64,000 nucleotides of DNA from a bacterium BMS3Abin14. Lineage in GTDB: Bacteria > BMS3Abin14. Shown piece by piece: positions 1 through 64,000 of the stretch. The stretch's first letter is position 1; each line of letters begins with the position of its first letter. Below the pieces are notes generated by a model. It saw only the letters and a program-made list of their open reading frames with translations. It searched no databases and had not been told where the DNA came from. The DNA lies in NCBI GenBank assembly GCA_002897695.1, contig BDTG01000041.1:1-64000 (forward strand). Reading direction: 5' to 3'. Position numbers and translations under genes: made by a program.

Positions 1-40
1 GCAACCTATGCGCCTCCGGATCTGTGGTCACCGGGCAAAT

Positions 41-71
41 AAAAACGCCCTCCATTTTGGAAGGCGTTTTT
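41..71 (-). terminator. Intrinsic terminator after tRNA-Lys
   Basis: A 13-bp stem with one mismatch (arms 41-53 and 59-71) closes on a short T-rich loop and has A/T runs on both flanks, so it can act in either direction. It lies seven bases beyond the CCA end of the leftward tRNA-Lys, the expected place for its terminator. Confidence 0.75.
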
Positions 72-77
72 ATTTCC

Positions 78-153
78 TGGTGAGCCGCCCCGGAATCGAA
101 CCGGGAACCTACGGATTAAGAGTCCGTTGCTCTGCCAATTGAGCTAGCGGCCC
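78..153 (-). tRNA. tRNA-Lys (anticodon CTT)
   Basis: A 76-nt cloverleaf on the minus strand. The acceptor stem pairs GGGCCGC with GCGGCTC (one G-U), the anticodon loop is CTCTTAA giving anticodon CTT, the T loop has the GTTCGATTC form, and the CCA end is encoded at 80-78. It reads AAG lysine codons. Confidence 0.95.
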
Positions 154-161
154 GTGCTTTT

Positions 162-189
162 ATTGTAATGGTGCGTTTTCTTTTGTAAA
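162..189 (-). promoter_or_regulatory. Sigma-70 promoter of tRNA-Lys
   Basis: On the minus strand TTTACA (189-184) is followed after 16 nt by TACAAT (167-162). Both boxes match five of six consensus bases, and transcription would begin at about the first base of the tRNA. The tRNA-Lys therefore appears to be transcribed separately from the upstream tRNA-Arg. Confidence 0.7.
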
Positions 190-295
190 GAGCGTACGCC
201 GTTGAAAGACATATACGATGGTACGTCCGGTCCGTCTTCGCTTTGGGGCGGAGTCGATGGCCATGTCCTCGCAGCATGGTTCTCTTACCAACCAG

Positions 296-340
296 CCAGT
301 TCAAATATGCGGCCCCATGGAGGGGACCATATATTTGAAC

Positions 341-343
<3 letters not shown>
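296..343. repeat. Perfect 13-bp inverted repeat abutting tRNA-Arg
   Basis: Arms 296-308 and 331-343 are exact reverse complements, and the 22-nt centre can itself pair through a GGCCCC/GGGGACC core. The right arm includes the three bases encoding the CCA end of tRNA-Arg. On the minus strand the hairpin would form at the tRNA 3' end. It lacks a T tract, so it may be a processing or termination structure, or a small repetitive element inserted at the tRNA end. Confidence 0.6.
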
Positions 344-417
<74 letters not shown>

Positions 418-465
418 ATGGAAAACCTTCTTTTTCAATTACTCAGTACCCTCAGCGGAGGGGCA

Positions 466-494
466 ATAGTACTCACCCCGGGGCGGGGTGTCAA
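466..494 (-). promoter_or_regulatory. Sigma-70 promoter of tRNA-Arg
   Basis: A perfect minus-strand TTGACA (494-489), a 17-nt spacer and TACTAT (471-466) lie about 50 nt upstream of tRNA-Arg, just past the mgtC stop codon. The spacer contains a GC-rich palindromic stretch. Confidence 0.7.
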
Positions 495-517
495 GAGTAC
501 CGAACCCGCTCCAGGGG

Positions 518-1219
518 CTAACCGATCTGGATCTTTTTGATTCCCTTAATCTCTTCGATGGCCGCCAGAATTTCCCCTCCGGAACGCTTCCCCCGTTTTC
601 CGAGAACCATCCTGAAAAAGGCCTCGTCCTCAACGAGGTCTACCCTGGAACTGGACTCGATTACGACCATGCCCAGGTCGTCCACCACTTTATGGATGTC
701 ATCGTAAAGAGAGGCGCGCCGGAAGCCGGTGATGCTGACGGGCAGGTAGCGGTCCTTCTTGATCAACACGTCCACTTTTCTCATGAATATAAGGCTGAAA
801 AGCACAAGAACCGTGGAGAGGACGCCAAGCGACAGGAAGCCCATACCGAAGGACATCCCGAGGCCCGCCACTACCCAAAGGGTGGCGGCCGTGGTCAGCC
901 CTCTCACAGTTGGCCCATCCTTGAGAATAACCCCGGCGCCGAGGAATCCGATGCCCGTGATGATCTGCGCCGCTGTTCTGGCCGGGTCGATGCGCAGGAC
1001 CGAATCACCGGCAACCGCCCCATACTTGAGATAGAACGCCTCTGATATGATCATCATTGTGCAGGCGCCCACGCTCACCAGCATATTGGTGCGAAGCCCC
1101 GCGGGTCGCCCGTGTTTTTCCCTCTCCAAACCCACGATAGCGCCGGCCAGGGCGGCCAGGAGAAGCTTCGCCAGAATGGCGAGATCGGAACTTCCAAGAA
1201 GTGTGTTGCCGAGAAACAT
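518..1219 (-). CDS. MgtC/SapB family membrane protein
   Basis: 233 aa. The N-terminal 145 residues form about five hydrophobic segments with the MgtC/SapB signatures: GLERE followed by GLRTNMLVSVGA (residues 30-52), and RIDPARTAAQ with GFLGAGVILK (76-100). Residues 155-233 form a soluble tail resembling the ACT-like C-terminal domain of MgtC. A strong GGAGGTG sits 5 nt before the ATG. Family members are linked to growth at low magnesium and to ATP or phosphate homeostasis in the inner membrane. The substrate or partner is not readable here. It follows the ABC importer by 79 bp on the same strand and may share its transcript. Confidence 0.88.
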   Translation of the reverse strand: MFLGNTLLGSSDLAILAKLLLAALAGAIVGLEREKHGRPAGLRTNMLVSVGACTMMIISEAFYLKYGAVAGDSVLRIDPARTAAQIITGIGFLGAGVILKDGPTVRGLTTAATLWVVAGLGMSFGMGFLSLGVLSTVLVLFSLIFMRKVDVLIKKDRYLPVSITGFRRASLYDDIHKVVDDLGMVVIESSSRVDLVEDEAFFRMVLGKRGKRSGGEILAAIEEIKGIKKIQIG

Positions 1220-1298
1220 ATATCACCTCCGGAACTATTTTCGAGGCATGGGGCCTCGCTCCCGAAAATCGGCCCCAAACGAATGCTGCTTTGCTCAG

Positions 1299-2978
1299 CT
1301 ACAGCGCCCTCATTCTCGTCAGCTTTCTGCCCACCAGAGAGGCCCCGATGACCATGGCGGACGAAAAGAAGATCATGATTATTCCGAGAGCGGATAACCT
1401 GCCCCACAGGCCGTCCTCGGCAAAACGCAGGATCTGAACCGCCAGCACCTCGGTGCCGGGCCGGGACAGGACTACGGACAGACTCAGTTCCCGAACGAAC
1501 ATAGTGGACATGAGGATCCACCCCGAGATGATCCCCGGTATCAGGAGCGGGATGACGATGCGGCGCATGGCGTAGAAAGGGCTCGCACCGCAGACCCGGG
1601 CCGATTCCTCCAGGTTCTCGTGAATCTGCACAAAGGCGCTGGAAATAGGCTTGATCCCGTAGGGCAGGTAGGTCGCGATGTAGCCGATGAGCAGGGCCGA
1701 CAGGGTAGCGTAGAGGGGTGTTCGCACGAAAAACCACATGAATCCTACTCCGATAACAATCCCCGGGAAGGAGAAGGACAGGAAGCTCAGGGACTCTAAA
1801 AACCCTGACGCAACCGTGCGCACCCTGACGATGACATAGGAGACGAATATAGACAGGATCACTCCCAGCGTAGCCCCAACAATACCCAGGGTGAGGCTGT
1901 TCCTTATCGCCAGCAGGGATACGGGATCCTTCAGGACCTCGATCCAGTTCTTCCAGCTCATCATGGAGAAGGCTTTGGCCCCGGGCACCATAACGTAAGG
2001 TAGCATGGAGGTGTAAAAGAGCACCAGCACCGGCAGCACGATGAGGACAAAGGAGAGCAGCCCCACCACGGCTGAAAAGGGATACCTGGACCGTTTGAGA
2101 TCGATGAGGCTGGGCTTGAACCCCCGGCCCGACACGGTGACATACTTGCTGCTCTCCGAGGTCAGGTAACGGTACAGAAAAATAAGGACGATGGAAGCAG
2201 CAAGGGCGCTCATGCCGATAGCGGCGGCCTTGCCGTAGTCGGCGGCGAAGCCGGTGGAGATGGTACGGTAGATGTAGGTGGACAGCACGTATTTGCGCCC
2301 CGGCATCCCGATGATGGAGGGCACGGCGAAGGAGGCCAGGCTCCTGACAATGACCAGGATGACGGAGGCCAGAATGGCGGGCCGCAGTACCGGCAGAGTG
2401 ATCCGGGTCAGGGTACGGAGGGCCGATGCGCCGCACACCTTGGAGGACTCCTCGAGGGTCGCATCGAAGGCATTCATGGCCGGCGCCAGGATCAGGTACG
2501 CAATGGGCAGGTCTAAAAGCCCCTCGACGAGGATCATACCGGGCAGCGAATAGATGTTGAAAAGAGTCCCCTTCATCCCGAACAACATCATGAAAAACCG
2601 GTTCAGCATCCCGTTGCTCGGATTCAGGAGAAGCACCCAGCTGACCGCGAACAGGATGTGGGGAATCATCATGGGGATGATGGAGATGATGCCGAAGATA
2701 AACTTGAAAGGTATGTTGGTCCGGGTGTTCATGTAGGCCAGGAAGAAAGCGAGCATCGTGGCCGTCACGGCCGCGCCGAGGGTAAAGATCATGGTGTTAA
2801 TCAGGATTTCGGTCAGGGCCGGGTCGGAGTAGGCCTCAACGTACTTCTGGACCGTAAAAACACCGAAGCTCCCCAACCCCTTGGAGAAACTCCCCAGGAT
2901 AAGCATGAAGACCGGGCAGACCGTCAGGAAGCCGACGATTACGATAAGTATTGGGGTGAGTCCCGGTCTTCTGAGCAC
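1299..2978 (-). CDS. Iron-type ABC transporter permease (FbpB-like fused permease)
   Basis: 559 aa with about twelve transmembrane segments in two homologous halves, each carrying the EAA loop that docks the ATPase: EESSKVCGAS near residue 180 and EESARVCGAS near residue 463. This double-length form is typical of the ferric iron / 2-aminoethylphosphonate / thiamin permease group (FbpB, ThiP). It moves substrate across the inner membrane with the ATPase and binding protein encoded just upstream. The start is GTG, 8 bp after the ATPase stop, with a GGTGGCGAG ribosome site. Which substrate it carries cannot be decided from the permease alone. Confidence 0.88.
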   Translation of the reverse strand: MLRRPGLTPILIVIVGFLTVCPVFMLILGSFSKGLGSFGVFTVQKYVEAYSDPALTEILINTMIFTLGAAVTATMLAFFLAYMNTRTNIPFKFIFGIISIIPMMIPHILFAVSWVLLLNPSNGMLNRFFMMLFGMKGTLFNIYSLPGMILVEGLLDLPIAYLILAPAMNAFDATLEESSKVCGASALRTLTRITLPVLRPAILASVILVIVRSLASFAVPSIIGMPGRKYVLSTYIYRTISTGFAADYGKAAAIGMSALAASIVLIFLYRYLTSESSKYVTVSGRGFKPSLIDLKRSRYPFSAVVGLLSFVLIVLPVLVLFYTSMLPYVMVPGAKAFSMMSWKNWIEVLKDPVSLLAIRNSLTLGIVGATLGVILSIFVSYVIVRVRTVASGFLESLSFLSFSFPGIVIGVGFMWFFVRTPLYATLSALLIGYIATYLPYGIKPISSAFVQIHENLEESARVCGASPFYAMRRIVIPLLIPGIISGWILMSTMFVRELSLSVVLSRPGTEVLAVQILRFAEDGLWGRLSALGIIMIFFSSAMVIGASLVGRKLTRMRAL

Positions 2979-2986
2979 CTCGCCAC

Positions 2987-4075
2987 CTACACCGGCAGCA
3001 GGAAACAGTGATCGGAGTCGAGAGAGATGCAGATATCCTCCCCCTCCTTCATGTCCACCGTGGGCGGGATGTTAGTGGTGAGCAGCGTCTCGCCGATTCG
3101 TATCTCGCCCTCATAGGCCTCGCCCACAAAGATCAGGGTCTGGACCTTTCCGGTAAAAACGTTCCTTCCCCCCGCCGTCTCGGTGGAAGCCAGGTTCATG
3201 AACTCGGGGCGAACGCACAGCACGGCTTCCCGGCCGGGTTCGATTTCGTGACTGTTCAGAGCGACAACGGGACCGATGTCGGTGTCGATGACGGCGTGAC
3301 CGTCCTCGATGGCCGTCACGGTGCCGGGGATGAGGTTGGCACGACCGATGAAATCCGCCACAAACCGGTGGTCGGAGTTGAAGTAAATCTTCTTGGGATC
3401 GCCGATCTCAACGATGGATCCGGCGCGCATAATCGCTATCTGGTCGGAAAGCGCAAGCGCCTCGATCCGATCGTGGGTCACATACACTGCGGTGATCTTC
3501 AGTTTGGTGAGAAAACTGCGCAGCTCCTTGCGGGTTTCCTCCCTGAGCTTGGCATCAAGGTTGCTCAGCGGCTCATCGAAGAGGATCACCTTGGGCTGGG
3601 CCACGAGGGCCCTGGCCAGGGCGACGCGCTGCTGCTGGCCGCCGCTGAGTTTGGTGGCCGGGCGCTTTTCGAATCCGGAAAGCTGGACGAAATCGAGCAC
3701 TCTGGCCACAGCGTCCCGGATCTCACTTCTCGGCACCTTCCGGTTCTGCAGGGGAAAGGCCACATTGTCGAACACGGTCATGTGTGGCCAGATGGCGTAG
3801 GTCTGGAAGACCATGCCCAGGCCCCTCTTCTCCGGCGGAACGAAGATACCTTTATCCCGGGACCAGACAATCTGGTCCCCGATGGCGATCTCACCCGCAT
3901 CGGGGGACTCCAGCCCCACGATGCATCGCAGCAGCGTGGTCTTGCCGCAGCCACTGGGACCCAGGAGGGTAAAAATCTGGTTGGCGGGAATATCGAGATC
4001 AACGTTGTCCAACGCCCTGATCCGCTTCCCCCCGGAATAGAAGTCCCTGATCAGACCTTTTATCCGTATTTCCAT
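2987..4075 (-). CDS. ABC transporter ATP-binding protein (FbpC/PotA type)
   Basis: 362 aa, one nucleotide-binding domain plus a C-terminal TOBE domain. Visible motifs are Walker A GPSGCGKTT (about residue 38), the Q-loop region VFQTYAIWPHM, the signature LSGGQQQR (about 143), Walker B VILFDEPLSNLD and switch HD in YVTHDR. The TOBE region (about 240-355) is typical of importers that sense substrate or regulatory ligands. It powers the adjacent permease. It is the second gene of the leftward binding protein-ATPase-permease operon, 8 bp from the permease. Confidence 0.92.
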   Translation of the reverse strand: MEIRIKGLIRDFYSGGKRIRALDNVDLDIPANQIFTLLGPSGCGKTTLLRCIVGLESPDAGEIAIGDQIVWSRDKGIFVPPEKRGLGMVFQTYAIWPHMTVFDNVAFPLQNRKVPRSEIRDAVARVLDFVQLSGFEKRPATKLSGGQQQRVALARALVAQPKVILFDEPLSNLDAKLREETRKELRSFLTKLKITAVYVTHDRIEALALSDQIAIMRAGSIVEIGDPKKIYFNSDHRFVADFIGRANLIPGTVTAIEDGHAVIDTDIGPVVALNSHEIEPGREAVLCVRPEFMNLASTETAGGRNVFTGKVQTLIFVGEAYEGEIRIGETLLTTNIPPTVDMKEGEDICISLDSDHCFLLPV

Positions 4076-4158
4076 GATTCCCCGACCTGAAAATTCCCGG
4101 GACCAGAGACCTGGCCCCGGGAAGGATAAATTTCCTTAACTTTAAGCGTTAATCCGGC

Positions 4159-5145
4159 TTACTCGAAAAAAATCTTCTGAAACTTCTTGCCCCAGCTCTT
4201 GATTTCGTCGTTAGACAGGGTACGTATGGGCAGGACCTTGGGCATGTCCATGCCGGCGATGGGGGGGAACACTCCCGGGGCCAGAACGTACTCGCCCACC
4301 TTGTCGGCGAGGAGCTGCATGGCATCCTTTGAAAGCCAGTAGTCCATGAACACCCTGGCGGCCTCGGGATGGGGAGCATTGGCCGCGATGGCGATGCCGC
4401 GCGGCGTGCCGAGGATAGTGCTCACCCTGCACCAGTCCAGTGGGGCGGGAGCGTGGCTGATTATGTATTTCGGCATGGAGATGGCGATCAGTTTCTCGCC
4501 GCTCTCCACCGGGCCCGGGGAAGGGCCGAAGGATTTGACGAACATGGGTTTGTTGGCCGCGAGCCCCTTGACAAACTTCATCCACTCCGCGTCGGAGGCG
4601 AAGATCCCGGACTCCTTCATCCCAACCAGCCACGAGATGGTAGTGGCGTGGGAGGACGGGTCGGGCATGACGATCTTGTCGTACCACTTCTTGTTAATCA
4701 GGTCCATGTAGGTTTTGGGAGCATCAGCGGCCTTGACCAAATCCTTGTTGTAGATGGGAGCCACGTACTCGATCCCGAACTCCATGATGGTATTGTCCTT
4801 CCGCGCCCATGCGGGGTATCCGGCTGCGGAGGGCGACGTGTAGGGTGTAAACACCCCCTTGGCCTTCAGGGCCTCCATTACGGGCATGGGGGACTGGAGC
4901 ACATCGGCCGAGAGCTTTCCCGCCTCGAACTCGGTAAGCACGGTGGCCAGGTATTTGGATGTTGAGATGCGCCTGTAGACGCCCTCAATGCCCTTGGCCT
5001 TCGAAAATGCTTCCATGATCGGTTCGACGGCTGTGATGTTAGCGTAGAAATTGACCTTCCCCTCCGCCTTGGCCTTGGCCAGGTCGGCAGCCAATGCCGG
5101 GGTTGCCATAAGAACGGCGACAAACAGAACGCACAGTTTTTTCAT
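4159..5145 (-). CDS. Periplasmic binding protein, iron(III)/family 1 type
   Basis: 328 aa with a clear signal peptide (MKKLCVLFVAVLMATPALA). The mature protein has the two-lobe layout of the FbpA-like family: the opening KAEGKVNFYANI, the hinge region, and a C-terminal stretch about sacrificed residues HPEAARVFMDYWLS. It should capture the ligand in the periplasm and hand it to the downstream permease. The paired tyrosines that bind iron in FbpA are not obvious, so iron is only the likeliest class. Phosphonate, thiamin or another small anion is possible. An 83-bp gap separates it from the ATPase gene. Confidence 0.85.
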   Translation of the reverse strand: MKKLCVLFVAVLMATPALAADLAKAKAEGKVNFYANITAVEPIMEAFSKAKGIEGVYRRISTSKYLATVLTEFEAGKLSADVLQSPMPVMEALKAKGVFTPYTSPSAAGYPAWARKDNTIMEFGIEYVAPIYNKDLVKAADAPKTYMDLINKKWYDKIVMPDPSSHATTISWLVGMKESGIFASDAEWMKFVKGLAANKPMFVKSFGPSPGPVESGEKLIAISMPKYIISHAPAPLDWCRVSTILGTPRGIAIAANAPHPEAARVFMDYWLSKDAMQLLADKVGEYVLAPGVFPPIAGMDMPKVLPIRTLSNDEIKSWGKKFQKIFFE

Positions 5146-5353
5146 GGTCTCCTCTCCTTTTCGCTATGGCCGGGTAAACTCACAGGCAAAACCACCTTCA
5201 CCTCCGGAGACGCCGGCCATCTTCCTTTGCCGACCGTCTCCCCTCTACGTAGTTTAACAGGAAAAAGATCCATCCGTCTGGAAAAAACTCCATTTGCTCG
5301 AGCTAACCATTGGAGCAGACATTTTCCATCCGGACAGGGTCGTGAAAGGAGAT

Positions 5354-5388
5354 AAAAAACCGGAAACGGGCCGATTTACACCGGCCCG
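5354..5388 (-). terminator. Intrinsic terminator after tRNA-His
   Basis: The minus strand reads a seven-base CGGGCCG/CGGCCCG stem (5388-5382 with 5373-5367), an eight-base loop, then a short TTTCCGG link and six T residues. It lies 13 bases past the tRNA-His CCA end. Confidence 0.65.
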
Positions 5389-5400
5389 CTGGGTACATAA

Positions 5401-5478
5401 TGGGGTGGACGGAGGGACTTGAACCCTCAACCTCTGGAGCCACAGTCCAGCGCTCTAACCAATTGAACTACGCCCACC
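5401..5478 (-). tRNA. tRNA-His (anticodon GTG)
   Basis: A minus-strand cloverleaf with anticodon loop CTGTGGC, giving GTG. The extra 5' G (position -1, base 5478) faces discriminator C73 (base 5404), a hallmark of histidine tRNAs. CCA is encoded at 5403-5401. Confidence 0.95.
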
Positions 5479-5770
5479 ATATGGTGAATTGTTTGTACGC
5501 ACCCCTACCTAACCGGGCGCCCTGACGACTTCTTGCGAAGCTATCAGGGAGGAAAAATACCTAGCATGTACCGCCGGGACTGTCAACTGAGCGCCCTTAT
5601 CCCGCGGACGAGAACGCTCAAGGTTTGGGGGTTTGGGGGTTTGAGGTTTGTGAGTTTGAAGTTCAAGGAATTACCACGGCGTCACCGCATGATTAAACCT
5701 TTTTCCTCCTGCCGGGTCAATATTCCCGTAGGCAACACAAAATTGATTCAGCGACAGACGGGAGGAAAAA

Positions 5771-6163
5771 ATGAAGACGAAAACCAGATCCATTATCATC
5801 GGAGCCATGATCCTCGCCCTGCCGGCCCTGGGCGCAACCCGGGCCCAGGCCGCCCATCCCAACAGACACGTTGCGGGAAAGAGGATAGAGAGACGGGGCG
5901 AGGTTCTCCAGCACAGGGGCAATGTGATGCAGCGGAAGGCCTCCCGCATGGACCGCAGGGGTGACCGGTTCCAAAGACAGGGATTCAGGCTCTACCGCAA
6001 CGGTCATCAGGAAGCCGGAATGCGATTTTTCCGGCGCGGTTTTCGGCTCGACCGCAGAGCCGATCGGATGGAGAGAAAGGGTTACCGCATTGAGCGACGC
6101 GGGGAGCGCATGCAACGGTTCGGCAACCGGACAGGCGAAGGACAGAGCAGGGACAAAAAGTAA
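5771..6163 (+). CDS. Small secreted arginine-rich protein of unknown function
   Basis: 130 aa. Residues 1-27 are a Sec signal peptide ending in AQA. The mature part is extremely basic and built of irregular, roughly 12-residue units around R-x-x-R-R-G or D-R-R-G-D (for example IERRGE, MDRRGD, IERRGER). Methionine and glutamine are frequent, and there is no cysteine and no hydrophobic core. A GGGAGG site 8 nt before ATG supports the start. It might bind an anionic surface such as lipopolysaccharide, polyphosphate or nucleic acid outside the membrane, but that is only inferred from charge. It stands alone between tRNA-His and a convergent gene. Confidence 0.7.
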   Translation: MKTKTRSIIIGAMILALPALGATRAQAAHPNRHVAGKRIERRGEVLQHRGNVMQRKASRMDRRGDRFQRQGFRLYRNGHQEAGMRFFRRGFRLDRRADRMERKGYRIERRGERMQRFGNRTGEGQSRDKK

Positions 6164-6174
6164 AGGCCTGGTTT

Positions 6175-6645
6175 TTAATGCCTGACCGCCTTCACCGGCA
6201 CCTGGACCTCAGTGATGAGGTCCTTTTCCTCGAACTGCATGGGGTTGGTGAGGTAAAGCTCCCTGGTCGGTTCCCCTGTCATGTAGCCGTTATCCCCGGC
6301 CCAGGAGAGTATCCGGTCGTAGGTTTTTCCCACCTCGTTCAGGGGGCCGCGGTGTTTTACAAAAGCCACCGTGGCGGCTGGAAGTTCCCGGATGGTTACG
6401 CCGCCCCCGCCCTTCACTACCGTTTCTGGATCTACGGGTATGCACGCCTCGAAGCACACATCCCCTGCTGGCCCATCCTCAGACAGCCCCGGGAAGAGGG
6501 CCATGGGATAGGACACCACCTTTTCACCCCTTTCCAGAACCCACCGGAAAAGGTCCATGAGGACCGACCCTATCTCCCGATAGGTCCCCTCGCCATCCAC
6601 CGACGCCACCTTCAGCGGCCCGACATCCTTGATCTCGATCTTCAT
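6175..6645 (-). CDS. GyrI-like / AraC effector-binding domain protein
   Basis: 156 aa from the ATG at 6645, which has an AAAGGA site. The frame is open 57 codons further upstream, but that part consists of repeat sequence and has no ribosome site. The protein is a stand-alone SOUL/GyrI-like fold: two repeats start near KIEIKDVGPLKVASV and near VTIRELPAATVAFVKHRG, and a C-terminal ELYLTNP is followed by TEVQVPV. Relatives bind small amphipathic molecules, inhibit gyrase, or act as ligand sensors separated from a regulator. No DNA-binding domain is attached. Its 3' end converges on the arginine-rich protein gene with an 11-bp gap. Confidence 0.8.
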   Translation of the reverse strand: MKIEIKDVGPLKVASVDGEGTYREIGSVLMDLFRWVLERGEKVVSYPMALFPGLSEDGPAGDVCFEACIPVDPETVVKGGGGVTIRELPAATVAFVKHRGPLNEVGKTYDRILSWAGDNGYMTGEPTRELYLTNPMQFEEKDLITEVQVPVKAVRH

Positions 6646-6697
6646 TTTCCAATCCTTTCGCTCCCTCACACCCATACCGCTCTTGGCGGCTTCGCCT

Positions 6698-6750
6698 GAG
6701 ATTGCCTCGCCCACGAGATCGCTTCGCACGGCAAACGGCTCGCGATGACT
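6698..6750. repeat. Dispersed repeat, family 1 (GATTGCTTCGC...CTCGCAATGAC)
   Basis: Two overlapping GAGAT(T/C)GC(C/T)TCGC units followed by GGCTCGCGATGAC. The same words recur at 7939, 12566, 14026, 57804 and 58829. The next 55 bases repeat CGAAACTTC and ATACTTCGA words. Confidence 0.6.
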
Positions 6751-6822
6751 TCCTGGATACCCCGAAACTTCGTTACTTCGATACCTCGAAACTTCCATAC
6801 TTCGAAACACCCGCAAGGGGCT

Positions 6823-7803
6823 TCACGCCATTTCCTTCCACATTCTGATAATGGAGGCCAGGGTGGCCCCCCTGATCTTTATCATCTCATCCTTGCTCCT
6901 GCAGGACAGCCTTCCCCCGCCTGCGCCTGGATGTCCGTCCCCCATGTTCAGCGACCTCATGATCTCCCCGATGTCCCTGTGATGTTCTCGGGTGTTCATG
7001 AGAAAAGACAGCGACATGGAAAAGGCCAGATCGTTGGTCTTCCGACCTCTTAAAAACCTGCTTTGAACCAGAAGGACCGCCAATGCGCCAGGATAACGGA
7101 TGAAGGCTGTGTTGCGTATAAAATCAGGTTTGCGGTTGTGGCGTGTCAGGTCCACGATGACGACTTCCCGGTTGGCGTCGTCGGGATGAAAAAAGGCGTC
7201 CTGATCCACCAGCTGGAGGCTTCGCCGCTCCATGTCCCCAAAGGCTGTCACCAGATCAGAAACCTCGGGATCCGACAGCGCATCCTCCATGGAGCCCTGC
7301 TGGAGTAAAAGCACTGCCTTTTCCAGGTAACGATGCATCGACCGCGGGGTACGGTACGCCGCACGGATGGAATCGGCCAGGAGCTTTTCGGGAAGCGGCT
7401 CCCGCCATTCCTCCATGGTTTTATAGTCGAAAGAGTCCACCCTGTCGGTCCTGTCAACCGTACTTTCCATGAACGGCGGGAAATCGGTGGACCCACGGAA
7501 ATACTCCAGCACCACCCTCGCGCAGGACGGGCTTGGGGAAAACTTACCCGGGATCTTTTCAGGATCCAGGCCCCTGAGTTCGACGTCGGCAAGATTTCCG
7601 GTATGGTGATCAAACCACATCCCGAAGCGGATGGGGCACGGGAGGTCGCAGATGATGTCCGTCTCGGTGGTGGGTGTCCTACCGCTCTGGATGGCCTCCG
7701 GGCCGGTGAAGAAGAACTGTCTTATGCCTGTTGCCAGGGAGACAACAGCTGCGCTGACGACACCGTCAAGGTCCTCGTGGGTCACTATGCGAGTGTAGGG
7801 CAT
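6823..7803 (-). CDS. DHH/DHHA1 family phosphoesterase
   Basis: 326 aa from the ATG at 7803 (MPYTRIVTHEDLDG). An upstream ATG in frame lies inside repeat sequence and was rejected. The N-terminus carries HEDLDG, a metal-binding motif of DHH phosphoesterases. A further aspartate/histidine motif is WFDHHTG, and the C-terminus has the DHHA1-type GDGHPGAGGG. This layout fits the family of exopolyphosphatase, nanoRNase (NrnA) and cyclic-dinucleotide phosphodiesterases. The exact substrate is not decided by the motifs. The ribosome site is weak. The gene is single, between two repeat-bearing intergenic stretches. Confidence 0.8.
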   Translation of the reverse strand: MPYTRIVTHEDLDGVVSAAVVSLATGIRQFFFTGPEAIQSGRTPTTETDIICDLPCPIRFGMWFDHHTGNLADVELRGLDPEKIPGKFSPSPSCARVVLEYFRGSTDFPPFMESTVDRTDRVDSFDYKTMEEWREPLPEKLLADSIRAAYRTPRSMHRYLEKAVLLLQQGSMEDALSDPEVSDLVTAFGDMERRSLQLVDQDAFFHPDDANREVVIVDLTRHNRKPDFIRNTAFIRYPGALAVLLVQSRFLRGRKTNDLAFSMSLSFLMNTREHHRDIGEIMRSLNMGDGHPGAGGGRLSCRSKDEMIKIRGATLASIIRMWKEMA

Positions 7804-7813
7804 AATAAGCAAG

Positions 7814-7860
7814 GTCCAGGTTAAAGGTTCCGGGTTCCAAGGTCCATGTTCCACGTCCCA
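7814..7860. repeat. Dispersed repeat, family 2 (GGTTCC/GGTCCA words)
   Basis: A string of near-repeats of GGTTCC and GGTCCA (GGTCCAGG, GGTTCCGGG, GGTCCATG, GTTCCACG) directly upstream of the DHH gene. Similar strings occur at 8041, 13994, 41983, 56911, 56975 and 58889. Confidence 0.5.
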
Positions 7861-7938
7861 GGAATAATCACGGCATCATCGCTTCCATACTTCTATTTGC
7901 ATTCCAAAACAACAACTGTCTCAGACACCGGTCTTGAC

Positions 7939-7973
7939 GGGATCGCTTCGCATGGGCACTGCTCGCGATGACA
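7939..7973. repeat. Dispersed repeat, family 1
   Basis: GGGATCGCTTCGCATG followed by GCTCGCGATGACATG, the same two-part layout as the copy at 6698, in the gap between the DHH gene and the LeuA-domain gene. Confidence 0.6.
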
Positions 7974-8038
7974 TGAGAGGCGACCACTCGCTATCCCTGC
8001 GCTTGTCACTGCTGGCATTGACCGGTAAAATTTCTGTG

Positions 8039-8512
8039 TCACGTTGGACCTTGGACTTTGGATTTTGGCCTGCCCTTGAGATGTATCGCGTACTCATACC
8101 CGTCCAGCAGCGCCCGGAAGGAGGCCAGGTTGATGTTGTCGGAGGAGGAGGTCACCTTCCATACCAGGTCGCCATCGGTGAACACGATTTCCACCTGCAC
8201 GTAGGCCGAGGTTCCGGTTGCCCCCCGGATCACCCGGGAGGCAAAATCCATGAGCCGGACCTTCGTGAGTTCCGGGAAGAGCCTCCCAAGGGATTTCTTC
8301 AGCACCTTCGCAAGCGCATCCACCGGGCCGACCCCCTCATCGGCCTCGTGCATCTCCTGGTCTCCAGCCTTCAGCATGACGGTGGCCTCCGGCCGCATCC
8401 CGTCATCCACAAGGCGATAGGTGCCGATGACCTCGAACGGCGCTTCGTACCGGTCCAGCGCCCTCAATATCAGCAGTTCCTTGGTAGCATCCTTTATCTC
8501 CAGATTTTCCAT
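8039..8512 (-). CDS. Free-standing LeuA/CimA regulatory (allosteric) domain protein
   Basis: 157 aa. Residues about 85-150 match the C-terminal dimerisation domain of 2-isopropylmalate and citramalate synthases: EGVGPVDALAKVL, a VRLMDFASRV strand, a GTSAYVQVEI strand, and SSSDNINLASFRALLDGYEY. No TIM-barrel catalytic domain is encoded nearby. Such a domain binds leucine or isoleucine in the full enzymes, so this protein could be a ligand sensor or a partner of a separate synthase, which is inference. The start has a GGAGAG site. The last ten residues are encoded within a family 2 repeat (8041-8068), which suggests the native 3' end was replaced. Confidence 0.75.
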   Translation of the reverse strand: MENLEIKDATKELLILRALDRYEAPFEVIGTYRLVDDGMRPEATVMLKAGDQEMHEADEGVGPVDALAKVLKKSLGRLFPELTKVRLMDFASRVIRGATGTSAYVQVEIVFTDGDLVWKVTSSSDNINLASFRALLDGYEYAIHLKGRPKSKVQGPT

Positions 8513-8785
8513 CTTCTCTCCATTTTTGCTGGGGATCGAAAGTCAATTTACCGCAAGTTAACGAAATTTCGCAAAATTTAAAACCGGAATCTCGTGGTTA
8601 GTCTCCTTTTCCATGTGCCTCTGGACTGGAGGCCCTTCTCCCCGCCGGCCCATTCCGGAGGCACGTGCGACTTATTTACCCCCAAATGGAGTTTTTGCTG
8701 GATTATGAACAGCCTCCCCCGCAACATCCGGGCTTTTCAAGCCCCTTGACGGTGTGGTAGATAAAGTACCTGAAGGAGGTGGAAC

Positions 8786-9085
8786 TTGGCATCGCAAGCA
8801 GAGTCACAGATACCCATCGCGTACTGTCCGGGAAACGAGGTAGAGGCCTACGACTGCCCGTTCTTCATCAAGAAGGGGGTAGGAGTAGAGGCGGACTTTA
8901 TCCTCCTTGACATCCACCTTTATCACATGACCTCCGACGAGGAGGCTGTCATGGGAGAACTCCTTCGCATCGACTCCATCGAGGACCTCGAAGCGCTTGG
9001 TTATCCCAGGGATGACCGGGGGATCTTCATCGTCGGGGAGACGGAGGAACACTGGTTCCGTCAGTCCCCTTTCGGGAAGGAATAG
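8786..9085 (+). CDS. Small acidic protein of unknown function, globin operon
   Basis: 99 aa from a TTG start at 8786 preceded by GGAGGTGG, a strong ribosome site that fixes the start. The protein is acidic and cytosolic-looking, with two cysteines near the N-terminus (YCPGNEVEAYDCPFF) and a C-terminal GIFIVGETEEHWF. I do not recognise a family. It is 3 bp upstream of the protoglobin-PsiE gene, so the two are surely co-translated, and a role linked to that sensor is a reasonable guess. Confidence 0.7.
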   Translation: MASQAESQIPIAYCPGNEVEAYDCPFFIKKGVGVEADFILLDIHLYHMTSDEEAVMGELLRIDSIEDLEALGYPRDDRGIFIVGETEEHWFRQSPFGKE

Positions 9086-9088
9086 GCC

Positions 9089-9976
9089 ATGCTTTTAGCA
9101 AAGGATTTCAAATCCCACTACGAATTCACCGCCGAGGAGGAACAGCTTCTCAAGGAGCTTGCTCCTCTCATGGAAATACACAAGGAGGAGTTCGCCGAGG
9201 ATTTTTACGGGCATGTCATGTCTAACAAGGAAACCGCCGAGTTTTTCCCGACCGAGGCGAAGCTTGATCGGCACAGGAAGATGATCGCCGGCTGGTTCAT
9301 GGATCTGTTCGGGGGCAAGTACGACGACGCGTACATCCGCAATCTAAAGCATGTGGGGAAAGTCCACGTGAACATCAAACTTGACGGCCACTTCGTGAAC
9401 ACATCCATGGCGCGGGTACGACGCTTCCTCTCAGAGGTCATCGAATCGCACGCCCCGGAGGAGAAGCGGGAAGAGGGCCTCATCGCCGTCGGGAAAATCC
9501 TGGATATCAACCTGGATATCCTGACCAGTTCCTACAGACAGGAGGAGTTGAAAAAATACTTCCTGTCCTTCCGCGTTGAAAAAACCCTTGTAAACTGGAT
9601 AGAGCGCTTCACCCACGGGCTCAATCTCATCCTGGCCCTTGCGCTGGGAGTGGTCTCAGCGGCGGTCGTGGTCCTTTTCGTGCACGACGTCATCGGGATC
9701 TTCCGGAAGGCCGATCCGGACAGCATCATCGCCGCCCTCGGCTCACTGCTGATCATCTGGTTGATGATAGAGCTTCTCGATACTGAGATCTCCCACCTCA
9801 AGGGGAGAAAACTTCAGATCAAGGTCTTCGTCGGGGTCATCATGGTCGCGTTTCTCAGAAAGGTTCTAATCGCGGGCTTCCGGCACGAGGAACTGCTCGG
9901 CTTCGCCAGCAAGGTCGGCACACTGCTGGTCCTCGGGATCGTCTACTGGCTGGTCGTCCGGGCCGAAAGGGAATGA
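9089..9976 (+). CDS. Protoglobin domain fused to PsiE-like membrane domain
   Basis: 295 aa. Residues 1-160 look like a sensor globin/protoglobin: acidic helices, FYGHVMSN, WFMDLFGGKYDDAYI, then LKHVGKVHVNIKL (about 88-100), where the second histidine sits in the V-G-x-x-H pattern used by globin-coupled sensors for the proximal heme ligand. Residues about 180-295 hold four membrane segments with the PsiE-like LSSLLIIWLMIELLDTEISHL style motif (ELLDTEI). Heme would sense O2, NO or CO in the cytosol and the membrane part would pass the signal on. The output is unknown. It overlaps mobA by four bases. Confidence 0.82.
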   Translation: MLLAKDFKSHYEFTAEEEQLLKELAPLMEIHKEEFAEDFYGHVMSNKETAEFFPTEAKLDRHRKMIAGWFMDLFGGKYDDAYIRNLKHVGKVHVNIKLDGHFVNTSMARVRRFLSEVIESHAPEEKREEGLIAVGKILDINLDILTSSYRQEELKKYFLSFRVEKTLVNWIERFTHGLNLILALALGVVSAAVVVLFVHDVIGIFRKADPDSIIAALGSLLIIWLMIELLDTEISHLKGRKLQIKVFVGVIMVAFLRKVLIAGFRHEELLGFASKVGTLLVLGIVYWLVVRAERE

Positions 9977-10584
9977 CCGGAAGCGGCGTAGGCAGAACGG
10001 GTAATATTACCGGGGTCGTCCTGGCGGGCGGTAAGAGCCTGCGAATGGGGCGTGACAAGATCCTCCTTCCCATTGAGGGATCCCCCCTGATCGCTCATAT
10101 TCTCCGCCGGATGTCCTCCATCTTCCCGGAGGTGCTGGTCGTCGGCCACCACAGACCCGAGTTCGAGGCGCTGGGGATAAATACTCACCCGGACATCATT
10201 CCGGACAGCGGTGTACTCGGGGGGCTATACACCGGGCTCATCCTGTCAAAAACCCCTTTCATCTTCGCCGCAGCCGGCGACATGCCGTTCCTCGACCCGG
10301 ACCTTATCATCGAGACAGCCGCCCTTCGAGAGGGCAATGACGCCGTTGTTCCCCGCGGTCCCAAGGGGCTGGAACCTCTTTTCGCCGTGTATTCACGTTC
10401 GTGCCTGGAGCCCTTTTTAAAGCGGATCGAACAGCGGCGTCTGAAGGTAATGGAGGCTCTCGATGGGATGAAGGTCGCCTCACCGGAAATCGGCCCCGGA
10501 AGTTCAGCCGAAAAAGATCCCTTCACAAACATCAACACTCTCGATGACATGGCAGTGCTCGGTTCCCCCACGGAACCCGACTGA
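9973..10584 (+). CDS. mobA: Molybdenum cofactor guanylyltransferase
   Basis: 203 aa. The nucleotidyltransferase signature LAGGKSLRMGRDK (residues 17-29) binds GTP phosphates. AAGDMPFLDPD (about 108-118) holds the metal-binding aspartate, and the C-terminal PFTNINTLDDM is characteristic of MobA. It joins GMP to molybdopterin to give the bis-MGD cofactor of DMSO-reductase-family enzymes, formate dehydrogenase included, in the cytosol. It starts in an ATGA overlap with the globin-PsiE gene, so the two are translationally coupled. Its presence in a heme-sensor operon hints at a respiratory role for the operon. Confidence 0.9.
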   Translation: MTGSGVGRTGNITGVVLAGGKSLRMGRDKILLPIEGSPLIAHILRRMSSIFPEVLVVGHHRPEFEALGINTHPDIIPDSGVLGGLYTGLILSKTPFIFAAAGDMPFLDPDLIIETAALREGNDAVVPRGPKGLEPLFAVYSRSCLEPFLKRIEQRRLKVMEALDGMKVASPEIGPGSSAEKDPFTNINTLDDMAVLGSPTEPD

Positions 10585-10773
10585 CAACAGGGGGTAAGAA
10601 ACAGGTTGAACCCAGCCTTTTTGTACCCGCCTAGCTTATTCTTGATAAATTTATTGTTAAATAGGCAACGGTGATTATTTTTTTCTTGACTTTATTGATG
10701 AGTTTTGTTCAACTACAGGTAATCACTGAAGACAAGGCAACCAAACCGACAGGAATGGTAAAGGAGACATGCC

Positions 10774-11697
10774 ATGGGTAAGATCTACAATGACATCACG
10801 GAACTTGTGGGCGGAACGCCGCTCCTCAGGCTCAACAAAATCACCGGGGATGTTGACGCCACGGTTCTGGGCAAGATGGAATCGTTCAACCCTCTTTCCA
10901 GCGTCAAGGACCGTATCGGGCTCAGCATGATCGAGGCTGCTGAACGGGACGGGCACCTCGACTCTGACACGGTGATCGTTGAGCCGACCTCCGGCAACAC
11001 CGGAATAGCGCTGGCCTTCGTCGCGGCCGCCCGCGGCTACCGCCTGATCCTCACCATGCCCGACACCATGAGCATCGAAAGGCGTAAACTCCTGGTAGCG
11101 CTGGGCTCCGAACTTGTTCTGACCCCCGGATCGGAAGGGATGAAGGGCGCCATCAACAGGGCAGTCGAGATCGCCGCCGAACTTCCCTCGGCTTTTGTTC
11201 CCCAACAGTTCGAGAACCCCGCCAACCCCGAGATCCACCGAACGACCACCGGGCCGGAGATCTGGAACGACACAGACGGCAAGGTGGATATCCTGGTCTC
11301 GGGCGTGGGTACCGGCGGGAGCCTTACGGGCATCGGGGAGTTTCTGAAAGGGAAGAATCCAGATGTAAAGATTATAGCCGTTGAGCCGGTGGAAAGCCCC
11401 GTTCTCTCAGGGCGCCCCCCCGGACCACACAAGATCCAGGGAATCGGGGCCGGTTTTATCCCAAAGGTGCTCGACACGAAGATCATCGACGAGGTCGTCA
11501 CGGTAACCTCAGAGGATGCTTTCGCCACGTCCAGGAGGCTTGCCAGGGAAGAGGGCGTGTTTGTCGGCATATCCTCAGGCGCTGCGGCTCACGCCGCCGT
11601 CCGGGTGGCCGCACGGCCTGAAAACAGGGGGAAAGTCATCGTGGCCATCCTGCCCGACGGCGGCGAAAGGTATCTCTCAACACCCATGTTTGAATAA
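10774..11697 (+). CDS. cysK: Cysteine synthase (O-acetylserine sulfhydrylase A)
   Basis: 307 aa, full length. The PLP lysine lies in [11 protein letters not shown] (residue 45 or so), the substrate loop is [10 protein letters not shown], the PLP-phosphate glycine loop is [12 protein letters not shown], and [11 protein letters not shown] is the conserved C-terminal segment. It makes cysteine from O-acetylserine and sulfide. An AAAGGAG site precedes the ATG. The 190 bp upstream are strikingly AT-rich and contain TTGACT (10686-10691), a plausible -35 box, though no good -10 box is clear. It is followed 40 bp later by the selenoprotein gene. Confidence 0.95.
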
Positions 11698-11737
11698 AAC
11701 TGCGAGTAACTGTAATTAATAATGCTACAATACATCC

Positions 11738-12517
11738 ATGTCGGTTTTCCGGATAAAAAGCACTGCTCCCATACTTCTGGCCGTCTTGCTCTTGGCGTCT
11801 GCCTGCTCGCCCGGCAAAGGGCCGCCCCAAACCCGTGTCGGATTCGATAAGGATGTCGTGCAAACAGTCCGGGAGAAGATGGGTCAGATCCAGGCGCCGG
11901 TCACCCTTCAGTTCTACCGGGGTGGCCCCGGCGAGAAAAATGCCGAGGAAACCGCTGCACTCCTGGACCTGATAAAGAATAGCTCCTCACAGATCGAGAT
12001 AAAGGAACATAACCTTTTCAGGGATTCGCAGCTTATGGGACCCCTGGGCATCAAGCACGGCCCTGTGATAATACCCCGGGGGCCGAACCCCATTGACATC
12101 AGCTACTATGGGTATCCGGCACGAAGGGAATTGGAGCCGTTTCTGGATGGCGTTCTCATCGCCTCCGGGCAGATTCCCCGGCTTTCCGCAAGTACCGAAA
12201 CCTTCCTGAAAGAACTGGACCAGGACCTTCTCATAAGGGTCTTTGTGACCCCCGACTGACCTTACTGTCCCGGGTCGGTTCGGCTCGCCTACGCTTTTGC
12301 CGCAAAAACCCGGTACGTTAAAACCCAGGTTTTCGAGACCCACAACTATCCTGATGTGGGTGAACAGTTCAAGGTCTTTGTGGTGCCGAAGTTGTGGTTT
12401 AATGACCGCGTTTTCATGGACGGATCCGAACCGGAAAGGTTCATGGTCATGGCCGCCCGCCAGGCCCTGGATACGTCAATCCCTCCGGGAAGTCTCATCG
12501 TACTGGAGGAAAAATAG
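11738..12517 (+). CDS. Selenocysteine-containing lipoprotein disulfide oxidoreductase (PDO/glutaredoxin-like)
   Basis: 259 aa with TGA at codon 174 (12257-12259) read as selenocysteine; the frame stays open to TAG at 12515. Residues 1-22 are a lipoprotein signal with Cys23 as the lipidated residue. Residues 45-165 form a first thioredoxin fold without a CxxC. The second fold opens LLIRVFVTPD-U-PYCPGSVRLAYAF: in the protein-disulfide-oxidoreductase family this position is VFVTPTCPYCP, so U174 replaces the first active-site cysteine and C177 is the second. VVPK supplies the cis-proline (Pro217). No Shine-Dalgarno is visible; an extended -10 (TGCTACAAT) ends 7 nt before the ATG, so the mRNA may be nearly leaderless. 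Expected role: thiol-disulfide exchange at the membrane. Confidence 0.85.
12257..12287 (+). other. Sec codon TGA and bacterial SECIS-like hairpin
   Basis: Downstream of TGA (12257-12259) a six-pair stem CGGGTC/GGCTCG (12271-12276 with 12282-12287, including two G-U pairs) closes a five-base loop GGTTC. The loop begins with G, contains GU, and starts 17 nt after the TGA, within the range known for bacterial SECIS elements bound by SelB. Confidence 0.65.
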
Positions 12518-12565
12518 CCGGTTGGTTTATTCTGGTTTGACTCCCTGGATGTTGCCCAGAGGGAT

Positions 12566-12600
12566 GGGATTGCTTCGCATTGGTTCGGCTCGCAATGACA
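12566..12600. repeat. Dispersed repeat, family 1
   Basis: GGGATTGCTTCGCATT and GGCTCGCAATGACAGG, the clearest copy of the two-part element, in the 117-bp gap between the convergent selenoprotein and rlpA genes. Confidence 0.65.
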
Positions 12601-12634
12601 GGCGGAAGATAAAGCCGGAGAAACCACCTGATTT

Positions 12635-13378
12635 TCAGCGGGCGACGACGAACGCCTCCCGGAAATCACCGCTGCCCAGAAGCCTCTCCCTCAGGGCGTC
12701 CGCCTTGTCTTCGTCTGAAAATCGCCCCACCATGACGCGATAAAAGACCCGGTCTCCCCGGTCGTAAAGGCTGATGGCAGAAGCTCCGAACCTGCGTTTC
12801 AGGCCCCGTGCCAGACGTACGGCGTTCTTCTTCACCGTGAAGGCCCCGACCTGTACGGAGAATACCCCCTTCCGGTAATCGGAACGAGCCCGCAACAGGA
12901 CTTCACCACTCTCTCCGCCCTTTTCCTTTTCCCCCAGAGCTTCGACGACAACCTCGGCCACGCCCGCATCGAGCATATGAAGCCGCCGGGCGCCGGCCCG
13001 TGACAGATCAATGATCCTTCCTCTCACGAAGGGGCCCCGGTCATTGATACGGACCACCACCTGCCCCCCGCCATCAACTCGTCGGACCCGGACATAGGTT
13101 CCAAGGGGGAGGGTTCTGTGGGCAGCCGTAAGGGCCTCCATGTCGTAGACCTCACCGCTGGCCGTAAGACGGCCGTGGAACTTGGGGCCGTACCAGGAGG
13201 CCATACCCCTCTGAACGAAGCCGCCGGCTGAGCCCAGAACCCGATAGCGTCTCCCCCCAACCTCGTATGAGCTCGGGGACTGCGGGGGAGGAGCAGGCCT
13301 GCTCCCCGCGCATCCAGCCAGGATCAGGAGCGCGAGAAGAAGCCCTGCCGTCCGGACGTTGGAAACAAGCGCCCCTAT
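12635..13378 (-). CDS. rlpA: RlpA-like lipoprotein with SPOR domain
   Basis: The frame encodes a lipoprotein signal (LLLALLILAGC, Cys at codon 13312-13310), a linker, the double-psi beta-barrel of RlpA (MASWYGPKFHGRLTASGE, later LPLGTYVRV and INDRGPF) and a C-terminal SPOR domain (VFSVQVGAFTVKKNAVRLA onwards). RlpA binds denuded septal peptidoglycan in the periplasm and acts as, or derives from, a lytic transglycosylase. There is no ATG, GTG or TTG upstream of 13204 before a stop at 13439, yet the lipobox lies upstream of 13204. I extend to the ATA at 13378, overlapping the cyclophilin stop; a start at 13204 would give a 189-aa protein without any export signal. Confidence 0.75.
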   Translation of the reverse strand: MGALVSNVRTAGLLLALLILAGCAGSRPAPPPQSPSSYEVGGRRYRVLGSAGGFVQRGMASWYGPKFHGRLTASGEVYDMEALTAAHRTLPLGTYVRVRRVDGGGQVVVRINDRGPFVRGRIIDLSRAGARRLHMLDAGVAEVVVEALGEKEKGGESGEVLLRARSDYRKGVFSVQVGAFTVKKNAVRLARGLKRRFGASAISLYDRGDRVFYRVMVGRFSDEDKADALRERLLGSGDFREAFVVAR

Positions 13379-13977
13379 CTGGAATCCCCCCCGGATAGAA
13401 CGGTAACCTTCTTGATGACGACGGGATCGAGGGGCACATCACCGGACCCTCTGACTGTGCCAGTTTTAACCTTCCCGATGGCGTCCACCACGTCCATACC
13501 ATCGACTACCTCCCCAAAAACTGCATACCCGTACCCCGCAGAAGAATCATTCTTGTAATCGAGAAAATCGTTGTCCGCAAGGTTGATAAAAAACTGGGCA
13601 GTCGCGCTGTCAACCACCGAGGTTCTGGCCATGGCGAGGGTTCCCCTTGTGTTTTTAAGGCCGTTTCCGGCCTCATTCTTTATGTGGGATCCGGTTTCCT
13701 TCTGATGCATTTCCTCCGTAAATCCACCTCCCTGGATCATGAATCCGGCAATCACCCGATGGAAAATCGTCCCGTCAAAAAAACCGTCTTTCGCATAATC
13801 TACAAAATTTTTCACCGTGATCGGGGCCTTTTCGGAATCGAGTTCCGCAACGATGGTCCCTTTGGACGTTTCAATAGCCACTTTGGTCATTTTTCCTCCC
13901 TTGCCGGCAGATACATTGAGCGGTGCGGCCAGAAGAATACAGGCCACCACCGCGAGAAGAACGTTTTTCATGGTCAT
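13375..13977 (-). CDS. Exported cyclophilin-type peptidyl-prolyl isomerase
   Basis: 200 aa. The signal peptide (about residues 1-24, ending NVSA) sends it to the periplasm. The cyclophilin core is complete: FFDGTIFHRVIAGFMIQGGGF contains the catalytic arginine of FHRV, followed by NTRGTLAMART, SATAQFFINL and YGYAVFGEVVDGMDVV. It isomerises X-Pro bonds in exported proteins. The first ATG (13977) has a GGAGG ten bases upstream; the second (13971) is too far from it. The gene lies directly upstream of rlpA, with the stop codon overlapping the presumed start region. Confidence 0.92.
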   Translation of the reverse strand: MTMKNVLLAVVACILLAAPLNVSAGKGGKMTKVAIETSKGTIVAELDSEKAPITVKNFVDYAKDGFFDGTIFHRVIAGFMIQGGGFTEEMHQKETGSHIKNEAGNGLKNTRGTLAMARTSVVDSATAQFFINLADNDFLDYKNDSSAGYGYAVFGEVVDGMDVVDAIGKVKTGTVRGSGDVPLDPVVIKKVTVLSGGDSR

Positions 13978-13993
13978 CGTTACTTTACCTCCA

Positions 13994-14050
13994 GTGTTGT
14001 GTTCCAGGTTCCATGCTCCCTTCCAGCTTCGCCCGGGATTGCCGCGCCCC
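13994..14050. repeat. Composite repeat, family 2 next to partial family 1
   Basis: GTTCCAGGTTCCATG words (family 2) run straight into GCTTCGCCCGGGATTGCCGCG (family 1 half-unit), showing that the two repeat families can occur side by side. Confidence 0.45.
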
Positions 14051-14075
14051 CAATATCAGATAACTATTCATGATC

Positions 14076-14375
14076 TCAGGGTTTTCCCGTGAGCTTTTTC
14101 CATAAATCTTCCGCCTCGTTTCTGTCCCCACTCCCCCGGGTATTTCCGGCGTTGCTTTCCTCGTATGCAGGAGAGAAATAATCGCAGAAATTGCCCGTCT
14201 CCAGGTCACGAACCTTTTCCGCCACGGGCTCCAGACAACGTGATGTGCCCTCGTCCAGAAAGCGGCAGTGTGAGCATGAGTGGAGGTAAGCGCTGCACTC
14301 GGGGCAAAGTGCCCTGAAGCCGACTTTGACTTCAAAGGCAACCTTGTTCCCGCACTTGCGACAGTCCAGTATCAT
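14076..14375 (-). CDS. Small cysteine-rich zinc-ribbon protein
   Basis: 99 aa with four cysteine pairs or near pairs: CRKC, CPEC, CSHC and then C in TSRC and NFC. The first two (residues 5-8 and 24-27) make a classic zinc ribbon. The CSHCRFLDEG plus NFCDYFSP part resembles a short conserved domain found in uncharacterised bacterial proteins, in which these cysteines may bind a second metal. The C-terminal 30 residues are polar and probably disordered. It overlaps the trmH stop by four bases (ATGA), so it is translated with trmH. Function unknown. Confidence 0.75.
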   Translation of the reverse strand: MILDCRKCGNKVAFEVKVGFRALCPECSAYLHSCSHCRFLDEGTSRCLEPVAEKVRDLETGNFCDYFSPAYEESNAGNTRGSGDRNEAEDLWKKLTGKP

Positions 14376-15019
14376 CCTCTCCTCCTGAGCTCATCGAGGA
14401 TAGCCTTGGAGTTTTTAACCGATTTTCTGCTCCAATCGTTCCGCAGCACATCCTTCTCGGGGTCAGAAAGCCCTTCAATGGTTCCCGCTTTCTCCATGAA
14501 GGATCGAACATAATGGATCGTTATACCCGCCGCTACCGACACGTTCAGACTCCGGGAAAATCCGTGTAGTGGAACAACAAACAGGCCGTCGGCGTTTTCC
14601 AGTACCTCCGGGCACGCACCGTCCCGCTCGTTGGAAAAGACCAGGGCCACCTTCCAATTCCAATCTATTGCGTCCACCGGCCGTGTTCCGGGCCCGAAGG
14701 CTCCGGCAAGGATGCGAAAACCAAGCCCCTTCAGATCCCTGAAACATTCATCCAGCGTCAGGTGCCGGTGGATGGTCAACCAGCGATCACATCCTCTCGT
14801 TATAGTTCTCAGGATACCCTGGTCCCCCGCCTGCGGTAAAACGTGGACATGCTGGATCCCGAACGCCTCGCATGTCCTGAGCACCGCGTCAACATTGTGT
14901 TCCTTGTGGAGATTCTCAATTACGACCCTGATGGAGGAAGTCCTCTGGATGAGGATATCCTCATGGCGCTGTTTTCTGCCCGGCAGCATGTACTGCTGCA
15001 GCATTTCAAGCTCGTTCAC
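14372..15019 (-). CDS. trmH: TrmH-type tRNA (guanosine-2'-O-)methyltransferase
   Basis: 215 aa of the SPOUT superfamily. Motif 1 is VIENLHKEHNVDAVLRTCEAFG (residues about 34-55, asparagine and arginine catalytic), motif 2 is VFSNERDG, and motif 3 is GFSRSLNVSVAAGI, which forms the trefoil knot that holds S-adenosylmethionine. It most likely methylates G18 in the tRNA D loop, since length and motifs fit TrmH better than the rRNA enzyme RlmB. It is followed by the zinc-ribbon gene with a four-base overlap. Confidence 0.88.
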   Translation of the reverse strand: MNELEMLQQYMLPGRKQRHEDILIQRTSSIRVVIENLHKEHNVDAVLRTCEAFGIQHVHVLPQAGDQGILRTITRGCDRWLTIHRHLTLDECFRDLKGLGFRILAGAFGPGTRPVDAIDWNWKVALVFSNERDGACPEVLENADGLFVVPLHGFSRSLNVSVAAGITIHYVRSFMEKAGTIEGLSDPEKDVLRNDWSRKSVKNSKAILDELRRRG

Positions 15020-15052
15020 GAATCCGCGGCTCCCTGAAAAATGCCCAAGATA

Positions 15053-15913
15053 TCACCATCTCATCGCTACCATATCTCCAACCGATCCGCCAAGGTACTC
15101 CGCGGCCACATCACACTTTACGATAAACAGCATGAACATCCTGCCGTCCGGCTTTTCCTCCGTCAGGGTCTCGAAATTACCTTGCCCTTTTGAGATAATC
15201 AGGTCGGCCTCCGAAAAAAGTTTCTGGAAATCACGGCTGCACATTTTGCGTATCGTGCCCGGAGTTCTTGCGCCTGTGCTGACGAGCTCGGCGTACCGAT
15301 GTATGCCCGCAAGGCGGGCATCCGCGACTGTGGCATCGTTGATAATCGCCCCCCCCTTGGCGGCATAGGTAACCTTCCCCTCCGGAAGGATGGAAAGAAG
15401 TGGGCGGTCAAAGACTGTCTCCCCGGCATTGTCGCCGAGAAACAGGATTCTCCTCGCCATGAGGACACTTTCCTTCAGCTTGGGGATGTCGTCGTGAAAA
15501 ATCGGCTTATGCAGGTACTCCTCCATGACGGCCGCCAGATTGAACTTCCCGTCCTGGTTCCCTGTACCGAAATCGATAACATTTCCCGCGATGGAGATCC
15601 TGACAGCGGCATCAAAAGGGTCCCTGGAATTCTCCACCAGAGTTTCAATTACGGGCAGCAGTTTCAGAGCCTCACGGGTATAGGTAATTTTTTGCGGCAA
15701 ATAGGGATCATCGCATCCCGACATGCGTTCTACAGTACGGTAGAGCCCCGTGCTGATGACGGGAGGCGACTCGTCCTCGTCCCATGCCGATTCAAGGCCT
15801 CGGGCGGCGGCCTTCTCGATGGAGTGGATCAAGTCCTCATCGGCCCCGGCTGCCAGCGCGGTTCGACGCACCTGGCGCATCAGGCATGGCCTGCAATCGG
15901 AATGGATCTTCAA
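15053..15913 (-). CDS. DUF89 family damage-control phosphatase
   Basis: 286 aa. Features of DUF89/ARMT1 proteins are visible: an N-terminal CxxC-type CRPCLMRQV, GNVIDFGTG, FLGDNAGETVFDRPLL (metal-binding Asp and Asn), and DLIISKGQGNFETL near the end. The family comprises metal-dependent phosphatases that hydrolyse damaged or over-phosphorylated metabolites. This branch with N-terminal cysteines is the prokaryotic subfamily. Substrate unknown. Its ATG overlaps the DtxR-FeoA stop by four bases, linking it to the iron cluster. Confidence 0.85.
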   Translation of the reverse strand: MKIHSDCRPCLMRQVRRTALAAGADEDLIHSIEKAAARGLESAWDEDESPPVISTGLYRTVERMSGCDDPYLPQKITYTREALKLLPVIETLVENSRDPFDAAVRISIAGNVIDFGTGNQDGKFNLAAVMEEYLHKPIFHDDIPKLKESVLMARRILFLGDNAGETVFDRPLLSILPEGKVTYAAKGGAIINDATVADARLAGIHRYAELVSTGARTPGTIRKMCSRDFQKLFSEADLIISKGQGNFETLTEEKPDGRMFMLFIVKCDVAAEYLGGSVGDMVAMRW

Positions 15914-16629
15914 TCCTCCTCCGGAACTGTTTCGGCCTCTCCTGGCTGCTCTTCCTCAGTCCTTCTCACGAAGATCCCCTCTGCCATTCCCTCGTCAACC
16001 GCGAAACGGCTGTATCCAACCCGGAACACGAAGGATGGAAACCTTCTTTCCAGCGACAGCTCTTCACCTGGGAGGATGCCCATGGCCATGAGTTTCTTCA
16101 GCTTCTCCGAGTCCCTCGTATGGACATACGCTATTACCCCGTGTTCCCCCTGTCTGAGCTTGCTCATGGAAACCACCGCTTTATCGGTTCTCATCTCGGC
16201 ACGGTGGCAGCAATCGCCCACCGGAATAGGCCGATTGTGGGGGCAGGTTTTAGGATGCCCGAGCAGCTCACAGATCTTCTTCTCCAGCTTTGGCCTGATC
16301 AACATGTGCTCAAACCGGCAGGCAGGGCTCTCAAGCTCATCGTGCTGGATCTCGAATACGTCGTGAAAAAGCCTCTCGCTGAGGCGATGTCTCCTGATTG
16401 TCTTTCGGGCCTCCTCAAAACCGGAATCGGTAAGGGCGACCTTGTTTTCCTCCAGATTGATCATCCCCTGGCCGGCCAGCGCCGTGAGAATCCGAATATC
16501 TGCAGGGCCATGCTCACCGAGTATGATCTCCTCACTGTCGATGGAATCCAATCCGCCCTCCACCAATTCTGTCCAGAGGACCTCTAATACCTCATCTTTC
16601 AGTTCCTGGTCACGCTCGCGCAGTTCCAC
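15910..16629 (-). CDS. DtxR-type metalloregulator with FeoA domain
   Basis: 239 aa. Residues 1-75 form a winged helix. Residues 76-150 form the metal-binding dimer domain, with FHDVFEI, CRFEHML and a second cysteine/histidine cluster (CPHNRPIPVGDCCH). Residues about 155-225 are an SH3-like FeoA domain (MSKLRQGEHGVIAYVH to MAEGIFVRR). DtxR/MntR/IdeR proteins repress metal uptake when Fe2+ or Mn2+ is bound; fusion to FeoA ties sensing to FeoB. It lies 46 bp downstream of feoB on the same strand. The extra CCH cluster between the domains is unusual and might hold zinc. Confidence 0.88.
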   Translation of the reverse strand: MELRERDQELKDEVLEVLWTELVEGGLDSIDSEEIILGEHGPADIRILTALAGQGMINLEENKVALTDSGFEEARKTIRRHRLSERLFHDVFEIQHDELESPACRFEHMLIRPKLEKKICELLGHPKTCPHNRPIPVGDCCHRAEMRTDKAVVSMSKLRQGEHGVIAYVHTRDSEKLKKLMAMGILPGEELSLERRFPSFVFRVGYSRFAVDEGMAEGIFVRRTEEEQPGEAETVPEED

Positions 16630-16675
16630 AATAAACTCCTTTTTCGTATTTTACTTTACCTGAGGCCGATCGTCC

Positions 16676-18727
16676 CTACAGGTGCAATCCTAAAATATTC
16701 AACATAAAATTGACCGAACCCCCGACAAGGAAAGCGAAAGGGAATACAAATGCCGCGAGCCCCAGGGCCATCTTCATGCCCCTCTCCTTTATCATGACCA
16801 GAAACTGGGCGATGCACGGCAAGAAGAGGGTCAGGGTAATGGTCGCAACGGCCAGTTGATTACCAGTGAGCAGCCCCTTCTGCTGGATGTCATAGAGTCC
16901 TGCCACTCCGTAATCGCGCCGAAAAAAACCGAACAAAAAGGCCTGGGCTGCCTCGTTGGGCAGACCGATGGCCCGGGTTGGAACAGCCAGCAGCTTGAGC
17001 AGGACAGGGAAAATCCCGGTTACATTACCGACCCAGATAAGAACCGATGCCAGAAGGAACAGGGGCAGTATCTCCACGAAGTACCACCGCATCCGGGTGG
17101 AGGTTTTCAGCCAGACATTTGCCAGCCTCGGCATCCGCAAGGGGGGTAGTTCCATGAAGAAATCCGGCTGCGGGCCCGGTATAATTTTGGCGGTGAGGTA
17201 TCCGATAAAGAGGAAAACCGCCGAGACGGTGCCTATCCACGTCACCAGGACCCATGGGTTGCTCGCCGCCAGGGCAAAGATCACACCCAGCTGGGCTGAA
17301 CATGGGATTGCCAGCGCCAACAGGACCGTGGCGATAACCCTCTCCCGGGTGGACTCCAGTGTCCTGGTAACCAGGGTGGCCATTGTGCCGCACCCGAAAC
17401 CGAGGGTCATGGGTATGACAGCCCGTCCGGAAAGGCCGACCCATTTGAATACCCTGTCGATGAGAAGCGAGAGCCTTGGAAGATAGCCGCTGTCCTCCAC
17501 CACTGAGAACATGACAAAGAATGTGCCCACGATGGGCAGAATGATGGCTACGGCATACCTTACGCCAAGGGTCAGGACGCCGTAATCTCCCGCAATCAGG
17601 TTCTGTATAATCGGCCACGGTATCAGCCGGTCCGTCCAGTTATTTATCAGGGGGATGAGATATTTTCCGAAGATGTGCCCTTCCAGAAAATCAACGATGA
17701 CCCCGGCGCCGAACCCTCCGACAAATTTATAGAACCCAAAATAGAGCACCAGCAGCAGGATGGGAACACCAGTCCATGGAGAGATCAAAATACGGTCAAG
17801 GGCATCCCGGGCTATTCTTGTTTTTCCCTCCCCCTTTTGAATGATTCCTTCCAGAATCTGGCTGGTACGGCGCCTGAGCCCCAAGGTGATATCGTAGTTA
17901 ATCGGATGGTCCAACTCCCGTTTTAATGCGTCGATGACCCCGGTGATACGTTCAGCCTCACCCTCCGGAAGGCTGGAAATCAGCTCCAGGACGTCCCGAT
18001 CCTCCTGGAGGGCCAGGAGGGAAAGAGCCCGTCTTGAAAGGGAGGTTTGCGGAAGAAGGGGGGCAATTTCCATTGATGCCATCTCCACGGCAAGGCTGAA
18101 ATCCACGTGGAAGTTCCTGTTGCCGTGATGATAATTCTTGATGGCCTCTTTCAGGCGGCGAACGCCCTTTCCGGCTATCCCAACGGTGGGAATAACCGGA
18201 ATTTCAAGTCTCTTCTCCAGGGCTTCAACATTAATAACCAGCCCCGTTTCTTCCGCCTCATCCATGATGTTGAGAACGAGGATGACCGGGACCCCGGCCT
18301 CCTTGAGCTGCATGGTAAAAGGGAGCATCCTGGTGAGGTTCTTGGCATCGACAATATGCAGCACAACCTCATATCTTCCCTCCAGAAGCATTCGCCGTCC
18401 CACCCTCTCCTCCTCGGTAATGGGATAGAGGGAATACATACCGGGGGTATCAACGACGGAATAATCCTTCCCGGCGATCTTCATACGTCCTGTGGTGAGG
18501 GCCACCGTAGTCCCTGGATAGTTTGACACCACCGCATAACTGCTCGTCAGGCGATTAAAAATTGCGCTTTTGCCGACATTGGGGTTGCCGACCATGAGAA
18601 TGCGTGGACCATTGCCACGGCCGGGGTCACCTCCATGTTTTCCACCTGAATCGCCATGGCAGCCCCCGCCCCGATGTCGTCTGTGGAGGCGTCCTCCAAA
18701 GAGGGTACGTCTGTTTTTTTCAGGCAC
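16676..18727 (-). CDS. feoB: Ferrous iron transporter FeoB
   Basis: 683 aa. G-domain motifs are GNPNVGKS (about residue 47), DTPGMYSL and NIMDEAE, followed by the helical insertion domain and about eight to ten membrane segments with two gate regions (the first holds GCGTMATLVTR, the second GNQLAVATITLT). It imports Fe2+ across the inner membrane under GTP control. The start is GTG in TAGTG, overlapping the arsR stop by one base, with GGAGGG just upstream. Residues 10-38, before the G domain, are rich in Gly and His (HRRHRGGGCHGDSGGKHGG), a likely metal-binding extension not seen in standard FeoB. Confidence 0.95.
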   Translation of the reverse strand: MPEKNRRTLFGGRLHRRHRGGGCHGDSGGKHGGDPGRGNGPRILMVGNPNVGKSAIFNRLTSSYAVVSNYPGTTVALTTGRMKIAGKDYSVVDTPGMYSLYPITEEERVGRRMLLEGRYEVVLHIVDAKNLTRMLPFTMQLKEAGVPVILVLNIMDEAEETGLVINVEALEKRLEIPVIPTVGIAGKGVRRLKEAIKNYHHGNRNFHVDFSLAVEMASMEIAPLLPQTSLSRRALSLLALQEDRDVLELISSLPEGEAERITGVIDALKRELDHPINYDITLGLRRRTSQILEGIIQKGEGKTRIARDALDRILISPWTGVPILLLVLYFGFYKFVGGFGAGVIVDFLEGHIFGKYLIPLINNWTDRLIPWPIIQNLIAGDYGVLTLGVRYAVAIILPIVGTFFVMFSVVEDSGYLPRLSLLIDRVFKWVGLSGRAVIPMTLGFGCGTMATLVTRTLESTRERVIATVLLALAIPCSAQLGVIFALAASNPWVLVTWIGTVSAVFLFIGYLTAKIIPGPQPDFFMELPPLRMPRLANVWLKTSTRMRWYFVEILPLFLLASVLIWVGNVTGIFPVLLKLLAVPTRAIGLPNEAAQAFLFGFFRRDYGVAGLYDIQQKGLLTGNQLAVATITLTLFLPCIAQFLVMIKERGMKMALGLAAFVFPFAFLVGGSVNFMLNILGLHL

Positions 18728-19071
18728 TACATTCCCTCCACATGTTCGATCCCCTCCATGAAGATCGTCTCAACATGGTCATCGCTTATGGAATAGACGG
18801 CATTCTTGCCGGCCTTGCGGAATTTAACCAGGCGGCTGTTGCGGAGGATTCTCAGTTGATGGGACACCGCCGACTCGGAAAGGTCCAGGTTGCCGGCCAA
18901 ATCCCCGACACATAGCTCCGACTCCGTCAGCGCCATGAGAATGCGGACCCTCGTCAAATCCCCCAGGACCCGGAAGGCTTCCGAAAGGTTGTAAAGGATC
19001 GATTCGATGTCCTCCCGGGATCTTATTTCCCTCATGAGATCCTTTTTTGCTCCGTCTTGTTTTTCTTTCAT
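18727..19071 (-). CDS. ArsR/SmtB family metal-responsive repressor
   Basis: 114 aa from the ATG at 19071 (AGGGG site); an in-frame ATG at 19107 is less well placed. The winged helix is complete: RVRILMAL, recognition helix SESAVSHQLRIL, wing AGKNAVYSI. ELCVGDL in helix 3 recalls the cysteine metal box of ArsR/CadC proteins but has only one cysteine. The C-terminal helix has D-D-H then E-H-V-E (DDHVETIFMEGIEHVEG), which is the spacing of the alpha-5 metal site of SmtB/CzrA zinc and cobalt sensors. It is the first gene of the arsR-feoB-dtxR run and probably represses it when metal-free. Confidence 0.85.
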   Translation of the reverse strand: MKEKQDGAKKDLMREIRSREDIESILYNLSEAFRVLGDLTRVRILMALTESELCVGDLAGNLDLSESAVSHQLRILRNSRLVKFRKAGKNAVYSISDDHVETIFMEGIEHVEGM

Positions 19072-19100
19072 GACTGTACCCCTGCAAACACTTGAAAGCC

Positions 19101-19123
19101 TGTTCATATGAACGAATGAATAG
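19101..19123. promoter_or_regulatory. Candidate ArsR-family operator
   Basis: TGTTCATATGAACGAATGAATAG includes the palindrome TTCATATGAA followed by a second TGAAT half, like the imperfect 12-2-12 operators of SmtB/CzrA proteins. It lies 30 nt upstream of the arsR start. Assigned by resemblance only. Confidence 0.4.
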
Positions 19124-19265
19124 ACCTGATAGCATGATCCCGGGGGCCTGTCAACAGGGCAACGATGGATAATGAAAGATCTGGGGTCTGGAGTCTACCG
19201 CTGATCGAATAATGAAGGAAATGGCGATCAGGATGCCGTTTCCTGTTTTCAGAATCTCTCGGGGG

Positions 19266-19922
19266 TCAGGAGGGCGCAGCCAGGAGGAACATGGCGGAAG
19301 ATGCCCTGAAGTTTGGCCAACCACGGACAGGACGGGCGGATCTGTCCCCGGCAAGGGTTATATAACCTTCCTTGAGCACCACGATGTCCCGATCGGAACA
19401 CAGCGCACGAAAGTCCTTGATCGTCACCAGCCTGATATTCGGAGTGTCATACCACTGATACGGCAGGGAGGGCGTAACCGGCAGGCACCCGTGCCAGTAA
19501 AGATGCGACCGGGTCCTCCAGTACGCGAAATTCGGGAAGGTGACCACCACCTTCCGGCCTACCCTGAGGGATTCCAAAAGAACGCCCACGAGCTCGCGAA
19601 CGATCGGGATAACCTGGTTCAGGATCACCACGTCGAAGGAGTCATCCCCCAGATCCAGGAGATTTTCCTGGATATCCCCCTGAATAACTGAAAGCCCTTT
19701 TGAGATGGCCTCGGCCGCAAGGGAACCTTCTATCTCCACACCTCTTTCAATAGCGTTTTTTTTCTCCTTGATCCGAAGCAGAAGGTCCCCCCCGCCGCAT
19801 CCAAGGTCCAGAACCCTGTCGCCATCCCTGACTGATGCAAGGATGAACGGGTCGAGAGCCCGGTCTCTGATACGGGTCAGACCCCAGTTAACGCCGGAGT
19901 CGGCAGGCGCTGAATTGCTCAT
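19266..19922 (-). CDS. metW: Methionine biosynthesis methyltransferase-like protein MetW
   Basis: 218 aa, class I SAM-binding fold: motif I VLDLGCGGGDLL (residues about 37-48), acidic GVEIE after strand 2, QGDIQENL, and SFDVVILNQVIP. The HLYWHGCLPVTPSLPYQWYDTPN segment is diagnostic for MetW. In bacteria that use acetyl-homoserine, MetW binds and activates MetX. The metX-metW order with a four-base overlap (ATGA) matches that partnership. It is the last gene of the metY-metX-metW operon. Confidence 0.92.
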   Translation of the reverse strand: MSNSAPADSGVNWGLTRIRDRALDPFILASVRDGDRVLDLGCGGGDLLLRIKEKKNAIERGVEIEGSLAAEAISKGLSVIQGDIQENLLDLGDDSFDVVILNQVIPIVRELVGVLLESLRVGRKVVVTFPNFAYWRTRSHLYWHGCLPVTPSLPYQWYDTPNIRLVTIKDFRALCSDRDIVVLKEGYITLAGDRSARPVRGWPNFRASSAMFLLAAPS

Positions 19923-21133
19923 GATCCTTCTCCCTCCGAAAGCCGTTTTAGAAATCCGGCCACAAGATCTCCCATGCGATGCCCCGGAAGAAGGAAGGAA
20001 TCGTGTCCCTGGTCGCTTTCCACGTTGCAGTAGGACACGTCCTTGCCTACCCTTCTAAGAGCCCGGACAGTGTCACGGGACTGAGACGGTGGAAACAGCC
20101 AGTCCGTGGTGAATGAGATCACCAGGAAGGAAGAACGACAGTTGGAGAAGGCATTCTCCAATGAACCATGGTCGGTCACGAGGTCAAAGTAATCCATAGC
20201 CCGACTTATATAGAGGTAGGTGTTTGCATCAAAGCGCTGGACGAACTTGTCCCCCTGGTAGTGGAGATAGCTCTCAACCTGAAAATCCTTGGAAAACGAG
20301 AAGCTTCGCCCGTTGCCGTTTACAAACCTTCGGCCGAACTTGCGGTTCATGGAGTCCTCGGACAGATAGGTTATGTGTCCTACCATCCTTGCCAGGGCAA
20401 GGCCCGTGGATGGGGGTTCATCATTCGGGTATTTTCCGGCCAGAAACTTCGAATCACTGAGAATAGCCTGTCTGCCCACCTCGTTAAAAGCAATCCCCTG
20501 GGCCGACATCCTGGCCGTCGTGGCTATGGGCAGGCATCCAGCAACCCGGTCCGGATAACTGATGGCCCATTGGAGCGCCTGCATGCCGCCCATGGAGCCA
20601 CCGAGGACCGCCAGAAGACGATCTATGCCCAGGTGGTCCAGAAGCCACCTTTGCACCTCCACCATGTCGGTGATGGTAAAAAAGGGAAAGTCGAGCCCAT
20701 AGCTTTGAGACGTATCGGGATTCATGCTGGTTGGCCCGGTTGTGCCGTAACAGCTGCCCAGAAAGTTGCTGCTGATAACGAAGTATCTGTCCGTATCCAA
20801 AGGTTTTCCCGGTCCGATAAGAATATCCCACCAGCCGGGCTTTTCACCCTCGTCCGTTCCGTGATAGCCGGCCGCATGGGCATCACCCGACAGGGCGTGG
20901 CAGACCAGGACGGCGTTATCCCTTTTTGGTGAAAGCGTTCCATAGGTCTCGTAGGCCACCGTTATGGGAGACAGGGCGCCGCCCGACTCCAGCCGAAGAA
21001 CGTGATCGGGGCCGTCAAAAGACACGCTCCGCTGTTTGACCACGCCCACTGACTCCGCCGGCCGGACAGACCCGGAGGGTCCAGCTCCCGCACGGCCGGC
21101 GGGAGCTTCCTGGTGGACTTTTTGCGAGAGCAT
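19919..21133 (-). CDS. metX: Homoserine O-acetyltransferase (or succinyltransferase), MetX
   Basis: 404 aa, alpha/beta-hydrolase fold. The nucleophile serine is in GGSMGGMQALQW, the acid and histidine are in the C-terminal DWLFPPSQS and SDQGHDSFLL, and GTTGPTSMNPDTSQ is the oxyanion-side loop of MetX. It activates homoserine with acetyl-CoA for direct sulfhydrylation. The N-terminal 28 residues, before VKQRSVSFDGP, are poorly conserved. The ATG overlaps the metY stop by one base (TGATG). Confidence 0.93.
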   Translation of the reverse strand: MLSQKVHQEAPAGRAGAGPSGSVRPAESVGVVKQRSVSFDGPDHVLRLESGGALSPITVAYETYGTLSPKRDNAVLVCHALSGDAHAAGYHGTDEGEKPGWWDILIGPGKPLDTDRYFVISSNFLGSCYGTTGPTSMNPDTSQSYGLDFPFFTITDMVEVQRWLLDHLGIDRLLAVLGGSMGGMQALQWAISYPDRVAGCLPIATTARMSAQGIAFNEVGRQAILSDSKFLAGKYPNDEPPSTGLALARMVGHITYLSEDSMNRKFGRRFVNGNGRSFSFSKDFQVESYLHYQGDKFVQRFDANTYLYISRAMDYFDLVTDHGSLENAFSNCRSSFLVISFTTDWLFPPSQSRDTVRALRRVGKDVSYCNVESDQGHDSFLLPGHRMGDLVAGFLKRLSEGEGS

Positions 21134-22410
21134 CAGACCTTCTCCAGGGCGCTGTCGATGTCATCAAGGATGTCCCTGATATCCTCCAGCCCCACAGAGA
21201 GCCTGATGAAATCGTCCGTAACCCCGGTGGCAAGCCGCTCATCGGGTGAAAGCTGCTGGTGGGTAGTGGACGCGGGATGGATGACAAGAGACTTGGCATC
21301 ACCGATATTGGCCAGATGAGAAAGAAGGCGGACATTGTCGATAAAGCGAATGCCTGCCTCAATACCACCCTTGATGCCGAAACCGACGATAGCACCGCAA
21401 CCGTTGGGCAGGTATTTTTTGGCCAGGTCGTAGGACGGGTGTCCTGCAAGCTCGGGGTAGTTTACCCAGGATACCTTTTTGTGTTTGCTCAGATGCTCAG
21501 CCACCTTCAGGGCGTTGCAGCTGTGGCGTTCCATCCTCAGAGGCAGGGTCTCGAGCCCCTGCAGGAACAGAAATGAGTTGAATGGGCTCAAAGCCGGGCC
21601 AATGTCCCTTAAGAGCTGAACCCTGAGTTTGATGATGAACGCCAGTTCTCCAAGGGCCTCGCTGTATAGCAGACCATGATAGCTGGGGTCGGGTGTGGTA
21701 AACCCGGGGAATCTTCCCGCAGTCCAGTCGAATCTGCCGGAATCCACTACCACGCCCCCGATGGATGTGCCGTGTCCACCGATGAACTTGGTCGCCGAGT
21801 AGACGATAATGTCGACGCCGTGGTCAAAAGGACGGAAAAGGATGGGGGAAACCGTATTGTCAAGGATTACCGGGACTCCGGCCTCATGGGCCAGTTCAGC
21901 GATAGCCTCGAAATCGGGGACGTCCAGCTTCGGATTTCCAACACTTTCCAGGTAGACCGCCTTCGTTCTCTCATTGATCGCGGTCCGGAAGTTCTCAGGA
22001 TCGGACGGGTCCACGAAATGGACCTTTATCCCCAGCTTTTTAAATGTGTACTTGAAGAGATTATACGTTCCCCCGTACAGGCTGGTGGCCGAGACAATCT
22101 CGTCTCCGCTTTGAGCGATGTTTAAAATAGTCAGGGTGATGGCTGACTGCCCGGAGGCCACTGCCAAAGCCCCGACCCCACCATCAAGAAGGGCCATTCG
22201 CTTCTCGAAAACGTCGGAGGTGGGGTTCATGATCCTGGTGTAGATGTTGCCGAGTTCCTTTAACGCGAAAAGGTCCGACGCGTGCTGCGAGTCGCGGAAG
22301 ACGTAAGAGGTGGTCTGGTAAATGGGAACGGCCCTGGCCAAGGTTGTTTCATCAGGCTCCTGACCGCCGTGAAGCGCTATTGTACCGGTATGATACTGTT
22401 TTTCGGACAT
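21133..22410 (-). CDS. metY: O-acetylhomoserine sulfhydrylase
   Basis: 425 aa of the Cys/Met metabolism PLP family. The PLP lysine is in [11 protein letters not shown] (about residue 207), the N-terminal [10 protein letters not shown] and [11 protein letters not shown] belong to the active site of the neighbouring subunit, and the length of 425 plus the inserted segment RIMNPT fit MetY rather than MetB or MetC. It makes homocysteine from O-acetylhomoserine and sulfide, so with cysK the cell can fix sulfide into both sulfur amino acids. A GAAAGGAGC site precedes the ATG. First gene of metY-metX-metW. Confidence 0.94.
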
Positions 22411-22500
22411 TGTGCTGCTCCTTTCCGCAACCCCACAGAGGAGGTAACACGGGAATAACCGGGAAAAGCATCTCCCGGGATTTATTTCAAATGTGATATG

Positions 22501-22559
22501 AAAAAAAGATTAAAACAGAAATGCCCTGACGCCCCGAAGGGAGCTCAGAGCCCGGGCAT
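22501..22559 (-). terminator. Terminator-like hairpin in the metY leader
   Basis: On the minus strand ATGCCC...GGGCAT (22559-22521) with inner CTGA/TCAG and CCC/GGG pairs closes a TTCG loop and is followed by a T-rich tract to 22501. It lies about 110 nt before metY, suggesting attenuation of the met operon. I could not match the upstream leader to a known SAM riboswitch class. The rest of the 22411-22789 gap shows an AT-rich stretch but no other clear element. Confidence 0.5.
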
Positions 22560-22789
22560 GCCACATAGGGGAGTTCCTTCATGCGGCATGAAGAAGGATG
22601 GATAACAATGTAAATTCAATCTCAGTTCCATGTTTTTTCGCCACCGGAAACAAGAAATATTTCGCTGCCCGGATAAAATTACCGCCCAGATAAAACTTGA
22701 CCGTAGCAGTTAAGTATTTGACTTTTTAACTCAATCATTTGCCCGTGTCAACTGTTTTTTTGCCCTTGCTTTTTCTGCCATGGTTTTTC

Positions 22790-22818
22790 TTGACAGTAAA
22801 TCCCTATGCTGGGATAGT
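22790..22818 (+). promoter_or_regulatory. Sigma-70 promoter of glmU-glmS
   Basis: A perfect TTGACA (22790-22795), a 17-nt spacer and GATAGT (22813-22818). Transcription would start near 22826, about 105 nt before the glmU ATG. Its position inside the longest possible open frame argues that the upstream part of that frame is not coding. Confidence 0.7.
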
Positions 22819-22930
22819 TTTTGGTTACTGCGTGATCATGGATAAGGAAAAGGGGATGGAACCGGTCCAGCAGTGCCATTGCGGCGCCTCGGTACTTCGA
22901 TACATGCTTTTGGAACATGGGAATTCTCAT

Positions 22931-24364
22931 ATGTCTTCAAATAACAGCCGTCCCTTGATGACGGTAGTGCTCGCAGCCGGCAAGGGAACGAGGATGAGTT
23001 CATCCATCACCAAGGTACTTCACCTTCTAAGGGGTAAACCCCTCATCCTTCATGCCGTCGGCCAGGCCCGTTCCGTATCATCCGCAGGCATTATTGTGGT
23101 CCTCGGCCACCAGGCCGAGAGGGTGCGTTCCCTCCTCACTGCGGTTGATCCGGGCCTCGAATTTGTTTTGCAGGAACCCCAACTGGGCACCGGGCACGCG
23201 ATGATGCAGTGTATTGGAAGGCTTGAAGGATTTCCCGGCGATGTTCTCGTCCTTTCCGGGGACGTTCCCATGCTGACCCGGAATACCATTGAGCGGCTCC
23301 TTCGGGCTCATCTGGAAACGAAAGCTGTATTGTCGGTTCTCACGTCGTATCCGCCAGATCCTGTGGGGTATGGAAGGATTATTCGGGACAGGGCAGGTTT
23401 TCCCTCCGCCATCAGGGAACAGAAGGATCTGCTTCACGGAGAGGATGAAATCCTGGAGATCAACACCGGCATCTATGTTTTCAACGCTGCTTTTCTCACC
23501 CGTGAGCTTCCCCTCCTTTCCAACAACAACGCACAGGTGGAGTATTATCTCACCGACCTGGTGGAGGCGGCGTACAGGGAAGACAAGCCCGTCGGCATTT
23601 TTTCACTCGACGACCCGCTGGAGGCTCTGGGGATCAATACTCATCCGGAGCTGGCCACAATGGAGGCAGCCATGCGTCAAACCACACTGAAAAAGCTCAT
23701 GGAGTCCGGAGTCAGGATGATCGACCCGTCCACAACGTACGTGGATGACACGGTAACGATGGAAGGTGAGGTTACCCTGTATCCGATGGTCTGTATCTAC
23801 GGCGCCACATCGGTTGAAACCGGCACCGTTATCCATCCCGGATCGGTGATCACCGATTCTAAAATCGGAAAAAACGTGGTAATCCACCCTCATTCGGTTA
23901 TCAGCGAGGCAATAATCGAGGATGACGCGAACGTAGGGCCCTTCGCCCGTCTGCGCCCGGAGGCCAGAATTGGGAGAAATGCAAAAATAGGGAATTTCGT
24001 AGAGGTAAAGAAATCCAGCATCGGCGAAGGAAGCAAGGTGTCCCACCTGACCTATATCGGGGATTCAACCATCGGCAGCAATGCCAACGTAGGGGCGGGT
24101 TCCGTAACGTGCAACTACGACGGTTTCAGCAAACATCACACCATCATCGAGGACGGTGTTTTTGTGGGCAGCGGGACCATGATGGTGGCTCCCGTCACCC
24201 TTGGCAAAAACTCCATGGTTGCTGCGGGATCAACGATTACGAAGGACGTCCCCGCCGATGCCCTCGCACTGGGCAGATCACGTCAGGAAAACAAGGACGG
24301 GTGGACCATTGCCTGGCGACGAAAAATCGCCGAAAGCAAGTCCGACAAAAAGGAGAACTCCTGA
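22931..24364 (+). CDS. glmU: Bifunctional GlcNAc-1-P uridylyltransferase / GlcN-1-P acetyltransferase
   Basis: 477 aa from the ATG at 22931, chosen because family proteins begin just before the LAAGKGTRM nucleotide-binding loop and because a promoter sits upstream. The N-terminal pyrophosphorylase domain has SSSITKVLH, QLGTGHAMM and LVLSGDVPML; the C-terminal half is a left-handed beta helix with hexapeptide repeats (IGKNVVIHP, IGRNAKIGNFVEVKKS, NYDGFSKHHT). It makes UDP-N-acetylglucosamine, precursor of peptidoglycan and lipid A. Its TGA overlaps the glmS ATG by one base. Confidence 0.95.
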   Translation: MSSNNSRPLMTVVLAAGKGTRMSSSITKVLHLLRGKPLILHAVGQARSVSSAGIIVVLGHQAERVRSLLTAVDPGLEFVLQEPQLGTGHAMMQCIGRLEGFPGDVLVLSGDVPMLTRNTIERLLRAHLETKAVLSVLTSYPPDPVGYGRIIRDRAGFPSAIREQKDLLHGEDEILEINTGIYVFNAAFLTRELPLLSNNNAQVEYYLTDLVEAAYREDKPVGIFSLDDPLEALGINTHPELATMEAAMRQTTLKKLMESGVRMIDPSTTYVDDTVTMEGEVTLYPMVCIYGATSVETGTVIHPGSVITDSKIGKNVVIHPHSVISEAIIEDDANVGPFARLRPEARIGRNAKIGNFVEVKKSSIGEGSKVSHLTYIGDSTIGSNANVGAGSVTCNYDGFSKHHTIIEDGVFVGSGTMMVAPVTLGKNSMVAAGSTITKDVPADALALGRSRQENKDGWTIAWRRKIAESKSDKKENS

Positions 24365-26193
24365 TGTGCGGAATTGTCGGTTACATTGGTCCGAGAAACG
24401 CCGCCGAGATTCTTCTGGACGGCCTCACGCGCCTCGAATACCGGGGGTACGACTCCTCCGGGATCGCTGTCCTGAATGAGGGCGTCCTGGGGCTTCGCCG
24501 CAGTGTGGGGAAAATAGGGGAACTGAAAAAAGCCCTGGACGACGATCCGGTGAAGGGGTCCATAGGTGTAGGTCACACACGTTGGGCAACCCACGGCAAA
24601 CCGAGCGAGGAAAATGCCCATCCCCACCGCGACTGCTCCGGCAAGCTCGTGGTGGTCCATAACGGGATTATCGAGAATTTCCGCGCCCTTCGGGAGGGAC
24701 TGCTCCATCGTGGGCACACGGTAGCCTCCGAAACCGACACCGAGATCATAGCCCACCTTATCGAAGAGAACTACGATGGGGACCTCCAGGAAGCAGTCCG
24801 CCGCTCACTGGAACTGATCAAGGGTGTCTACGCCCTGGTGGTTCTCCACGCCGACAAACCGGACCGGCTTGTAATCGCCCGCAACGGACCGCCCCTGGTT
24901 GTAGGTTTCGGTTCAGGTGAGATGTTCGTGGCGTCGGACATCCCTGCCGCCCTGCACCATACACGCCGATTCGTCTTCATCGACGACGGCGACATAGGGA
25001 CATTGACCTCCACGTCCCTTGACCTGTACACCGATCAGGGCCGGAAGGCGGACCCCGATCCCATCACCATTACCTGGGACCCCATCATGGCCGAAAAAGG
25101 GGGGTACAGACATTTCATGCTGAAGGAGATCAACGAGCAGCCTCAGGCTATTGCCGATACCATCAGAGGACGTTTTTTCGACGATGGGGATGGACCCCAG
25201 CTGGACGATCTGGACCTTTCTGAAACCTTCATCAAGGGAATCGACAGGTGCGTAATACTGGCCTGTGGGACATCATGGCACGCCGGTCTGGTGGGTCAGT
25301 TCCTCATCGAGAAGCTGGCCGGAATCCCCACCAAGGTGGATTACGGCTCCGAGTTCCGCTATCGTGATCCAATTGTCGGGGAAAACACGCTGGCCATTGC
25401 TATTACACAATCGGGGGAAACTGCCGATACCCTGGCCGCCACTCGCGAGTGCCGTGACAAGGGCGCTACGATCCTCTCCATCTGCAACGTGGTAGGAAGC
25501 ATGATCACGAGGGAATCCGACGGAGTTATCTACACCCATGCCGGGCCTGAGATCGGGGTGGCATCCACCAAGGCTTTTACAACCCAACTGGCCTGTCTCG
25601 TCCTGCTCGCCACGTACCTGGGCAGACGCAGAAAGGTAATGGATCGGGAACAGTCACAGCTAATAATGGATCAACTCGCGGCACTTCCCGGACAGATGGA
25701 ACAGATCCTCGATCAGGTGAAAAAGATTGAAGACATTGCAGAGAAATTCTACAGGTATTCCAATTTCCTGTACCTGGGAAGGGGCCTTCACTACCCCATA
25801 GCCCTGGAAGGAGCTCTGAAGCTCAAGGAGATCAGCTACATTCACGCTGAGGGATATCCCGCGGGAGAGATGAAACACGGCCCAATTGCCCTTATTGACG
25901 AGAACATGCCGGTGGTTTTTCTGGCTCCCAGGGACAGCGTCTACGAGAAGATCCTCGGCAACCTCGAGGAGGTCAAGGCCAGGGGCGGGATCGTCATCGC
26001 GGTTGCCGACCATGATGATAAGGCCCTGCTGGACACGGCGGATCATCTCATCACCCTTCCCCGCACAAATCCCATCCTGACCCCGATCCTGTCAACCGTG
26101 CCACTGCAGCTTTTCGCCTACCATGTCGCAGTCCTCAGGGGAACGGACGTGGACCAGCCCAGAAACCTCGCAAAGAGCGTAACCGTGGAGTAG
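24364..26193 (+). CDS. glmS: Glutamine:fructose-6-phosphate aminotransferase
   Basis: 609 aa, full length. The N-terminal glutaminase domain begins MCGIVGYIG, Cys2 being the catalytic residue after removal of Met. HTRWATHGKPSEENAHPH lines the glutamine site. Two SIS sugar-isomerase domains follow (CGTSWHAGL to ITQSGETADTLAA, and YLGRGLHYPIALEGALKLKEISY), and the C-terminus is LAKSVTVE as in nearly all GlmS. It makes glucosamine-6-phosphate, feeding GlmU from the gene just upstream. The start is fixed by the essential Cys2. No ribozyme is visible in the 5' region because the gene is fused translationally to glmU. Confidence 0.96.
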   Translation: MCGIVGYIGPRNAAEILLDGLTRLEYRGYDSSGIAVLNEGVLGLRRSVGKIGELKKALDDDPVKGSIGVGHTRWATHGKPSEENAHPHRDCSGKLVVVHNGIIENFRALREGLLHRGHTVASETDTEIIAHLIEENYDGDLQEAVRRSLELIKGVYALVVLHADKPDRLVIARNGPPLVVGFGSGEMFVASDIPAALHHTRRFVFIDDGDIGTLTSTSLDLYTDQGRKADPDPITITWDPIMAEKGGYRHFMLKEINEQPQAIADTIRGRFFDDGDGPQLDDLDLSETFIKGIDRCVILACGTSWHAGLVGQFLIEKLAGIPTKVDYGSEFRYRDPIVGENTLAIAITQSGETADTLAATRECRDKGATILSICNVVGSMITRESDGVIYTHAGPEIGVASTKAFTTQLACLVLLATYLGRRRKVMDREQSQLIMDQLAALPGQMEQILDQVKKIEDIAEKFYRYSNFLYLGRGLHYPIALEGALKLKEISYIHAEGYPAGEMKHGPIALIDENMPVVFLAPRDSVYEKILGNLEEVKARGGIVIAVADHDDKALLDTADHLITLPRTNPILTPILSTVPLQLFAYHVAVLRGTDVDQPRNLAKSVTVE

Positions 26194-26266
26194 CGTCGGA
26201 ACTTCACCATGCGCAACTTTACTGGAAGGGACATTATGACATCCTGCAACAGGGCGATTTTCAGAT

Positions 26267-28516
<2,250 letters not shown>

Positions 28517-28583
28517 AAAGCCTGTCCAGATCTGTTTCAGACTCGGGAAAACATCCCTTCGAAGCTTTCATGCCGGCGGCAGC

Positions 28584-29999
28584 CTACGGGGCGGACGGGT
28601 TAAAGATCTCCATGGACGTGTCACCGGGGTTTCCCCCGATGATGAGAACCCTCCCGTCGGAAAGAAGTGTGGCGGTATGACCACTCCGCGGTATCCTCAT
28701 CATCCATGGCACCTCCCGGGAGGTGTGGGTAACCGGGTCGAAGATCTCTGCGGATCTGGCAATATCAACGGTTACTCCTCCACCAGTGATAAGAATTTTC
28801 CCATCTAGTAATTCGGTTGCAGTATGAAATATCCTAGGTTTTTTTAAAACGCCCAAAAATGAATTGCTTATATTCTTACTTAGGTCAAAGATTTCCACGT
28901 CTTGCAACTTTCCAGAATTTCCAATTCCGCCTGCGATAAATATCCTACCATCCGAAAGTTTTGTTACTGAAAAATCTTTTTTTGGCTGACTCAAGTTTAT
29001 CAAGCCTTTATCAACTTCTAATTGCAAATCGAATGTTTCAACCTCATCGGTATAATTAATGGCGATCATGCCACCTAAACATGCCAAATTATCCACCGAG
29101 GCCGAACATTGAACATCTTTCTTCTCATTCATAATGCCCATATCGGGAGCAATTCCCTCGCTAAGTAGATTTATGTCTATTTTTGTTGTGTTTATTATCC
29201 AATTTGAATTTTCGTCATACCCACCAAGCAAATAGATCTGCTGGCCATAGATGGCGGGGAAAAATTCCGTCCGGGTGTTGTAGAGAAAGTGAGGCGCGCA
29301 TTGTTCATTCGCAACATCAATGGCTTCGTATTCGTTATCCAGCGTGCCAGTCCCTCCCAAAAACACAAAAACCCGGCCGGAAATAGGGTCATAAAGGGCC
29401 TTCTGCCGGGTTCTGTAATCGTTGAGTGAACACCCGAATGCGGCGGTGGTCGTCCCCTGGTTCGAATAGATAACCCTCTCGATGCTTTTTGTGCCGAGGG
29501 AGCCGCCCAGGACAAGGACTTCATCGTTGCCTATAGCCACGGCCGAGTGGTACATCCTCGGCCAGGTGAGTGATCCGGCGTAATCGAACCCTCCGGATAT
29601 GCTCAACTGCACGTCATGACTGCTTGTCGCACCGGCCGGGATGGATACGGCCTGCTGTGTCTTCTCCATGATGACCACTCCGCCGGTAATGGCCTGTACC
29701 GTGAGGTCGCATCCACCTTTAAGGTCCAGTGTGCCCAGGCTCAGGCTGCTGTCACTGCCCGGTGAGTCCCAGAACGGCGGGGAAGCTTCCCCGCAATCAA
29801 CAATGGCCCGGATGGTGTCTATGTAGGCAGTGCCGGCGGAGGCGTCAAGCATCGAAATATTCAATAAATTTTCCCAGTTTTGAGGAAATCTGACATGCAA
29901 GGATAACTTCCCGGTCGGGTCCTCCCCACCACACCCCGATGCGGCAATGAGTATTGCTGCCGCCGCGAACCCAAGCAGCGGCCGAAGGAAAATCTTCAC
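28584..29999 (-). CDS. Kelch-repeat lipoprotein
   Basis: 471 aa from the GTG at 29999 (GGAGG seven bases upstream; GTGA overlap with the preceding gene). An upstream frame extension lacks a signal sequence. A lipobox ends IAASGC. Residues about 170-471 contain Kelch-type units with the LSDGRxxIxGG core (LSDGRIFIAGGIG, LLDGKILITGGG, LSDGRVLIIGGNP), predicting a beta propeller on the cell surface or in the periplasm. The part between about 28790 and 29240 is clearly richer in A+T than the ends of the gene and its neighbours, as if the propeller core came from elsewhere. Role unknown; probably protein or glycan binding. Confidence 0.82.
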   Translation of the reverse strand: MKIFLRPLLGFAAAAILIAASGCGGEDPTGKLSLHVRFPQNWENLLNISMLDASAGTAYIDTIRAIVDCGEASPPFWDSPGSDSSLSLGTLDLKGGCDLTVQAITGGVVIMEKTQQAVSIPAGATSSHDVQLSISGGFDYAGSLTWPRMYHSAVAIGNDEVLVLGGSLGTKSIERVIYSNQGTTTAAFGCSLNDYRTRQKALYDPISGRVFVFLGGTGTLDNEYEAIDVANEQCAPHFLYNTRTEFFPAIYGQQIYLLGGYDENSNWIINTTKIDINLLSEGIAPDMGIMNEKKDVQCSASVDNLACLGGMIAINYTDEVETFDLQLEVDKGLINLSQPKKDFSVTKLSDGRIFIAGGIGNSGKLQDVEIFDLSKNISNSFLGVLKKPRIFHTATELLDGKILITGGGVTVDIARSAEIFDPVTHTSREVPWMMRIPRSGHTATLLSDGRVLIIGGNPGDTSMEIFNPSAP

Positions 30000-31291
30000 C
30001 AGGTTACCTCCACCTGGGTTCCGCCCCCGCCGCTGCCCGCAGAACCGGCTACCACAGCCAGCAGGACAGCTCCACCCAAAAGGAGATACCACCTGATGTG
30101 GCCGGGCGCCACGGACTCCTCCGATAGCTCTTCACCCAGGCCTCCGGCTTCAGGTACGTTGAGAAAATAGCCGGGGTTGGCGGTTATCTCGCTGTCGTTG
30201 TCCCATTCCAATGGTTCGAGCATGGAAAGCAACCTGCCCGGCTCGGCTGGAGGCTGTTTGCCCCGGATCGTGAGGATCCCCTGGGAGACCGGAGCGCCCT
30301 CGCTGTCAATCAGGGTCACCTTTAATTCATCCTCGTCTATCCATCCGAGAACTACATAGTCAACTCCAAGTTTCAGCGCCAGATGAGCGAGTGATCTGTT
30401 ATCGCCCGACATCACACGGTCAGCGAAGAATTTTTCCGGTGGAGCGGTGGGCCCTGCGGGTGAAAGGTGGAACCTGACCTTCATCGTCTGCCACTTTTCG
30501 AGGATAATCCTCTGCCGATCCGCCTCGTATCCTGGCCTTTGTATCTCTATGAAGTGCGGGCCGGGGGCAAAATCCAGACCCTGTATGGGTGCATTACCCA
30601 TTTCCCGGCCGTCAATGATAACCAGAGAGGCCGGGGGGTCTCCCTCGATGGAAATCGTCGAGCGTGGGCCTGAAATAACACGCCCGCGGGCTATTTCAAA
30701 TCGTTGGATAATTTCGGGGGAATACCGATCCCGGGTTAATTTGGCATCGGGCCTGATAGCGGCGGCGGCGATAAAGGCATCGTCAAAATGATCGTCTCCC
30801 AACGCCCTTTTATCCATTCCCTCCAGAAGCAGGCTTTTAAAGAGAGCGTCTGCCTGAAGGGCCGAGTCGGGAAGGGCAGAGATGATGGTGGTGACTTTTC
30901 CCAGCAGGTTCAGTGAACCGTTAAAATCAAAACGGTAATAGGCTGCCCAGGCATCGTCCAGAACTTCCCGAGCCCTGCCCCTCAGGCCGAGGGCGGCCGC
31001 CCGAGTGGACTCCTCAAGGGCGCTCGTTTCTTCCAGCCAGTCCAGGAGGATCTTCTCCGTGGCATTCTCATCCTTCACCAGGAGCAAGGGATCCGCGTTC
31101 ACCTTGTCCAATTCCCCTGTCCATACTGTCTGGATATCGGCAGGAAGGGGGGCCGGGGGGCCGATGATTGCGATGGTGGAAACTCCGCCGGCTGCGAGCA
31201 GGGGGGAGGCCTGAACCAGCAGAAAAACAGGCACGAGCGCCATAGCGACTATTTTAGTGAATAACCGGAGGTCCCTCATCCCCATTCTCAC
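29996..31291 (-). CDS. PEGA-domain envelope protein with C-terminal membrane anchor
   Basis: 431 aa. It opens with a signal sequence (residues about 10-33, ending PLLAA), then a helical domain (about 60-190), then a PEGA domain (about 212-272: TISIEGDPPASLVIIDGREMG, followed by GPHFIEIQRPGYE), a fold thought to hold proteins to the outer surface. A final segment (about 398-417) is hydrophobic and is followed by a glycine-rich tail. The middle section contains LKLGVDYVVLGWID, as in proteins that query sensor function names. The start may be the ATG at 31279. It overlaps the peptidase gene by 38 bp and the Kelch gene by four. Confidence 0.75.
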   Translation of the reverse strand: MRMGMRDLRLFTKIVAMALVPVFLLVQASPLLAAGGVSTIAIIGPPAPLPADIQTVWTGELDKVNADPLLLVKDENATEKILLDWLEETSALEESTRAAALGLRGRAREVLDDAWAAYYRFDFNGSLNLLGKVTTIISALPDSALQADALFKSLLLEGMDKRALGDDHFDDAFIAAAAIRPDAKLTRDRYSPEIIQRFEIARGRVISGPRSTISIEGDPPASLVIIDGREMGNAPIQGLDFAPGPHFIEIQRPGYEADRQRIILEKWQTMKVRFHLSPAGPTAPPEKFFADRVMSGDNRSLAHLALKLGVDYVVLGWIDEDELKVTLIDSEGAPVSQGILTIRGKQPPAEPGRLLSMLEPLEWDNDSEITANPGYFLNVPEAGGLGEELSEESVAPGHIRWYLLLGGAVLLAVVAGSAGSGGGGTQVEVTW

Positions 31292-32249
31292 CCTCTGAAA
31301 ACTCCGCTTGATTCCTGTCGTATTCCTCGTCGTCCCAGCGACTGAGAGTTCTGTAATCCCTGACTCTCCTGCCCACGTAGGAATAGAGAAACAACAGGGT
31401 TATCAGTCCCCATACCGAGGCCGTACTGGTAATGACCGGCACCCACATCGACTTGACTCTGGCGTACTGCTTAAAACCGTTCAGCAATCCGACAAAGGAT
31501 ATGTCATACGCGCCGTTGACTGCCTGGGCCATATTGCCCTTCTCCAGAAACGAGGTGACAAGCCTGGCCACAGCGTTATTCCCGTATCTTCGCATGAGGT
31601 ATTGAACAAAAAGGTAGCTTTGAGCATAAGCGACCTCGGCGCGCGAGGGGTCCTCCGGAAAGTTGACGCTTATGGCCTCAAACGGGATTGTGCTCCCGGT
31701 CACCTCAGCCCAGGAAAGGTGAAGGAGACGGGGGATCCCCATTTCTCCCGAAATGAAGGTCGCAACACCCTCGGAAAGCCACCTCGGAAACCGGACATCC
31801 CATCGGTTTTCCGCCTCACCCATGACGAGATGCACAATCTCGTGTTCAAGCAGTGACCAGTACTGCGTCCCCGATTCCCCGAGTGCGCCGGGAGTCATTA
31901 AAATAACTACCCCATAGCGAGGATAGGTAAGGGCCCCCGCCCATTCGGGAGCCGAGGAAGCAGCCGGTTGGAGCGAAACAAACTCTTCCTTGCTGCCTGC
32001 GATAAATATTTTATACGGCCCCCCCACCGGAAGCCCAAGCAAGTTCGAAACCTCATTCAGAAACTGGGAGGCTTTCATCAGGACATCCTCAGCCAGATCA
32101 CTCGATTGGCCGCGATATTTGACCTCAATGGTGGGACCTGACAATACTTTCCAGGTTTCGTCATGCGGGGGTTCAGCGGGAACAGCCTGCGCGTTCAGCA
32201 GAAAAACGGCCGCAAGTACCACAAGAATGAGCGGAGTGCGAATTTTCAA
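31254..32249 (-). CDS. Exported peptidase MA-like metalloprotease
   Basis: 331 aa. Signal peptide 1-25. The gluzincin active site is H136-E137-x-x-H140 (WSLLEHEIVHLV), with the third zinc ligand probably Glu160 in WLSEGVATF, the layout of the peptidase MA / M61-like group. A membrane segment near residues 273-295 and a charged 35-residue tail place the catalytic domain in the periplasm with the tail in the cytosol. It overlaps yggU by four bases upstream and the PEGA gene downstream, so all are probably one operon. Substrate unknown; a PEGA or Kelch partner is a fair guess. Confidence 0.82.
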   Translation of the reverse strand: MKIRTPLILVVLAAVFLLNAQAVPAEPPHDETWKVLSGPTIEVKYRGQSSDLAEDVLMKASQFLNEVSNLLGLPVGGPYKIFIAGSKEEFVSLQPAASSAPEWAGALTYPRYGVVILMTPGALGESGTQYWSLLEHEIVHLVMGEAENRWDVRFPRWLSEGVATFISGEMGIPRLLHLSWAEVTGSTIPFEAISVNFPEDPSRAEVAYAQSYLFVQYLMRRYGNNAVARLVTSFLEKGNMAQAVNGAYDISFVGLLNGFKQYARVKSMWVPVITSTASVWGLITLLFLYSYVGRRVRDYRTLSRWDDEEYDRNQAEFSEGENGDEGPPVIH

Positions 32250-32545
32250 TGGAGTTTCTCGACGACATCGTCCGCGGCCAATCCGTTCACCTCAAGGACC
32301 TTGTTTCGTGATTTTTCACCCGATACGATTCTAACCCTGCCTCTTGCGATTTTAAGCGTTCTTGATACCAGTTTTACCAGAGATGCATTCGCCGCGCCCT
32401 CAACCGGGGGCGAGGTCAATCTCACAACGAGAATGCCGTCCTCCCATCCTTCAATGGCCTCCCGGGAGGATCTTGGCTTCACTCGAACGTGGATCCGGGC
32501 AGTGACCGGACCGTTTTCTTTTGCAGGTCGCCGACTCATGGACAA
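32246..32545 (-). CDS. yggU: YggU family protein (DUF167)
   Basis: 99 aa. HVRVKPRSSREAI and VVRLTSPPVEGAANASLVKLVS followed by VRIVSGEKSRNKVLEV are the complete DUF167 core, a small alpha/beta fold of unknown biochemical role. It is commonly found with yggS, proC, yggT and divIVA, as here. An alternative start at the second Met makes little difference. Confidence 0.88.
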   Translation of the reverse strand: MSMSRRPAKENGPVTARIHVRVKPRSSREAIEGWEDGILVVRLTSPPVEGAANASLVKLVSRTLKIARGRVRIVSGEKSRNKVLEVNGLAADDVVEKLH

Positions 32546-32633
32546 GCTTGATACTAATGGGGGGGCATCATAGATTGCAACAGGTTTCTGGCAGAAAGGC
32601 TTCCGACCAGGCCCGATCCAGATGATTTAAAAT

Positions 32634-33137
32634 CTATTCCTTGCTGACAAGATACTTGACGTTCTTCGCGTTGGCCATCTCCTCCTCAATGGCCTCAGAG
32701 GAGATCTCCAGGATCTTCAGGTGACTCTCGGCGGCGGACTTGATCTGAACCTCGAATTGGGCCCTCAGGCGTCGGATCTCCATGATCTGATCGCTGATTA
32801 CCGCAAGTTTCCTGTGAGCATCATCGATGGTTCTCTCCGCCTTGAGTTCGGCCTCGGAAATGATCAGTTCGGCCTCTTTTCTTGCGGCCATCTTCATATC
32901 CCCAGTGACCTTCTGGGCAGTTATCATGGTCTCTTTGAGAGTCTGCTCTCTCTGGCGAAGCTCGTCCAGCTGGTTTGTCAATCTGGCAAGTTTTTCCTTC
33001 AGTTTGCCGTTCTCACGAATGAGTTCCTCAAATTCAGCCGCCACCATTTCAAGAAAATTGTCGACCTCGCGGGTCTCGTATCCCCTCATCTTTACACGGA
33101 ACTGTTGGCTTTGTATGTCCAGCGGTGAAAGACGCAT
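32634..33137 (-). CDS. divIVA: DivIVA domain protein
   Basis: 167 aa. The N-terminal DivIVA signature LSPLDIQSQQFRVKMRGYE plus TREVDNFLE (residues 3-30) forms the membrane-curvature-sensing tip. The remainder is an almost unbroken coiled coil rich in E, K and R (for example LRQREQTLKETMI). In Gram-positive bacteria DivIVA scaffolds poles and septa. In Gram-negatives with this gene cluster the role is less clear, though a link to division or envelope growth is likely. No downstream gene overlaps; yggU follows after 88 bp. Confidence 0.9.
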   Translation of the reverse strand: MRLSPLDIQSQQFRVKMRGYETREVDNFLEMVAAEFEELIRENGKLKEKLARLTNQLDELRQREQTLKETMITAQKVTGDMKMAARKEAELIISEAELKAERTIDDAHRKLAVISDQIMEIRRLRAQFEVQIKSAAESHLKILEISSEAIEEEMANAKNVKYLVSKE

Positions 33138-33156
33138 TTGTTTTCCCCTTTTCCTG

Positions 33157-33247
33157 GGGGACGTAGTTAAGTTGTTAAGTTATATATCATTTTTGTCGTT
33201 TAATGCCAGGTGACCACCCAGTAACTTAACAACTTAACTACGTCCCC
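33157..33247. repeat. Perfect 26-bp inverted repeat between divIVA and yggT
   Basis: Arms 33157-33182 and 33222-33247 are exact reverse complements (each begins or ends GGGGACGTAGTTAAG / complement), separated by 39 bases. The element fills nearly the whole 116-bp gap between the yggT stop and the divIVA start. There is no T tract and no coding sequence. It may be a small mobile element, an attenuating hairpin on the yggT-divIVA mRNA, or a large operator. Confidence 0.85.
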
Positions 33248-33253
33248 TATTCA

Positions 33254-33553
33254 TCATTTCAGCGACATGGCAATCCCGAAAAGGGATTGAACAAGAAATG
33301 TCTGCAGGAAGATGATCACGAAAATGGCGATGATGGGCGAGATATCCATCATTCCAAAACTGAACGGGATGATTTTTCGAATATATCCCAGAACCGGTTC
33401 GGTTATCCGGACAAGAAATTGATAGATGGGATTATATGGATCAGGAGAAAACCATGTGGCAACGGCTCGGATGATAATTATCCACATGTACAGGTTCAGG
33501 GCAATGCCAAGAATCCTGGCCAGGGCCATGATAAAGTTGCTCAGAACGAACAT
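33254..33553 (-). CDS. yggT: YggT family membrane protein
   Basis: 99 aa with two YGGT membrane segments: residues 5-27 and 75-97. FSPDPYNPIYQFLVRITEPVLGYIRKIIP is the conserved segment between them. YggT proteins are small inner-membrane proteins of unclear function, linked in some species to osmotic resistance and to cell-division clusters. It lies upstream of divIVA, separated by the large inverted repeat. Confidence 0.9.
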   Translation of the reverse strand: MFVLSNFIMALARILGIALNLYMWIIIIRAVATWFSPDPYNPIYQFLVRITEPVLGYIRKIIPFSFGMMDISPIIAIFVIIFLQTFLVQSLFGIAMSLK

Positions 33554-33883
33554 AGGCCTTCGTATACCTCCGATTATACATTAAGAACTTGTCTTAACCA
33601 TATAAGTTATGTGCAATATTGTCAAACTGTCATATGCCTGATCCGTGGACGGCGAACGGATGTTTGACCAATCTCGTCCACAACTGTATCATGTTTTTTC
33701 AGGCGAGGTACACAGGGTAAGATCAAAAGTTCTGCAGGGTAATAGTTTAAACCATTTTTCTCTCGCCCGCGAGAAAACGCCTTTGAACTTCCGGAATGCG
33801 TCGCATATTGTCGGCTTCCGACTTCGCCTTCCAGGCCACGACGGACAAGGCGTGGGGACAAACACACCGAAAGGCGGTGGGGA
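33554..33883. other. Divergent intergenic region between yggT and proC
   Basis: 330 bases containing both divergent promoters, presumably. I see AT-rich blocks around 33580-33640 and 33725-33760 but no convincing -35/-10 pair, hairpin or conserved repeat. Confidence 0.4.
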
Positions 33884-34702
33884 TTGAAATACAGGAAGAC
33901 TATCGGGTTTGTCGGCGGAGGAAACATGGCGGAAGCCCTGGCCGGGGGAATAACAGGAGCCGGTATCGTCCCGCCTGAAGATATCCTCATCTCCGAACCT
34001 GTCAAGGAACGTCGCTCTTCCCTCCAGCGAAGGTTTGGATTTTCGGTTACCTCCCATAATGGGGCTCCTGCAGCCGAGTGCGGCACGGTCTTTCTCTCCG
34101 TTAAACCACAAATTCTTCCAGCCGTTCTCGATGAAATCGGCCCGATTCCCGGACCCGATCAGGTTATCATCTCCATTGCCGCCGGAGTCCCTCTCTCCGT
34201 CCTGAAGGCTGCCTTCCCGGCTACCCCTGTCATACGCGCCATGCCCAACACTCCCGCTCTCACCGGGAACGGGGCAACGGTTATTGCCCCTGGAGGAAAG
34301 GTCAAAGAGGGCATGATCGCCTGGGCATGCAGACTTTTTGAGGCCGTGGGCATATGCCTCGTTCTGCCGGAAAACATGATGGACGCTGTTACAGGCCTGT
34401 CGGGAAGCGGACCGGCATACATATTCCGCATGGCCGAGGCGCTTACCGAAGCAGGAACAAGCCTGGGACTACCGCCCGGGGACGCGTCCAGGCTTGTCAC
34501 TCAGACAATACTCGGCGCCGCCATGATGATGACGGAAACAAAGATGGAGCCGGCGGCCCTGCGCGAAAGGGTGACATCTCCCGGAGGAACAACCCAGGCC
34601 GGCCTGAAGGCCATGGCCGAAGCGGGTTTCGAGGATGCAGTCAAAAAGGGTGTCCTGGCGGCTGCCGAAAGATCGAAGGCGTTAGGAAAGGGCAGCGTCT
34701 AG
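33884..34702 (+). CDS. proC: Pyrroline-5-carboxylate reductase
   Basis: 272 aa from a TTG at 33884, shortly after GGTGGGG. The dinucleotide-binding loop is GFVGGGNMAEAL (residues 8-19), VKPQ and MPNTPA follow, and the C-terminal dimerisation domain carries TGLSGSGPAYIF and VTSPGGTTQAGL. It reduces pyrroline-5-carboxylate to proline with NAD(P)H in the cytosol. Its orientation is opposite to yggS and yggT, its usual operon mates; its end overlaps the end of yggS by four bases. Confidence 0.94.
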   Translation: MKYRKTIGFVGGGNMAEALAGGITGAGIVPPEDILISEPVKERRSSLQRRFGFSVTSHNGAPAAECGTVFLSVKPQILPAVLDEIGPIPGPDQVIISIAAGVPLSVLKAAFPATPVIRAMPNTPALTGNGATVIAPGGKVKEGMIAWACRLFEAVGICLVLPENMMDAVTGLSGSGPAYIFRMAEALTEAGTSLGLPPGDASRLVTQTILGAAMMMTETKMEPAALRERVTSPGGTTQAGLKAMAEAGFEDAVKKGVLAAAERSKALGKGSV

Positions 34703-35391
34703 TAGCCCCGGCGACCAAAAATAGCCGTCCCCACCCTGACGATGGTCGCGCCTTCCTCAACGGCGACCTCGTAGTCCCCACTCATCCCCATGGAAAGCTC
34801 TCTGATGCTCCCGGGAGGAAAACCGCGAGTTCCAAGATCATCCCTCAGCTTTTTCAGCTCCCCGAAATGTTCCCTGGAGTCCTCCGGGTCGGAAGAAAAC
34901 GGCGGGATCGTCATCAACCCACAGGGTTTAACACCCTCCTCTTCCAGAAGGACAGAAAGGATGTCGGGAACGTCCAGGGGCCTGCAGCCGAACTTCGCCT
35001 CCTCACCCGACACGCTGACCTGAACCAGCGTCCGACAAACCACGGAGGCCTCCCGGTAGCGTCTGGCCACCTCTCTGGCCAGCCCGACCGAATCGATGGA
35101 GTGGATCCATTTGAAGAGAGGAGGACAGTTTCTGACCTTGTTTTTCTGAAGGTGACCGACCATGTGCCACACCAGATCCCCGGACAATTGAGGAATTTTC
35201 CCCTTCGCGTCCTGAATACGGTTCTCCCCGAAATCCACCTGCCCTGCGGATGCGGCCGCTGCGATACGGTCCATCGGCATCGTCTTGCTGATAGCCAGCA
35301 GAAGGACGTCTTCAGGAAGCCTGCCGGAGCGTTCGCACGCGCTATAAATCTTTTTCCGAACATTTCCCAGATTTTCGGCTATTCTATCCAT
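34699..35391 (-). CDS. yggS: YggS family PLP-binding protein (PLPHP)
   Basis: 230 aa TIM-barrel fold type III. The PLP lysine is in LLAISKTMP (about residue 34); FGENRIQDAK, HMVGHLQKNK and the closing ELSMGMSGDYEVAVEEGATIVRVGTAIFG are conserved hallmarks. YggS homologues have no catalytic activity and act as PLP carriers that balance vitamin B6 and amino-acid pools. The start ATG at 35391 fits family length. It is convergent with proC, with a four-base overlap of the 3' ends. Confidence 0.92.
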   Translation of the reverse strand: MDRIAENLGNVRKKIYSACERSGRLPEDVLLLAISKTMPMDRIAAAASAGQVDFGENRIQDAKGKIPQLSGDLVWHMVGHLQKNKVRNCPPLFKWIHSIDSVGLAREVARRYREASVVCRTLVQVSVSGEEAKFGCRPLDVPDILSVLLEEEGVKPCGLMTIPPFSSDPEDSREHFGELKKLRDDLGTRGFPPGSIRELSMGMSGDYEVAVEEGATIVRVGTAIFGRRGY

Positions 35392-35460
35392 GGTGTACTT
35401 ATATCAGCAGATGGACAATAAATCACCGATCTTGGCAGGGTCGTAAAAAATCGTTAATAG

Positions 35461-35805
<345 letters not shown>

Positions 35806-35811
35806 AAATTC

Positions 35812-35888
<77 letters not shown>

Positions 35889-35936
35889 AGTTTTTCAACC
35901 TTACCCCGCACTGCATCAAGCGCGGATTTGTCCATT

Positions 35937-36012
35937 TGGTGGGCGGTACAAGGCTCGAACTTGTGACCCCCGGCTTGTAAGGCCGATGCTCTCCCAACTG
36001 AGCTAACCGCCC
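35937..36012 (-). tRNA. tRNA-Val (anticodon TAC)
   Basis: A 76-nt minus-strand cloverleaf. The anticodon loop CTTACAA gives TAC, the acceptor GGGCGGT pairs with ACCGCCC, and CCA is encoded at 35939-35937. It precedes tRNA-Asp by 48 bp in the same direction. Confidence 0.95.
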
Positions 36013-36024
36013 ACGGGAAGCCTA

Positions 36025-36053
36025 CTTATAATCGTCTTGCCCGTCATTGTCAA
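36025..36053 (-). promoter_or_regulatory. Sigma-70 promoter of the tRNA-Val/tRNA-Asp operon
   Basis: Minus-strand TTGACA (36053-36048), 17-nt spacer, TATAAG (36030-36025): a near-consensus promoter whose start point falls a few bases before tRNA-Val. Confidence 0.8.
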
Positions 36054-36118
36054 TCCGGCAAAACCGCTTCAAACCCTTTTGCCCGGCGGGGATGCTATCA
36101 GCATAACTCCCCCGGAAC

Positions 36119-38542
36119 CTAGTGAGCCAGCATCGGGCCTGCCTGGTCCTGCAAACCTTCAGGGCCCCGTCCCCGCAAGGGCGCGATGGGCATCTCCTCA
36201 GTGCAGGGCAGAAGGGCAAGCTTGAGCACCTCGTCTACACTTTCCACATCATGTATGCTCAATCCCTTGAGAATCTCAGCAGGGACCTCAGTTAAATCTA
36301 TCCGGTTCTCTTTGGGAATGATTACATCCGTTACACCGCCCCTATTGGCTGCGAGGAGTTTCTCTTTCAACCCGCCGATCTTCAGCACACGCCCGCGCAA
36401 CGTGATTTCACCGGTCATGGCCAGGTTGTGCCTGACAGGTCTTCCCGTAAGGGCCGAGGCAAGGGATGTGGCGAGGGTGATCCCGGCGGAAGGACCGTCT
36501 TTGGGGATAGCCCCCTCCGGGACGTGGACGTGGATGTCCACCTTCTGGTAAAAGTCCCGGGGGATATCAAGTTCGCTGCCTTTGGAGCGAACATAACTGA
36601 GAGCAGCCCTGGCGGACTCCTGCATGACCTCCCCTAGCTTTCCCGTTAACGTGAGGTTTCCCTTGCCCTCCATGACGGTGACCTCGATCTGAAGCAGTTC
36701 GCCTCCGACCTCGGTCCAGGCCAGGCCGGTAGTCAGCCCGACCCTATCCTTCTCCTCAATGAGACCATGATCATACTTGGGCACGCCCAGATATTTTTTC
36801 ACCACATTGCTGTTTAAACTTATGCGTTTCGCCTGTTCTTTCCCCGCCTTGACAATGTCCCGCGCCACCTTGCGGAATACGGAAGCAATCTCCCGTTCAA
36901 GATTTCGGACACCGCTTTCCATCGTATAGTTCCGGATGATCGTTAAAAGACCGGCGTCCGTAAATCGTGCGTATTTCTCGGAAAGACCGTTTGCCTTAAG
37001 CTGTTTTTTTACCAGGAACTGTTTGGCGATGTTGAGTTTCTCCGGCTCCGTATAGCCCGCGATGCGGATAATCTCCATGCGGTCCCTGAGCGGGGCCGGA
37101 ACAGGATCGAGGGCGTTTGCCGTGGTGATGAACATTACATGTGAAAGGTCGTAATCAACCTCGAGGTAGTGATCGGAAAAAGCGTTGTTCTGCTCCGGGT
37201 CCAGGACCTCCAGGAGAGCTGATGATGGATCCCCGCGGAAATCCATGCTCATTTTATCCACTTCATCGAGAAGGAACAGCGGGTTAACCGTCCCGGCGCG
37301 CTTCATGGACTGGACAATTCGGCCGGGGAGCGCTCCGATATAAGTCCTCCGGTGTCCCCGGATCTCTGCCTCATCCCTGACTCCACCGAGGGACAAACGG
37401 ACAAAATTCCGGCCCATGGCGCGGGCGATGGACTTGGCCAGAGATGTCTTGCCAACTCCCGGAGGGCCCACGAAGCAGAGAATGGGCCCTTTCAGCTTGC
37501 CCACCAGCTGGTGAACAGCCAGATATTCCAGAATTCGCTCCTTTACCTTGTGCAGACCGTAATGATCCTCGTTTAGAATGCGCTCGGCCTCGGTAATATC
37601 CAGTTTGTCATCGGTCTTTGCCTTCCAAGGTATGGAGATCAGCCAGTCAATATAGTTGCGAACAACGGTGGCTTCGGCCGCCATTGGCGCCATCATCTTC
37701 AAACGGCGAAGTTCTTTAAGCGCCTTCTCATTGACCGATTCAGGCATCTCGGCGGCCTTGATCTTCTCCTCAAGTTCCTGAACCTCGGCCTTGGCCTCGT
37801 CCTTTTCGCCCAGTTCCTTCTGGATGGCCCTCATCTGTTCGTTGAGATAATATTCCTTCTGGGTCCTTTCCATCTGGCGCTTGACCCGGCCTCGTATCTT
37901 CCTTTCGATCTGGAGAATTTCGATCTCCGACTCCATTATCTGAAGTATGCTTTCCAGGCGGTGCGGCACCTCGATGGTTTCAAGAAGGTCCTGTTTGTCC
38001 TCCAGTTTGACAAGGAGATGAGCGGCGATTGTATCGGCAAACTTCCCCGGGTCCTCAATCATATTGACGGTGGAAAGGACCTCCTGCGGAACCTTCTTGT
38101 TGAGCTTCGCGTACCGCTCAAACCGGTCGACAATACTTCTCATCAGAGCCTCGATCTCAGGGACCATGGGACAGAAATATTCCAGTTCCTCGAACTCGGA
38201 AGAAAAGTAATCCACCGTCTCCCTGAAATCGGTAAGACGGCATCTCTTCTGCCCTTCTACAAGGACCTTGACCGTCCCATCGGGCAGCTTGAGCATCTGA
38301 AGAATGGACGAAAGGGTCCCCACCTCGTGGATCTCGTCCGGCGCCGGCTCATCTATCTTTGGATCCTTCTGAGCCGACAGCAGGATGTTTTTATCCGCCT
38401 CCATCGCCACCTCCAGGGCACGGATAGATTTATCCCTGCCCACGAAAAGAGGGACGATCATGTGGGGAAATACAACTATGTCTCTAAGCGGCAAAACGGG
38501 CAGCGCCTTGTCGATAAAAACTTTTTGTGTTTTGTCAGCCAT
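36119..38542 (-). CDS. lon: ATP-dependent protease Lon
   Basis: 807 aa from the ATG at 38542 (GGAG upstream); earlier in-frame ATGs lack a ribosome site. The N-terminal substrate domain begins [23 protein letters not shown]. The AAA+ domain has Walker [10 protein letters not shown] and Walker B-like FLLDEVDKM. The protease domain holds the catalytic serine in [12 protein letters not shown] and a lysine about 40 residues later. It degrades damaged and regulatory proteins in the cytosol. Its C-terminus is followed by a 14-bp dyad around ATGCT/AGCAT (about 36080-36118), a weak terminator. Last gene of tig-clpP-clpX-lon. Confidence 0.96.
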
Positions 38543-38595
38543 TTGCGAATCACACTCCATTCTATTTACACAGTTACCCCCAGCCTTAAAGGATG

Positions 38596-38615
38596 GTCCC
38601 CTCGAACAAGGGGAC
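38596..38615. other. Hairpin between clpX and lon
   Basis: GTCCCCT/AGGGGAC arms separated by a six-base CGAACA loop, in the 90-bp gap before lon. No T tract follows, so it is more likely an mRNA-processing or stability element that sets relative lon and clpX expression than a terminator. Confidence 0.5.
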
Positions 38616-38632
38616 ATCGGGCCGGGGGGAAT

Positions 38633-39901
38633 TTATGATACCTTTTTTTCCTCTTCCTCCTCGCCGGGACCCGAGTCGTAAAGAAGTATGGGATCCATGC
38701 TGGAAAGAACGACATCCTCGTTGACAATACACTCACGAACGTTAGGCTGCGAGGGAAGATCGTACATGATATTGAGCATCCGGTCCTCCAGAATGGCACG
38801 CAGGCCTCTGGCCCCGGATTTCCGGTCAATGGCCTCTTTCGCAACCGCGGAAAGAGCCCCTGCTGTAAATTTCAACGCTGTATTCTCAAATCCAAAGAAT
38901 TTCTGGTATTGCTTGACCAGCGCGTTTTTCGGTTCAGTGAGTATGCTGACCAAGGCATCTTCATCCAGGTCGTGAAGGGTGGCCACAACCGGGATCCTGC
39001 CGACAAACTCCGGGATCATGCCGAAACGAATTAAATCCTCCGGCCGCATTTGAGTGAGGATTTGACCAATATTTTTTTCTGTCCTGGTCTTGACCTCAGC
39101 CCCGAAACCAAGGCCCTTTTTCCCTATCCTCTGCTCGATCACCGACTCCAGCCCGACAAATGCTCCACCGCAGATGAAAAGAATATTCTCGGTATCGACC
39201 GCGATAAACTCCTGCTGAGGATGCTTACGTCCACCCTGGGGAGGCACGTTTGCCAAAGTACCCTCAATAATTTTAAGGAGGGCCTGCTGAACTCCCTCGC
39301 CGGAAACATCCCTGGTAATGGATGGGTTGTCGCTCTTCCTTGCGACCTTGTCGATTTCATCAATGTAAACGATCCCCTTCTCCGCACGGCTCACGTCGTA
39401 ATCGGCATTCTGCAGAAGCCTGAGGATAATATTTTCAACATCCTCGCCGACGTACCCCGCTTCAGTCAGTGTCGTCGCGTCAACGATGGCAAATGGAACG
39501 TTAAGAATCCTTGCCAGGGTCTGCGCAAGGAGGGTTTTCCCTGTTCCGGTCGGACCTATAAGAAAAATATTGCTTTTCTGAAGCTCAACATCATCACTGC
39601 TGGCTTCGATGCGTTTGTAATGATTATATACCGCCACGGAGAGCATCTTTTTGGCCCTTTTCTGACCTATCACATACTCGTCCAGAGCTTTTTTTATCTG
39701 TTCGGGCTTCAGCAGATCTTTTGAGATCCTTTCGCTTTCCTCGCGTTCCCACTCCTCCTCGATAATGTCGGTACACAGATCCACGCACTCGTTGCAAATA
39801 TAGACCGTAGGGCCGGCGATCAGTTTACGGACCTCATCCTGTGTCTTACCGCAGAAGGAACAGCGCAGTATCGAACTGTTCGTGCCCGTTTTTTCACTCA
39901 T
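38633..39901 (-). CDS. clpX: ClpX, ATPase subunit of ClpXP
   Basis: 422 aa. The N-terminal C4 zinc domain is CSFCGKTQ with CNECVDLC (residues 14-40). The AAA+ domain has Walker [12 protein letters not shown], Walker B YIDEIDKV, the arginine finger region and sensor 2 in RKSGARGLR. The ClpP-binding IGF-type loop is IGKKGLGF (pore and contact loops near [10 protein letters not shown]). It unfolds tagged substrates and feeds ClpP. The acidic tail ([12 protein letters not shown]) is longer than usual. It follows clpP by 27 bp. Confidence 0.96.
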
Positions 39902-39928
39902 GGTTTCTCCTTCGTGGCTTTAGACGCA

Positions 39929-40519
39929 CTATTCGGCAAGCCGTTGGGAAATCACTCTGTCAACCAGTCCATACTGTACAGCCTGTTCTCCTGACATGAA
40001 AAAATCACGGTCTGTATCCGCTTCAATAGTCTCAAGGGGCTGTCCGGTACTCTCGGCGAGAATACCGTTCAGCTCACCCTTGATGCGCAATATTTCCTTC
40101 GCATGTATGTCTATATCCGATGCCTGTCCCGAAAAACCGCCCATGGGCTGGTGGATCATAATCCTCGCGTGGGGCAGAGACAACCGCTTCCCCCTGGTGC
40201 CGGCAGAAAGGATAAGAGCGCCCATGCTCGCTGCCTGTCCGATGCAGATCGTCTCAATCTCCGGTCTAATGTAACGCAGGGTATCGTAGATGGCAAGACC
40301 GGCCGACACGGACCCTCCGGGACTGTTGATATAGATGTGTATATCCTTGTCGGGCGCGTCAGCCTCCAGGAAGAGCAGCTGCGCGATGATCAGGTTTGAA
40401 ACATTGTCATCGATGGTGGTGCCCAGGAAGATTATCCGATCTTTCAGGAGACGCGAATAGATATCGTAGGCCCTCTCTCCCCGGCCCGTTTGTTCGATTA
40501 CCATCGGGATAAGGTTCAT
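39929..40519 (-). CDS. clpP: ClpP protease subunit
   Basis: 196 aa from the ATG at 40519 (GGAGG nine bases upstream), with an alternative ATG at 40546 inside tig. The catalytic serine is in [11 protein letters not shown], the histidine in [10 protein letters not shown], and the aspartate near the C-terminus ([10 protein letters not shown]). The hydrophobic pocket for ClpX lies on the ring surface. Fourteen subunits form the proteolytic barrel in the cytosol. Its start is two bases from the tig stop, so coupled. Confidence 0.97.
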
Positions 40520-40520
40520 G

Positions 40521-41837
40521 TCAATTATCCTCCTGCCCGTTTTCATCCTTTACCTCGACCTCTGTGATGGAGGCGTTTTCCAGGATGTGGTTAAAGACCT
40601 TGTCACGCAGGATACCGAAGGTGATCTCATTAATGGTGCCGTCGGATGAATACTCCTCCCTGAGATCCTCGTAACGTTTACCCGCCTGGGCCGCAGCACG
40701 TCTGATTATGGCGTCAACCTCCGCGTCCCTGGTCTCGAACTTTTCCCTGTCTGCAATTTCGCTGACGATATACATGAGACGGCCGTGTTCTGTGGCCGTT
40801 TTTTTGAGTTCATCCTCGTTGACCAGGATAAGTTCCTTGATCTTCTCGCCGGGAACACCCGCCCGAGTCAGTTTTTCACCGTAATCCTGGACGAGGAACC
40901 TCAACTCCTTGTCCACCAGAGAGGGGGGTACCTCAAACACGTTGGTATCAACCAGGTTGCGCGTCAGGTTTGAGCGCAGACCGCGCTCGGAATCGGCCTC
41001 CCTGGCTTTTTCCATGTCCTCGCGAACGGCCTTCTTCAATTCATCGACCGTTTTGTACTCACCCACGGTGGAGGCAAATTCGTCGTCAAGATCGGGGATG
41101 TCCAGCATCTCGATCGTCTTTATGTTTACCGAAAAGTGAATTGTATGTCCTGCCAGGTCCCTGTTGGCAAAATCGTCGGAGAAGGGAAGGTCGAACTCTT
41201 TTACCTCGCCTGCCTTCATGCCAACGATCTGCTCTTCAAAACCGGGCACCAGTTCAGTTTTGCCTATCCGGATACCGTAGTCCTTGACGTCCATCCCCTC
41301 TACGGGCTCACCCTCTTTTGTCCCGGAGAAATCAACCCTGGCCAGGTCTCCGCTGCGAAGCGCCCTGTCCTCTTCAACCGGGACGGCCTCGGCCCGTTGT
41401 TCCCTGAAAGAATCCAGAAAACCGGTTACATCCTCATCCTTGACCCGGGATATGGGTTTCTCCAGTTCAAGTCCCCTGTAATCAACAAGTTCGAAGGATG
41501 GGGACAGTTCAACTATGGCCTCGAACCCCAGGGGATTGTCGTCATCGCTCTTAACGTCGGTAAGATATGGACTGCCGAAAGGGATCAGATTATTTTCATC
41601 CAGCGCCTTTCGGGTAGCGACGGATACCAATGATTTTATGGCGTCATCCTTCGCCTCGGCGCCATAGATTTTACGAACCATCTCAAGGGGTGCCTTGCCC
41701 TTGCGAAACCCCTTCAGCGTGGCTCCGGCCCTGATATGGAGGAGGGCCTTGTCGATCTCCTCCTTAACCGTATCCCATGGTATCTCTACACTCAGTTTTC
41801 TCTCCACATCGCTTGTTTTCTCAATGTTGATCTTCAT
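40521..41837 (-). CDS. tig: Trigger factor
   Basis: 438 aa from the ATG at 41837 (GAGGAG site). The N-terminal ribosome-binding domain includes [14 protein letters not shown], close to the GFRxGxxP signature of the L23-docking loop. The middle PPIase domain (about 150-245, with [14 protein letters not shown]) is FKBP-type and the C-terminal half is the helical arm domain. It shelters nascent chains as they leave the ribosome. The tig-clpP-clpX-lon order is the classical arrangement. Confidence 0.94.
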
Positions 41838-41888
41838 GAAAAAATTTGCTCCTCTCAAAAATACGGTAAATAAAATTAGTCTCCGGCG

Positions 41889-41973
41889 TGGTGCGAGAAG
41901 GGGGACTCGAACCCCCACACCGTAAGGTACTGGGTCCTAAACCCAGCGCGTCTGCCGGTTCCGCCATTCTCGC
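41889..41973 (-). tRNA. tRNA-Leu (anticodon TAG)
   Basis: An 85-nt class II tRNA with a long variable arm (TACCTTACGGT). The anticodon loop TTTAGGA gives TAG; CCA is encoded at 41891-41889. It lies upstream of tig on the same strand. Confidence 0.95.
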
Positions 41974-41982
41974 AGTTAACCA

Positions 41983-42006
41983 GTGTCCAAGGTCCAACGT
42001 CCAATA
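41983..42006. repeat. Dispersed repeat, family 2
   Basis: GTGTCCAAGGTCCAACGTCCA, on the other strand the TTGGAC word string, just upstream of tRNA-Leu. Confidence 0.5.
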
Positions 42007-42050
42007 TTGTCGCCGTTTCGGCGGCTGGATAAAAATGGTTTCTAACAGGA

Positions 42051-42879
42051 TTACAAGTTTTTTGGAAGAGGGTTCGTGTCTTTCCGCCCTGCATGGAGGG
42101 GGGGCCTTTCCCCCGCGAAGTGGCAGGCCGCCATATGTCCCGTCGCCAATTCACGAAGATCGGGCTGGGTACATCACCGCAACGCGATTGCTGATATGCT
42201 CCACTACGCTCAGATCATGGGAAATAAAGAGGTAGGTCAGGCCAAACTCCTCCTGTAGGTCCTGAAGGAGATTTATCACCTGGGCCTGGATGGAAACATC
42301 CAGGGCGGACACGGCCTCGTCACAGACGATGAGGCTCGGGTTAAGGGCCAGCGCCCTGGCAATTCCTATGCGCTGCCTCTGCCCTCCCGAGAACTGGTGA
42401 GGATACCTTCTCATATGTTCTTTCTTCAATCCGACGTATTCGAGAAGTTCCTGAACCCTGGCGTTACGTTCAGACCGGGTCGACATTCCGTGCACCAGGA
42501 GAGGCTCTCCGACAATGTGGGACACGTTCTTCCGGGGGTTTAGGGATGAAAATGGATCCTGAAAAATGATCTGTACTTCCTTGCGCAACGCTCGCATACG
42601 GGCCTTGTCAAAAGCGAGGATATTCTCTCCCCTGTAGAGCACCTCGCCGGCGGTTGGATCGAGAAGCCTCAGGAGAAGAAAGCCCAGAGTGGATTTTCCG
42701 CATCCCGATTCTCCCACCAGTCCCATGGTCTGCCTCTCGGGGATTGTGAGGCTGACCCCGTCCACAGCCTTCACGGATGCAACCTCACGAAGCAGGGCGC
42801 CTCCTTTTACAGGAAAATACTTCACCAGATCCCTGATCTCCACCAGAGGGATCTCTCTGCCTCCTGGATCTTCAGCCAT
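42051..42879 (-). pseudogene. dppF: Broken dipeptide ABC ATPase DppF/OppF
   Basis: The reading frame from the ATG at 42879 has a complete Walker A ([10 protein letters not shown]), signature ([15 protein letters not shown]) and Walker B, and runs to ISNRVAVMY. There the family sequence should go on with a conserved YLG-IVE segment and a peptide-motif tail of about 60 residues. Instead it stops a few codons later (PARSS, stop). The next frame picks up [19 protein letters not shown], a typical OppF tail end, running to TAA at 42051. So about 50-70 codons have been lost and the frame shifted. Probably non-functional. Confidence 0.8.
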
Positions 42880-43689
42880 ATTTATGACAGCTAACGGTGT
42901 GCCCTGGTGCAACCTCGACCTCCGGGGCCTTTTCATGGAGACATTCGTCCATGGCATCCGGACAGCGTTCACAATAGTTGCAGCCGTCCGGCAGGGAGAA
43001 AAGCGAACAGACCGTACCGCCGATGGTGGTAAGCCTCCTGCTTTTCCGAGAATTCAGTACGGGCATGGAGTTTAACAGCCCGACGGTATATGGATGTCGC
43101 GGATCATGAAAAAGATCCTCCACCCTGGCCATCTCCACCACCCTGCCGCAGTACAGCACCACGACCCTCTGTGCCATCTCGGCAATAACCCCCAGGTCGT
43201 GGGTAATAAACAGGATTGAAGCGTTGGTTTCCTCCTTGAGCCTGTTCATCAGGTCAAGGATCTGAGCCTGGATGGTCACATCAAGAGCTGTGGTCGGCTC
43301 GTCGGCTATCATCAACCTCAGATTGCAGGCGAGGGCCATGGCAATCATCACCCGCTGCCGCATTCCACCACTCATCTGGTGGGGGTGGTCGTCGATGCGA
43401 TCTTCGGGAGCCGGTATACCCACGAGACGAAACGCCTCTATAACCTTCTCCCTTGTCTGCTTCCGCGAAAGTCTATGGTGGTGCTGTATGACCTCGGCGA
43501 CCTGATTACCCACGGTGTATACCGGGTTCAACGATGTCATCGGCTCCTGAAAGATTATGGAAATCCGGTTTCCGCGGATTTTTCTCATGCGCGATTCAGG
43601 CGCCTTTAACAGGTCCTCTCCCTCAAAGAGGATCTCACCGCCGGCGATCCTTCCGGGAGGGGATGGGATCAGCCCCATAATGGCGGCGG
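42872..43689 (-). pseudogene. dppD: Broken dipeptide ABC ATPase DppD, lacking Walker A
   Basis: The open frame encodes the middle and end of an OppD/DppD ATPase: [24 protein letters not shown], signature [15 protein letters not shown], Walker [14 protein letters not shown], and the C-terminal iron-sulfur-like cysteines ([14 protein letters not shown]). About 45 N-terminal residues, including the Walker A loop, are missing. The sequence joins the 3' end of dppC (NLLGDG in another frame) at about 43689 directly to AAIMGLIP. Without the P loop it cannot bind ATP. The stop overlaps dppF by eight bases. Confidence 0.82.
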
Positions 43690-44121
43690 CCGTCACCCAA
43701 CAGGTTGAAGCCCAGAACCCCCAGGAATATGGCAATGCCGGGTAAAGCCATTACCCACCAGGCCCGGAGGATCAGGGAACGCCCCGAACAGAACAGCGAT
43801 CCCTACACTGACGACTCCGACCATGAGGGAAACCCTGGCCCCGAATATAATTCTGGACAGGATGTCCCTGCCCAGGTCATCCGTCCCCAGCAGGTTTTCG
43901 GAACTCCCTCCCTGTTGCCATATCGGAGGCTTCAGCTGATCGTAAAGGGAATTTTCAATGGGATCGTGGGGACTGAGAACCGGGGCAAACAGGGCGGCAA
44001 GGACAAACAGGGTGATCAACACCAGACCGAGCACACCGGTCCTGTTCTTCAGCAGCTTTTCAAGCTGGTCGAAAAACGGGTGTCTGTTTTCCGGATCCGT
44101 AAATCTCGTGATCAAGCCCAT
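43689..44121 (-). pseudogene. dppC: Broken dipeptide ABC permease DppC, internal deletion
   Basis: The start (ATG 44121) and first 110 residues are a normal DppC N-terminus: membrane segment LGLVLITLFVLAALFAPVL, and the conserved LGTDDLGRDILSRIIFGARVSLMVG. After VLFGA the family's middle 110 or so residues, holding the EAA loop, are gone. The remaining sequence continues in another frame as [20 protein letters not shown] and NLLGDG, which is the family's C-terminus. The product cannot be a working permease. Confidence 0.82.
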
Positions 44122-44155
44122 AACGATTATAAACTTCCTTTTCTAACCATCATCT

Positions 44156-44312
44156 GTTGATGGACTCGCAAAAAGTCCATTCGTGGCTTTTTGCTCAACG
44201 GAAAGCGGAAAATGTCATTTTCACTTTCCTTACAAATCAACGACTTGCGCTGCAAGTCATCGATTTGGGCGCCCTTAAACGGGCGCGTTGATGACTTTTT
44301 GCGAAGTCATCA
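44156..44312. repeat. Dispersed repeat, family 3 (TTGATGACTTTTTGCGAAGTCA)
   Basis: A hairpin-rich element that opens GATGGACTCGCAAAAAGTCC and closes GATGACTTTTTGCGAAGTCATC. Two internal dyads (GACTTGC/GCAAGTC near 44243-44258, GGGCGCCC near 44268) lie between. It separates dppC and dppB, and its right end runs into the dppB stop. Shorter relatives occur at 5525, 54774 and 62432. Confidence 0.6.
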
Positions 44313-44667
44313 ACTGTTGCTGATTCGCGGGTTGATGACAGCGTACAGAATGTCAACGATGAGATTGACCATCACGAAGGTGGCGGCCACGATCATGGTG
44401 CCCCCCTGGATAACCATGTAGTCCCTCTTGACGACCCCCTCGAACAGCCACTTCCCTACCCCCCCGCCAGGCGAAGACGGTCTCGGTCAGTATCGCCCCA
44501 CCCAAAAGGATGCCGAATTGAAGACCGATTACTGTTATCACCGGGATGAGACCGTTACGGAGGGCGTGTTTGAACACGACCCTGGTTCGGCTCAATCCCT
44601 TGGCCTTGGCCGTTCTGATATAGTCCTGGCGCAGGACCTCCAGCATGGAGGATCGAGTCATCTGCCT
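44310..44667 (-). pseudogene. dppB: Truncated dipeptide ABC permease DppB (C-terminal fragment)
   Basis: Only the last 115 or so codons remain: [23 protein letters not shown] (the EAA loop), [25 protein letters not shown], then a one-base insertion in a seven-base C run (44459-44465) shifts the frame. Correcting it restores [21 protein letters not shown] and DILYAVINPRISNS, with the stop at 44310. Everything upstream is replaced by transposase sequence at about 44668, so there is no start. Confidence 0.85.
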
Positions 44668-45890
44668 GAAGCGGCGTTTGCCCTGGCCGAACTTGCCTTC
44701 AATTGGAATCCGGTCAAGTTCATCCTGGCGCTGTTGGAGTTTTCTGTCCAGCATGTCTTGCGTGTTCTCGGGGGTGTTCTCGGGGGTTTTCTTCGGAGGA
44801 CGCCCCAATGGTGGCCCGGACATCCTGATACTCCCCTGTTTCTTGCAGTATCTACGGTTGTCACGTGTTCGATAAATAGCATCGCAATGCACCGATTCCG
44901 GATAGCAGCCAAAGCGTTGTTTGTAAGTCTCGATCTGTTCAATCAGATCACCGGACTCGTTAAAAGGATTCCAGTCAAGACGATCCAGGAACACGAAACC
45001 ATTAACCAGACTGGCTGACAGTTTGGCACCGAATTCCGTCGGCGCGGACGCTTTGCCGCGAACAATCGGACGGACATGTGGTTGGCTGATGCTGACAATC
45101 CGACCGCTGATCCGATGGCAGCAATTCTCATACATCCACTGTTGTTGGCGATAAAGTTCGTGGATCACCAGCAAGCTCTTGTATTGACGACGGTCAAGCA
45201 GGGTGAGTGACGTCTGTTCGGCAAGTTGTGCAATGGTGTTGAGATTGCGCCTGAGAAAGCGCAACTGTTGCCCCAGAACCTTACGGATCTGCCGCGCTGA
45301 ATGCTTGCGGCTTTTGCTGTACTTCAAAAACAGACGACGAGCTTTTTGTCGATAGGTGCGCGGCTTCTGTTTGCCCGGCACGGACAAGGGCTTCGTTGAC
45401 CTGGTTGAGTTGCTCCAGGCTGAAGCGATGGCGAAAATACACGAACATTGGCGAGTCGAACGGTGCTTCATCGCGGAATTCGTGGAACCCGAGAAAGTAT
45501 TGCAGATACGGGTTCTCACGAATCTGCTCCACCGCTTCTTCATCACTAACACCAAGGCGCTCTTTGATGATCAGGGCACCGAGAGCAACACGGGCAGGCT
45601 TGGCCGGAGCACCTTGACCGCTTTGAGAAAACTGTTTTTCGTAGAACGCCTCGGCGGTATCCCAAGGGACCATACGCGCCAGGATAACCCAGCGGTTATC
45701 GCTTCTGAGCTTGCCACCGAAAGGAAGGTAGAAGTCTTCAAAAGCCAATTGATTATCGGGTGTTGTTCGATACATTTGTGACCGCCATGTGCAAGGGTTT
45801 TAAGGCTAACCAACTATTTTTCTTGCACATATTAGCATGCAAACGCGGGGTTTGTCTAGTGTTTTCAGTAGGTTACGTATTTTTCAGCAA
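44668..45890 (-). mobile_element. Truncated IS element, IS5-superfamily transposase remnant
   Basis: The transposase starts at an ATG at 45775 (MYRTTPDNQLAFEDF), with [23 protein letters not shown] and [11 protein letters not shown] typical of the N-terminal domain of IS5-like DDE enzymes. Near 45375 the frame changes (NEALVRAG to [13 protein letters not shown]). It goes on through [32 protein letters not shown] and ends at [12 protein letters not shown], a conserved motif near the C-terminus, joined straight to dppB. The left end and last 60 or so codons are missing. About 110 bases beyond 45775 are probably its right terminal region. Inactive. Confidence 0.8.
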
Positions 45891-45892
45891 GC

Positions 45893-46272
45893 CCTACGTA
45901 TGCCGGATCATTAAGGCGGACCCTACATTGCGTGCCACAAAAGTGATCATCGTTACCGGAGACGACAGCGCTGCGACCCGGGAGCTTTATAAGGGATTGG
46001 GATGTGGCGCTGTTCTTAATAAACCCTTTACCAAAAGCGATATCAATTCAACTGTGGGAAAAGTCCTCGGTGTCGGCACCAGACAGATTCACAGGGTCAA
46101 CACTGTAATACCATGTCTCGTACGAATTGGGCCGGGAGGATATGACTGTCGAATCCTGAACATATCCGCTTCGGGAATGTATATTGAAATTGATTTTTTG
46201 CCTGAGCCGGGCCGGAATTTTGAAGTCGAGTTCATTGTTGACTATATTGAAAATATCTCGCCTGACAGTTGA
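45893..46272 (+). pseudogene. Receiver-PilZ protein fragment, N-terminus lost
   Basis: From about 45893 the frame reads the second half of a response-regulator receiver (VCRIIKADPTLRATKVIIVTGDD, then the Lys in NKPF) followed by a PilZ-like domain (VNTVIPCLVRIG, ILNISASGMYIEIDFLP). The first half with the phosphoryl-accepting aspartate is missing, cut by the IS end. The sequence upstream in frame (from 45760) is IS or unrelated. PilZ lacks a clear RxxxR, so c-di-GMP binding is doubtful. Probably a leftover of a motility or surface-polysaccharide regulator. Confidence 0.65.
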
Positions 46273-46662
46273 TGGACTTTGGGTTGGCAATTGTGGCATA
46301 AATGCAACCCCTTGCGTGTCGAGTGTTGCAAAATCAACACATGGCTGTTGTTATCCATCGCCGGCGAATTTGCCAGATTTCCGAATAGTTCATGTCCTCC
46401 ACTCAGGTCATGGACAGATCGCGACGGCCTGGAAGAAGGACCATCCTCAGGAAATTCATGATTTTATCTTTATTTTACATCCAGTTATAATCATCATCAC
46501 TCTTGTGCCGGCCCCATAATTTGCCCCCGGCCCTGTCCATACCGAAGGCTTGCCCGCAGGTTTTGAAGCCACAGCTGCGCTCGGCATGTTTATTGCTTCG
46601 CCTCACGTGTTGTCACGGATGAAACCACGTAACCGGCGGCCCAATAAAAGAGGAGATAAACG
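46273..46662. other. 390-bp region without clear genes
   Basis: Follows the receiver-PilZ fragment. Open frames here are short and lack family motifs. I see no repeat, tRNA or promoter that I would trust, and take it as decayed sequence. Confidence 0.4.
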
Positions 46663-46911
46663 ATGATCAACCTGAAAAATAACCTGCTCAAAATGGGACG
46701 GACGATTTTTCACCAGCGCGACTCTCTCGGCCCCGTCAGCGGCATGTCATACTCCATGGGGCCAGGTTCCGATGATCCCGGCCCCAGCCCCACCCTGTTC
46801 TTCTATTGGCACGAGCCCATTATGGCGCCCAAGACAGAAATCCCCGTGAGGGATACCCGAGGCCCCCGGAGCTGGTTCGAAAAGTTAGGCCTCGCCCGGC
46901 AATCGGCCTGA
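46663..46911 (+). CDS. Small protein of unknown function
   Basis: 82 aa with a good ribosome site (GAGGAGATAAACG before ATG). Pro- and Gly-rich centre (MGPGSDDPGPSPTLFFYWHEP) and a basic C-terminus; no membrane segment or motif that I know. It converges on btuC, two bases apart. It could be a small regulator of the neighbouring operon or a relic; I do not recognise it. Confidence 0.5.
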   Translation: MINLKNNLLKMGRTIFHQRDSLGPVSGMSYSMGPGSDDPGPSPTLFFYWHEPIMAPKTEIPVRDTRGPRSWFEKLGLARQSA

Positions 46912-46913
46912 TC

Positions 46914-47921
46914 CTACAGCCCTTCATTGTCCATCCCCTCCCCCCGGACCAGCAGCCACACGAAAAACGGCCCCCCGAGGAGGGCTGTGATCACCCCGAC
47001 CGGAATCTCGGCCGGGGCGATGATGGTCCGGGCGAACGTATCGCATATTGTCAGGAAGGCGCCGCCGAAAAGAAGGGTGGCAGGGGCGAGGTAACGGTGA
47101 TCCTGCCCTATGATCAGTCTGCAGATATGCGGTGACATCATCCCCACAAACCCGATGGGGCCGCATACCGAAACTACCCCTCCCACCATCAGAGAGGCGG
47201 CAAAGAAGATTCCCCGGCGGACGGATTTGACATTAACCCCCCGGCTGGTCGCCATCTCCTCGCCTGTGGTCATCAGGTTCAGTTCGTTGGTCAGGTAAAG
47301 GATAATGAGGGCTCCCACTACCACGAACGGCAGCATGTCCAGGACGGACCGGAATCCTACCACCTCCAGACCTCCCATGAGCCACCGGATAATATGAAAA
47401 GTCTGGGTAAAATCGCTGATGTACTGGATGAACAGGTTAACGCTGGAGAAGAAGAAGCTTATAGCCACACCGGCCAGCAGCATGGTTCCGGTGGAAAAAC
47501 CGGATCGAAGGCGGGTCAGGCCATACACTAAAAGGACTGAAAGCATTGCTCCCATAAAGGCCGAAACGGAGATGCCCGGGATTCCCAGCAGGGCGGCCGG
47601 CAGTCCGAAACGGATATAGGCGGCCGCGCCGAGGGCGGCTCCGGATGACACGCCCAGGGTAAAGGGGGTCGCGAGGGGGTTTCTGAAAAGCGCCTGAAAG
47701 GACATGCCGCTTACCGCCAAGCCGACTCCCCCCAGAAAGGCGACAAACACCCTGGGTACGCGCAGCCTCCAGAATATCTCGCTCTCCCGGCTCCAGGAAG
47801 CGGGGTGTATGACCGCATCCAGCGGAATGGTCCGCATCCCTATCAGCGGCCCGATGATGAGCGCCGACACGGCCAGAAATGCCAAAATAATCAGGATAGC
47901 GGGTCGGCGGCCGAAGGTCAT
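46914..47921 (-). CDS. btuC: Cobalamin ABC permease BtuC (FecCD family)
   Basis: 335 aa with about ten membrane segments. Typical FecCD features: LRVPRVFVAFLGGVGLAVSGMSFQALFRNPLATPFTLGVSSGA in the first quarter, and GPIGFVGMMSPHICRLIIGQDHR followed by TFARTIIAPAEIPVGVITALLGGPFFVWLL in the last. It carries vitamin B12 (or a related corrinoid) through the inner membrane as a dimer with BtuD. The riboswitch at the head of the operon points to corrinoids rather than siderophores. Overlaps btuD by four bases. Confidence 0.9.
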   Translation of the reverse strand: MTFGRRPAILIILAFLAVSALIIGPLIGMRTIPLDAVIHPASWSRESEIFWRLRVPRVFVAFLGGVGLAVSGMSFQALFRNPLATPFTLGVSSGAALGAAAYIRFGLPAALLGIPGISVSAFMGAMLSVLLVYGLTRLRSGFSTGTMLLAGVAISFFFSSVNLFIQYISDFTQTFHIIRWLMGGLEVVGFRSVLDMLPFVVVGALIILYLTNELNLMTTGEEMATSRGVNVKSVRRGIFFAASLMVGGVVSVCGPIGFVGMMSPHICRLIIGQDHRYLAPATLLFGGAFLTICDTFARTIIAPAEIPVGVITALLGGPFFVWLLVRGEGMDNEGL

Positions 47922-48721
47922 TGCCGCATGACCTCATCCGGCAGAACGATCATCCGACCCGACTGAGGGTGTGGGTAGAGGAAAAACCTCCTGTCGTAGA
48001 TCGCCTCCAGGATGCTGTTGTCCATGAGGCCGGCCGGCTGCCCCGTAAACCGCACGGACCCCTCCTTCAGGGCAACGACCCGGTCGCCGTTTAGCACCGC
48101 GTCGTTGATGTCGTGCGTAACCGCGACTACGGTAATACCCTCCTCCCGGTTCAGCCTTGTCAGAATTCCCAGGACATCTTCTCCGTGCTTCGGATCGAGA
48201 AACGTCGTGGGCTCGTCGAGCAGAAGCACTTTCGCCCCCTGGGCTAATGCCGCCGCGATGAGCACTCTCTGGCGTTCCCCTCCACTGAGAGTCCCCATGG
48301 CCCGGCGGTAAAACCTTTCAGTGCCTGTGATCTCCATGGCCCTTTTGACCACCTCGTGGTCCCCGGGACTCACCGCCGAGAAGGGACTCAGGTGAGGATA
48401 GCGCCCCATGAGGACGAACTCACCCGCTGAAAATGGAAGCGTACGGATATCAGCCTGCGGCACATAGCTGAGCAGGGTTGCCAGTTCTTTCTGGGAATAT
48501 TCCTCCAACGGCCTGCCCGAAATTCTTATTTCCCCCCGGCCGCCGATGTTGATCCGGTCCACACACTTCAGCAGCGTCGTCTTGCCCGCCCCATTGGGAC
48601 CGATAACGCAGAGATACTCCCCCTCATATACGCACATGGAGACTTCATGGAGGATAACCGTCCCGCCTATGCTGTAGGAGTAGTCGGCAATCTCTATTAT
48701 CCTGCGCCCGCTTATTGTCAT
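47918..48721 (-). CDS. btuD: Cobalamin ABC ATPase BtuD
   Basis: 267 aa. Walker A is GPNGAGKTTLL (about residue 37), the signature LSGGERQRVLIA (about 143), Walker B VLLLDEPTTFLD and the switch histidine THDIND. The GRYPHLSPF insertion is usual in the FecE/BtuD subfamily. It drives the BtuC dimer. Four-base overlaps with btuF before and btuC after show tight coupling. Confidence 0.92.
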   Translation of the reverse strand: MTISGRRIIEIADYSYSIGGTVILHEVSMCVYEGEYLCVIGPNGAGKTTLLKCVDRINIGGRGEIRISGRPLEEYSQKELATLLSYVPQADIRTLPFSAGEFVLMGRYPHLSPFSAVSPGDHEVVKRAMEITGTERFYRRAMGTLSGGERQRVLIAAALAQGAKVLLLDEPTTFLDPKHGEDVLGILTRLNREEGITVVAVTHDINDAVLNGDRVVALKEGSVRFTGQPAGLMDNSILEAIYDRRFFLYPHPQSGRMIVLPDEVMRQ

Positions 48722-49662
48722 TCCCAGTGCGCCTCAGGGTGTATCACTTCCGCCATCCTCTCCAGGAGAAGAATAAACCGGGGTCCCGGCACCACCACGT
48801 AATCCTGGTTGAGTACGTAGACCCGGCCTTTGCTCACCGCGGTAAGCCCGGGGATGGAACGCCACTTCTCCAACATCTTTTCGTCAGTCTGTGGGTCCGT
48901 CACGTCGGGAACCATCTCGATGATCACCTGGGGATTGAGCCTGGCGACTCCCTCGGCGGAGAGGGCCGGGAACTTCAGGGTGTCCTTTGCATATGCGTTT
49001 ATCCCCCCGGCCATGGAGATGAGCTCATCGTAAAATCCGTCCCGTCCCGAGATATAGACCGCTCCGGCCGCTCCGGTCTGAAGACTCCTTCCCACCGCCA
49101 CCATGACCGTGGGTTTATTGAGGTCCTTTGTCATGGCCTTTACACGCTCGATCCTCTTTTCCGTTTCCATCAGGATCTTATCGGCTGTCTTCTTCGTCCC
49201 GGTCTTTTCACCAATGAGCCGTATTGATTCCATGATCCCATCAACGCTGCTGTGGTCCACCGTCAGGGTTTCGATCCCGAGCCGCTTCAGATATTCACGT
49301 GGTTTATCGTGCTCCTTCATCAGGACAACCAGGTCCGGTGCGGCGGTGATGATCGCCTCATAATTGATGTCGAAGTATCCCCCGATCTTGGGCTTTTCCA
49401 GCGCCTCCGGCGGATAGTCGCAGTACCGTGTAACCCCGACGACCCTGTCACCCAGGCCAAGCGAGAAAAGCACCTCTGTGATGCTGGGGGCCAGAGATAT
49501 GATGCGCTCGTAATGCAGAGGTTGATGGGGCGGCGGGGCGGCGGGGCGATCCAGACGGACGATGGTTGGATTCTGAGGCTCACCTTGGCCGAAACCATAC
49601 AGGAGGAAGCCCCCGGCGGCCAGAAGGGCAATAGCTGTGATGAGGATCAGGAGGCGCCGCAT
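48718..49662 (-). CDS. btuF: Cobalamin-type periplasmic binding protein BtuF
   Basis: 314 aa from the ATG at 49662 (GGGGAA site); an ATG five codons upstream overlaps tonB. A single hydrophobic N-terminus (RRLLILITAIALLAAGGFLL) anchors or exports it. The family signature IISLAPSITEVLFSLGLGDRVVGVT is complete, with NPQVIIEMVPDVTDP and the closing GPRFILLLERMAEVIHPEAH. It takes B12 from the outer-membrane receptor to BtuCD. There is no lipobox cysteine, so it is soluble or anchored by its N-terminus. Confidence 0.9.
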   Translation of the reverse strand: MRRLLILITAIALLAAGGFLLYGFGQGEPQNPTIVRLDRPAAPPPHQPLHYERIISLAPSITEVLFSLGLGDRVVGVTRYCDYPPEALEKPKIGGYFDINYEAIITAAPDLVVLMKEHDKPREYLKRLGIETLTVDHSSVDGIMESIRLIGEKTGTKKTADKILMETEKRIERVKAMTKDLNKPTVMVAVGRSLQTGAAGAVYISGRDGFYDELISMAGGINAYAKDTLKFPALSAEGVARLNPQVIIEMVPDVTDPQTDEKMLEKWRSIPGLTAVSKGRVYVLNQDYVVVPGPRFILLLERMAEVIHPEAHWE

Positions 49663-49663
49663 G

Positions 49664-50482
49664 TTAATTCCCCGCATCCGTCATTTGGAAAGAATAGGCG
49701 ATCTTTCTCGTGGATGATACGGAAAAACCTGCTGCACTCGCAGGTGAAAAACGTGCCTTTTGAAGGGCCTTGACCGCCGCCCGGTCAAGCATGGAAAATC
49801 CGCTTGACCGGAACACCGAGACGCCGCCCAACCCTCCGTCCCTTCCTATCCTCACCGAGAGGATGACCTTTCCCTCCTGACCCCGTCTTCTGCACCAGGC
49901 GGGGTATATGGGCTCGGGCAGATCGGTTGCCTCTGCCCTGATGAAATCAAAACCCGGATCATTGCCGGAGATACCACCCGGAAGGCCCTCCCTGGGGGGG
50001 ACGGCCCCATAGGCAAGCATGGGCTGCTGCGGTCCCGTTCGGCCTGTTTGAAATGCATGGTCTCGATCAGGGGCGCCGGAACTGCCGGGGGGTGCGGGCG
50101 GGGGCGCGTCCTTTCCGGCTGTTGTTTCCCGCTCCGCTTCGTGAGGTGAGCCGGGCGGAGGAGGCGCTGGGGTTTTCATCTCGGCAGCCGCGATCCGCTC
50201 CCTGACTACCCCGGGTTTTTGGACCGGCGGCATGGCCTCCGATTTCGGAACCGTTTTTTCAGTTTTGGACACCGGTGATACCGGGGAAACCGAGCGAACC
50301 CGGCCGGCGGCGGGAGCCACGGATTCACTGTGTCCAAATGATACTATATCCACGACTATCGGACCGGCAGCCGCGTCGGGAGGGGCGATCCCGTTTCCTG
50401 ACCCGGACTGTCCCAGTACCAGGGCGATCAAGGCCGCATGAATCCCCAACGAAAGGGACAGGGGCCTGAAAAGGTCCATCAT
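49664..50482 (-). CDS. tonB: TonB family energy transducer
   Basis: 272 aa. N-terminal membrane anchor (residues 8-25, LSLGIHAALIALVLG, with the histidine of TonB), a Pro-rich periplasmic spacer (about 60-150) and a C-terminal TonB domain (LPEPIYPAWCRRRGQEGKVILSVRIGRDG to KALQKARFSPA). It transmits proton-motive energy from ExbBD to the receptor. It lies between the receptor and btuF, overlapping the receptor stop by four bases. exbB and exbD are not in the window. Confidence 0.9.
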   Translation of the reverse strand: MMDLFRPLSLSLGIHAALIALVLGQSGSGNGIAPPDAAAGPIVVDIVSFGHSESVAPAAGRVRSVSPVSPVSKTEKTVPKSEAMPPVQKPGVVRERIAAAEMKTPAPPPPGSPHEAERETTAGKDAPPPAPPGSSGAPDRDHAFQTGRTGPQQPMLAYGAVPPREGLPGGISGNDPGFDFIRAEATDLPEPIYPAWCRRRGQEGKVILSVRIGRDGGLGGVSVFRSSGFSMLDRAAVKALQKARFSPASAAGFSVSSTRKIAYSFQMTDAGN

Positions 50483-52341
50483 AAATCCGCTCTGAACCCG
50501 AGGTATCCCGATATTCCGGGCGTACCGTAGCCTAGAACTGTCTGGTAATCCTCATCAAGGAGATTTTCGACCCTGCCGGTGATTTCGAACCCATGGGCAA
50601 CACTAAATGCGCCCGACAGATTGACAAGGGTATATCCGTCCAGCGTTACCCTGACAGGTGTATAGGTTGGTGGAGGGAAATCGAGGTCGGCGTTATCACC
50701 GACATAGAGAATATCCAGCCCGACGTGGCTCCCCGTTGACGGGCTGTAGTCCGCGGTAAACCCTATGCTGTCCCGGGGAACACGGAGCAGTTTCTCTCCG
50801 GTTGCCTCATCCTCTGACCGCGTATATGTGTAGTTGAGGCTCAGTTCGACCGAATCCGTCAGGAACAGTCTGCTGATGAATTCCAGACCGCTGGTATTGG
50901 CCCCGAGGGTGTTCTGGTAGGTCATGGTGCCGAAATCGAAGTCGATGAGGTTGTCGAACCTGTTGTCAAAATATGTCAGTCCAAGAGAAGCCCTGCCGCC
51001 CATAAGATCCTGGTCTGCCCCGACATCCCAACTGCCACTTTCCTCCGGCTGAAGTCCTGGATCTCCGTAGATGGAGAAAAGCTGGTAGAGGGACGGGGCC
51101 TTGAACCCTGTACCGTAGGTCGCCCGAAATCTGGTTCCCGACTCATGCAGCAGATACGCGGCGGTGAGGCGGTAGGTCGCCTGTGTTCCAAAGTCGCTAT
51201 GGTCGTCGATCCTGGCCCCCACCGTGGTGATGAACCTTCCGCCCATGTCGTTTTGCTCCAGAAAGTAGATGCCTGTCGTGCGTGCCTTCTTCTCGGCAAA
51301 GGTATCCGTCTTCCCTCTTTCCTTCCCGGATTCCGCCCCCACTGTCAGGGTAACGACGGGGCTGAGATACAGGTTGTTCTGCCAATCCAGCTTGACCAGG
51401 CCGCTGTCGAATTCGCTCCTGTTGGGAGGATTGATATCGTTGCGGCTGTTGTCCGTATAGGAGATGCCCACGATCTGCTCCCAGGCGCCTCCTGCCAGGG
51501 AGATGGTCCCTTGCCCTCGCATAATGAGTTCCTTCGTACCCGAAACGTGGTCCGGGTCATCCCCAAAGGCGCCCCCGAAATTGTCCAGATCGGCCTTCGC
51601 ATCGGAATATCGAAATATGAGATCCAGTGCGAGACTGTCGGAAGGTTCAATGCCAACCTTGCCCGACCAGGTAGTATTAGTATATCCGTCCTTCTCCGTG
51701 TTGCCGTCCCTCTCGTCGGCAGCCGATATGCCGTCGGTGTCGAAATGCGAGAGGGAAAGGGAGTAGTTGCTTCGGCCGGTCCCCCCGCTGGCCTCTACAG
51801 CTCCCCGGATCGTCCCGAAGGAGCCAGTCTCACCTGTCAGCACTACATGGGGTTTTCCCCTGCCCCTCCGGGTGATGATGTTTATGACCCCGCCAATGGC
51901 GTCCGAACCGTAAAGAGGGCTTTGCGGACCGCGCAGAACCTCGATCCTCTCGATGTTGTCCGTTGTCAAATTGGCGAAGTTGAAGATTCGCCCGGTGGAG
52001 ATGGGATCGTTGACCTCCACACCGTCAATAAGGACCAATGTGTGTCCTGATTTTGCTCCCCTGATGAAAACCGTGGCCGTCTGTCCCGGGCCGCCGTTGA
52101 CGTTGATTTTTATTCCCGGCACCCCTTCAAGGGCCTCCAGGACGGTTCTGGCCCCTTTTCGCTGGATATCCTCGGCGGTGATTACCGTGATCGAACTTGC
52201 GACCTCCTCGATGGGGGTCTCAATACGGGTGGCTGTTACCACGACCTCCTGAACGTCCTCTTCTCCGGCCCCTGCCCAAAGGTAAGCTGGACTGGAAAGC
52301 ACCATGACCAATACACCCGTGATCAGCGCAGTTTTGCCCAT
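50479..52341 (-). CDS. btuB: TonB-dependent cobalamin receptor BtuB-like
   Basis: 620 aa from the ATG at 52341 (GAGGAG upstream). A signal peptide (to about residue 23), TonB box QEVVVTA, the plug (ARTVLEALEGVPGIKI, RGPQSPLYGSDAIGGVINIITR) and a 22-strand barrel whose last strand ends GYLGFRADL. It imports cobalamin across the outer membrane. Length and position after a B12 riboswitch support BtuB rather than a siderophore receptor. It heads the operon btuB-tonB-btuF-btuD-btuC. Confidence 0.92.
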   Translation of the reverse strand: MGKTALITGVLVMVLSSPAYLWAGAGEEDVQEVVVTATRIETPIEEVASSITVITAEDIQRKGARTVLEALEGVPGIKINVNGGPGQTATVFIRGAKSGHTLVLIDGVEVNDPISTGRIFNFANLTTDNIERIEVLRGPQSPLYGSDAIGGVINIITRRGRGKPHVVLTGETGSFGTIRGAVEASGGTGRSNYSLSLSHFDTDGISAADERDGNTEKDGYTNTTWSGKVGIEPSDSLALDLIFRYSDAKADLDNFGGAFGDDPDHVSGTKELIMRGQGTISLAGGAWEQIVGISYTDNSRNDINPPNRSEFDSGLVKLDWQNNLYLSPVVTLTVGAESGKERGKTDTFAEKKARTTGIYFLEQNDMGGRFITTVGARIDDHSDFGTQATYRLTAAYLLHESGTRFRATYGTGFKAPSLYQLFSIYGDPGLQPEESGSWDVGADQDLMGGRASLGLTYFDNRFDNLIDFDFGTMTYQNTLGANTSGLEFISRLFLTDSVELSLNYTYTRSEDEATGEKLLRVPRDSIGFTADYSPSTGSHVGLDILYVGDNADLDFPPPTYTPVRVTLDGYTLVNLSGAFSVAHGFEITGRVENLLDEDYQTVLGYGTPGISGYLGFRADL

Positions 52342-52388
52342 TTCATCACTCCTCGCCCGGCCATGCAATGTAAAAACTTCCCGGAGAC

Positions 52389-52424
52389 GAAAAAATCCCG
52401 GACCTCTTTATCGAGATCCGGGAT
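52389..52424 (-). terminator. Riboswitch expression-platform terminator
   Basis: A 13-pair minus-strand stem ATCCCGGA..CT/AG..TCCGGGAT (52424-52395) followed by six T residues. It sits between the cobalamin aptamer and btuB, so it is the switch that ends transcription when B12 is plentiful. Confidence 0.8.
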
Positions 52425-52487
52425 GCCGTTTTTCATCCGTCTTTGACAGCGGTCAGACCCTGGCCGCGAGGGTTCCGTTCGCTCTGT

Positions 52488-52662
52488 CCAACAGGCAGGT
52501 CTTCTGGCTTCCGGATTACCCTACTCGCCGCGCCTTCCCGCCCTTCGACAAGCGCAGGACTAACCCTGGACTTCCTTTGAGCAGTGACTAATTGCGGCTT
52601 TCGTCCCCGGTTACAGCGGCGGGTCCGCGACGGATTCTCACCGTCTTCCCTTGGCCTGTTAA
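52488..52662 (-). promoter_or_regulatory. Cobalamin riboswitch aptamer
   Basis: Conserved landmarks in order on the minus strand: P1 AACAGGCC, GGGAAgacGGTGAgAATCCG, the CGGACCCGCCGCTGTAA region, GTCACTG, and the 3' AGCCAGAAGACCTGCC with CCTGTT closing P1. Adenosylcobalamin would fold it and favour the downstream terminator, reducing expression of the B12 uptake operon. Confidence 0.92.
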
Positions 52663-52666
52663 ATCA

Positions 52667-52695
52667 ACAGTAGGGCACGATCGTCGGGATGTCAA
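52667..52695 (-). promoter_or_regulatory. Sigma-70 promoter of the B12 operon
   Basis: Minus-strand TTGACA (52695-52690), 17-nt spacer, TACTGT (52672-52667). Transcription would start just before the riboswitch P1 stem. Confidence 0.65.
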
Positions 52696-52723
52696 GAATG
52701 GCGAGGCCTCAACGCATGGATCT

Positions 52724-52796
52724 TTATCTAACAGGGATGAAGGGGATAGAGGGGATAAACCTGCCATAAAACCCTATTTTGCCTTGTTTGCAGTGA
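52724..52796. repeat. Intergenic repeat, family 4 (AACAGGGATGAAGGGG)
   Basis: TAACAGGGATGAAGGGGATAG, then ACCTGCC and AAACCCTATTTT. The words recur, with the same order but wider spacing, at 57687-57925. Confidence 0.4.
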
Positions 52797-52804
52797 GGTA
52801 CGCA

Positions 52805-53527
52805 TTATTGCGAAGATCTCTTTTTGTGCGCTTCCCGGAGGAACAGCCCCAGGTCAGGCCTGTCCGTGAAGATCCCTGCTACACGATCATCCGCAACCAG
52901 CATTTTGATGACGTTACTGTTGTTGGCCGTCCAGACGTAGACCGGCATGTGGAGCCGGCGAGCGGTTCGCAGAAACCCGTATTTCAGGAGCCTCCGGTCC
53001 ACGGCGAGAAAATCCACCCCGGTGTTGTGGACCCTTTCGTCGGGAAAGAGCGACCGGGGAAGCCCCCTTAAGGGCCTGGTCCCCAGCACCAGGCCAGTGG
53101 CGACAACGGGAAAGCTTTTCTTTACAGCCCTCACGGCAGAATCTATTGAGGAGGAGAAGATCACGTTTTCAGGCCTGAAATGTTCCATGGCCGTTTCCAC
53201 CACATCATCTTCGTATCCGCTTTCTTTCAGTTCGATGTTGAGCCGTATTTTGCCCCCCAGATATTGTACTGTCTCCTTGAGGGTGGGGATGGCATATCCA
53301 TCAGCATCAGCCGCCCCGAAGACCTCCTCCGCAGCCAGATTTCTGAGCAGCTTACCCTTGAACTTGTTGTCATGGTAGATGATAAGGACGCCATCGGCGG
53401 TTCTGTGGACGTCCAGTTCAATCATGTCCGCCTGCATCTCAATGGCGACCCTGAAGGCATCGATGGTGTTTTCGTGGGCGTAGGCAGAAGCGCCCCTGTG
53501 GGCAATAATCAGCGGCTTTTTCACCAT
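52805..53527 (-). CDS. Glycerophosphodiester phosphodiesterase
   Basis: 240 aa TIM barrel with no signal peptide. Catalytic AHRGASAYAHENT (His and Arg, residues 9-21) and ELDVHRTADGVLIIYHDN (metal Glu/Asp and His). The latter half has VYVWTANNS and GIFTDRPDL as in the GDPD family. It hydrolyses glycerophosphodiesters such as glycerophosphoethanolamine to glycerol-3-phosphate in the cytosol. It overlaps nothing; the MFS gene is 34 bp upstream, same strand. Confidence 0.9.
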   Translation of the reverse strand: MVKKPLIIAHRGASAYAHENTIDAFRVAIEMQADMIELDVHRTADGVLIIYHDNKFKGKLLRNLAAEEVFGAADADGYAIPTLKETVQYLGGKIRLNIELKESGYEDDVVETAMEHFRPENVIFSSSIDSAVRAVKKSFPVVATGLVLGTRPLRGLPRSLFPDERVHNTGVDFLAVDRRLLKYGFLRTARRLHMPVYVWTANNSNVIKMLVADDRVAGIFTDRPDLGLFLREAHKKRSSQ

Positions 53528-53561
53528 GGATCTCCGGTTATTCGCAGGATTATCCGATTCC

Positions 53562-54755
53562 TCAATATCTTACAGCTATCACACCGCCGATGGTGACGGC
53601 AAGGGCCAAAGCAGCCCCGGCGTAAAAGGGCCCCGGGATGCCCCACCATGTGTAGGCAATCCCCATAACCATGGGGCCGGCAGTCTGACCCATCCTGAGC
53701 ACCATACCGTTAACCGACATGAGAACCCCCCGATGTTCGATGGGAGCAAAACCGGCCATGAGGGACATTATGGCCGGTATGTTCATCCCGTGGCCAAAGC
53801 CGAAGATCACGGCCGGAAGTACGTAAAGGGGCACGGAGGGCATGGCCGGGATGAGAAGGAGGGCCGCTCCATAGAACAGAAAAGCTGCCTTGATCAGGTT
53901 TTTCTCGCCGAATTTCGCGGACAGCCTTCCCATCTGTGTCGAGGTCAGGGCGGTACTCACCGACATGGCCGACATGAGCAGCCCGATGGTCATGGTTGAG
54001 GCTCCGAATCGGCCATCCACCAGAAGGGGGAAAAACGTCAGCAGGGAACCGTAAAGGATGATAAAGGTGGCGATGCTCACCAGAAAAACTCCCAGGACCC
54101 CCCTGTTTTTCAGAACTTCCCATGCTCCCTTCAGGTAGTCGGAAAGTTTCTGGTGACCTTCAGGCTCAGGATTTTCAAGATGGAAAAGGGCCGCATATGC
54201 TACCGGCAGCGCAAGGATGGGCAGGAAAAAAGGGTAGTTCCACCCAAAAAGAGCCATGGCGCCCCCAATGGCCGGGTAGCTCGCGGTACCCACCGAAAGA
54301 ACGCTGGAGTTGTAGCCCATGGCCATGGCCCTCTCCTTGCCGGAGAACAGGTCCCCGATGATGGTCCCGGTGAGGGAGGAGAGGGCGGCAGCCCCAACCC
54401 CCTGAAAGAACCTCAGGAACAGCAGGGCCTTGAAGCTTCCGGCAAATCCGCACCCGCTGCCGGCCAGGCCGAAAAGGAGAAGGGAAGGTATGAGGATCTT
54501 TTTTCTTCCGTAACGGTCCGAAAGGACGCCGAGGAACGGAGCCAGGATCATGCCCGGGAAGGTAAAGATGGTGATGAGAAGCCCCACCTGATGCGGTTTG
54601 ATTCCCAGATCCTGGATGATCCGTGGAAATGCGGGGGTGATGCTTGCCACGCTCAGGACCGCCATGAGAGTCACGCAGTAGATAATGCGGAGGTTCCGGT
54701 CGAGCCAGAGTCTGCCCTTCCACGCGCGGGCAGCCGCGTCCGGTCCGGAGTTCAA
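53562..54755 (-). CDS. Major facilitator superfamily efflux transporter
   Basis: 397 aa with twelve membrane segments. Motif A-like GVLSDRYGRKKIL (about 75-87) between segments 2 and 3, and LFLRFFQGVGAAALSSLTGTIIGD (motif C-like region). It is of the drug:H+ antiporter-1 class, probably exporting a toxic compound or metabolite. The start codon is TTG at 54755 with no good ribosome site; an internal start near 54665 is possible but would lose part of segment 1. Confidence 0.85.
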   Translation of the reverse strand: MNSGPDAAARAWKGRLWLDRNLRIIYCVTLMAVLSVASITPAFPRIIQDLGIKPHQVGLLITIFTFPGMILAPFLGVLSDRYGRKKILIPSLLLFGLAGSGCGFAGSFKALLFLRFFQGVGAAALSSLTGTIIGDLFSGKERAMAMGYNSSVLSVGTASYPAIGGAMALFGWNYPFFLPILALPVAYAALFHLENPEPEGHQKLSDYLKGAWEVLKNRGVLGVFLVSIATFIILYGSLLTFFPLLVDGRFGASTMTIGLLMSAMSVSTALTSTQMGRLSAKFGEKNLIKAAFLFYGAALLLIPAMPSVPLYVLPAVIFGFGHGMNIPAIMSLMAGFAPIEHRGVLMSVNGMVLRMGQTAGPMVMGIAYTWWGIPGPFYAGAALALAVTIGGVIAVRY

Positions 54756-54773
54756 CCGAAACCTTCATTGTTT

Positions 54774-54822
54774 GATAGGGTCGTAAAAAGTCCAGTCATG
54801 ATTTTTTTTGCAAAGCCGTCAA
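54774..54822. repeat. Dispersed repeat, family 3 (half-element)
   Basis: GATAGGGTCGTAAAAAGTCC followed by TTTTTTTTGCAAAGCCGTCAA. It matches the two halves of the 62432 copy with the centre deleted. Confidence 0.5.
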
Positions 54823-54913
54823 TTTTCTCCACGAGATGGTCTCATTGCCGCAAGTTTACTTCAACGCGGGGGCATATACCAGATACAACCGGCCTGCCGG
54901 GAAAAGAGTGTAT

Positions 54914-54930
54914 TGCCTGAAATACAGGCA
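54914..54930. promoter_or_regulatory. Candidate enhancer site upstream of glnK
   Basis: TGCCTG-AAATA-CAGGCA, an exact 6-5-6 palindrome with further GTGT/ACAC pairing outside, about 145 bp upstream of the sigma-54 promoter. The spacing suits an NtrC-type activator, although the sequence differs from the enteric TGCACC-N5-GGTGCA consensus. Confidence 0.45.
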
Positions 54931-55072
54931 GCACACTCAGGTTCAATGCCATATTTTCGTCCAATGGAGTTACCGCAGAATGCCCCTTATTCCCTTTGCC
55001 GTTGTACCGAATAAATAGCCATCTATTTGGAAAATAAAGAAATTCAGATTGGCAAACCCCCTTTGGAAAAAA

Positions 55073-55088
55073 TGGCACGGGCCTTGCC
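55073..55088 (+). promoter_or_regulatory. Sigma-54 promoter of glnK-amtB
   Basis: TGGCACGGGCCTTGCC matches the -24/-12 consensus (TGGCAC, five bases, TTGC) exactly in its invariant positions. It lies 60 nt before glnK and implies nitrogen-regulated transcription that requires an enhancer-binding activator. Confidence 0.88.
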
Positions 55089-55144
55089 CCTATGTGGGCG
55101 GCCCTGACGACGGGACCCAACAACCAATTGGGAGGGAGACTTAA

Positions 55145-55486
<342 letters not shown>

Positions 55487-55605
55487 AACGGTCATTGACG
55501 CTTGGACGCGGCAAAAAAATCCGCGGTGCATGCAGACCTTACTCAAATGCAGGGCCGCGGCTAGTGAACCGGAGTGAGAAATCATTTAATACGGAGGGTT
55601 CAAAA

Positions 55606-56904
55606 ATGATCAAGTCACTTATATCGGTATTTCTCAGACACAGAATTTTATTAATGACCATTGCGATCACGGCTATGCCGGCCGTTGCCCACGCGGACAC
55701 CCTTGACAGCGGGGACACCGCCTGGATGATCACCGCTACCGCACTGGTACTTTTCATGACCATTCCAGGGCTGGCCCTTTTTTACGGCGGTCTGGTCCGG
55801 ACCAGGAACATCCTTTCCGTCCTCATGCAATGCTTTTCCATCACCGCCCTCATAACCATCCTGTGGGTGGTGGCAGGTTACTCCCTCAGTTTCGGCACGG
55901 GAAACGCTTTTTTCGGAGACTTTTCCATGGTTTTCCTTAAGGGGATAGGACCGGATTCCATGTCTGGAACCATCCCCAAAATCCTGTTCGTCATGTTCCA
56001 GCTCACCTTCGCAATTATCACCCCGGCTCTCATTATCGGCGCTTTCGCCGAGCGGATGAAGTTCTCAGCCATGCTCCTTTTCACCGGAGCATGGATGTTG
56101 CTCATCTACAGCCCGATCTGCCACTGGGTTTGGGGAGGCGGCTGGCTCGGCAGCATGGGAGCCCTGGACTTCGCCGGGGGCACCGTGGTCCACATCAATG
56201 CCGGGGTCGCCGGCCTGGTTGCAGCCCTCGTCCTCGGCAAACGTAAGGGATACCCCAAGGCCCCCATGATGCCCCACAGCCTCACCCTGTCGGTGGTGGG
56301 AGCCGGCATGCTGTGGGTGGGATGGTTCGGCTTTAACGCCGGGTCAGAACTCGCCGCCGACGGCACCGCCGGCATGGCCCTTGCCGTGACCCAGATTGCC
56401 GCTGCGGCAGCCACCCTCGCCTGGATGTTCGCCGAGTGGATCAAGCACGGCAAGCCCAGCGTCCTGGGAGCCATCACGGGCGCCGTGGCCGGCCTCGTGG
56501 CCATCACCCCGGCCTCCGGTTTCGTAGGTCCCATGGGGGCCATCGCCATCGGCCTGGCATCCGGAGTCATCTGCTTCATCGCAGCCACCACCCTGAAACG
56601 GGCATTGGGCTACGACGATTCCCTGGACGCCTTCGGTGTCCATGGCGTTGGCGGTACTGTGGGAGCCATCCTTACGGGTGTTTTCGCTTCTCCGGCCCTT
56701 GGCGGCTTCGCCAAGATATCCGGGATCGGCGGGCAGCTTTGGATCCAGTTCATAAGTGTCGCCGCCACCATCGGATACAGCGCCGTTGGCTCCTTCGTTA
56801 TCCTGAAGGCGGTGGACCTGCTGGTGGGGCTGAGAGTGACCGAGGAGGAGGAAGTAACGGGGCTCGACATCACGCAGCACAACGAGAAAGGCTACGACTA
56901 CTGA
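55606..56904 (+). CDS. amtB: Ammonium transporter AmtB
   Basis: 432 aa from the ATG at 55606 (CGGAGGG site); the frame is open further up but that part overlaps the glnK gap. A cleavable signal (to about residue 30, AHA) and eleven membrane helices. HWVWGGGWLG, DFAGGTVVHINAGVAGL (pore histidine) and HGVGGTVGAILTGVF (second pore histidine) are all present, as is the SGxxGF segment of the family. It imports NH4+/NH3 and is gated by GlnK, encoded just upstream. Confidence 0.96.
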   Translation: MIKSLISVFLRHRILLMTIAITAMPAVAHADTLDSGDTAWMITATALVLFMTIPGLALFYGGLVRTRNILSVLMQCFSITALITILWVVAGYSLSFGTGNAFFGDFSMVFLKGIGPDSMSGTIPKILFVMFQLTFAIITPALIIGAFAERMKFSAMLLFTGAWMLLIYSPICHWVWGGGWLGSMGALDFAGGTVVHINAGVAGLVAALVLGKRKGYPKAPMMPHSLTLSVVGAGMLWVGWFGFNAGSELAADGTAGMALAVTQIAAAAATLAWMFAEWIKHGKPSVLGAITGAVAGLVAITPASGFVGPMGAIAIGLASGVICFIAATTLKRALGYDDSLDAFGVHGVGGTVGAILTGVFASPALGGFAKISGIGGQLWIQFISVAATIGYSAVGSFVILKAVDLLVGLRVTEEEEVTGLDITQHNEKGYDY

Positions 56905-56930
56905 TCTTTTCAGTTCCAGGTTCCGGGTAA

Positions 56931-56965
56931 AGGAAGCCCGGCGGGGATTGCCCGCCGGGCTTCCT
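56931..56965 (+). terminator. Intrinsic terminator of glnK-amtB
   Basis: A perfect 15-bp stem (56931-56945 with 56951-56965), a five-base loop GATTG, and then TTTAG. One of the strongest hairpins in the window. Confidence 0.85.
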
Positions 56966-56974
56966 TTAGTGTTT

Positions 56975-57019
56975 CTCTGGACTCTGGACTGTATTGTCTC
57001 CCTCTGGACTCTGGACTCG
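56975..57019. repeat. Dispersed repeat, family 2 (CTGGACTCTGGACT)
   Basis: CTGGACTCTGGACT occurs twice with CTCCCT between. Same word family as the TTGGACATTGGAC string at 58889. Confidence 0.6.
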
Positions 57020-57022
57020 GTT

Positions 57023-57463
57023 TTACAGGTCTCCCAGCCACCCCTCGAAGATGTCCAGATGTCCCTCCTCGTCCTCGAGGATCTGCTCGAACAGCTTCCT
57101 GGTCACCACGTCGTCCTCTTCAGCGGCCAGTTGGATGATTTTATGATACAGGGCGACAGCCCCCTCTTCGGCCTTGGCATCCAGGGTGATCATCTCCTTG
57201 ATGTCACCACCCACCGCAATGGGGTCCGGTTTGGTAGTGGGGGTGCCCCCCAGGTAGTTGAGGCGTTCGGCGATGAATTCGGCGTGGGTCATCTCATTCA
57301 TGGCGATGATCCTGAGCTGGTCCTTGACGGAAAAACCCTTGATCCCGATCCACTGAATGTGCTGCCACATGTATTGAGTGACGACCTGCAGTTCCCTGGA
57401 GATGGCCTTGTTGAGCAGATCGAGAAGTTCCTTGGAAGCCTTTTTTCTGTGTTTGGCGGACAT
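57023..57463 (-). CDS. Ferritin-like / bacterioferritin family protein
   Basis: 146 aa, a four-helix bundle. Diiron ligands fall at the usual spacing: Glu24, Glu57 and His60 (NEMTHAEF), Glu100, and Glu132-His135 (EDEEGHLDIF). There is no methionine heme ligand at the usual position of classic bacterioferritin, so it may be a heme-free Bfr or another ferritin-like oxidase. It stores or oxidises Fe2+ in the cytosol. The start ATG has GGAGGAAAAG upstream. A short CCCCGG/CCGGGG hairpin lies in its leader (57494-57513). Confidence 0.85.
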   Translation of the reverse strand: MSAKHRKKASKELLDLLNKAISRELQVVTQYMWQHIQWIGIKGFSVKDQLRIIAMNEMTHAEFIAERLNYLGGTPTTKPDPIAVGGDIKEMITLDAKAEEGAVALYHKIIQLAAEEDDVVTRKLFEQILEDEEGHLDIFEGWLGDL

Positions 57464-58002
57464 TCTTTTCCTCCTGTCTGGTTTTGTTTCTGCAACCCCG
57501 GTGCAAATGGCCGGGGTTTTCGTAATGGTTTCACTTTAACGCAATTTTGCGGTGAAGCAAAGTAATGGCTCACCGCGACAAGACACGTTGTTTTACCACA
57601 GTGCAGCCGCTTGCAGACTGCACCACAGGGTTTTAAACAGGATCATCCTGGAAATACGTACTCACTACGCATAAAAGCTGGATTTAACAGGGATGAAGGT
57701 CGCTCTTTTCCCCCTCACCTCGGTCCTCTCCCCCCAGCCTCCTTCGCACAAAGCTTCGGCGGGCCAAGGGGGAGAGGAAGAATATCCTGTGATAAATCGA
57801 CGCGACAGGCGCAATGACATGCGTTGCTCCGCACGAGATTGCCGCGCCGCGGTTTCACTCAGGCTCGCAATGACAGAAAATAACAAGGTATCCATAAACC
57901 GGATGAACCCTATTTTAAAACCCTACCTGCCCTGAGCAAGCGCAGCGCTTCGAAGGGTGGTGTGACCTGCATGTGGTCACGCTGTGGTGAGTTAGCTTTC
58001 GA
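57464..58002. other. Repeat-rich intergenic region, 539 bp
   Basis: From left to right: the ferritin leader hairpin, a family 4 word (AACAGGGATGAAG, 57687), CCTCACC...CCCCCAG words at 57712-57745, a long family 1 copy (57804-57876, with two GCAATGACA words), and CCCTATTTTAAAACCC. No gene is evident. The last 40 bases precede the metallophosphatase stop. Confidence 0.55.
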
Positions 58003-58839
58003 TCAATCGATCACGAAACGGTCGATGATACCGGCTTTGTCGTCGATGACGGCTACCCGAAGCTGTCCGTCACGGCGGTAAAGTACACAGAAATGATACG
58101 CCTTGACGAACACCCTGTTGAGTGGACTCTCAGCATGGCAGGAATACAGGGGGGCGCCGCCGCCTCCGGTGACGACATACGGAATTCCGCCAACCTCGAA
58201 CCTCTGATAGTTGTGATCGTGGCCGCTGAAAACCGCGCCCACACCGTAGGTCCTGAAAAGGGGGACGAGAATCCGGCGGAGTTTTTCCCCGCTCCTGCGG
58301 TGGGACCCGATGTTGTACGGTGGGTGGTGAAACACCGCGATGATCGTTCCCCCGCTTCCTGAACTTCCCTCAAGATCCCCGATCAGCCACCTGTGCTGGT
58401 CTGAACCCGGGGACAGGTCCACATTGGTATCCAGGACGATGAAGTGAATCCCGTCGACATCGACGGAATACCACCCCTTATTGTCGGGCAGGCCGAACCG
58501 GTCGAAGAAAAGGGGGGACTCTTTCTCGTGGTTTCCCAAGGCGGGGTAGAAGGCCGTAGTGCTTCTGAGTCCGGACGTTATATCGCTAAAGACCTTCCAC
58601 TCATCCTCGCGGTTCCCGTTCGCCACCAGATCGCCCGTGTGGAAGACGGCAGCCGGTTTGACGTGGGTTATCCCCTGGACCAGGTCCCGATGGGTCGAGT
58701 GGCCGCTCCGGGTATCGCCGTAGATGACGATGCCGCCATTCAGATAGTCCGGCAGAGCGTTCCATTTTGTCCCTGCACCGGCTGACGACAGGAGCGGAAA
58801 CAGCAGAAAAAAGACTGACAGTACACATGAGATTGCCAC
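58003..58839 (-). CDS. Exported metallophosphoesterase
   Basis: 278 aa from a GTG at 58839. Metal-site motifs in order: YGDTRSG, FHTGDLVANG, LGNHEKE, FHHPPYN and SGHDHNYQR (residues about 35, 66, 95, 170 and 200), as in calcineurin-like purple acid phosphatases. The first 20 residues (ISCVLSVFFLLFPLLSSAGA) are a signal peptide. The frame is open for 24 more codons upstream, but these are made of repeats of families 1 and 2, so the start is uncertain. Probable periplasmic phosphatase; substrate unknown. Confidence 0.82.
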   Translation of the reverse strand: MAISCVLSVFFLLFPLLSSAGAGTKWNALPDYLNGGIVIYGDTRSGHSTHRDLVQGITHVKPAAVFHTGDLVANGNREDEWKVFSDITSGLRSTTAFYPALGNHEKESPLFFDRFGLPDNKGWYSVDVDGIHFIVLDTNVDLSPGSDQHRWLIGDLEGSSGSGGTIIAVFHHPPYNIGSHRRSGEKLRRILVPLFRTYGVGAVFSGHDHNYQRFEVGGIPYVVTGGGGAPLYSCHAESPLNRVFVKAYHFCVLYRRDGQLRVAVIDDKAGIIDRFVID

Positions 58840-58917
58840 GCTTCTTCCAGCCGCTCGCAATGACGGGATTGGAGTCTGTTTTTCACACGTTGGACATTGG
58901 ACATTGGACATTGGACT
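58829..58917. repeat. Composite repeat, families 1 and 2
   Basis: GAGATTGCCACGC..CGCTCGCAATGACGGGATTGG (family 1) followed by TTGGACA words in three tandem nine-base copies (family 2, 58889-58917). The left end overlaps the start of the phosphatase gene. Confidence 0.65.
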
Positions 58918-58940
58918 ATCCTGCCCCCAGATCGGGCAGC

Positions 58941-59555
58941 CTACAGCCTGATGCCGTAGGACCTCAGAAGCAGCACGGTTTCCATGAGCGGAAGGCCGAT
59001 GACATTGGTATAGGACCCCACTATCCCCTCGATGAAGATGGCCCCCCTTCCCTGGATCGCGTAGGCTCCGGCTTTATCCCGATATTCCCCGGAATCGAGG
59101 TACCAGTTTATTTCCCACTCCTCGAGCAGTTTCATCCTCACCCGGGTTTCGACGGTAACCACCCGTTTTTTATCCTTGTTGATCCAGACGGCGGCAATGG
59201 CCGAGAGGACAGTATGTTCCTTCCCGGCAAGCCTTCTGAGCATGGCCTTCGCGTCCCTCTTGTCCCTGGGCTTGCCGAGTACCTTGCGACCGTTGAGAAT
59301 GACCACCGTATCGCATCCCAGAACGATATCGTCAGGGTAATCCGCAGCTACGCCTTGCGCTTTCTCCATGGCCAGGCGCTCCACGTGTTCCCGGGGTGTC
59401 TCCTTGGGCAGGAGTTTCTCATTCACCTGAGGAAACGCCACCTCAAACTTCAGCCCCGTAAGCGCGAGCAGTTCCTTCCGGCGGGGTGATGCTGATGCGA
59501 GGACGATCTTCTTGCGGCGTGACCACCATCTCTTGGCAATTCTCATTGGGTCCAT
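58941..59555 (-). CDS. maf: Maf family nucleotide pyrophosphatase
   Basis: 204 aa. LASASPRRKELLALTG (residues 19-34), the catalytic region GCDTVVILNGRKVLGKP and DKAGAYAIQGRGAIFIEGIVGSYTNVIGLPL are the complete Maf signature. It hydrolyses non-canonical or pyrimidine nucleotides (dTTP, UTP, m5CTP, by class) in the cytosol and can influence septum formation. The N-terminal 15 residues are extra and basic; internal ATGs at 59546 are alternatives. Confidence 0.92.
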   Translation of the reverse strand: MDPMRIAKRWWSRRKKIVLASASPRRKELLALTGLKFEVAFPQVNEKLLPKETPREHVERLAMEKAQGVAADYPDDIVLGCDTVVILNGRKVLGKPRDKRDAKAMLRRLAGKEHTVLSAIAAVWINKDKKRVVTVETRVRMKLLEEWEINWYLDSGEYRDKAGAYAIQGRGAIFIEGIVGSYTNVIGLPLMETVLLLRSYGIRL

Positions 59556-59645
59556 TGTCTCATCATCTTTGGCAGGGTCGTCAAAAGTTCTGTTAAGGAT
59601 ATAGTTTCAAAACGTGTGTGTCTTTTATTACCACACGGCGCCCAA

Positions 59646-61229
59646 TTAAACCACTTTTCCGGATCGGCCGCCAAAGAGCGTCCATGGAAGTTTACCGTTC
59701 CTTCTGTCAAAGAGGATACGGTCTGCATCCGGAAAGATCCGCTGGAGTTTTCGCAGGGAGATACCCCCTGCGGGGAGCGCCCCCAGCGCTTTTCCAAGAT
59801 TCCTGTCCCCAAGGGATATCAGGGCGTCCAGATAGGCTCCCCTCATGGAACCTGCCTGGAACCTGACCCCTCCCATGCGTCCTATTTTCTCCCTCAAGGA
59901 TTTCAGCCTTCTCGACAGCACATCCTCGGCCGCCATGGGCTCCCTTTCCAGTGGAGTGTGGGGTTTGGGAACGAAAGGATTAACGCTTACAGTTATGTTC
60001 CCGACCTTTCCTCTTTTGCGTCCAGCCCCCACCACCTTGTCCCTGATGCGGCCTACCAGGTCGGAGATGGCCGCCATATCATCGTCCTCTTCACCGGGCA
60101 GCCCTACCATGAAGTACACCTTCACACCCGGAACCCGCGCCCGCTGAAGGAGGTTTACGGCTTCCATGATCGCATCGTCCGAGAACCCTTTTCCAACTGT
60201 CTTTCTGAGGGCAGATGTCCCGGCTTCGGGAGCGAGTGAAACGGTTCGGTGCCCACTTGCCGCGAGCATTTCCGCCAGTTCAGGGGTCATACGTTCCAGC
60301 CTGACCGATGAGGGGGAAAACCTTCCCCCCAGATCAAGGATCATCCTTCCCGCATCGAGAAGCTCAGGATGGTACGATACCGCGGTCCCCACCAGCCCTA
60401 TCTTCCTCCTGTATTTCAGGCCGGTCCGTACCTCCTTCTCCATCCTTTCCAACCCCAGAAAGCGCACCGGGCCGCATATATGGGAAGCCGCGCAGAAGCT
60501 GCATTTTGCGCCGCATCCCCTGGAGATCTCCAGGGGATACATGGAACCGAATTCAGTGCCCCGTGCCACCACGGCGGGCCTGGCGGGTTTCACATCCAGG
60601 GAGGATACCATGGATCGCTCAATCCATGGGGACATCGACCCGAGGGGTCTGGGAATCAGGTAGCGGGAACCTTTTACTTCGCCGGCGCTGTACATGGAGG
60701 GGACATAAGCGCCGGGCAGGCCGGCAGCCAACTCCAGGATACGATCTCTGCTTCCGGAAGGCCCAGCCGAGAGAAGAATGTCGGGGAGGGTCTCGAAAAC
60801 AGGTTCAGAATCGCCGATAATAATCAGATCGAAAAACTGGGCGACCGGTTCAGGGTTGATGGTCAGGGCAGCCCCGCCGCCCAGCACAAAGGGCCCGGCC
60901 GCCTCTGGTGCGAACGGGGCAACTCCTCCCGCTTCCAGCATCCGGGGGAGGTGAACAAGATCCGGCTGAAAGGAAACGGAGAATGCCACGACATCGAACT
61001 CGGACAGGGAACGGCTGCCATCGGGGAAATAGAGCCCGCTTCCCTCCCAGAAAACCCTTCGTACGTCAAAACCTGGAACATCAAGAAACCCTCTCAAGAC
61101 CGCCTGGTAGCCGAGGTTTGACATGCCCACCCAATAGCTGTTGGGATAAGCGACCGCCACCCTCAATGAGCCTCCCCTGGCAGGCCGGGGGGAAACCCAG
61201 GCCTCATCCAGCGGGCTCCGGGCGTTCAT
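59646..61229 (-). CDS. B12-type radical SAM protein
   Basis: 527 aa. N-terminal B12-binding-like domain (about 20-180, with VAVAYPNSYWVGMSNLGYQAV and FVLGGGAALTINPEPVA). The radical SAM core has the cluster motif RGCGAKCSFC (about 240-249). The TIM barrel contains LAPEAGTSALRKTVGKGFSD and VYFMVGLPGEE. It resembles the large family of uncharacterised two-domain radical SAM proteins related to TIGR03960. Reaction unknown. Start at 61229, seven bases from the ftsZ stop, so it is probably in the same transcript. Confidence 0.88.
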   Translation of the reverse strand: MNARSPLDEAWVSPRPARGGSLRVAVAYPNSYWVGMSNLGYQAVLRGFLDVPGFDVRRVFWEGSGLYFPDGSRSLSEFDVVAFSVSFQPDLVHLPRMLEAGGVAPFAPEAAGPFVLGGGAALTINPEPVAQFFDLIIIGDSEPVFETLPDILLSAGPSGSRDRILELAAGLPGAYVPSMYSAGEVKGSRYLIPRPLGSMSPWIERSMVSSLDVKPARPAVVARGTEFGSMYPLEISRGCGAKCSFCAASHICGPVRFLGLERMEKEVRTGLKYRRKIGLVGTAVSYHPELLDAGRMILDLGGRFSPSSVRLERMTPELAEMLAASGHRTVSLAPEAGTSALRKTVGKGFSDDAIMEAVNLLQRARVPGVKVYFMVGLPGEEDDDMAAISDLVGRIRDKVVGAGRKRGKVGNITVSVNPFVPKPHTPLEREPMAAEDVLSRRLKSLREKIGRMGGVRFQAGSMRGAYLDALISLGDRNLGKALGALPAGGISLRKLQRIFPDADRILFDRRNGKLPWTLFGGRSGKVV

Positions 61230-61235
61230 CTACCC

Positions 61236-62387
61236 TTAATCCGCCTGGCGCCTTAAAAACGCGGGGACCTCAAATTCTTCCTCATCAATGGCCGACATTG
61301 CCGGGCGTCTGGTCTTTTCCGAAGGGGCTTCGGCCTCCTTGTTTCTGATAAAAGTCGGTAATTCAGTATCCTGTGAACCTGCGCCTCCCCAGGAAGACAC
61401 CCTGGAGTCAAGGCCTTGCCTCGTTTGTTCCTGCCCGAAACCGGTCGCAATAACGGTCACCATGAGATTCTCATCCATGGAATCATCCTCGACCCATCCA
61501 AAAATAATCTCGGCATCCTCGTGAACAGCGCTTCGGACAATGGCCGATGCGTTCTGGATCTCCTGCATGCCGATGCCCTTGTTTGCGGTGATATTGATGA
61601 GGACCCCTCTGGAACCATCGATACTGTTGTCCTCCAGGAGCGGGCTGGAAATAGCCGTCTGTGCGGCCTCGGACGCTCGGTCATCACCCTGGGCAATCCC
61701 GGTGCCCATGAGAGCTCGTCCCTTCCCTTCCATGATCCTTTTCACATCAGCGAAATCGAGGTTGATGATTCCAGGCTTTGTGATGAGATCGGATATACCC
61801 TTAACCGCACAGTGAAGAACATCGTCCACAACCTTGAAAGCGTCCGTTGCGAGGGCGCCATGTTTGATCACCGAAAAAATGCGATCATTGGGAATTACGA
61901 TCAGGGTGTCAACACTTTTACGCAGCTCTTCCAGCCCGTTTTCCGCGTTTTTCATCCGCACGCGGCCTTCGAACTCGAAGGGCTTGGTTACAACCCCGAC
62001 GGTGAGTATGCCGGCATCTTTTGCTATTCCCGCGACCACGGGAGCAGCTCCAGTGCCCGTTCCACCCCCCATGCCGGCGGTGATGAACACCATATCCACG
62101 CCCTGGATCGACTCGGAAATTTGATCCTTGCTCTCCTGCGCCGAACGCAGGCCAATCTCAGGATCCGCGCCGGCGCCGAGACCGTGTGTCACCTCTTCCC
62201 CCAACTGGATTTTAGTGGGTGCATCGGATCTTTTTAACGCCTGCGCATCTGTATTGGCGGCGATGAAATCAACATTTTTCAACATTGACTTGATCATATT
62301 GTTAATGGCATTGCCGCCGCCCCCCCCGACTCCGATGACCTTGATCCGGGCCTGAAGGTCCTTGCTCTCCTCTACGAACTGAAACAT
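61236..62387 (-). CDS. ftsZ: Cell-division GTPase FtsZ
   Basis: 383 aa. The tubulin signature [15 protein letters not shown] (residues about 105-119) binds GTP, with [14 protein letters not shown] before it and the T7 catalytic loop [11 protein letters not shown]. The flexible tail ends [15 protein letters not shown], the conserved peptide that binds FtsA. It polymerises into the Z ring. GGGAGGTGAC precedes the ATG. Confidence 0.97.
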
Positions 62388-62431
62388 ATGTCACCTCCCT
62401 GGTATTAGGACAGTGTTCCCCGCACTATTTT

Positions 62432-62505
62432 TGATAGAGCCGTTAAAAGTCCACCTGTCTGCATGCAAGCACAGGCAGGTTCGCGACTTTTTGCAAAGTC
62501 ATCAC
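62432..62505. repeat. Dispersed repeat, family 3, between ftsA and ftsZ
   Basis: TGATAGAGCCGTTAAAAGTCC...CACCTGTCTGCATGCAAGCACAGG...GACTTTTTGCAAAGTCATCA. The arms are partly complementary, so it can fold into a long hairpin on the ftsA-ftsZ mRNA. Confidence 0.65.
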
Positions 62506-62507
62506 GT

Positions 62508-63740
62508 TTAGATAAAATCCTTCAGCCAATCCCTCATCTTTGCCAGTATCTTGTCAAAAATCCTCGATTCATTTGTGCCAAAGACCCCCTCCCCGCCGTG
62601 GGTTGCCCCGTACTTGATCAGCCCGACTCCGGTAGCGTACATGGGACTTTTAACCACATCCACCAGGCCGCCGACATCTCGAGGATATCCAACCCGGACA
62701 GGCATATTAAAGACCTGTTCCGCCAACTCGGCCATGCCGCTCATGATTACCGTTCCACCGGTCAGGACGATGCCGGAAGCTATGCGGTCATTGTGTCCCG
62801 ATTTGAGTATTTCCCGGTTTATGAGTTCGAAGAACTCTTCCGCTCTCGGTTCGATAATTTCCGACAGGAACCTCCTTGAAACCTTCCTCGGCTTATGGCC
62901 GCCAACGCCCATTACCTCTATTTCCTCATCCTCGCCGACCATTTCGGTGAGAGCGCAGCCGTACTCCTTCTTAATTCTCTCCGCTTCAGTCGCCGGGCTC
63001 CTGAGACCATAGGCGACATCGTTGGTCAGGTTAATGCCTCCCAGAGCGAGAACGGCGGTCTGTCTTATGCTGCCGGCGCCAAATATTGCCAGATCAGTGG
63101 TCCCGCCCCCGATATCAACCAGCGCAACCCCAAGTTCTTTCTCCTCATCAGTGAGAACTGCGCTTGCGGCGGCAAGAGGTTCGAGGACAATATCCAGGAC
63201 GTCCAGACCCGCACGATTGCTGCTTTTGATAATGTTCTGTGCGGACGTTACGGCGCCCGTTACTATATGGACCTTGGCCTCAAGGCGCACACCTGACATG
63301 CCCAGGGGATCGACGATACCGTCCTGGTCGTCCACAATGAACTCCTGGGTCAGGGTGTGGATAATCTCCCGATCCAGCGGCATGGCAACCGCCTGGGCCG
63401 CGTCGATGACCCTTTCAATGTCTTTTTTGGTAACCTCCCTGGTCTTGACCGCAACCACCCCGTGGCTGTTGAACCCCTTGATATGGCCGCCGGCAATCCC
63501 GACATAAGCTCCCTGGATCGGCACCCCGGCCATGAGTTCGGCCTCCTCGACAGCCTTTTTGATGGAATCCACGGTGGCGTCGATGTTGATCACCACCCCT
63601 TTTCGGAGGCCTTTGGACGGGGTGGTGCCGATCCCTATGATCTCGCACCATCCTTTCTCGTCTACGGCAGTGACTACGATACATATTTTCGTAGTCCCTA
63701 CATCCAACCCTACAACGATACGCTCCCTACCCTTGGCCAT
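62508..63740 (-). CDS. ftsA: Cell-division protein FtsA
   Basis: 410 aa actin-like ATPase. Phosphate 1 motif VGLDVGTTKICIVV (residues 10-23), the 1C subdomain region, phosphate 2 VDIGGGTTDLAIF (about 213), adenosine motif IVLTGGTVIMSGM (about 340). The C-terminal ILAKMRDWLKDFI is the amphipathic helix that ties the Z ring to the membrane. Its start overlaps the ftsQ stop by 14 bases. Confidence 0.97.
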   Translation of the reverse strand: MAKGRERIVVGLDVGTTKICIVVTAVDEKGWCEIIGIGTTPSKGLRKGVVINIDATVDSIKKAVEEAELMAGVPIQGAYVGIAGGHIKGFNSHGVVAVKTREVTKKDIERVIDAAQAVAMPLDREIIHTLTQEFIVDDQDGIVDPLGMSGVRLEAKVHIVTGAVTSAQNIIKSSNRAGLDVLDIVLEPLAAASAVLTDEEKELGVALVDIGGGTTDLAIFGAGSIRQTAVLALGGINLTNDVAYGLRSPATEAERIKKEYGCALTEMVGEDEEIEVMGVGGHKPRKVSRRFLSEIIEPRAEEFFELINREILKSGHNDRIASGIVLTGGTVIMSGMAELAEQVFNMPVRVGYPRDVGGLVDVVKSPMYATGVGLIKYGATHGGEGVFGTNESRIFDKILAKMRDWLKDFI

Positions 63741-64000
63741 GGCGAACTCCTCTCAAACCCGAGTCGGCTGATTTTCCGTTAACCCGGCCGACTCTTCCGG
63801 GCACCTTTATTATCCTTCCATCGAAACGCAGATCATATCCGGCCGCTCCGGCATCGAAATGCTTCGACGCCATGAGTCTTGCCAGACGATCCAGCTCGTC
63901 CCTGGATCCATCGGGCGACATGATCAGAGTGGTCCCGGTTTTCACCAGGGCTACCAGGACAGTCCGCTCATTTTTCACCCTTATCTCCGATATGGCATCA
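63727..64000 (-). CDS. ftsQ: FtsQ/DivIB, C-terminal part (gene continues beyond window)
   Basis: Partial: the frame is open to the right edge and ends at 63727. The visible last 90 codons (TLIMSPDGSRDELDRLARLM ... AAGYDLRFDGRIIKVPGR) match the beta domain and end of FtsQ, whose place before ftsA fits. FtsQ is the periplasmic scaffold of the divisome. The tail after VPGR is longer and more basic than usual. Confidence 0.8.
   Translation of the reverse strand, partial: DAISEIRVKNERTVLVALVKTGTTLIMSPDGSRDELDRLARLMASKHFDAGAAGYDLRFDGRIIKVPGRVGRVNGKSADSGLRGVRHGQG

Follow-up and report, generated by a model that had tools for sequence, protein, structure and literature searches.

Does the single in-frame TGA of a thioredoxin-fold gene from the bacterium BMS3Abin14 end that gene, or does it encode a selenocysteine (Sec)? 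The gene lies in the window, i.e. the whole 64,000 nt stretch analysed here (positions 1 to 64,000 of contig BDTG01000041.1), and very probably encodes a Sec-containing lipoprotein, as judged from the sequence features described below. Its frame is opened by an ATG at 11738, with no obvious Shine-Dalgarno sequence 5' of it, and the sole in-frame TGA (12257-12259, codon 174) is followed by 85 more codons and by a TAG at 12515-12517. Under translation table 11, this frame yields only a 173-aa ORF, as the original prediction had anticipated; standard gene callers are expected to report this ORF, and annotation pipelines would probably truncate the gene. The features of the locus are as follows.

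10774..11697, + strand: cysteine synthase (CysK/CysM type, PALP; Pfam PALP E 6e-75), 40 bp upstream of the oxidoreductase gene
11738..12517, + strand: predicted Sec-containing lipoprotein protein disulfide oxidoreductase (PDO), TGA read through, 259 aa
11738..11806, + strand: residues 1-22, putative lipoprotein signal peptide, followed by Cys23 as the lipid anchor; hydrophobic stretch ending LLLASA-C
11840..12175, + strand: first thioredoxin fold, devoid of its redox site (YRGGPGEKN where CxxC is usual), from the alignment of 7 members with 18 homologues and the fold model
12257..12259, + strand: TGA, predicted Sec174, which opens the active-site motif (U-P-Y-C) of the second thioredoxin fold; same column in 7/7 members
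12266..12268, + strand: Cys177, putative resolving cysteine; invariant
12271..12287, + strand: bSECIS-type hairpin CGGGUC-GGUUC-GGCUCG with its apical loop at 12277-12281; 11 nt separate it from the UGA codon
12386..12388, + strand: Pro217, cis-proline position (VVP); VP invariant

Reading of the TGA

The original prediction had placed the TGA at the first active-site position of the PDO family and had followed the open frame beyond it to a cis-proline. Both points hold: the product reads VFVTPD-U-PYCP around the TGA, the Sec174 column carries Cys in most homologues, and V-P217 stands at the cis-proline place. C23 and C177 are the only Cys of the mature protein, so Sec174-Cys177 would be its sole redox pair.

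The genes selA, selB, selC (tRNA-Sec) and selD were sought in the genome and all are present. The tRNA-Sec, located on contig 10, scores 72.7 bits (cut-off 47) and is called tRNA-SeC with anticodon tca by ARAGORN. SelA (E 3e-148) and SelB (E 5e-108) are encoded by adjoining genes on contig 29. SelD is also found (E 2e-106), with a TGA within AAGUAAKLGPGDL, the usual Sec place of this protein (L094, G000:C8); selD is thus a further Sec gene here. Elsewhere in the genome, TGA is a genuine stop, as in the ATGA overlap (9973-9976) of the protoglobin and MobA genes, and the genetic code is therefore not changed globally. A scan of the window, with candidates judged by eye, gave no convincing second TGA-interrupted ORF.

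The gene is carried by 7 of 12 phylum genomes examined, the proteins being 39-45% identical to that of the window. Each of the seven members has a single TGA, always in one alignment column, and none has Cys there. These relatives were examined for a stop without conservation downstream; instead, the TGA is conserved and the mean pairwise amino acid identity rises from 0.41 upstream of it to 0.52 downstream. On either side of the TGA, divergence is greatest at third codon positions, as expected of translated sequence. SelA is found in 9/12 phylum genomes, and none of the seven with a completeness of 90% or more lacks it; one genome (G009, 81% complete) has the TGA gene and no SelA match.

The hairpin with a GGUUC loop, predicted 17 nt past the TGA, was recovered and is kept in the seven members, where a sequence identical or close to CGAGYCGGUYCGRCUCG (6-7 bp stem, loop GGUYS) starts 11 nt after the codon. 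All 42 pair cells of the seven sequences are standard, versus 12-41% when the 3' side is slid by 1-3 columns. As variation is slight (one double change), covariation provides no proof: 292 of 500 shuffles score equally high, half of the pairs being invariant at n=7, which makes this comparison uninformative. The window hairpin alone is unexceptional among dinucleotide shuffles (z -0.2 to -0.9), and its total MFE is no better than that of synonymous recodings (59.5%). When the genes are recoded synonymously at the codon usage of the window, 0.5-6.3% of the recodings per gene (7 genes; 4.6% for the window) reach the observed bSECIS-type hairpin. Only the slid alignment and the synonymous recoding are discriminating controls; what sets the hairpin apart is that all seven genomes keep it at a constant position, together with the recoding control, and not its energy alone. 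A published bSECIS model specifies a loop of 3-9 nt, a stem of 4-16 bp, a G in the first two loop positions, a distance of 16-37 nt from the UGA and an MFE at or below -7.5 (PMC13188914). The hairpin agrees with it in stem (6-7 bp), loop (GGUUC or GUU) and distance (17-18 nt); its energy is marginal in the window (-7.0 kcal/mol for the simple hairpin, while the 42-nt fold, at -8.5, passes) and clearer in most relatives. No SECIS family was matched in an Rfam search.

Three other readings of the TGA have to be weighed against these data. An ordinary Cys PDO broken by a change of TGC or TGT to TGA, whether a pseudogene or a sequencing error, would agree with the Cys found at this codon in most homologues and with the lack of the gene in G001, a genome of the same genus. 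However, the same TGA occurs in seven divergent genomes, none of which has Cys, and this excludes such an origin. The higher conservation downstream of the TGA, the conserved hairpin, the complete Sec machinery and the clean absence, without decay, in G001 also speak against it, and its probability is minute. Insertion of another amino acid (e.g. Trp or Gly, under a reassigned code) is hardly credible either: the frame would be open however the TGA is read, but TGA terminates other genes, the column is that of a redox Cys in homologues, selA, selB, selC and selD are present and SelD shows the same TGA pattern, and reassignment is rejected on these grounds. A very unlikely reading, though less so than the other two, is that the UGA is a real stop and that the 173-aa first-fold product is functional, read-through being minor or selenium-regulated. 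Termination always competes at UGA in Sec genes and the TGA comes only after the whole first fold, but this fold, devoid of CxxC, has no redox residue, and selection keeps the second fold, Cys177 and the cis-proline. The bacterium almost certainly reads this TGA as selenocysteine.

Fold, redox sites and lipoprotein signal

Residues 39-240 match NCBIfam TIGR02187 (PDO_seleno_TRX; E 2e-40), with 138 bits versus a cut-off of 185, and all seven phylum members match this model. By sequence comparison, the window protein is thus homologous to TIGR02187, yet outside the curated equivalog. Pfam reports Thioredoxin_3, and phmmer against the PDB matches 1a8l, 2ywm, 2ayt and 1j08. An AlphaFold2 model built from the 7-row alignment (mean pLDDT 84.7) resembles PDOs (Z 25-27.5; 27.5 to 1j08 over 210 residues and 27.2 to 1a8l) and the N-terminal domains of AhpF (Z 21-24.4 over ~200 residues), in agreement with Foldseek, whereas the next-best thioredoxins reach a Z of only ~11. 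A redox motif is expected in each of the two folds of this family. In all seven members, the N-terminal CxxC is lost, a feature that the original prediction had overlooked, and the second site is UxxC; Cys177 and the cis-proline are invariant among them.

Including the phylum, a family member occurs in 87 of 386 genomes, the phylum branch scoring 340-388 bits and the next match 142. Outside the phylum, most members have Cys at the Sec column, and a TGA stands there in about 10 other lineages. The tree, computed on 51 rows, unites the seven members with 100/100 support; the stem of their branch measures 2.05 changes per column. A scan of the genome contigs with the single sequence gave no match and a scan with the alignment gave the phylum members and Cys homologues; no homologue was found in the viral contigs searched, and the plasmids searched contain distant homologues only. 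A cytosolic-looking Sec-PDO (L016, from G096) has one Cys left at its N-terminal site (GDLC) and a second TGA near its C-terminus; it is a possible intermediate towards loss of the N-terminal site.

The Cys at the lipid position is invariant in the seven members and lies behind a hydrophobic segment whose lipobox-type endings, assigned by eye, are LLLASA-C, GLAA-C, LTLTA-C, TVLS-C, TLPS-C and similar. From this pattern, we infer export and lipidation on Cys23. The original prediction had called a lipoprotein an unusual place for a Sec oxidoreductase. The lipobox-like sequence is present and the location is indeed unusual for the family, though not unique, as at least two Sec-PDOs of other lineages, L124 (G296:C42:3400-5300) and L127 (G116:C160:34900-36700), also have lipoprotein signals (CLVAAC and VLLVAC). 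Both retain the N-terminal CxxC and they pair together in the tree apart from the phylum branch (97/85), a grouping that suggests a second move to the envelope.

Gene neighbourhood

The gene order is a hypothetical gene, a protoglobin/PsiE fusion, mobA, the cysteine synthase gene and the PDO gene, followed by rlpA and a peptidyl-prolyl isomerase gene on the opposite strand. It is wholly or nearly kept in G002, G004, G005 and G009 (the G009 stretch examined was not seen to reach rlpA), and G008 and G010, whose contigs are shorter, keep the parts that they cover. The neighbouring cysteine synthase is 70-73% identical in G002, G004, G005 and G009 and is a contig-end fragment in G010. The fusion (9089-9976) is a single ORF that encodes a protoglobin domain together with a PsiE-like membrane domain; it is conserved upstream of mobA-cysK in four relatives.

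In G001 (L135, G001:C9:15000-28000), cysK is 88% identical and the flanks align at 83-84%, but 0.93 kb including the PDO gene is missing between cysK and rlpA, where ~16 bp are left; selA is retained. This is a clean absence, not decay. In G011, cysK is followed by nearly 1 kb of sequence without a PDO gene. The tie of the oxidoreductase to the cysteine synthase is only a shared neighbourhood.

Proposed role and comparison with known systems

Taken together, the working of the protein could be viewed as follows. SelB and Sec-tRNA-Sec, guided by the hairpin just past the UGA, would insert Sec at codon 174. The precursor would then be exported and would receive its lipid on Cys23, so that it is held in the envelope on the periplasmic side. 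The first fold, devoid of CxxC, would act as a scaffold or docking surface, the second holding the only redox pair, Sec174-Cys177. Sec174 would attack a substrate disulfide or peroxide and Cys177 would resolve the mixed selenenylsulfide. Re-reduction would depend on an electron carrier in the membrane. The CcdA-like DsbD_TM protein encoded on contig 27 (E 6e-14), the only protein of this type found in the genome, would be the likeliest carrier and the best candidate redox partner.

A reductive role fed by CcdA is a tentative proposal, to which we give somewhat less than an even chance. The Sec lipoprotein might instead be an envelope disulfide oxidase or isomerase (DsbA/DsbC-like), as could befit a thioredoxin-fold protein that is exported and has a helper fold and a CPYC-like motif; selenols favour reductive or peroxidatic roles, which, like the CcdA-type reductant of the genome, argues against this function and makes it rather unlikely. 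It is conceivable, though doubtful, that the Sec-only, membrane-anchored, single-site PDO branch is peculiar to this lineage and serves as the envelope counterpart of the AhpF N-terminal domain, that it takes its electrons from a CcdA-type carrier and hands them on to a substrate (peroxidase, methionine sulfoxide or disulfide), and that the dead first fold is its docking platform. The gene being cleanly absent even within one selA-keeping genus, its role could be tested by comparing relatives.

The Sec form of TIGR02187 is already known, and no new selenoprotein family is described here; because of this, the finding is less surprising than it first seemed. Reviews of the prokaryotic selenoproteome list a 'Homolog of AhpF N-terminal domain (Grx-like domain protein)' (TIGR02187, UxxC, ABB15282.1; PMC9312934, PMC13188914), two such Sec proteins have been counted (PMC1794560) and the glutaredoxin-like Sec protein CHY_0740 of Carboxydothermus hydrogenoformans has been recovered (PMC1914089). 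A search of open-access papers found none on a lipoprotein Sec-PDO, and the anchored, one-active-site branch of this little-studied bacterial lineage appears undescribed.

The PDOs of Pyrococcus furiosus (1a8l) and Aquifex aeolicus (2ayt) have the same fold (Z 27 over ~210 residues) and their second active site aligns with that of the window protein, but it carries Cys, not Sec, and they have no signal peptide. The first site is present in their family. The AhpF N-terminal domain (1zyn, Z 24) likewise comprises two thioredoxin folds, of which only the second has a working site; it is cytosolic, has Cys instead of Sec and is fused to a flavoprotein reductase, whereas the 259-aa window protein stands alone, without the FAD/NADH reductase domain of AhpF. 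A further close parallel is with Sec TIGR02187 proteins such as CHY_0740 (ABB15282.1), which share the two thioredoxin folds, the Sec at UxxC and bacterial Sec decoding. The Sec members of other lineages that were compared (CHY_0740 itself not among them) keep their N-terminal cysteines (CxxC except in L016) and, except for L124 and L127, have no lipoprotein signal, while the window branch is made of lipoproteins, has lost the first CxxC and does not reach the NCBIfam cut-off (the window protein scores 138 bits, 185 being required). What is new is a 100%-supported, Sec-only branch, with a lipoprotein signal in 7/7 members and one remaining redox pair, in which it resembles the AhpF N-terminal domain. 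The known Sec family thus gains a well-supported, apparently exported and lipid-anchored branch that its curated model refuses; all known copies of this protein have retained Sec and lost their other redox site.
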